Shown here: positions 1 through 11,160 of the stretch, piece by piece
How the letters are laid out: every line of letters starts with the position of its first letter
How positions within the stretch are numbered: the first letter of the stretch is position 1
From: Hyphomonas sp.
GTDB taxonomy: Bacteria > Pseudomonadota > Alphaproteobacteria > Caulobacterales > Hyphomonadaceae
Reading direction: 5' to 3'
Assembly: GCA_003486945.1 (NCBI GenBank)
Contig: DNFL01000295.1
Coordinates: 1-11,160 of the forward strand
Length of the DNA: 11,160 nucleotides
Notes under the pieces: generated by a model
What the model was told of the DNA's origin: nothing
The model's input: the letters and a program-made list of their open reading frames with translations, nothing else
Database searches by the model: none
Program-made: the position numbers and the translations under genes

Positions 1-19
1 CACGGCGCTCTCCCGATCT
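1..19. other. Probable sequencing-adapter remnant at the contig start
   Basis: Read on the minus strand these 19 bases are AGATCGGGAGAGCGCCGTG. The common Illumina TruSeq adapter read-through begins AGATCGGAAGAGCGTCGTG, so 17 of 19 positions agree and both differences are transitions. The match lies exactly at the contig edge, and the MarR protein loses its family resemblance exactly where it begins. The two mismatches leave some doubt. Confidence 0.65.
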
Positions 20-550
20 ATCCAGTAAAGCACAGGGGTGCGGCTGATTACCAGATCGCTGATTCAGCCGAAAAGGGCGGCAGGTGTGGCAGGCGCCGAA
101 TCCCCGCCCGCCCCGCTCGACTAAGAATGCTCGCAATCCCGCCTCCAGATCATCAGCCAGACGCGAAGCAGCGCCGCCTGCATCAATCGTCCGTGAGAGC
201 ATCCGGACAGGATCATCGCCGATAAACTCCATCCCTGAAGGTGTGACTTCAAGCATGATCGATCGGCCGTCCCGGGCGTTCGCCTTGCGCTCTATCATCC
301 CCTTCGCCTCCAGCGCAAGCAGGGTTTGCGAAACCGTTCCACGTGTGGAGCCGAGATATTCGGCAAGTGCAGCCGGCGTGCGTGAAAACCGGTTGGCTCG
401 GGCAAGGTAGCGCAGTGCTTCCGCCTGGGCGGGGTTGAGCCCGGCCGCATGATCACCAGCACGCAGCAATCGCCCGAGCCGCTCAATCAGGTGGGCTGCG
501 CGCAAGCCGGAAGAATTTGGTAGCGAGTCGATCTTTTTCATTGACGCCAT
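1..550 (-). CDS. MarR-family transcriptional regulator with C-terminal Cys motif (3' partial)
   Basis: The minus-strand frame opens at the ATG at 550-548 (second ATG at 541-539) and runs off the window edge. The trustworthy part is 177 codons, 550 down to 20; the last 19 bases look like adapter. A winged helix-turn-helix spans about residues 38-108: recognition helix near TRGTVSQTLLALEAKG (69-84), wing near ARDGRSIMLEVTPSG (93-106). This is the MarR pattern. The C-terminal extension reads FGACHTCRPF (151-160), then PHPCALLD (170-177), giving C154, C157 and C173. As I recall, relatives with this tail carry one more Cys downstream, which would suit a metal or redox site, but that part is missing here. 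The gene diverges from the protoglobin operon, and a 19-bp palindrome lies 11 bp upstream of its start. It is probably the local repressor and autoregulated; its ligand is unknown. Confidence 0.85.
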   Translation of the reverse strand, partial: MASMKKIDSLPNSSGLRAAHLIERLGRLLRAGDHAAGLNPAQAEALRYLARANRFSRTPAALAEYLGSTRGTVSQTLLALEAKGMIERKANARDGRSIMLEVTPSGMEFIGDDPVRMLSRTIDAGGAASRLADDLEAGLRAFLVERGGRGFGACHTCRPFRLNQRSGNQPHPCALLDRSGERR

Positions 551-560
551 CTGAGCCTAT

Positions 561-579
561 TAGTATTGAGTCGATACTA
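561..579. promoter_or_regulatory. Candidate MarR operator (19-bp palindrome)
   Basis: TAGTATTGAGTCGATACTA is an inverted repeat about a central base. The outer six bases pair perfectly (TAGTAT/ATACTA) and the inner GA/TC also pair; only one symmetric pair mismatches. It lies in the 62-bp gap between the divergent MarR and protoglobin starts and overlaps the minus-strand -10 candidate. Size and placement are typical of MarR operators. An eight-base piece of it, GAGTCGAT, recurs at 525-532 inside the MarR gene, possibly by chance. Confidence 0.7.
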
Positions 580-602
580 CCAAGTTTTCCGCATCCTCGC
601 AA
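574..602 (-). promoter_or_regulatory. Candidate promoter of the MarR gene
   Basis: On the minus strand TTGCGA (602-597) and TAGTAT (579-574) are spaced by 17 bp, and each matches the sigma-70 consensus at 4 of 6 positions. The -10 lies inside the palindrome, as expected for autorepression. The plus-strand promoter for protoglobin is less clear: TTGACG at 541-546 is a possible -35 but no good -10 follows at the right distance. Confidence 0.4.
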
Positions 603-612
603 GGAGACCTAC

Positions 613-1197
613 ATGACAGCCATCCCCGGCTATCGCCTGAACGACCCGACTCTGCCGCCTTCGCCTGTTTCACCTCAGGACTTCGAGGAACTGAAAGCCT
701 CATTGCTGTTCGGGCCGGCCGATGTCGCGGCGCTGAGACGCGCCCATGAGGTTCTGGCCCCGCAGGTCGAGGCGATCCTTGATGTCTGGTACGGCTTCGT
801 CGGCAGCAATCCCCATTTGCTGCGCTACTTCTCCACTGAAACCGGCGAGCCCGTCGGCCCTTATCTGGATGCCGTTCGCAAACGGTTCGGCCAGTGGATC
901 CTTGATACCTGCAGAGCAGACTACGACGCGGCCTGGCTCGCCTGGCAGGATGAAATCGGCAGGCGTCATCACCGTATCGGCAAGAACAAGACAGACGGTG
1001 TCAGAGCCGCGCCGCATATCCCCATGAGTCAGCTGCTCGCGCTCGCTATCCCGATTTCGGTCACGGTCAGGCCGTTCCTCGTAAAGTCTGGCAACTCACC
1101 AGACGATGTAGACGCCATGCATGCAGCCTGGACGAAGTCCGTCTGGCTGCACGCCATCCTCTGGGCGCGACCTTACGCAATTGCCGGCGACTTCTAA
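613..1197 (+). CDS. Protoglobin (single-domain globin-like haem protein)
   Basis: The 194-residue protein strongly resembles archaeal and bacterial protoglobins (about 195 residues). Shared blocks include IPGY at the N-terminus, the DVWYGFVGSNPHLL stretch (57-70) with W59 and Y60 on the distal side, VRKRFGQWILDTC (88-100), and the F-helix segment EIGRRHHRIGKNKTD (114-128) whose H119/H120 pair holds the proximal haem ligand (His120 in Methanosarcina protoglobin). The protein ends in GDF, as that archaeal protein does. Protoglobins are cytoplasmic haem proteins that bind O2, CO and NO. I chose the ATG at 613 because AAGGAG lies 7 bp upstream (601-606) and homology begins there; the frame is open back to 517, but that part would cover the operator and lacks similarity. 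It is the first gene of the operon facing the MarR gene. Its role in gas sensing or NO detoxification is inferred. Confidence 0.93.
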   Translation: MTAIPGYRLNDPTLPPSPVSPQDFEELKASLLFGPADVAALRRAHEVLAPQVEAILDVWYGFVGSNPHLLRYFSTETGEPVGPYLDAVRKRFGQWILDTCRADYDAAWLAWQDEIGRRHHRIGKNKTDGVRAAPHIPMSQLLALAIPISVTVRPFLVKSGNSPDDVDAMHAAWTKSVWLHAILWARPYAIAGDF

Positions 1198-1235
1198 GTT
1201 TTAAATCGAAGCACAACCATCAGGGAAAAGATCAT

Positions 1236-1994
1236 ATGCGTTTGTCGTCACTCCTACTTTTTAGCACGTTCGCGAGCTTTAGCACGGCTTGTTCAGTCGC
1301 TGGGCACGGCCACCATGTTCATGAAAACAAGGACGGCGAGATACACGACGAAGCCGATGCGACGATGGCCGACTTCGATATCGTGCATGCCCGCGTCACC
1401 CGGGACTCGAATGCTCTCGTCTTTCACATGCATGTGTCGGGAAAAGCAGGCGATACCCGCCCGACAGCGCGTGGAACGCTCGCTTCTGCCGAGGTCTTCT
1501 CATACGTCTGGCCGACATCGCTGGACTCATCGGTAGTCGGGTTCGAGGCTGATCAGGGAATACTGGCATTCGCCGTCACAGCCCATCCGGACTTCGACGA
1601 CACGCCCCTCTATGATGAAGACGGAAACGGCAACAAAGATGATGATGGCTATCTTTGGCACAGCCACTGGGTCGTGCTGGTGCCGGATGATGCTTGCGGG
1701 CCAGGAGCGCTCAAAGTCAAAGACATCCCTCCAGGGCAGAGCCCCCGCGTCCCACCGACTTGGCCAGGCTTGCCTATCCTTATCGACAGTCCCGACATTC
1801 CAGTGACCATGGATGCAGCCGCCGTTGCTGTACGGGTGCCGTTTGCCGACGCATCCGAACTGAAAGATGTCCGGTTTGATGCGGTGACTGCTGGTTTGCA
1901 GGTCAATGCCAATGTGCATGCGCCCTTGCTTTGTGTGCGCGATGTCTTCGACATCGCCTCCAATGACCTTAGCCTGCCCGGTCGCGTGCGATGA
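1236..1994 (+). CDS. Exported His-rich protein of unknown family
   Basis: I do not recognise this 252-residue family. It starts with a short hydrophobic signal sequence (about 3-18) ending STAC; C19 could be lipidated, but the lipobox is imperfect because Ser replaces the usual Leu at -3, so a plain secreted protein is possible. Just after it comes a His cluster, GHGHHVHE (23-30), and further His residues occur in FHMH and WHSHW (141-145). Residues 127-138, DEDGNGNKDDDG, form an Asp/Asn/Gly loop like calcium-binding repeats. A periplasmic or outer-surface metal-binding protein is therefore plausible, but no enzymatic function is visible. The gene starts 38 bp after protoglobin, with AGGGA (1222-1226) as ribosome binding site, and its stop overlaps the next start by ATGA (1991-1994), so it is translated with the haem protein downstream. 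Confidence 0.8.
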   Translation: MRLSSLLLFSTFASFSTACSVAGHGHHVHENKDGEIHDEADATMADFDIVHARVTRDSNALVFHMHVSGKAGDTRPTARGTLASAEVFSYVWPTSLDSSVVGFEADQGILAFAVTAHPDFDDTPLYDEDGNGNKDDDGYLWHSHWVVLVPDDACGPGALKVKDIPPGQSPRVPPTWPGLPILIDSPDIPVTMDAAAVAVRVPFADASELKDVRFDAVTAGLQVNANVHAPLLCVRDVFDIASNDLSLPGRVR

Positions 1995-2233
1995 CGGGCG
2001 AGGCCTTTTCATTGCGCACGCCGAATCCGACTTCAGGCTTCGAACTCGCCATTCGGCTGGCCCGGCTGGCGGTGAAGACTACCCAGCCAGACGCGGACAT
2101 TCGCAGATCCCTTCGAGCTGACTACGACCAGAATGCCGGGCTGCTAATCGAGATCAGCCACATCGTTGCAGTGCATTTCAACACGATAGCTGCTGCCAAC
2201 GCATACTGGCTCGATCCGGAGTTGGCGCAATGA
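1991..2233 (+). CDS. Hexameric tyrosine-coordinated haem protein (HTHP)
   Basis: The 80-residue product matches the small HTHP family, known from Silicibacter (Ruegeria) pomeroyi, a hexamer with one haem per subunit and reported peroxidase/catalase-like activity. Family-like stretches are GFELAIRLARLAVKTTQPDA (16-35), the RRSLRADYDQN segment (38-48) and VAVHFNTIAAANAYW (59-73). Y45 sits at the position I recall for the haem-ligating tyrosine, and R25 is also present. The length is close to the family norm. The start codon overlaps the previous stop (ATGA, 1991-1994) and the stop overlaps the next start (ATGA, 2230-2233), so translation is probably coupled. No signal peptide is evident. Beside protoglobin it gives the operon two unrelated haem proteins, which fits handling of peroxide or reactive nitrogen; that role is inferred. 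Confidence 0.92.
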   Translation: MTGEAFSLRTPNPTSGFELAIRLARLAVKTTQPDADIRRSLRADYDQNAGLLIEISHIVAVHFNTIAAANAYWLDPELAQ

Positions 2234-2763
2234 TCGAACCGACACCCGCACCTGAGTGGATAATCGCCCAGTGGCTGAACACGAGCGCACCTCTCTCCGT
2301 TGAAGTACTGAGAGGGAAGGTTATCCTCGCGGTCGCGTTTCAGATGCTCTGTCCGGGCTGCGTGAGCCAGGGTCTGCCGCAGGTCCAGCGGGCACGCGCA
2401 ACCTTTGCCCCGGACGACCTCGCCGTGATCGGTCTGCACACGGTGTTCGAACACCATGCGGCGATGACGCCGTTGTCGCTCAAGGCTTTTCTGCATGAGT
2501 ACCGCATTGGTTTTCCGGTCGGTGTTGACCAGCCTGATGGCTCGGGCGGACCGCCGCTCACCATGCGCGCTTATGAAATGCGCGGCACGCCGACAACGCT
2601 GTTGATTGATCGCCAGGGTCGTCTGAGGACACATGCTTTCGGTCACCTGCCCGACCTGCAGCTCGGTGCAGAACTGGCCACACTGATCGGCGAGCGCCCG
2701 CTCGGGAGCACGCGACCCAGCGGAGAGCCCGGCGGCGTGTGCACGCCTGAAGGTTGCTCATGA
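2230..2763 (+). CDS. Thioredoxin-fold redoxin (TlpA/peroxiredoxin-like)
   Basis: The 177-residue protein has a thioredoxin fold. VILAVAFQMLCPGC (31-44) contains a CxxC redox pair, C41/C44, and RGTPTTLLIDRQGRL (118-132) contains the cis-proline loop (P121) facing the active site. The insert between them is longer than in classical thioredoxin, as in TlpA/AhpC-TSA proteins. The extreme C-terminus adds a second pair in GVCTPEGCS (C171, C176), which could be a resolving or metal-binding tail. No signal peptide is seen, so cytoplasmic action is likely. The start overlaps the HTHP stop and the stop overlaps the dioxygenase-like start (ATGA, 2760-2763). A thiol reductase or peroxidase acting with the haem proteins is a reasonable inference; the substrate is unknown. 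Confidence 0.85.
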   Translation: MIEPTPAPEWIIAQWLNTSAPLSVEVLRGKVILAVAFQMLCPGCVSQGLPQVQRARATFAPDDLAVIGLHTVFEHHAAMTPLSLKAFLHEYRIGFPVGVDQPDGSGGPPLTMRAYEMRGTPTTLLIDRQGRLRTHAFGHLPDLQLGAELATLIGERPLGSTRPSGEPGGVCTPEGCS

Positions 2764-3137
2764 CCGGCGCGCCCGCGCCTTGTCCCGCGGCGCTGCTCGA
2801 TCGCATGAGGGATGAGGTTCGGCGCTCTGGCTTCACATTCGTGAACGGGGAGGCGACGAAGTTGCTGCTCACAAGTGAATCAATTGAAAGCTGGGACGCC
2901 TTCGCGGAAAGCTGGGATGGGCTGGGGGCGGACCAATATATGGCGGGCGGCGGAAGCTATCGCCGCCGCTGCCATGCGGTGTTTTCATTGCGCCCGGGCG
3001 TTCTGCTACGGCGGGAACATCAACATGGGTGTTCCGTCGTTGAGTTGCACAATCGCCACCGGCCTCACTCGACCCTTGGCAAGGCTACGCCCAACGAGGC
3101 ATACGAGGACGAAATCGAACAGAAGAAAGCGGCCTGA
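2760..3137 (+). pseudogene. 2OG-Fe dioxygenase-like gene, truncated and fused to a transposase tail
   Basis: The frame starts at the ATG overlapping the redoxin stop and encodes 125 residues. Residues 1 to about 88 resemble the N-terminal part of the 2OG-Fe dioxygenase family that includes isoleucine hydroxylase (Pfam 2OG-Fe_Oxy_2): see SWDGLGADQYMAGGGSYRRR (51-70) followed by CHAVFSL. Members are usually about 200-250 residues with an HxD...H iron site in the second half; all of that is missing. From about residue 89 the sequence changes to ELHNRHRPHSTLGKATPNEAY (95-115), the end of an integrase-core transposase. An insertion plus deletion therefore probably removed the rest of the gene, and by chance the frame stayed open to the transposase stop. 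The product is unlikely to be an active dioxygenase. The upstream part shows the operon once had a fifth member. Confidence 0.8.
3027..3137 (+). mobile_element. Remnant of an IS transposase (C-terminal tail, IS3/IS481-like)
   Basis: The last 36 or so codons of the fused frame encode HNRHRPHSTLGKATPNEAY followed by a charged tail and a stop. The N-RPHS-LG--TP-E-Y pattern is the hallmark C-terminus of IS3/IS481-type transposases with a DDE integrase core. The DDE residues and the left end are absent. The left boundary (about 3027) is where dioxygenase similarity stops. The right end probably continues past 3137 into non-coding IS sequence, perhaps to around 3210, but I cannot identify a terminal inverted repeat. 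Confidence 0.7.
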
Positions 3138-3430
3138 TCAACAACCCGGATATACCTTAGAAGGACCGGAAATCTGTGCAGGAAAGCAGGGCCAGCTCAG
3201 TCTACACCGGTCGCGGACAAAGCATCCTGCTCGAACGTGAGAAAATCAAAAGGAGGACGATGAAATTGCGGCGCTTGCGGCAAGCAGGGTCCGCTGCTTA
3301 GTTCAAACCCAGATGTGCCAGACCCTCCTTAAGTTAGGCGGCCTGATGTCTCAAAGTACCTGACTGCGGACAGCGGTGAATATCGATTTAGCCTAGACGA
3401 TTTATCAGGTCAGCCTTCTTCCGAAAGACC
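3138..3430. other. Intergenic scar between IS remnant and TSUP gene
   Basis: No convincing gene lies here. The first part is probably the non-coding end of the IS. At 3260 a tiny frame of 13 codons (MKLRRLRQAGSAA) follows AGGAGG only 3 bp away, which is tight spacing and not persuasive. AAGCAG-GGTCCG-CTGCTT (3282-3299) forms a 6-bp hairpin but no T-tract follows. The start of the TSUP gene is also unclear, so part of its promoter or N-terminus may have been lost in the same rearrangement. Confidence 0.5.
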
Positions 3431-4507
3431 TTGTGCTTGGAAACGAAAAAGAACCCGGACAAAACTGTCACCTCGACCGGCGCGCATTTTTGGCCCTTCC
3501 CGGTTTGGCTCGGCGCTTTCTACAGCGTCTGGCTATTGCTTATGGTCAATCTCGACGCCTGGTCGCAGGTCGCATCAAATTGGGGAATAGCCGTGGCGAT
3601 GGCCTTCGGGTCTTACTTTGCTGGCTCCACGCCCATGGGGGGCGGCACAGTCGGATTTCCTGTGCTCACCTTACTGTTCGACCATCCGGCTTCTCTGGGC
3701 CGAGACTTCGGCCTTGCGGTACAGTCAATCGGCATGGTTTCGGCGAGCGTTTTCATATTTGTCCGGCGTCGTCCGGTAGACTGGTCCCTTTTGGGCCCTG
3801 CGCTTATCGGCTCAGCGGTGGGAACTCCTATTGGCTCGGCCTTCGTTGCCCCGCATATTCCGGACCTTGCCGTGAAGCTCATCTTCGCCGTGACCTGGGC
3901 GGCGTTTGGCATCATTCACTGGCTAAAGATTGAAGCGATCGTTCGTCCGGAGGGGCCACGTGTCCCCCATGACCGTCTCGATCGCCCGCTTGGATTACTC
4001 GTTGGTGTCGCTGGTGGCATGCTCGCCGCCGTAACGGGTGTCGGTATAGATATGATGATCTACGCGCTGCTCGTGCTGTTCTACAGATGTGATCTGAAGG
4101 TCGCTATACCGACTTCCGTGATCCTTATGGCCTTCACCTCTGTGATTGGTATTCTCAGCAACATCGGCCTGTCTGTTTTCGCTCCCAAACAATACATGGT
4201 CGATATCAATGTCCTCTGGAACTGGCTTGCCGCCGCCCCAGTCGTGGCGCTCGGTGCACCGCTTGGCGCCATTGTTATCGAGCGGCTCCCACGCGCGCCG
4301 ACGCTCCTGATCGTGTCAACGCTTTGCGTCGCTCAACTGGTCTGGATGCTTATCGATCAGAGCGTAATGGGCTGGCAACTCGCGCTGACCCTAGTTGCGC
4401 TCGGTGCGATCAGCGTTCTGTTTCTCCACCTCTTCCACCTCGGGCATCACAACCATTTTGCCATTGCCGGTGACAAACCTGCGGCTTCGGACAAGGTTGC
4501 AAAGTGA
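3431..4507 (+). CDS. TauE/SafE-family (TSUP) membrane transporter
   Basis: The 358-residue integral membrane protein has about eight to nine hydrophobic segments, near residues 24-40, 52-66, 73-83, 95-111, 120-140, 148-164, 186-216, 225-250, 262-284, 291-308 and 316-336 (some form pairs). Gly-rich AGSTPMGGGTVGFPVLT (64-80) and GVAGGMLAAVTGVGID (192-207) are the repeated motifs of the TSUP/TauE-SafE fold, whose members export sulfite, sulfoacetate or related anions, or take up sulfur compounds. The C-terminus has a His cluster, HLFHLGHHNH (333-342). The start is uncertain: the frame is open from 3392 but has no ATG before residue 38. TTG at 3431 or 3437 is the best choice, with only a weak purine stretch (3424-3427) upstream. 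The N-terminus may thus be damaged by the adjacent IS scar. The substrate cannot be told from sequence. Confidence 0.82.
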   Translation: MCLETKKNPDKTVTSTGAHFWPFPVWLGAFYSVWLLLMVNLDAWSQVASNWGIAVAMAFGSYFAGSTPMGGGTVGFPVLTLLFDHPASLGRDFGLAVQSIGMVSASVFIFVRRRPVDWSLLGPALIGSAVGTPIGSAFVAPHIPDLAVKLIFAVTWAAFGIIHWLKIEAIVRPEGPRVPHDRLDRPLGLLVGVAGGMLAAVTGVGIDMMIYALLVLFYRCDLKVAIPTSVILMAFTSVIGILSNIGLSVFAPKQYMVDINVLWNWLAAAPVVALGAPLGAIVIERLPRAPTLLIVSTLCVAQLVWMLIDQSVMGWQLALTLVALGAISVLFLHLFHLGHHNHFAIAGDKPAASDKVAK

Positions 4508-4690
4508 GTTGGACACTCGAAGCCGATCTGAGAGCCGCAGGCAATTCTGCGCATTTGGCTTGCGGGCCCGCATCAAAGAACAATTCGGGACGTGCCTTGT
4601 TTCCGGCGTCACGAGCCGGTAGTCCGAAATCTGCGCTTGCTGGCGCAACCCTATCCGAGTGCAAATCCAGCCAAGTCGTATCCACTGATT
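4508..4690. other. Gap between convergent genes
   Basis: This 183-bp stretch separates the stops of the TSUP gene and the M19 gene. It contains TGCGGGCCCGCA (4561-4572), a perfect 12-bp palindrome with no loop, so not a standard terminator. No hairpin followed by a T-tract was found for either gene. Long open frames crossing it show no recognisable protein. Confidence 0.5.
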
Positions 4691-5839
4691 TCACACCTCG
4701 TGCATTGCCCAGACGCGCAGGAAATTGCCTCCAAGGAAGGCGGCCAGTTCCACCTCGGTCATTCCCTTGCGCGAAAGAAGCGCCACGAGATCCGGCAGAC
4801 GGCGATAGTCATCAAAGACGGGCTTGTAGTTTGCATCAATATCCGTTCCCAGACCCACATGCTTGCTGCCGAGAAGATCCACAAGTTCGATTATCCGATC
4901 GGCAAACCCGGCCATATCCTGAATTTCGATACCAGCCGGCCATGCGCCGAATACCCCGCCTGCCTCAGCACCAGCCTTTGCAAGTTCCAGAGAGATAAAA
5001 CGGGGATGGTAAGAATGTGCTGTGCTTATGTGCGTGTGCGAAAAGAGAACCGGTCGTGTACTGACTTCCAGCGCCCTGAAAGCCCCAGCCTCTGACATAT
5101 GAGACAGGTCAATCATCATGCCCAGCCGGTTCATTTCTCTGACAATGGCGTCGCCCTGAAGTGTCAGTCCATTGTGTAACGGAACATTGGTCATGGCGTC
5201 CGCGATCTCGTTTGTCCTGTAGTGCACAAGAGTGATTGACCGCACGCCATCCTGATAGGCTTCGTTGAGACGCTCGATCGATCCTTCAAGGAAGTCACCT
5301 CCCTCGACAGTCCAGATCGCCCCGGGAGTTCGGGATTGCCGCGCGGCTTCGATCGATTCGGAAGAGAGCATTTCGGTAACGGAATTGCGTGCGGCAAGCT
5401 TTTTCAGGTTCCCTATCTGGATCTTGTAGCTCGCCCATGCTTCACCTTCACCGAATGCGCGGCGAGCCGTAATTCCAGTTTGGTTCGACAGGGCAAGGAC
5501 ATTGAAGTCGGATACGGCGGCGAAACAGGCCGCCGCCAGCCCCCCTTTCCTCATGTCCGCAATAGCGCGACCTTCAAAGCCCGACTGAGCCTGATAGACC
5601 CGCAGAAGGGCGGGCAATCCGCTGGCGTCCCGAGCGAAGGTCCGACCCGGATGGGCATGAATATCGATCGCAGGATACTTCTCGAGAAGGGCAACTCCAT
5701 GTGCCCGCTCTTCCGCCGTCACTTCAAAGCCCATGGGCGGCGGGGCCGGGCGCGCCCGCAGCCAGTAAGCTCCATAGGCAGCCCCCGCTCCGGCGGCGAG
5801 CCCGCCTCCGACCAGTGCCCGTCGTGTCATGCGATTCAT
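4691..5839 (-). CDS. M19 membrane-dipeptidase family protein with Tat-type signal
   Basis: The 382-residue protein begins MNRMTRRALVGG, a twin-arginine-like motif followed by an Ala/Gly-rich hydrophobic stretch to about residue 27, so export to the periplasm, perhaps with the signal kept as an anchor, is likely. The frame is open to 5872, but only a TTG is available there and the Tat motif supports the ATG at 5839. M19 zinc-site landmarks appear in order: DIHAHPG (59-65), E179 in TVEGGDFLEG, H247 in MIDLSHMSE, H268 in PVLFSHTH, and D333 in GLGTDID. One difference: the first motif is normally HxD, here H61-A-H63. The family hydrolyses dipeptides, and some members act on lactams or other amides. 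It is divergent from the GH78 gene, with an ATTGGT-N3-ACCAAT palindrome in its promoter, so it seems co-regulated with the sugar genes. Its substrate and link to sugar use are unknown. Confidence 0.85.
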   Translation of the reverse strand: MNRMTRRALVGGGLAAGAGAAYGAYWLRARPAPPPMGFEVTAEERAHGVALLEKYPAIDIHAHPGRTFARDASGLPALLRVYQAQSGFEGRAIADMRKGGLAAACFAAVSDFNVLALSNQTGITARRAFGEGEAWASYKIQIGNLKKLAARNSVTEMLSSESIEAARQSRTPGAIWTVEGGDFLEGSIERLNEAYQDGVRSITLVHYRTNEIADAMTNVPLHNGLTLQGDAIVREMNRLGMMIDLSHMSEAGAFRALEVSTRPVLFSHTHISTAHSYHPRFISLELAKAGAEAGGVFGAWPAGIEIQDMAGFADRIIELVDLLGSKHVGLGTDIDANYKPVFDDYRRLPDLVALLSRKGMTEVELAAFLGGNFLRVWAMHEV

Positions 5840-5912
5840 GTTTCGTACCCGTATCAACTGGAAAATGTCCAAACGAACATTACCGCAACCAATGTTTCAA
5901 TTTGCACACACT

Positions 5913-5932
5913 CATATATTGGTCAAACCAAT
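5913..5932 (-). promoter_or_regulatory. GntR-type operator O1 with -10 of the M19 gene
   Basis: ATTGGTCAAACCAAT (5918-5932) is a perfect 6-3-6 palindrome. It equals the PdhR consensus ATTGGTNNNACCAAT and resembles sites of other FCD-type GntR regulators. On the minus strand the ACCAA half runs straight into TATATG (5918-5913), a 4-of-6 match to a -10 box, so a bound repressor would cover the promoter. It lies about 80 bp upstream of the M19 start and could also act on the GH78 gene. Degenerate half-sites occur nearby at 5888-5893 (ACCAAT) and 5963-5968 (ATTGGT). Confidence 0.72.
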
Positions 5933-6035
5933 TTACAGATCTGAGATGTCGACAAGTACCCTATTGGTGGTCATCTTTTTCCAGATAATGCATCCTTACG
6001 CGACCCCGCGACAGGAACTATCGACAGCGCCCCTT

Positions 6036-6050
6036 TTTGGTCGTACCAAT
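6036..6050 (+). promoter_or_regulatory. GntR-type operator O2 upstream of GH78 gene
   Basis: TTTGGTCGTACCAAT matches the same 6-3-6 palindrome; TTGGT/ACCAA pair perfectly and only the outermost pair differs. It lies 34 bp before the GH78 start codon, within the expected promoter/leader. No clear -10 or -35 could be assigned on the plus strand. Confidence 0.7.
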
Positions 6051-6083
6051 CTTTCAGGGCGGGAAGTCGGGAAGAACTGAAGC

Positions 6084-8636
6084 ATGTACAGGCGCGCACA
6101 TTTTATCTGGACGCCGGATCAGCAGATCGACGAGACGGAAGTGTTCCGGACGCTGGTCCGGGACGGACCGAAGGACAGGCGCGATGGCCTCAATCGCTGG
6201 GTCTTTTTTCGCCGGGAGTTTTGTCTTGGCAGCGACCCGGTATCGGCAAAGCTAAGTATTACCGCCGACAGCCGGTACCTACTTTATGTGAACGGAGCCC
6301 GAATCGGCCGCGGCCCGCCGAGGTCTGCCGCACACGTCCGGCTCTATGACACATATGATCTCGGTAGCGTTCTGAAAGAGGGCACGAATGTCATTGCCGC
6401 CCTTGTCCATGTCTATGGACGCGACACGGCATGGTATGAAATTGGCCAGCGCTATCCACGATCCATATTCGGCGACGGCGGTCTCTGGGTTGAGGCGGAT
6501 GTCGTTCTTGCCGGCGAAACGTTCACTATACTGAGCGATGCGGACTGGAAGTGCCTGACATCGGATGCCTGGCGAGCAGACGCACCTGTGGCAGGCTGGG
6601 GACAGGGTTCTATTGAAGACGTCGATGGCAGACGCCTGCCCGAGGATTGGACACGCGCCGGTTTTGACGATTCTGAATGGACGGCGGCCCGGGAGATGGT
6701 GTGGGAAGGCATCGAGTATGAGCGCGCAATGGGCTGGGGACCTCATGAAGCCTTTCCGACCATCAAAGCAAGCGATCTGCCTGAACTATTACAAGAGGTG
6801 AACTATCCGGTCCATTTGGAGGGCATCTACGCCGTGACACCGGATGACACGAAGGATGTCGACCGGCGCATTTTTGAGGAAACCTTATCGCCAGCGCAAG
6901 CAGCAGCGTGTGAAAATGCCACGGCACTGCTCATCGAAGGGGATACCACGCTCATTCGGACGGTCGGGGACGAGGACACCAGCATACTCGTCGATTTTGG
7001 TCTGATTCATACAGGATATCCCTTTGTCGAATTTTTCGCCGAAGGTGGTGAGATCATCGAACTGGCCGCCTCGGAAAAGATTGCCGGCGACTATCAGGAA
7101 CCACGCCCGGACCTGCCGCGCATCGAACGCAGGACCCATCTCGACTGCGCTCAGATCTTCCGGTACCGGGCACGCCCCGGGCTGCAACTTTACGAAAAGT
7201 TCGACTGGACGGCGGTACGGTATCTTCAGCTCACGGTCAGAAATGCACCTAAGGGTATCTCGGTCAGGCGATTGGGTTCGGTTCGGACAGCCTATCCTGC
7301 GGGCGAAGCGGGACGGTTTGCCTGCTCAGACCCATTTTTCAACGAGCTCTGGAGGATTGGACGATACACGGCCCTGCAGTGCACACACGACGCCTGGTGC
7401 GACGGGCCTGGGCGAGAAAAGCGCCAATGGGTTGGCGATGGCCTCGTCCACTATCTCGTCAACGTTGCCGCATTCGGATGCGGCACAAACGCCGTAGATC
7501 GCCAGTTCCTTCGCGCCGCTGCCGATGCCCAGCGCCCTGACGGACTGCTCCAGATGTTTGCGCCCGGTGACCATCATCGGGACGGTGTTGCCATCGCTGA
7601 TTTTCCACTTCACTGGATCTGCGCGGCTGAACAATACCTTCAGTATACAGGTGACATCGATTTTGTCGCGACACTGTTTCCGGCGGTCCAGAAGGCGCTC
7701 CAATGGTATGAGCCGCACCGCGATGGCGACGGGCTTGTCGTAAATCCGCCTCTCTGGCGCTTCATCGAATGGGCAGCCCTGGACCGCTCTGGTGCGTCGG
7801 CGGCAATGAATGGACTTTATCTTCTCGCCCTGCAAGCTGCGGGCCGGATCGCCGAATCGCTCGAATATGGCCATGCGCGCAGCACCTATGCCCGCGAAGC
7901 GAAACGCGTGACGTCAGCGCTGCAAAATCGGATGTGGGACCCATCAAGGCAGCTCTATGCGGACGCCTCAGACCCTGCAACTGGACGTCTATCGAAGCGA
8001 TATTCCCAGCAGACCAACGCACTGATGGTTCTTGCCGGCGTCGCTCCGGAGGCGCTGCAGAACGGCATTCTTTCCCGGATCACTCAGCCCGAACATACGC
8101 GCGTCTCCCCCTTGCCTCCTGTCGTCACCGGCGATGCCGACTTCGACGAGGATCGTCATATTGTCCGTGCCAATACATACTTCGCGCATTTTCTGTACGA
8201 CGCGCTGATGAAAGCAGGACGTTGCCAGCAAGCACTGCAGTTCATGCGTGACAATCTGGGGCCGATGCTTTCGGCCGGCGCGGAGACCCTTTGGGAAAGC
8301 TATGACCCGAGCGCGAGCCTCTGCCACGCATTTTCAGCTTCGCCAGTCTACCATCTCTCCTCCGGCGTGCTTGGCGTACGCCCGATATCGCCAGGCTTCA
8401 GGACCTTTTCTGTTTGCCCGCTGGTCGGAGATCTGGACTGGGCTGAGGGAACCTTTCCAACGCCGTCCGGGGGCATTGATGTCAGCTGGAAGCTTGACGG
8501 AGACCAGCTGGATATCAGCATAGCTTCACCAGAGGTGCTGACCGGAACTCTCGAAGCGCCCGAGGGCTGGATTTTGGAAACCGGAGGCGGCGCTTTCAGA
8601 CAGGCATCGCAGGCCCGGCTAATCCGCCGCAGGTGA
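6084..8636 (+). CDS. GH78 family alpha-L-rhamnosidase-like glycoside hydrolase
   Basis: The 850-residue protein has the layout of GH78: an N-terminal beta-sandwich lectin-like domain (about 40-250, with RYLLYVNGARIGRGP at 64-78), a second beta domain (about 290-400), an (alpha/alpha)6 catalytic barrel (about 405-760) and a C-terminal beta-sandwich starting near VLGVRPISPGF. The catalytic motif is D440-GPGR-E445-KRQWVG-D452. Its spacing equals Asp567/Glu572/Asp579 of Bacillus RhaB, where the Glu is the general acid. GAETLWESYD supplies E738 as the likely base. GH78 enzymes hydrolyse terminal alpha-L-rhamnosides by inversion. No signal peptide is present, so it probably acts on imported oligosaccharides or glycosides in the cytoplasm. 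The start is the ATG preceded by purine-rich GGGAAGAA (6069-6076). Because the neighbours look like L-fucose-type enzymes, the true sugar may not be rhamnose. The stop lies 6 bp from the end of the convergent aldo/keto reductase. Confidence 0.88.
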   Translation: MYRRAHFIWTPDQQIDETEVFRTLVRDGPKDRRDGLNRWVFFRREFCLGSDPVSAKLSITADSRYLLYVNGARIGRGPPRSAAHVRLYDTYDLGSVLKEGTNVIAALVHVYGRDTAWYEIGQRYPRSIFGDGGLWVEADVVLAGETFTILSDADWKCLTSDAWRADAPVAGWGQGSIEDVDGRRLPEDWTRAGFDDSEWTAAREMVWEGIEYERAMGWGPHEAFPTIKASDLPELLQEVNYPVHLEGIYAVTPDDTKDVDRRIFEETLSPAQAAACENATALLIEGDTTLIRTVGDEDTSILVDFGLIHTGYPFVEFFAEGGEIIELAASEKIAGDYQEPRPDLPRIERRTHLDCAQIFRYRARPGLQLYEKFDWTAVRYLQLTVRNAPKGISVRRLGSVRTAYPAGEAGRFACSDPFFNELWRIGRYTALQCTHDAWCDGPGREKRQWVGDGLVHYLVNVAAFGCGTNAVDRQFLRAAADAQRPDGLLQMFAPGDHHRDGVAIADFPLHWICAAEQYLQYTGDIDFVATLFPAVQKALQWYEPHRDGDGLVVNPPLWRFIEWAALDRSGASAAMNGLYLLALQAAGRIAESLEYGHARSTYAREAKRVTSALQNRMWDPSRQLYADASDPATGRLSKRYSQQTNALMVLAGVAPEALQNGILSRITQPEHTRVSPLPPVVTGDADFDEDRHIVRANTYFAHFLYDALMKAGRCQQALQFMRDNLGPMLSAGAETLWESYDPSASLCHAFSASPVYHLSSGVLGVRPISPGFRTFSVCPLVGDLDWAEGTFPTPSGGIDVSWKLDGDQLDISIASPEVLTGTLEAPEGWILETGGGAFRQASQARLIRRR

Positions 8637-8641
8637 GGCGG
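8624..8641. terminator. Weak hairpin at the convergent GH78/AKR ends
   Basis: CCGCC (8624-8628) and GGCGG (8637-8641) can pair around an 8-base loop that includes the GH78 stop codon, just before the AKR stop. The stem is only 5 bp and no T-tract follows on either strand, so a terminator role is uncertain. Confidence 0.2.
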
Positions 8642-8642
8642 C

Positions 8643-9674
8643 TTATGGTGTCGGGGCTGACGCGACAATGAGCCCTTCAGCCCGGAGTTCCTCCCAGAAT
8701 CCCGCAGGGATAGGGGCAACCAGATGCCGGACATTCTCCCGGACCTCTTCGGCACCGGCCGCGCCAGGGATGACACTGGCCACGATAGGATGGGCCAGGA
8801 CAAACTGAAGGGCAGCAGCCGGCAGTGCAACATCATGTTTCCGGCAGATCCGAACGATATTGCGAACCTTACTGATCATGTCTGCAGTGGCATCTGCGTA
8901 GTTATATTTGGCTTGGTCGACGGCCCCGGTCGCCAACATGCCGGAAGCGAACGGCGCGCCTATCACGACACCAACACCGCGTGCTTCGCATTCCGGAAAA
9001 CCTGCAAGAAGCGCTGACTGATCCAGCAGTGTATAAGGCATCGCGATCAGCAGGAAATCCACATCAAGGTCCATGGCCATCGGTGCGATCATGTCTCCTG
9101 TATTTACACCTGCCCCGATCGCGAGAATGTCACCGGCCCGCTTAAGCTCAGTCAGTGCTCTCATTCCTCCGGAAGTCAGGTGACGCCAGTGCGCGTCAAA
9201 GCCGACCTCATCAGCATGATAGCTGCGGTCCAGGTCATGGATAACCAGCAAATCGATACGATTGAGGCCGAGCCGCATAAGGCTGTCCTCGAAGGACCGC
9301 ATCACGCCCTCATAACCGTAATCGAAGCGCCACTCAAATGGCAGCCCGCCGGCCCAGGGCGCCGAGGAAAATGAAGACGTGTTGGCAGGCCGACGATAGA
9401 CGCGCCCCACCTTCGTACTCAGCATGAAAGCATCCCGCGGCTTTGATCGTAGAACTTCACCAAGACGATGCTCGCTCAGCCCGTGCCCATACCAGGGCGC
9501 CGTGTCGTAGTATCGGATACCGCCCAGCCATGCCGCCTCAACCGTTCCACGCGCTCGATCGTCGTCCAGTTTCTGATACAACTCGCCCAGATGGGCGGCG
9601 CCGAAACCGAAAGCCGGCACAGAGCAACCGGAACTCCCCAGCCGACGGGCGCCGGCCAAGCCTGACTTAATCAT
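8643..9674 (-). CDS. Aldo/keto reductase, L-fucose (D-threo-aldose) 1-dehydrogenase type
   Basis: The 343-residue protein is a full-length aldo/keto reductase barrel. The catalytic tetrad is visible: D57 in YYDTAPWYG, Y62 in the same motif, K88 in LSTKVGR and H146 in LLVIHDLD. The YDTAPWYG-GLSE-RLG pattern, the STKVGR motif and the IHDLD block place it with D-threo-aldose 1-dehydrogenase/L-fucose dehydrogenase and pyridoxal 4-dehydrogenase. These oxidise L-fucose, L-galactose, D-arabinose or pyridoxal to lactones with NAD(P)+. Start: ATG at 9674-9672, preceded on the minus strand by AAGGGGG at about 8 bp. It diverges from the lactonase-like amidohydrolase with a shared GntR-type operator between them, which fits lactone formation followed by lactone opening. 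The sugar-binding loops cannot be judged by eye, so the substrate is inferred. Confidence 0.87.
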   Translation of the reverse strand: MIKSGLAGARRLGSSGCSVPAFGFGAAHLGELYQKLDDDRARGTVEAAWLGGIRYYDTAPWYGHGLSEHRLGEVLRSKPRDAFMLSTKVGRVYRRPANTSSFSSAPWAGGLPFEWRFDYGYEGVMRSFEDSLMRLGLNRIDLLVIHDLDRSYHADEVGFDAHWRHLTSGGMRALTELKRAGDILAIGAGVNTGDMIAPMAMDLDVDFLLIAMPYTLLDQSALLAGFPECEARGVGVVIGAPFASGMLATGAVDQAKYNYADATADMISKVRNIVRICRKHDVALPAAALQFVLAHPIVASVIPGAAGAEEVRENVRHLVAPIPAGFWEELRAEGLIVASAPTP

Positions 9675-9703
9675 GTACCCGCCCCCTTCTCATCGACATC
9701 TTG

Positions 9704-9723
9704 ATTATATTGGTCCGACCATT
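9704..9723. promoter_or_regulatory. GntR-type operator O3 with divergent promoter
   Basis: ATTGGTCCGACCATT (9709-9723) matches the O1/O2 palindrome with one base changed in the right half. On the minus strand the operator abuts a perfect TATAAT (9709-9704), the -10 of the aldo/keto reductase gene; the same operator-then--10 order occurs at O1. On the plus strand TTGATT (9701-9706) and TTTAAC (9722-9727) could form a weak promoter for the amidohydrolase with the operator in the spacer. Binding would block both genes. Confidence 0.72.
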
Positions 9724-9747
9724 TAACCAGAATGAGGGAGGCAGGCA

Positions 9748-10695
9748 ATGCAGATCATCGATGCACACCACCACCTTTGGGATCTGTCGACCTGCGCCTA
9801 TCCGTGGCTGCAGTCCGCCAGTCCAGATGTTGGCTTCCTGGGTGACATTTCGGCGATCCGGAAAAGCTACACAAGTGCTGACTACCGCTCCGACATTGGC
9901 TCGCTCCCGGTGACAGGATCCGTCCATGTCCAGGCCGAACACGATCCTGCCGATCCTGTCGCAGAAACCCGCTGGCTTCAGGCGCAGGCCGACAGACCTG
10001 ATGGCGGCGGCTTTCCTCAAGCCATCGTCGCCTTCGCCGATTTCAGCAAAGGCAATGTAGAAGATATCCTCGCGCGCCATGCTGAGTTTCGCAATGTGCG
10101 CGGCATCCGGCAGATTCTGTCCCATCACCCGGACCCAACCTTCTCGCATGCAGACAGAGAATTCCTGAAGGATCCGCACTGGTGCGCACGGCTCTCAGCG
10201 CTGCGGACGCACAATTTCAGTTTCGACCTGCAGATCTATCCGCATCAGGTGGAAGATGCTCTTTCGCTCATCGATTCTAACCCAAGCATCCTGTTTGTTA
10301 TCAACCATGCCCTTGAACCCTGGAGTCAGTCGGACAACGTGATCGCGTGCTGGAGCGATGGCATAAAAAAGCTGGCACGGCGGGAAAACACAGTCGTGAA
10401 AATATCCGGACTCGGAATGTTCATCCGTCCGTTCAGCGAGGACGCCATTCGCTTCTATGTATTGGCATTGTTAGACATTTTCGGCGTCAACCGGTGCATG
10501 GTTGGCTCCAACTTCCCGGTTGACAAGATGTTCTGTTCTTACGGCGAAATATTCAGCGCATTCGACCGCATCACGCGGTCGCTGTCGACAACCGAACGCG
10601 AAGCGCTGTTTTCAAGGACAGCCGAGCGAACTTACAGACTCAGAGACCGACAGCCGGGCGCCTCCGAAATAGCCCCCTGCCAGCCAATCGGATGA
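9748..10695 (+). CDS. COG3618 amidohydrolase, probable sugar lactonase
   Basis: The 315-residue protein starts MQIIDAHHHLWDL, the H-x-H strand-1 metal motif of amidohydrolase family 2, followed by the YPWL typical of COG3618. Further landmarks are VHVQAEHDP (59-67), GIRQILSHHP (119-128), INHALEPW (185-192) and MVGSNFPVDK (251-260). COG3618 includes L-fucono-1,5-lactonase, L-rhamnono-1,4-lactonase and 2-pyrone-4,6-dicarboxylate hydrolase. The last motif reads GSN-F-P where the best-studied members have a catalytic Asp (GTD/GSDWP); Asn here occurs in some members but bears on mechanism. A strong ribosome binding site, GAGGGAGG (9734-9741), supports the ATG at 9748. Divergent pairing with the aldo/keto reductase suggests it opens the lactone that enzyme makes, in the cytoplasm. 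The symporter gene follows after 31 bp, probably in the same operon. Confidence 0.86.
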   Translation: MQIIDAHHHLWDLSTCAYPWLQSASPDVGFLGDISAIRKSYTSADYRSDIGSLPVTGSVHVQAEHDPADPVAETRWLQAQADRPDGGGFPQAIVAFADFSKGNVEDILARHAEFRNVRGIRQILSHHPDPTFSHADREFLKDPHWCARLSALRTHNFSFDLQIYPHQVEDALSLIDSNPSILFVINHALEPWSQSDNVIACWSDGIKKLARRENTVVKISGLGMFIRPFSEDAIRFYVLALLDIFGVNRCMVGSNFPVDKMFCSYGEIFSAFDRITRSLSTTEREALFSRTAERTYRLRDRQPGASEIAPCQPIG

Positions 10696-10726
10696 CCTCA
10701 TTTCAAGAAGGAAGGCGAATACGAAC

Positions 10727-11137
10727 TTGACCAGAAAGATTCCATCCGGGCTGACGACGGGCGTGAAACTGGCGTGGGCTGTAGGTGAACTACCTGTCGC
10801 CGTTTACGTTGTTCTGACGGTCGGGTTTCTGACTTTTTATGCAACCCAGGCGCTGGGCATCGAGCCATGGCTGGCCGGCGTGGTGCTCCTGATTCCACGC
10901 TTGTGGGACGCCTTCACCGATCCCCTGATGGGGGCGATGTCGGACCGCACGCGCAGCCCGATGGGTCGTCGGCGGCCGTACCTTCTTGCGGGCACCTTTC
11001 TACTTTCGGCCAGCGTACTGGCCCTGTTCTTTGCGCCCGCTGAAGCCTCACAGATGCAAAAGGCTGTCTACCTGCTGGTGACATTCTTCATCGCAAGCAC
11101 TGCAATCACAATCATGGACGAGTACGGCACGTCATAG
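10727..11137 (+). CDS. GPH-family sugar:cation symporter (MelB-like), 3' truncated by artefact
   Basis: The frame opens at TTG 10727 (MTRKIPSGLT), with AAGAAGGAAGG (10704-10714) upstream, and encodes the N-terminal 129 residues of a MelB-like symporter. The hallmark is RLWDAFTDPLMGAMSDRT (58-75) plus SPMGRRRPYLLAG (77-89). D61 and D65 match the two helix-II Asp residues that bind the coupling cation in MelB. At least four membrane segments are present. Trustworthy coding ends at 11113; the last residues MDEYGTS and the stop at 11135-11137 come from a fold-back artefact. Reading the last 47 bases on the other strand repeats IASTAITI and then gives YDVPYSS and the first bases of an M codon, the usual continuation in this family (full length about 450-500). 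The gene follows the lactonase and probably imports the sugar or glycoside used by this locus. Confidence 0.85.
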   Translation: MTRKIPSGLTTGVKLAWAVGELPVAVYVVLTVGFLTFYATQALGIEPWLAGVVLLIPRLWDAFTDPLMGAMSDRTRSPMGRRRPYLLAGTFLLSASVLALFFAPAEASQMQKAVYLLVTFFIASTAITIMDEYGTS

Positions 11138-11160
11138 ATTGTGATTGCAGTGCTTGCGAT
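11090..11160. repeat. Terminal inverted repeat: fold-back chimera at the contig end
   Basis: Bases 11137-11160 are the exact reverse complement of 11090-11113 (24 bp). The 23 bases between them, read on the minus strand, encode in the symporter's frame the expected continuation TAT GAC GTG CCG TAC TCG TCC AT (YDVPYSS, then the start of an M codon). So 11114-11160 is the opposite strand of the same locus joined back on itself. This is a typical amplification or assembly chimera and not a biological terminator. Confidence 0.88.

Follow-up and report, generated by a model that had tools for sequence, protein, structure and literature searches.

Organization of the locus

We analysed an 11,160-nt stretch of Hyphomonas sp. 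DNA (contig DNFL01000295.1), here called the window. Its first part carries genes for a protoglobin, an exported protein (EXP), the haem protein HTHP and a redoxin, in this order and all co-directional, with the gene of a MarR-family regulator opposed to them (Table 1). The last three junctions of the group, at 1991, 2230 and 2760, are 4-bp ATGA overlaps read from the sequence. The initial annotation had proposed an operon joining two unrelated haem proteins, an exported protein and a CPGC redoxin, with a divergent MarR gene, and this was borne out by the profile matches, the overlaps and a palindrome. The region 480–3500 gave no hit in a sigma-70 promoter scan (1.0 expected) and two terminator-like sites (2.8 expected), and no Rfam match at gathering scores was found. 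No catalase, Rrf2 or COX1 protein was detected among the window genes scanned.

Table 1. Features at the start of the window
Feature	Position	Strand	Basis or remark
MarR-family regulator gene	20..550	-	MarR_2 match; divergent from operon; 3' end lost at contig edge
Second operator-like site TAGCGAGTCGATC, core CGAGTCG	521..533	.	read from sequence; inside MarR gene start
Main predicted operator, 19-bp palindrome TAGTATTGA-G-TCGATACTA	561..579	.	between the two divergent genes
Single-domain protoglobin, 194 aa	613..1197	+	PF11563 and 2VEB matches
EXP, unnamed exported-protein family	1236..1994	+	no Pfam, NCBIfam or PDB match
HTHP, hexameric tyrosine-coordinated haem protein, 80 aa	1991..2233	+	PF11534 and 2OYY matches
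CPGC redoxin, close to R. pomeroyi SPOA0173 (PDB 3EYT)	2230..2763	+	AhpC-TSA and 3EYT matches
Start of 2OG-Fe dioxygenase gene, broken after 3022	2760..3022	+	PF10014 positions 2-40
Remnant of IS3-type transposase, fused	3023..3137	+	rve_3 and IS3 equivalog, both below cut-off

Proteins encoded by the cluster

The protoglobin has a single domain, scored 108.2 bits with PF11563 (curated cut-off 25, E 5.2e-31) and matched the Methanosarcina protoglobin 2VEB over its full length (residues 3–194, 4e-56). In the 2VEB alignment its H119 corresponds to H120 and its Y60 to Y61; H119, which we take to be the position of the proximal haem ligand, was the same in all 10 sequences aligned.

HTHP scored 101 bits with PF11534 (curated cut-off 25, E 4.7e-29) and matched PDB 2OYY (3.6e-21). 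In the portion of PMC4813847 that we consulted, HTHP has a tyrosine haem ligand and a distal arginine, and its peroxidatic activity was shown in vitro; a crystal structure is available and the portion consulted states no cellular role. Y45 is the only tyrosine invariant among 28 sequences, and R25 and R42 are likewise present in 28/28; we infer that the tyrosine and arginine described in that portion match Y45, R25 and R42 in our numbering.

The redoxin lay above the cut-off of the AhpC-TSA profile (29.3 against 26 bits) and below that of the Redoxin profile (19.7 against 26.6), and its match to 3EYT was 1.3e-60. All 14 sequences aligned share its CPGC motif, as expected of an AhpC-TSA/TlpA-like protein with a CxxC site, and the longer motifs FQxLCPGCV and VFEHH were kept in all of them. 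The active-site motif of peroxiredoxins is PxxxTxxC; it is absent around C41 of the redoxin, where the sequence is FQMLCPGCV, and the protein was not classed as a peroxiredoxin.

EXP gave no Pfam or NCBIfam match up to E 0.1 and none in the PDB, and has 5187 relatives at E <= 0.001. Its H117, H142 and H144 are invariant. The STAC motif after the signal suggests that EXP of the window is a lipoprotein. Its earlier description as His-rich fits the N-terminus of the window copy and does not extend to the EXP family in general. An AlphaFold2 model reached a mean pLDDT of 55 and a Foldseek search against the PDB gave no match at E <= 0.001; 178 weaker ones were set aside, and we therefore assign no fold to EXP.

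The 2OG-Fe dioxygenase named in the initial annotation as a further member is present as a gene start, and the gene is broken at 3022. It covers 39 of the 192 positions of PF10014 and scored 21.3 bits, below the cut-off of 23.1, against 201.7 bits for the homologue in locus L016. Two intact relatives (L016 and L017) are homologous in DNA sequence as far as 3022, after which weak matches to rve_3 (E 0.0072) and to an IS3 equivalog (E 0.083) follow. The rest of the dioxygenase was sought elsewhere in the genome, and G001 contained no PF10014 match. The window copy cannot encode a working 2OG-Fe enzyme. Past the break, a TauE/SafE-type gene lies at 3431–4507.

The regulator and its predicted operator

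The MarR_2 profile (54.2 bits, cut-off 27) places the regulator in the MarR winged-helix family. The gene is incomplete in the window; in G001 it is a 195-aa open frame, and 177 residues of the window protein align to it with 98% identity. At its very start the window has 19 bases that resemble a sequencing adapter and had no match in the stretch of G001 compared, which is otherwise 99.84% identical. Relatives have four cysteines clustered in the C-terminal tail, outside any Pfam domain found, a feature detected by pattern match in 33 of 35 sequences.

When the 62-bp stretch containing the palindrome was shuffled with dinucleotides preserved, one as good as that at 561–579 appeared in 16 of 2000 shuffles, and relatives carry the same kind of palindrome at the same place. 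Six genomes were searched with an idealised 19-bp palindrome allowing up to 3 mismatches; four of them (G001, G057, G058 and G469) had a single site per genome, each at this cluster. The second site is weaker than the main palindrome; L016, L017 and L031 have its core at the corresponding position. Because of the ATGA overlaps, the conserved predicted operator and the single near match in each of four of the six genomes, there is good support for treating the cluster as a single operon under local regulation.

Recurrence of the haem proteins and of their neighbours

HTHP and protoglobin are not neighbours in this contig only: their genes lie side by side in three genomes of Hyphomonas and on a plasmid of Hymenobacter, the single case in Bacteroidota, and an Acaryochloris plasmid has them more loosely paired, at a distance of 5 kb. 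The association proposed in the initial annotation thus stood, if narrowly. The pair is rare (2/80 HTHP loci, both from Hyphomonas), and in both Bacteroidota and Alphaproteobacteria the two families are found together beside a MarR gene. MarR, EXP and redoxin make up the module that recurs widely, joined by HTHP, by protoglobin, by both or by neither; EXP–HTHP–redoxin was found in Ruegeria pomeroyi, Pseudohoeflea, Bauldia, Erythrobacter and others. By genome, the co-occurrence of HTHP and redoxin did not exceed chance in the class sample (p 0.32, in a test ignoring ancestry and replicon size).

The gene of this redoxin lies within three genes of all seven alphaproteobacterial single-domain protoglobins found (three lineages), and in G280, G917 and G921 the order protoglobin–redoxin–catalase leads directly into ccoN of the cbb3 genes. 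Protoglobin contexts are few, since the genome collection was scanned for HTHP. Outside Alphaproteobacteria, protoglobin stands mostly without the module (G574, Cupriavidus, and the two haloarchaeal plasmids other than that of Natrinema), and in Agarilytica the MarR gene is the only part of the module present. HTHP occurs in 26 plasmid records and protoglobin in 7, of which 2 carry both families (p 2.6e-6, with plasmid size and ancestry ignored). Carriage by phages was also considered; one IMG/VR contig had HTHP, none was found with protoglobin, and the idea was dropped.

Within 5 kb, Rrf2 genes were found at 29/80 HTHP loci and 1/40 control regions, ccoN at 17/80 and 0/40, and group III haemoglobin at 15/80 and 0/40, the control being small and the neighbour models built from the same HTHP loci. 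The best score of an Rrf2 representative was with NsrR, but under the NsrR cut-off. DUF2189 was present at 22/80 HTHP loci. Catalase and NnrS (3/80 each) did not differ significantly from the control. None of the neighbours sought lay within 5 kb at 32/80 HTHP loci or within 2.5 kb at 11/24 redoxin loci. At a Polymorphobacter locus HTHP stands together with hmpA, a truncated haemoglobin, Rrf2 and a catalase-family gene.

Comparison with known systems

The megaplasmid of Ruegeria pomeroyi DSS-3 has the same four families in the same order (MarR / EXP–HTHP–redoxin), and the crystallised HTHP (2OYY) sits there between EXP and SPOA0173. As in the window, the divergent MarR has a four-Cys tail and there is a related operator-like sequence, although its core differs by one base; protoglobin and dioxygenase are lacking, short gaps replace the ATGA overlaps, and MOSC and PDR/VanB genes come next. 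On the Hymenobacter volaticus plasmid the order is hmpA, Rrf2, catalase, EXP, HTHP, protoglobin, DUF2024 and MarR. HTHP adjoins protoglobin there as in the window, with EXP and a four-Cys MarR, but this is another phylum, the order is EXP–HTHP–protoglobin, EXP is 39% identical, no redoxin of the SPOA0173 type was detected, the MarR gene is co-directional and of a second class, and catalase and flavohaemoglobin are included.

The NsrR/Hmp loci of nitric oxide detoxification likewise combine a haem globin with a dedicated regulator, and NsrR-like Rrf2 genes are often near HTHP; the window regulator, however, is a MarR protein, and since neither flavohaemoglobin nor NsrR was found among the window genes scanned, the cluster is not such an operon. 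OhrR/MarR-type regulation is a thiol-based response to peroxide. The window resembles it in the MarR family, the divergent promoter and a plausible cysteine chemistry, but its family has four clustered C-terminal cysteines outside Pfam domains, and no Ohr partner was seen in the window. In the open-access literature, to which our search was confined, no paper treated protoglobin and HTHP together and none mentioned SPOA0173 by name.

Proposed function

The initial annotation had suggested one response system for NO, peroxide or O2. Local co-regulation is upheld by the overlaps and the operator, while the role in peroxide and NO is read from context: elsewhere, the neighbourhood of these genes repeatedly includes catalase, flavohaemoglobin, NsrR-like Rrf2, group III truncated haemoglobin and cbb3 oxidase. 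From this company we consider it reasonably probable that the cluster is a mobile, locally regulated cassette for defence against peroxide and NO (nitrogen oxides). MarR, bound to the main palindrome and to the weaker site, would silence its own gene and the operon; its four-Cys tail probably binds a metal or an Fe-S cluster, and attack on it by an oxidant or NO would lead to derepression. Protoglobin would bind gas (O2 or NO) and may turn over NO, HTHP would act as a small haem peroxidase that clears peroxide, and the CPGC redoxin may give thiol electrons or mend disulfides. EXP would work outside the cytoplasm, and the dioxygenase would be an optional extra, lost in the window copy. A more far-reaching version is rather unlikely: that the MarR is a new metal-centred (Fe-S or zinc) sensor, a winged helix with a C-terminal four-Cys site that reads NO or peroxide directly, and that under its control HTHP and protoglobin form a two-haem unit for detoxification, trading electrons with the SPOA0173-type redoxin.

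The frequency of ccoN and DUF2189 near HTHP, the direct passage into ccoN in three genomes and an E. coli plasmid on which HTHP adjoins a 'heme-binding protein' would also suit a cassette that serves low-oxygen respiration by maturing or protecting cbb3 oxidase or supplying it with haem, with HTHP and protoglobin as stores or carriers of haem or O2. We regard this as unlikely: of 51 loci with the EXP/redoxin module, 3 have a ccoN-type cluster nearby, the flanks examined of L016, L038 and L039 have no ccoN, the window genes scanned no COX1, and hmpA, truncated haemoglobin and NsrR-like regulators are equally close elsewhere. Redoxin, MOSC and TSUP partners could instead mean that the actual stress comes from sulfane sulfur, sulfite or N-oxygenated compounds. 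MOSC is near the module in 7 of 51 clustered loci, directly adjoins MarR in R. pomeroyi and Phaeobacter, and Novosphingobium has sulfite reductase and cystathionine synthase; yet MOSC is within 5 kb of HTHP in only 1/80 loci, and the TauE/SafE-type gene of the window, which would fit as well, lies where homology to the flanks examined of two intact relatives has ended, so that we hold a reactive-sulfur or N-hydroxyl toxin cassette to be quite improbable.

Alternatively, unrelated genes may have been gathered on an integrative conjugative element and be co-expressed without a joint task. The plasmid records, the IS remnant, the TrbL, TrbF and weakly matched tyrosine recombinase that flank the L016 cluster, and mercuric reductase near HTHP in Chelativorans and Corynebacterium all agree with mere cargo. 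Against this stand the same families with an adjoining MarR in both Bacteroidota and Alphaproteobacteria, the conserved predicted operator, the redoxin close to every alphaproteobacterial protoglobin found and the joint presence of both haem families on two plasmids, and we judge it very unlikely.

The preferred reading, in which the company of these genes elsewhere suggests that they help in surviving peroxide and nitric oxide, bears on several families. The cluster brings out a subgroup of MarR proteins that share a conserved four-Cys tail and a large unnamed exported family (>5000 relatives), and it gives SPOA0173, a redoxin with a solved structure that is uncharacterised, a crystallised HTHP as neighbour. 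Where a role in the cell is concerned, what is said of HTHP largely applies to the single-domain protoglobin of bacteria as well. With both under one regulator, and with the arrangement in Ruegeria, two questions become one experiment in a tractable marine strain.

Gene layout and family evidence

The initial annotation placed two haem proteins, an exported protein and a redoxin in consecutive genes with a MarR gene opposed to them, and both the genes and their profile scores confirm this arrangement. The exported protein family has no name and is called EXP here; HTHP is the hexameric tyrosine-coordinated haem protein. Protoglobin and EXP are separated by 38 bp, and the three ATGA overlaps described earlier were found, each of 4 bp, at the EXP/HTHP, HTHP/redoxin and redoxin/dioxygenase junctions.

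Features of the window
Feature	Position	Strand	Remarks
MarR gene	starts at 550	-	opposed to the plus-strand genes
Palindrome	561-579		between MarR and protoglobin
Single-domain protoglobin	613-1197	+	194 aa; PF11563, 108 bits
EXP, exported protein	1236-1994	+	252 aa
HTHP	1991-2233	+	80 aa; PF11534, 101 bits
Redoxin with CPGC	2230-2763	+	177 aa; AhpC-TSA, 29 bits
2OG-Fe dioxygenase	from 2760	+	first ~88 residues only
Rhamnosidase-MFS_2 genes	6084-11137
Fold-back join	11113-11160		final 48 bases

As had been recognised, only the start of the dioxygenase is present. Its homology to relatives ends at 3022. Two loci with a complete dioxygenase gene (L016 and L017) are 91% identical to the window in DNA up to this same base, past which the frame enters an IS3-type tail (a weak match). 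This fused frame is also carried by the nearest genome, G001 (99.84% identity over 20-11113), in which PF10014 had no match anywhere. The MarR gene of the window is without its true end. Bases 1-19, for which the stretch of G001 that was fetched has no match, resemble an Illumina sequencing adapter, and the beginning of the contig is therefore probably artefactual. The last bases of the contig match G001 reversed, a join that disrupts the MFS gene at its end. The alpha-L-rhamnosidase, aldo/keto reductase, amidohydrolase and MFS_2 genes at 6084-11137 probably serve the use of deoxysugars and have no relation to the haem-protein cluster.

Over its whole length the protoglobin aligned with that of Methanosarcina (2VEB, 4e-56), its H119 with H120 and its Y60 with Y61 of 2VEB. 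HTHP matched 2OYY (3.6e-21), the crystallised Ruegeria pomeroyi protein; Y45 is the sole invariant tyrosine among 28 aligned sequences, and R25 and R42 are also invariant. Excerpts of one paper report peroxidatic activity of HTHP in vitro (PMC4813847). The translation of the R. pomeroyi megaplasmid HTHP gene is identical to 2OYY across the aligned part, and the next gene is annotated as a redoxin. The window redoxin matched PDB 3EYT, named SPOA0173, and since name and organism agree we infer that SPOA0173 is the redoxin gene next to HTHP in R. pomeroyi. The EXP search gave 5187 relatives (E ≤ 0.001); the window copy shares 56% identity with the Deinococcus protein, 48% with that of R. pomeroyi and 39% with that of Hymenobacter. 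H117, D119, H142 and H144 were invariant in 61 EXP sequences, and structure prediction gave no confident fold.

The full gene set was found in two close relatives, L039 (PHEH01000004.1, an alphaproteobacterial MAG) and L038 (VMTE01000009.1, Hyphomonas sp.). In L016, from genome G057, the cluster is surrounded by TrbL, TrbF and a tyrosine recombinase (a weak match), and it therefore probably travels on a conjugative element.

Distribution of the haem proteins

Adjacency of HTHP and protoglobin is not confined to this contig, being found in three Hyphomonas genomes and on a Hymenobacter volaticus plasmid, and the pair is rare. In 80 HTHP loci, the best 80 of at least 571 from genome contigs, biased to near relatives and with two from one genome, protoglobin lay within 5 kb in two, both in the genus of the window. 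Among 72,556 plasmid records HTHP occurred on 26, protoglobin on 7 and both on 2 (p 2.6e-6, plasmid size and ancestry ignored). On the H. volaticus plasmid the two directly adjoin, together with EXP, catalase, hmpA, Rrf2 and MarR; on that of Acaryochloris marina, where an 'amidotransferase' gene follows protoglobin, they are 5 kb apart. Neither HTHP nor redoxin was near protoglobin on the Agarilytica, Cupriavidus, Halocatena and Halalkalicoccus plasmids, and the Agarilytica gene has a divergent four-Cys MarR beside it.

Protoglobin, HTHP and redoxin were found in 3, 9 and 13 of 105 genomes of the window's family, and all three protoglobin genomes also had the other two. In a class-wide sample of 385 genomes, redoxin was found in 24, HTHP in 6 and a full-length single-domain protoglobin in 3, not counting four more weak partial matches; redoxin was present in all three protoglobin genomes (p 2e-4), and HTHP and redoxin did not co-occur by genome beyond chance (p 0.32). 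Protoglobin was present in 3/82 genomes of the family of G280, adding two new cases, and in 1/8 of the family of G469, adding none. Redoxin was at most three genes away from all seven distinct alphaproteobacterial protoglobins found (three from the class sample, two from the G280 family, two from Hyphomonas relatives), which represent three lineages and not seven independent cases. The two genes directly adjoin in G280, G469 and G921, one amidotransferase gene separates them in G917, and EXP and HTHP lie between them in the three Hyphomonas genomes. In a phylum-wide sample protoglobin occurred in 2 of 398 genomes, G001 and G574, the latter with none of the module genes nearby.

Within 5 kb of HTHP in the best 80 of at least 571 loci we found Rrf2 (29), DUF2189 (22), ccoN (17), group III truncated haemoglobin (15), EXP (12), MarR (12), redoxin (11), catalase, dioxygenase and NnrS (3 each) and MOSC (1); 32 loci had no sought neighbour. 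Forty control regions of 20 kb, taken at round positions in 13 genomes, contained Rrf2 once, MarR twice and no other sought gene. By one-sided Fisher tests, which ignore ancestry and use models built from neighbours in the same 80 loci, enrichment was significant for Rrf2 (p 1e-5), DUF2189 (4e-5), ccoN (5e-4), truncated haemoglobin (1e-3), EXP (0.006) and redoxin (0.009), and not for MarR, catalase, NnrS, MOSC or dioxygenase. The Rrf2 representative scored highest against NsrR, yet below the cut-off. On a Polymorphobacter plasmid the neighbours of HTHP are hmpA, truncated haemoglobin, Rrf2 and a catalase-family gene. The association with such NO/peroxide-type neighbours is not universal, because other plasmid copies sit by metal/mercury genes, nitroreductase and alternative oxidase genes, or a haem-binding protein gene. 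On a conjugative E. coli plasmid (L222, 4980-5928) HTHP adjoins and points towards a heme-binding protein gene. A small unannotated gene (~93 aa) was seen at nine HTHP loci (e.g. L074, 10204-10485), in eight on the same strand and downstream, at a median distance of 6 bp.

The recurrent unit and its regulation

MarR–EXP–redoxin is a commoner unit than the HTHP–protoglobin pair. It occurs with HTHP in L014, L040, L043, L046, L054, L097 and R. pomeroyi, with no HTHP close by in Defluviimonas, Lelliottia, L162, L163, L164, L169, L171 and L174, and with the dioxygenase in L052; Novosphingobium has redoxin and dioxygenase, and no EXP. Within 2.5 kb of 24 redoxin genes we found MarR (12), EXP (8), protoglobin (3), catalase (2), HTHP (1) and dioxygenase (1), and none of the sought genes in 11. 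Genes for a class-I glutamine amidotransferase turn up repeatedly within the module or close to it (L230, 7808-8557; L120, 12842-13537; L014, L040, L054, L165, L170), in one case between protoglobin and redoxin. MOSC-domain genes likewise recur (L164, L125, L130, L119, L127, L133, L134), in some cases beside MarR.

The palindrome between MarR and protoglobin has counterparts in relatives: CGASTCG-core sites, chosen by eye from 25 scanned loci of which some had no MarR hit or no such site, occupy the equivalent place in L031 (protoglobin–redoxin type) and in HTHP or EXP types (L014, L043, L044, L097, L130), and the operator-like core of R. pomeroyi (L125) differs by one base. Allowing up to three mismatches in six genomes, the palindrome was found at a single place, always this cluster, in G001 and G057 (1 mismatch each), G058 (2) and G469 (3), and not in G050 or G280; the reversed palindrome had no match in the six. 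Other copies of the module are accompanied by a second MarR class, usually co-directional, and there the palindrome differs (in L046, L162 and L163 its core is AGGA-n-TCCT). The Cys motif noted in MarR holds for both classes, which end in four cysteines in 33 of 35 sequences by pattern, the search model containing the first-class tail and possibly favouring it; one miss is a short piece still holding the motif, the other is cut short. No Pfam or PDB match covered this tail.

Possible function

Each gene family is already known, EXP only as unnamed proteins, and searches of an open-access library gave no description of the joint cluster. A respiratory or haem-handling role, to which cbb3 genes as neighbours would point, is rather unlikely. 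Somewhat less probable still is a sulfur or N-oxide role: MOSC genes lie near 7 of 51 module loci, but near only one of the best 80 of at least 571 HTHP loci. Mere co-transport of unrelated genes we regard as the least likely of these. The best-supported account, and a reasonably probable one, is that the cluster acts in defence against peroxide/NO, as a cassette under local control that accepts different haem proteins. The genes and their arrangement are observed directly, and the sensing, electron flow and physiological role are inferred from them.
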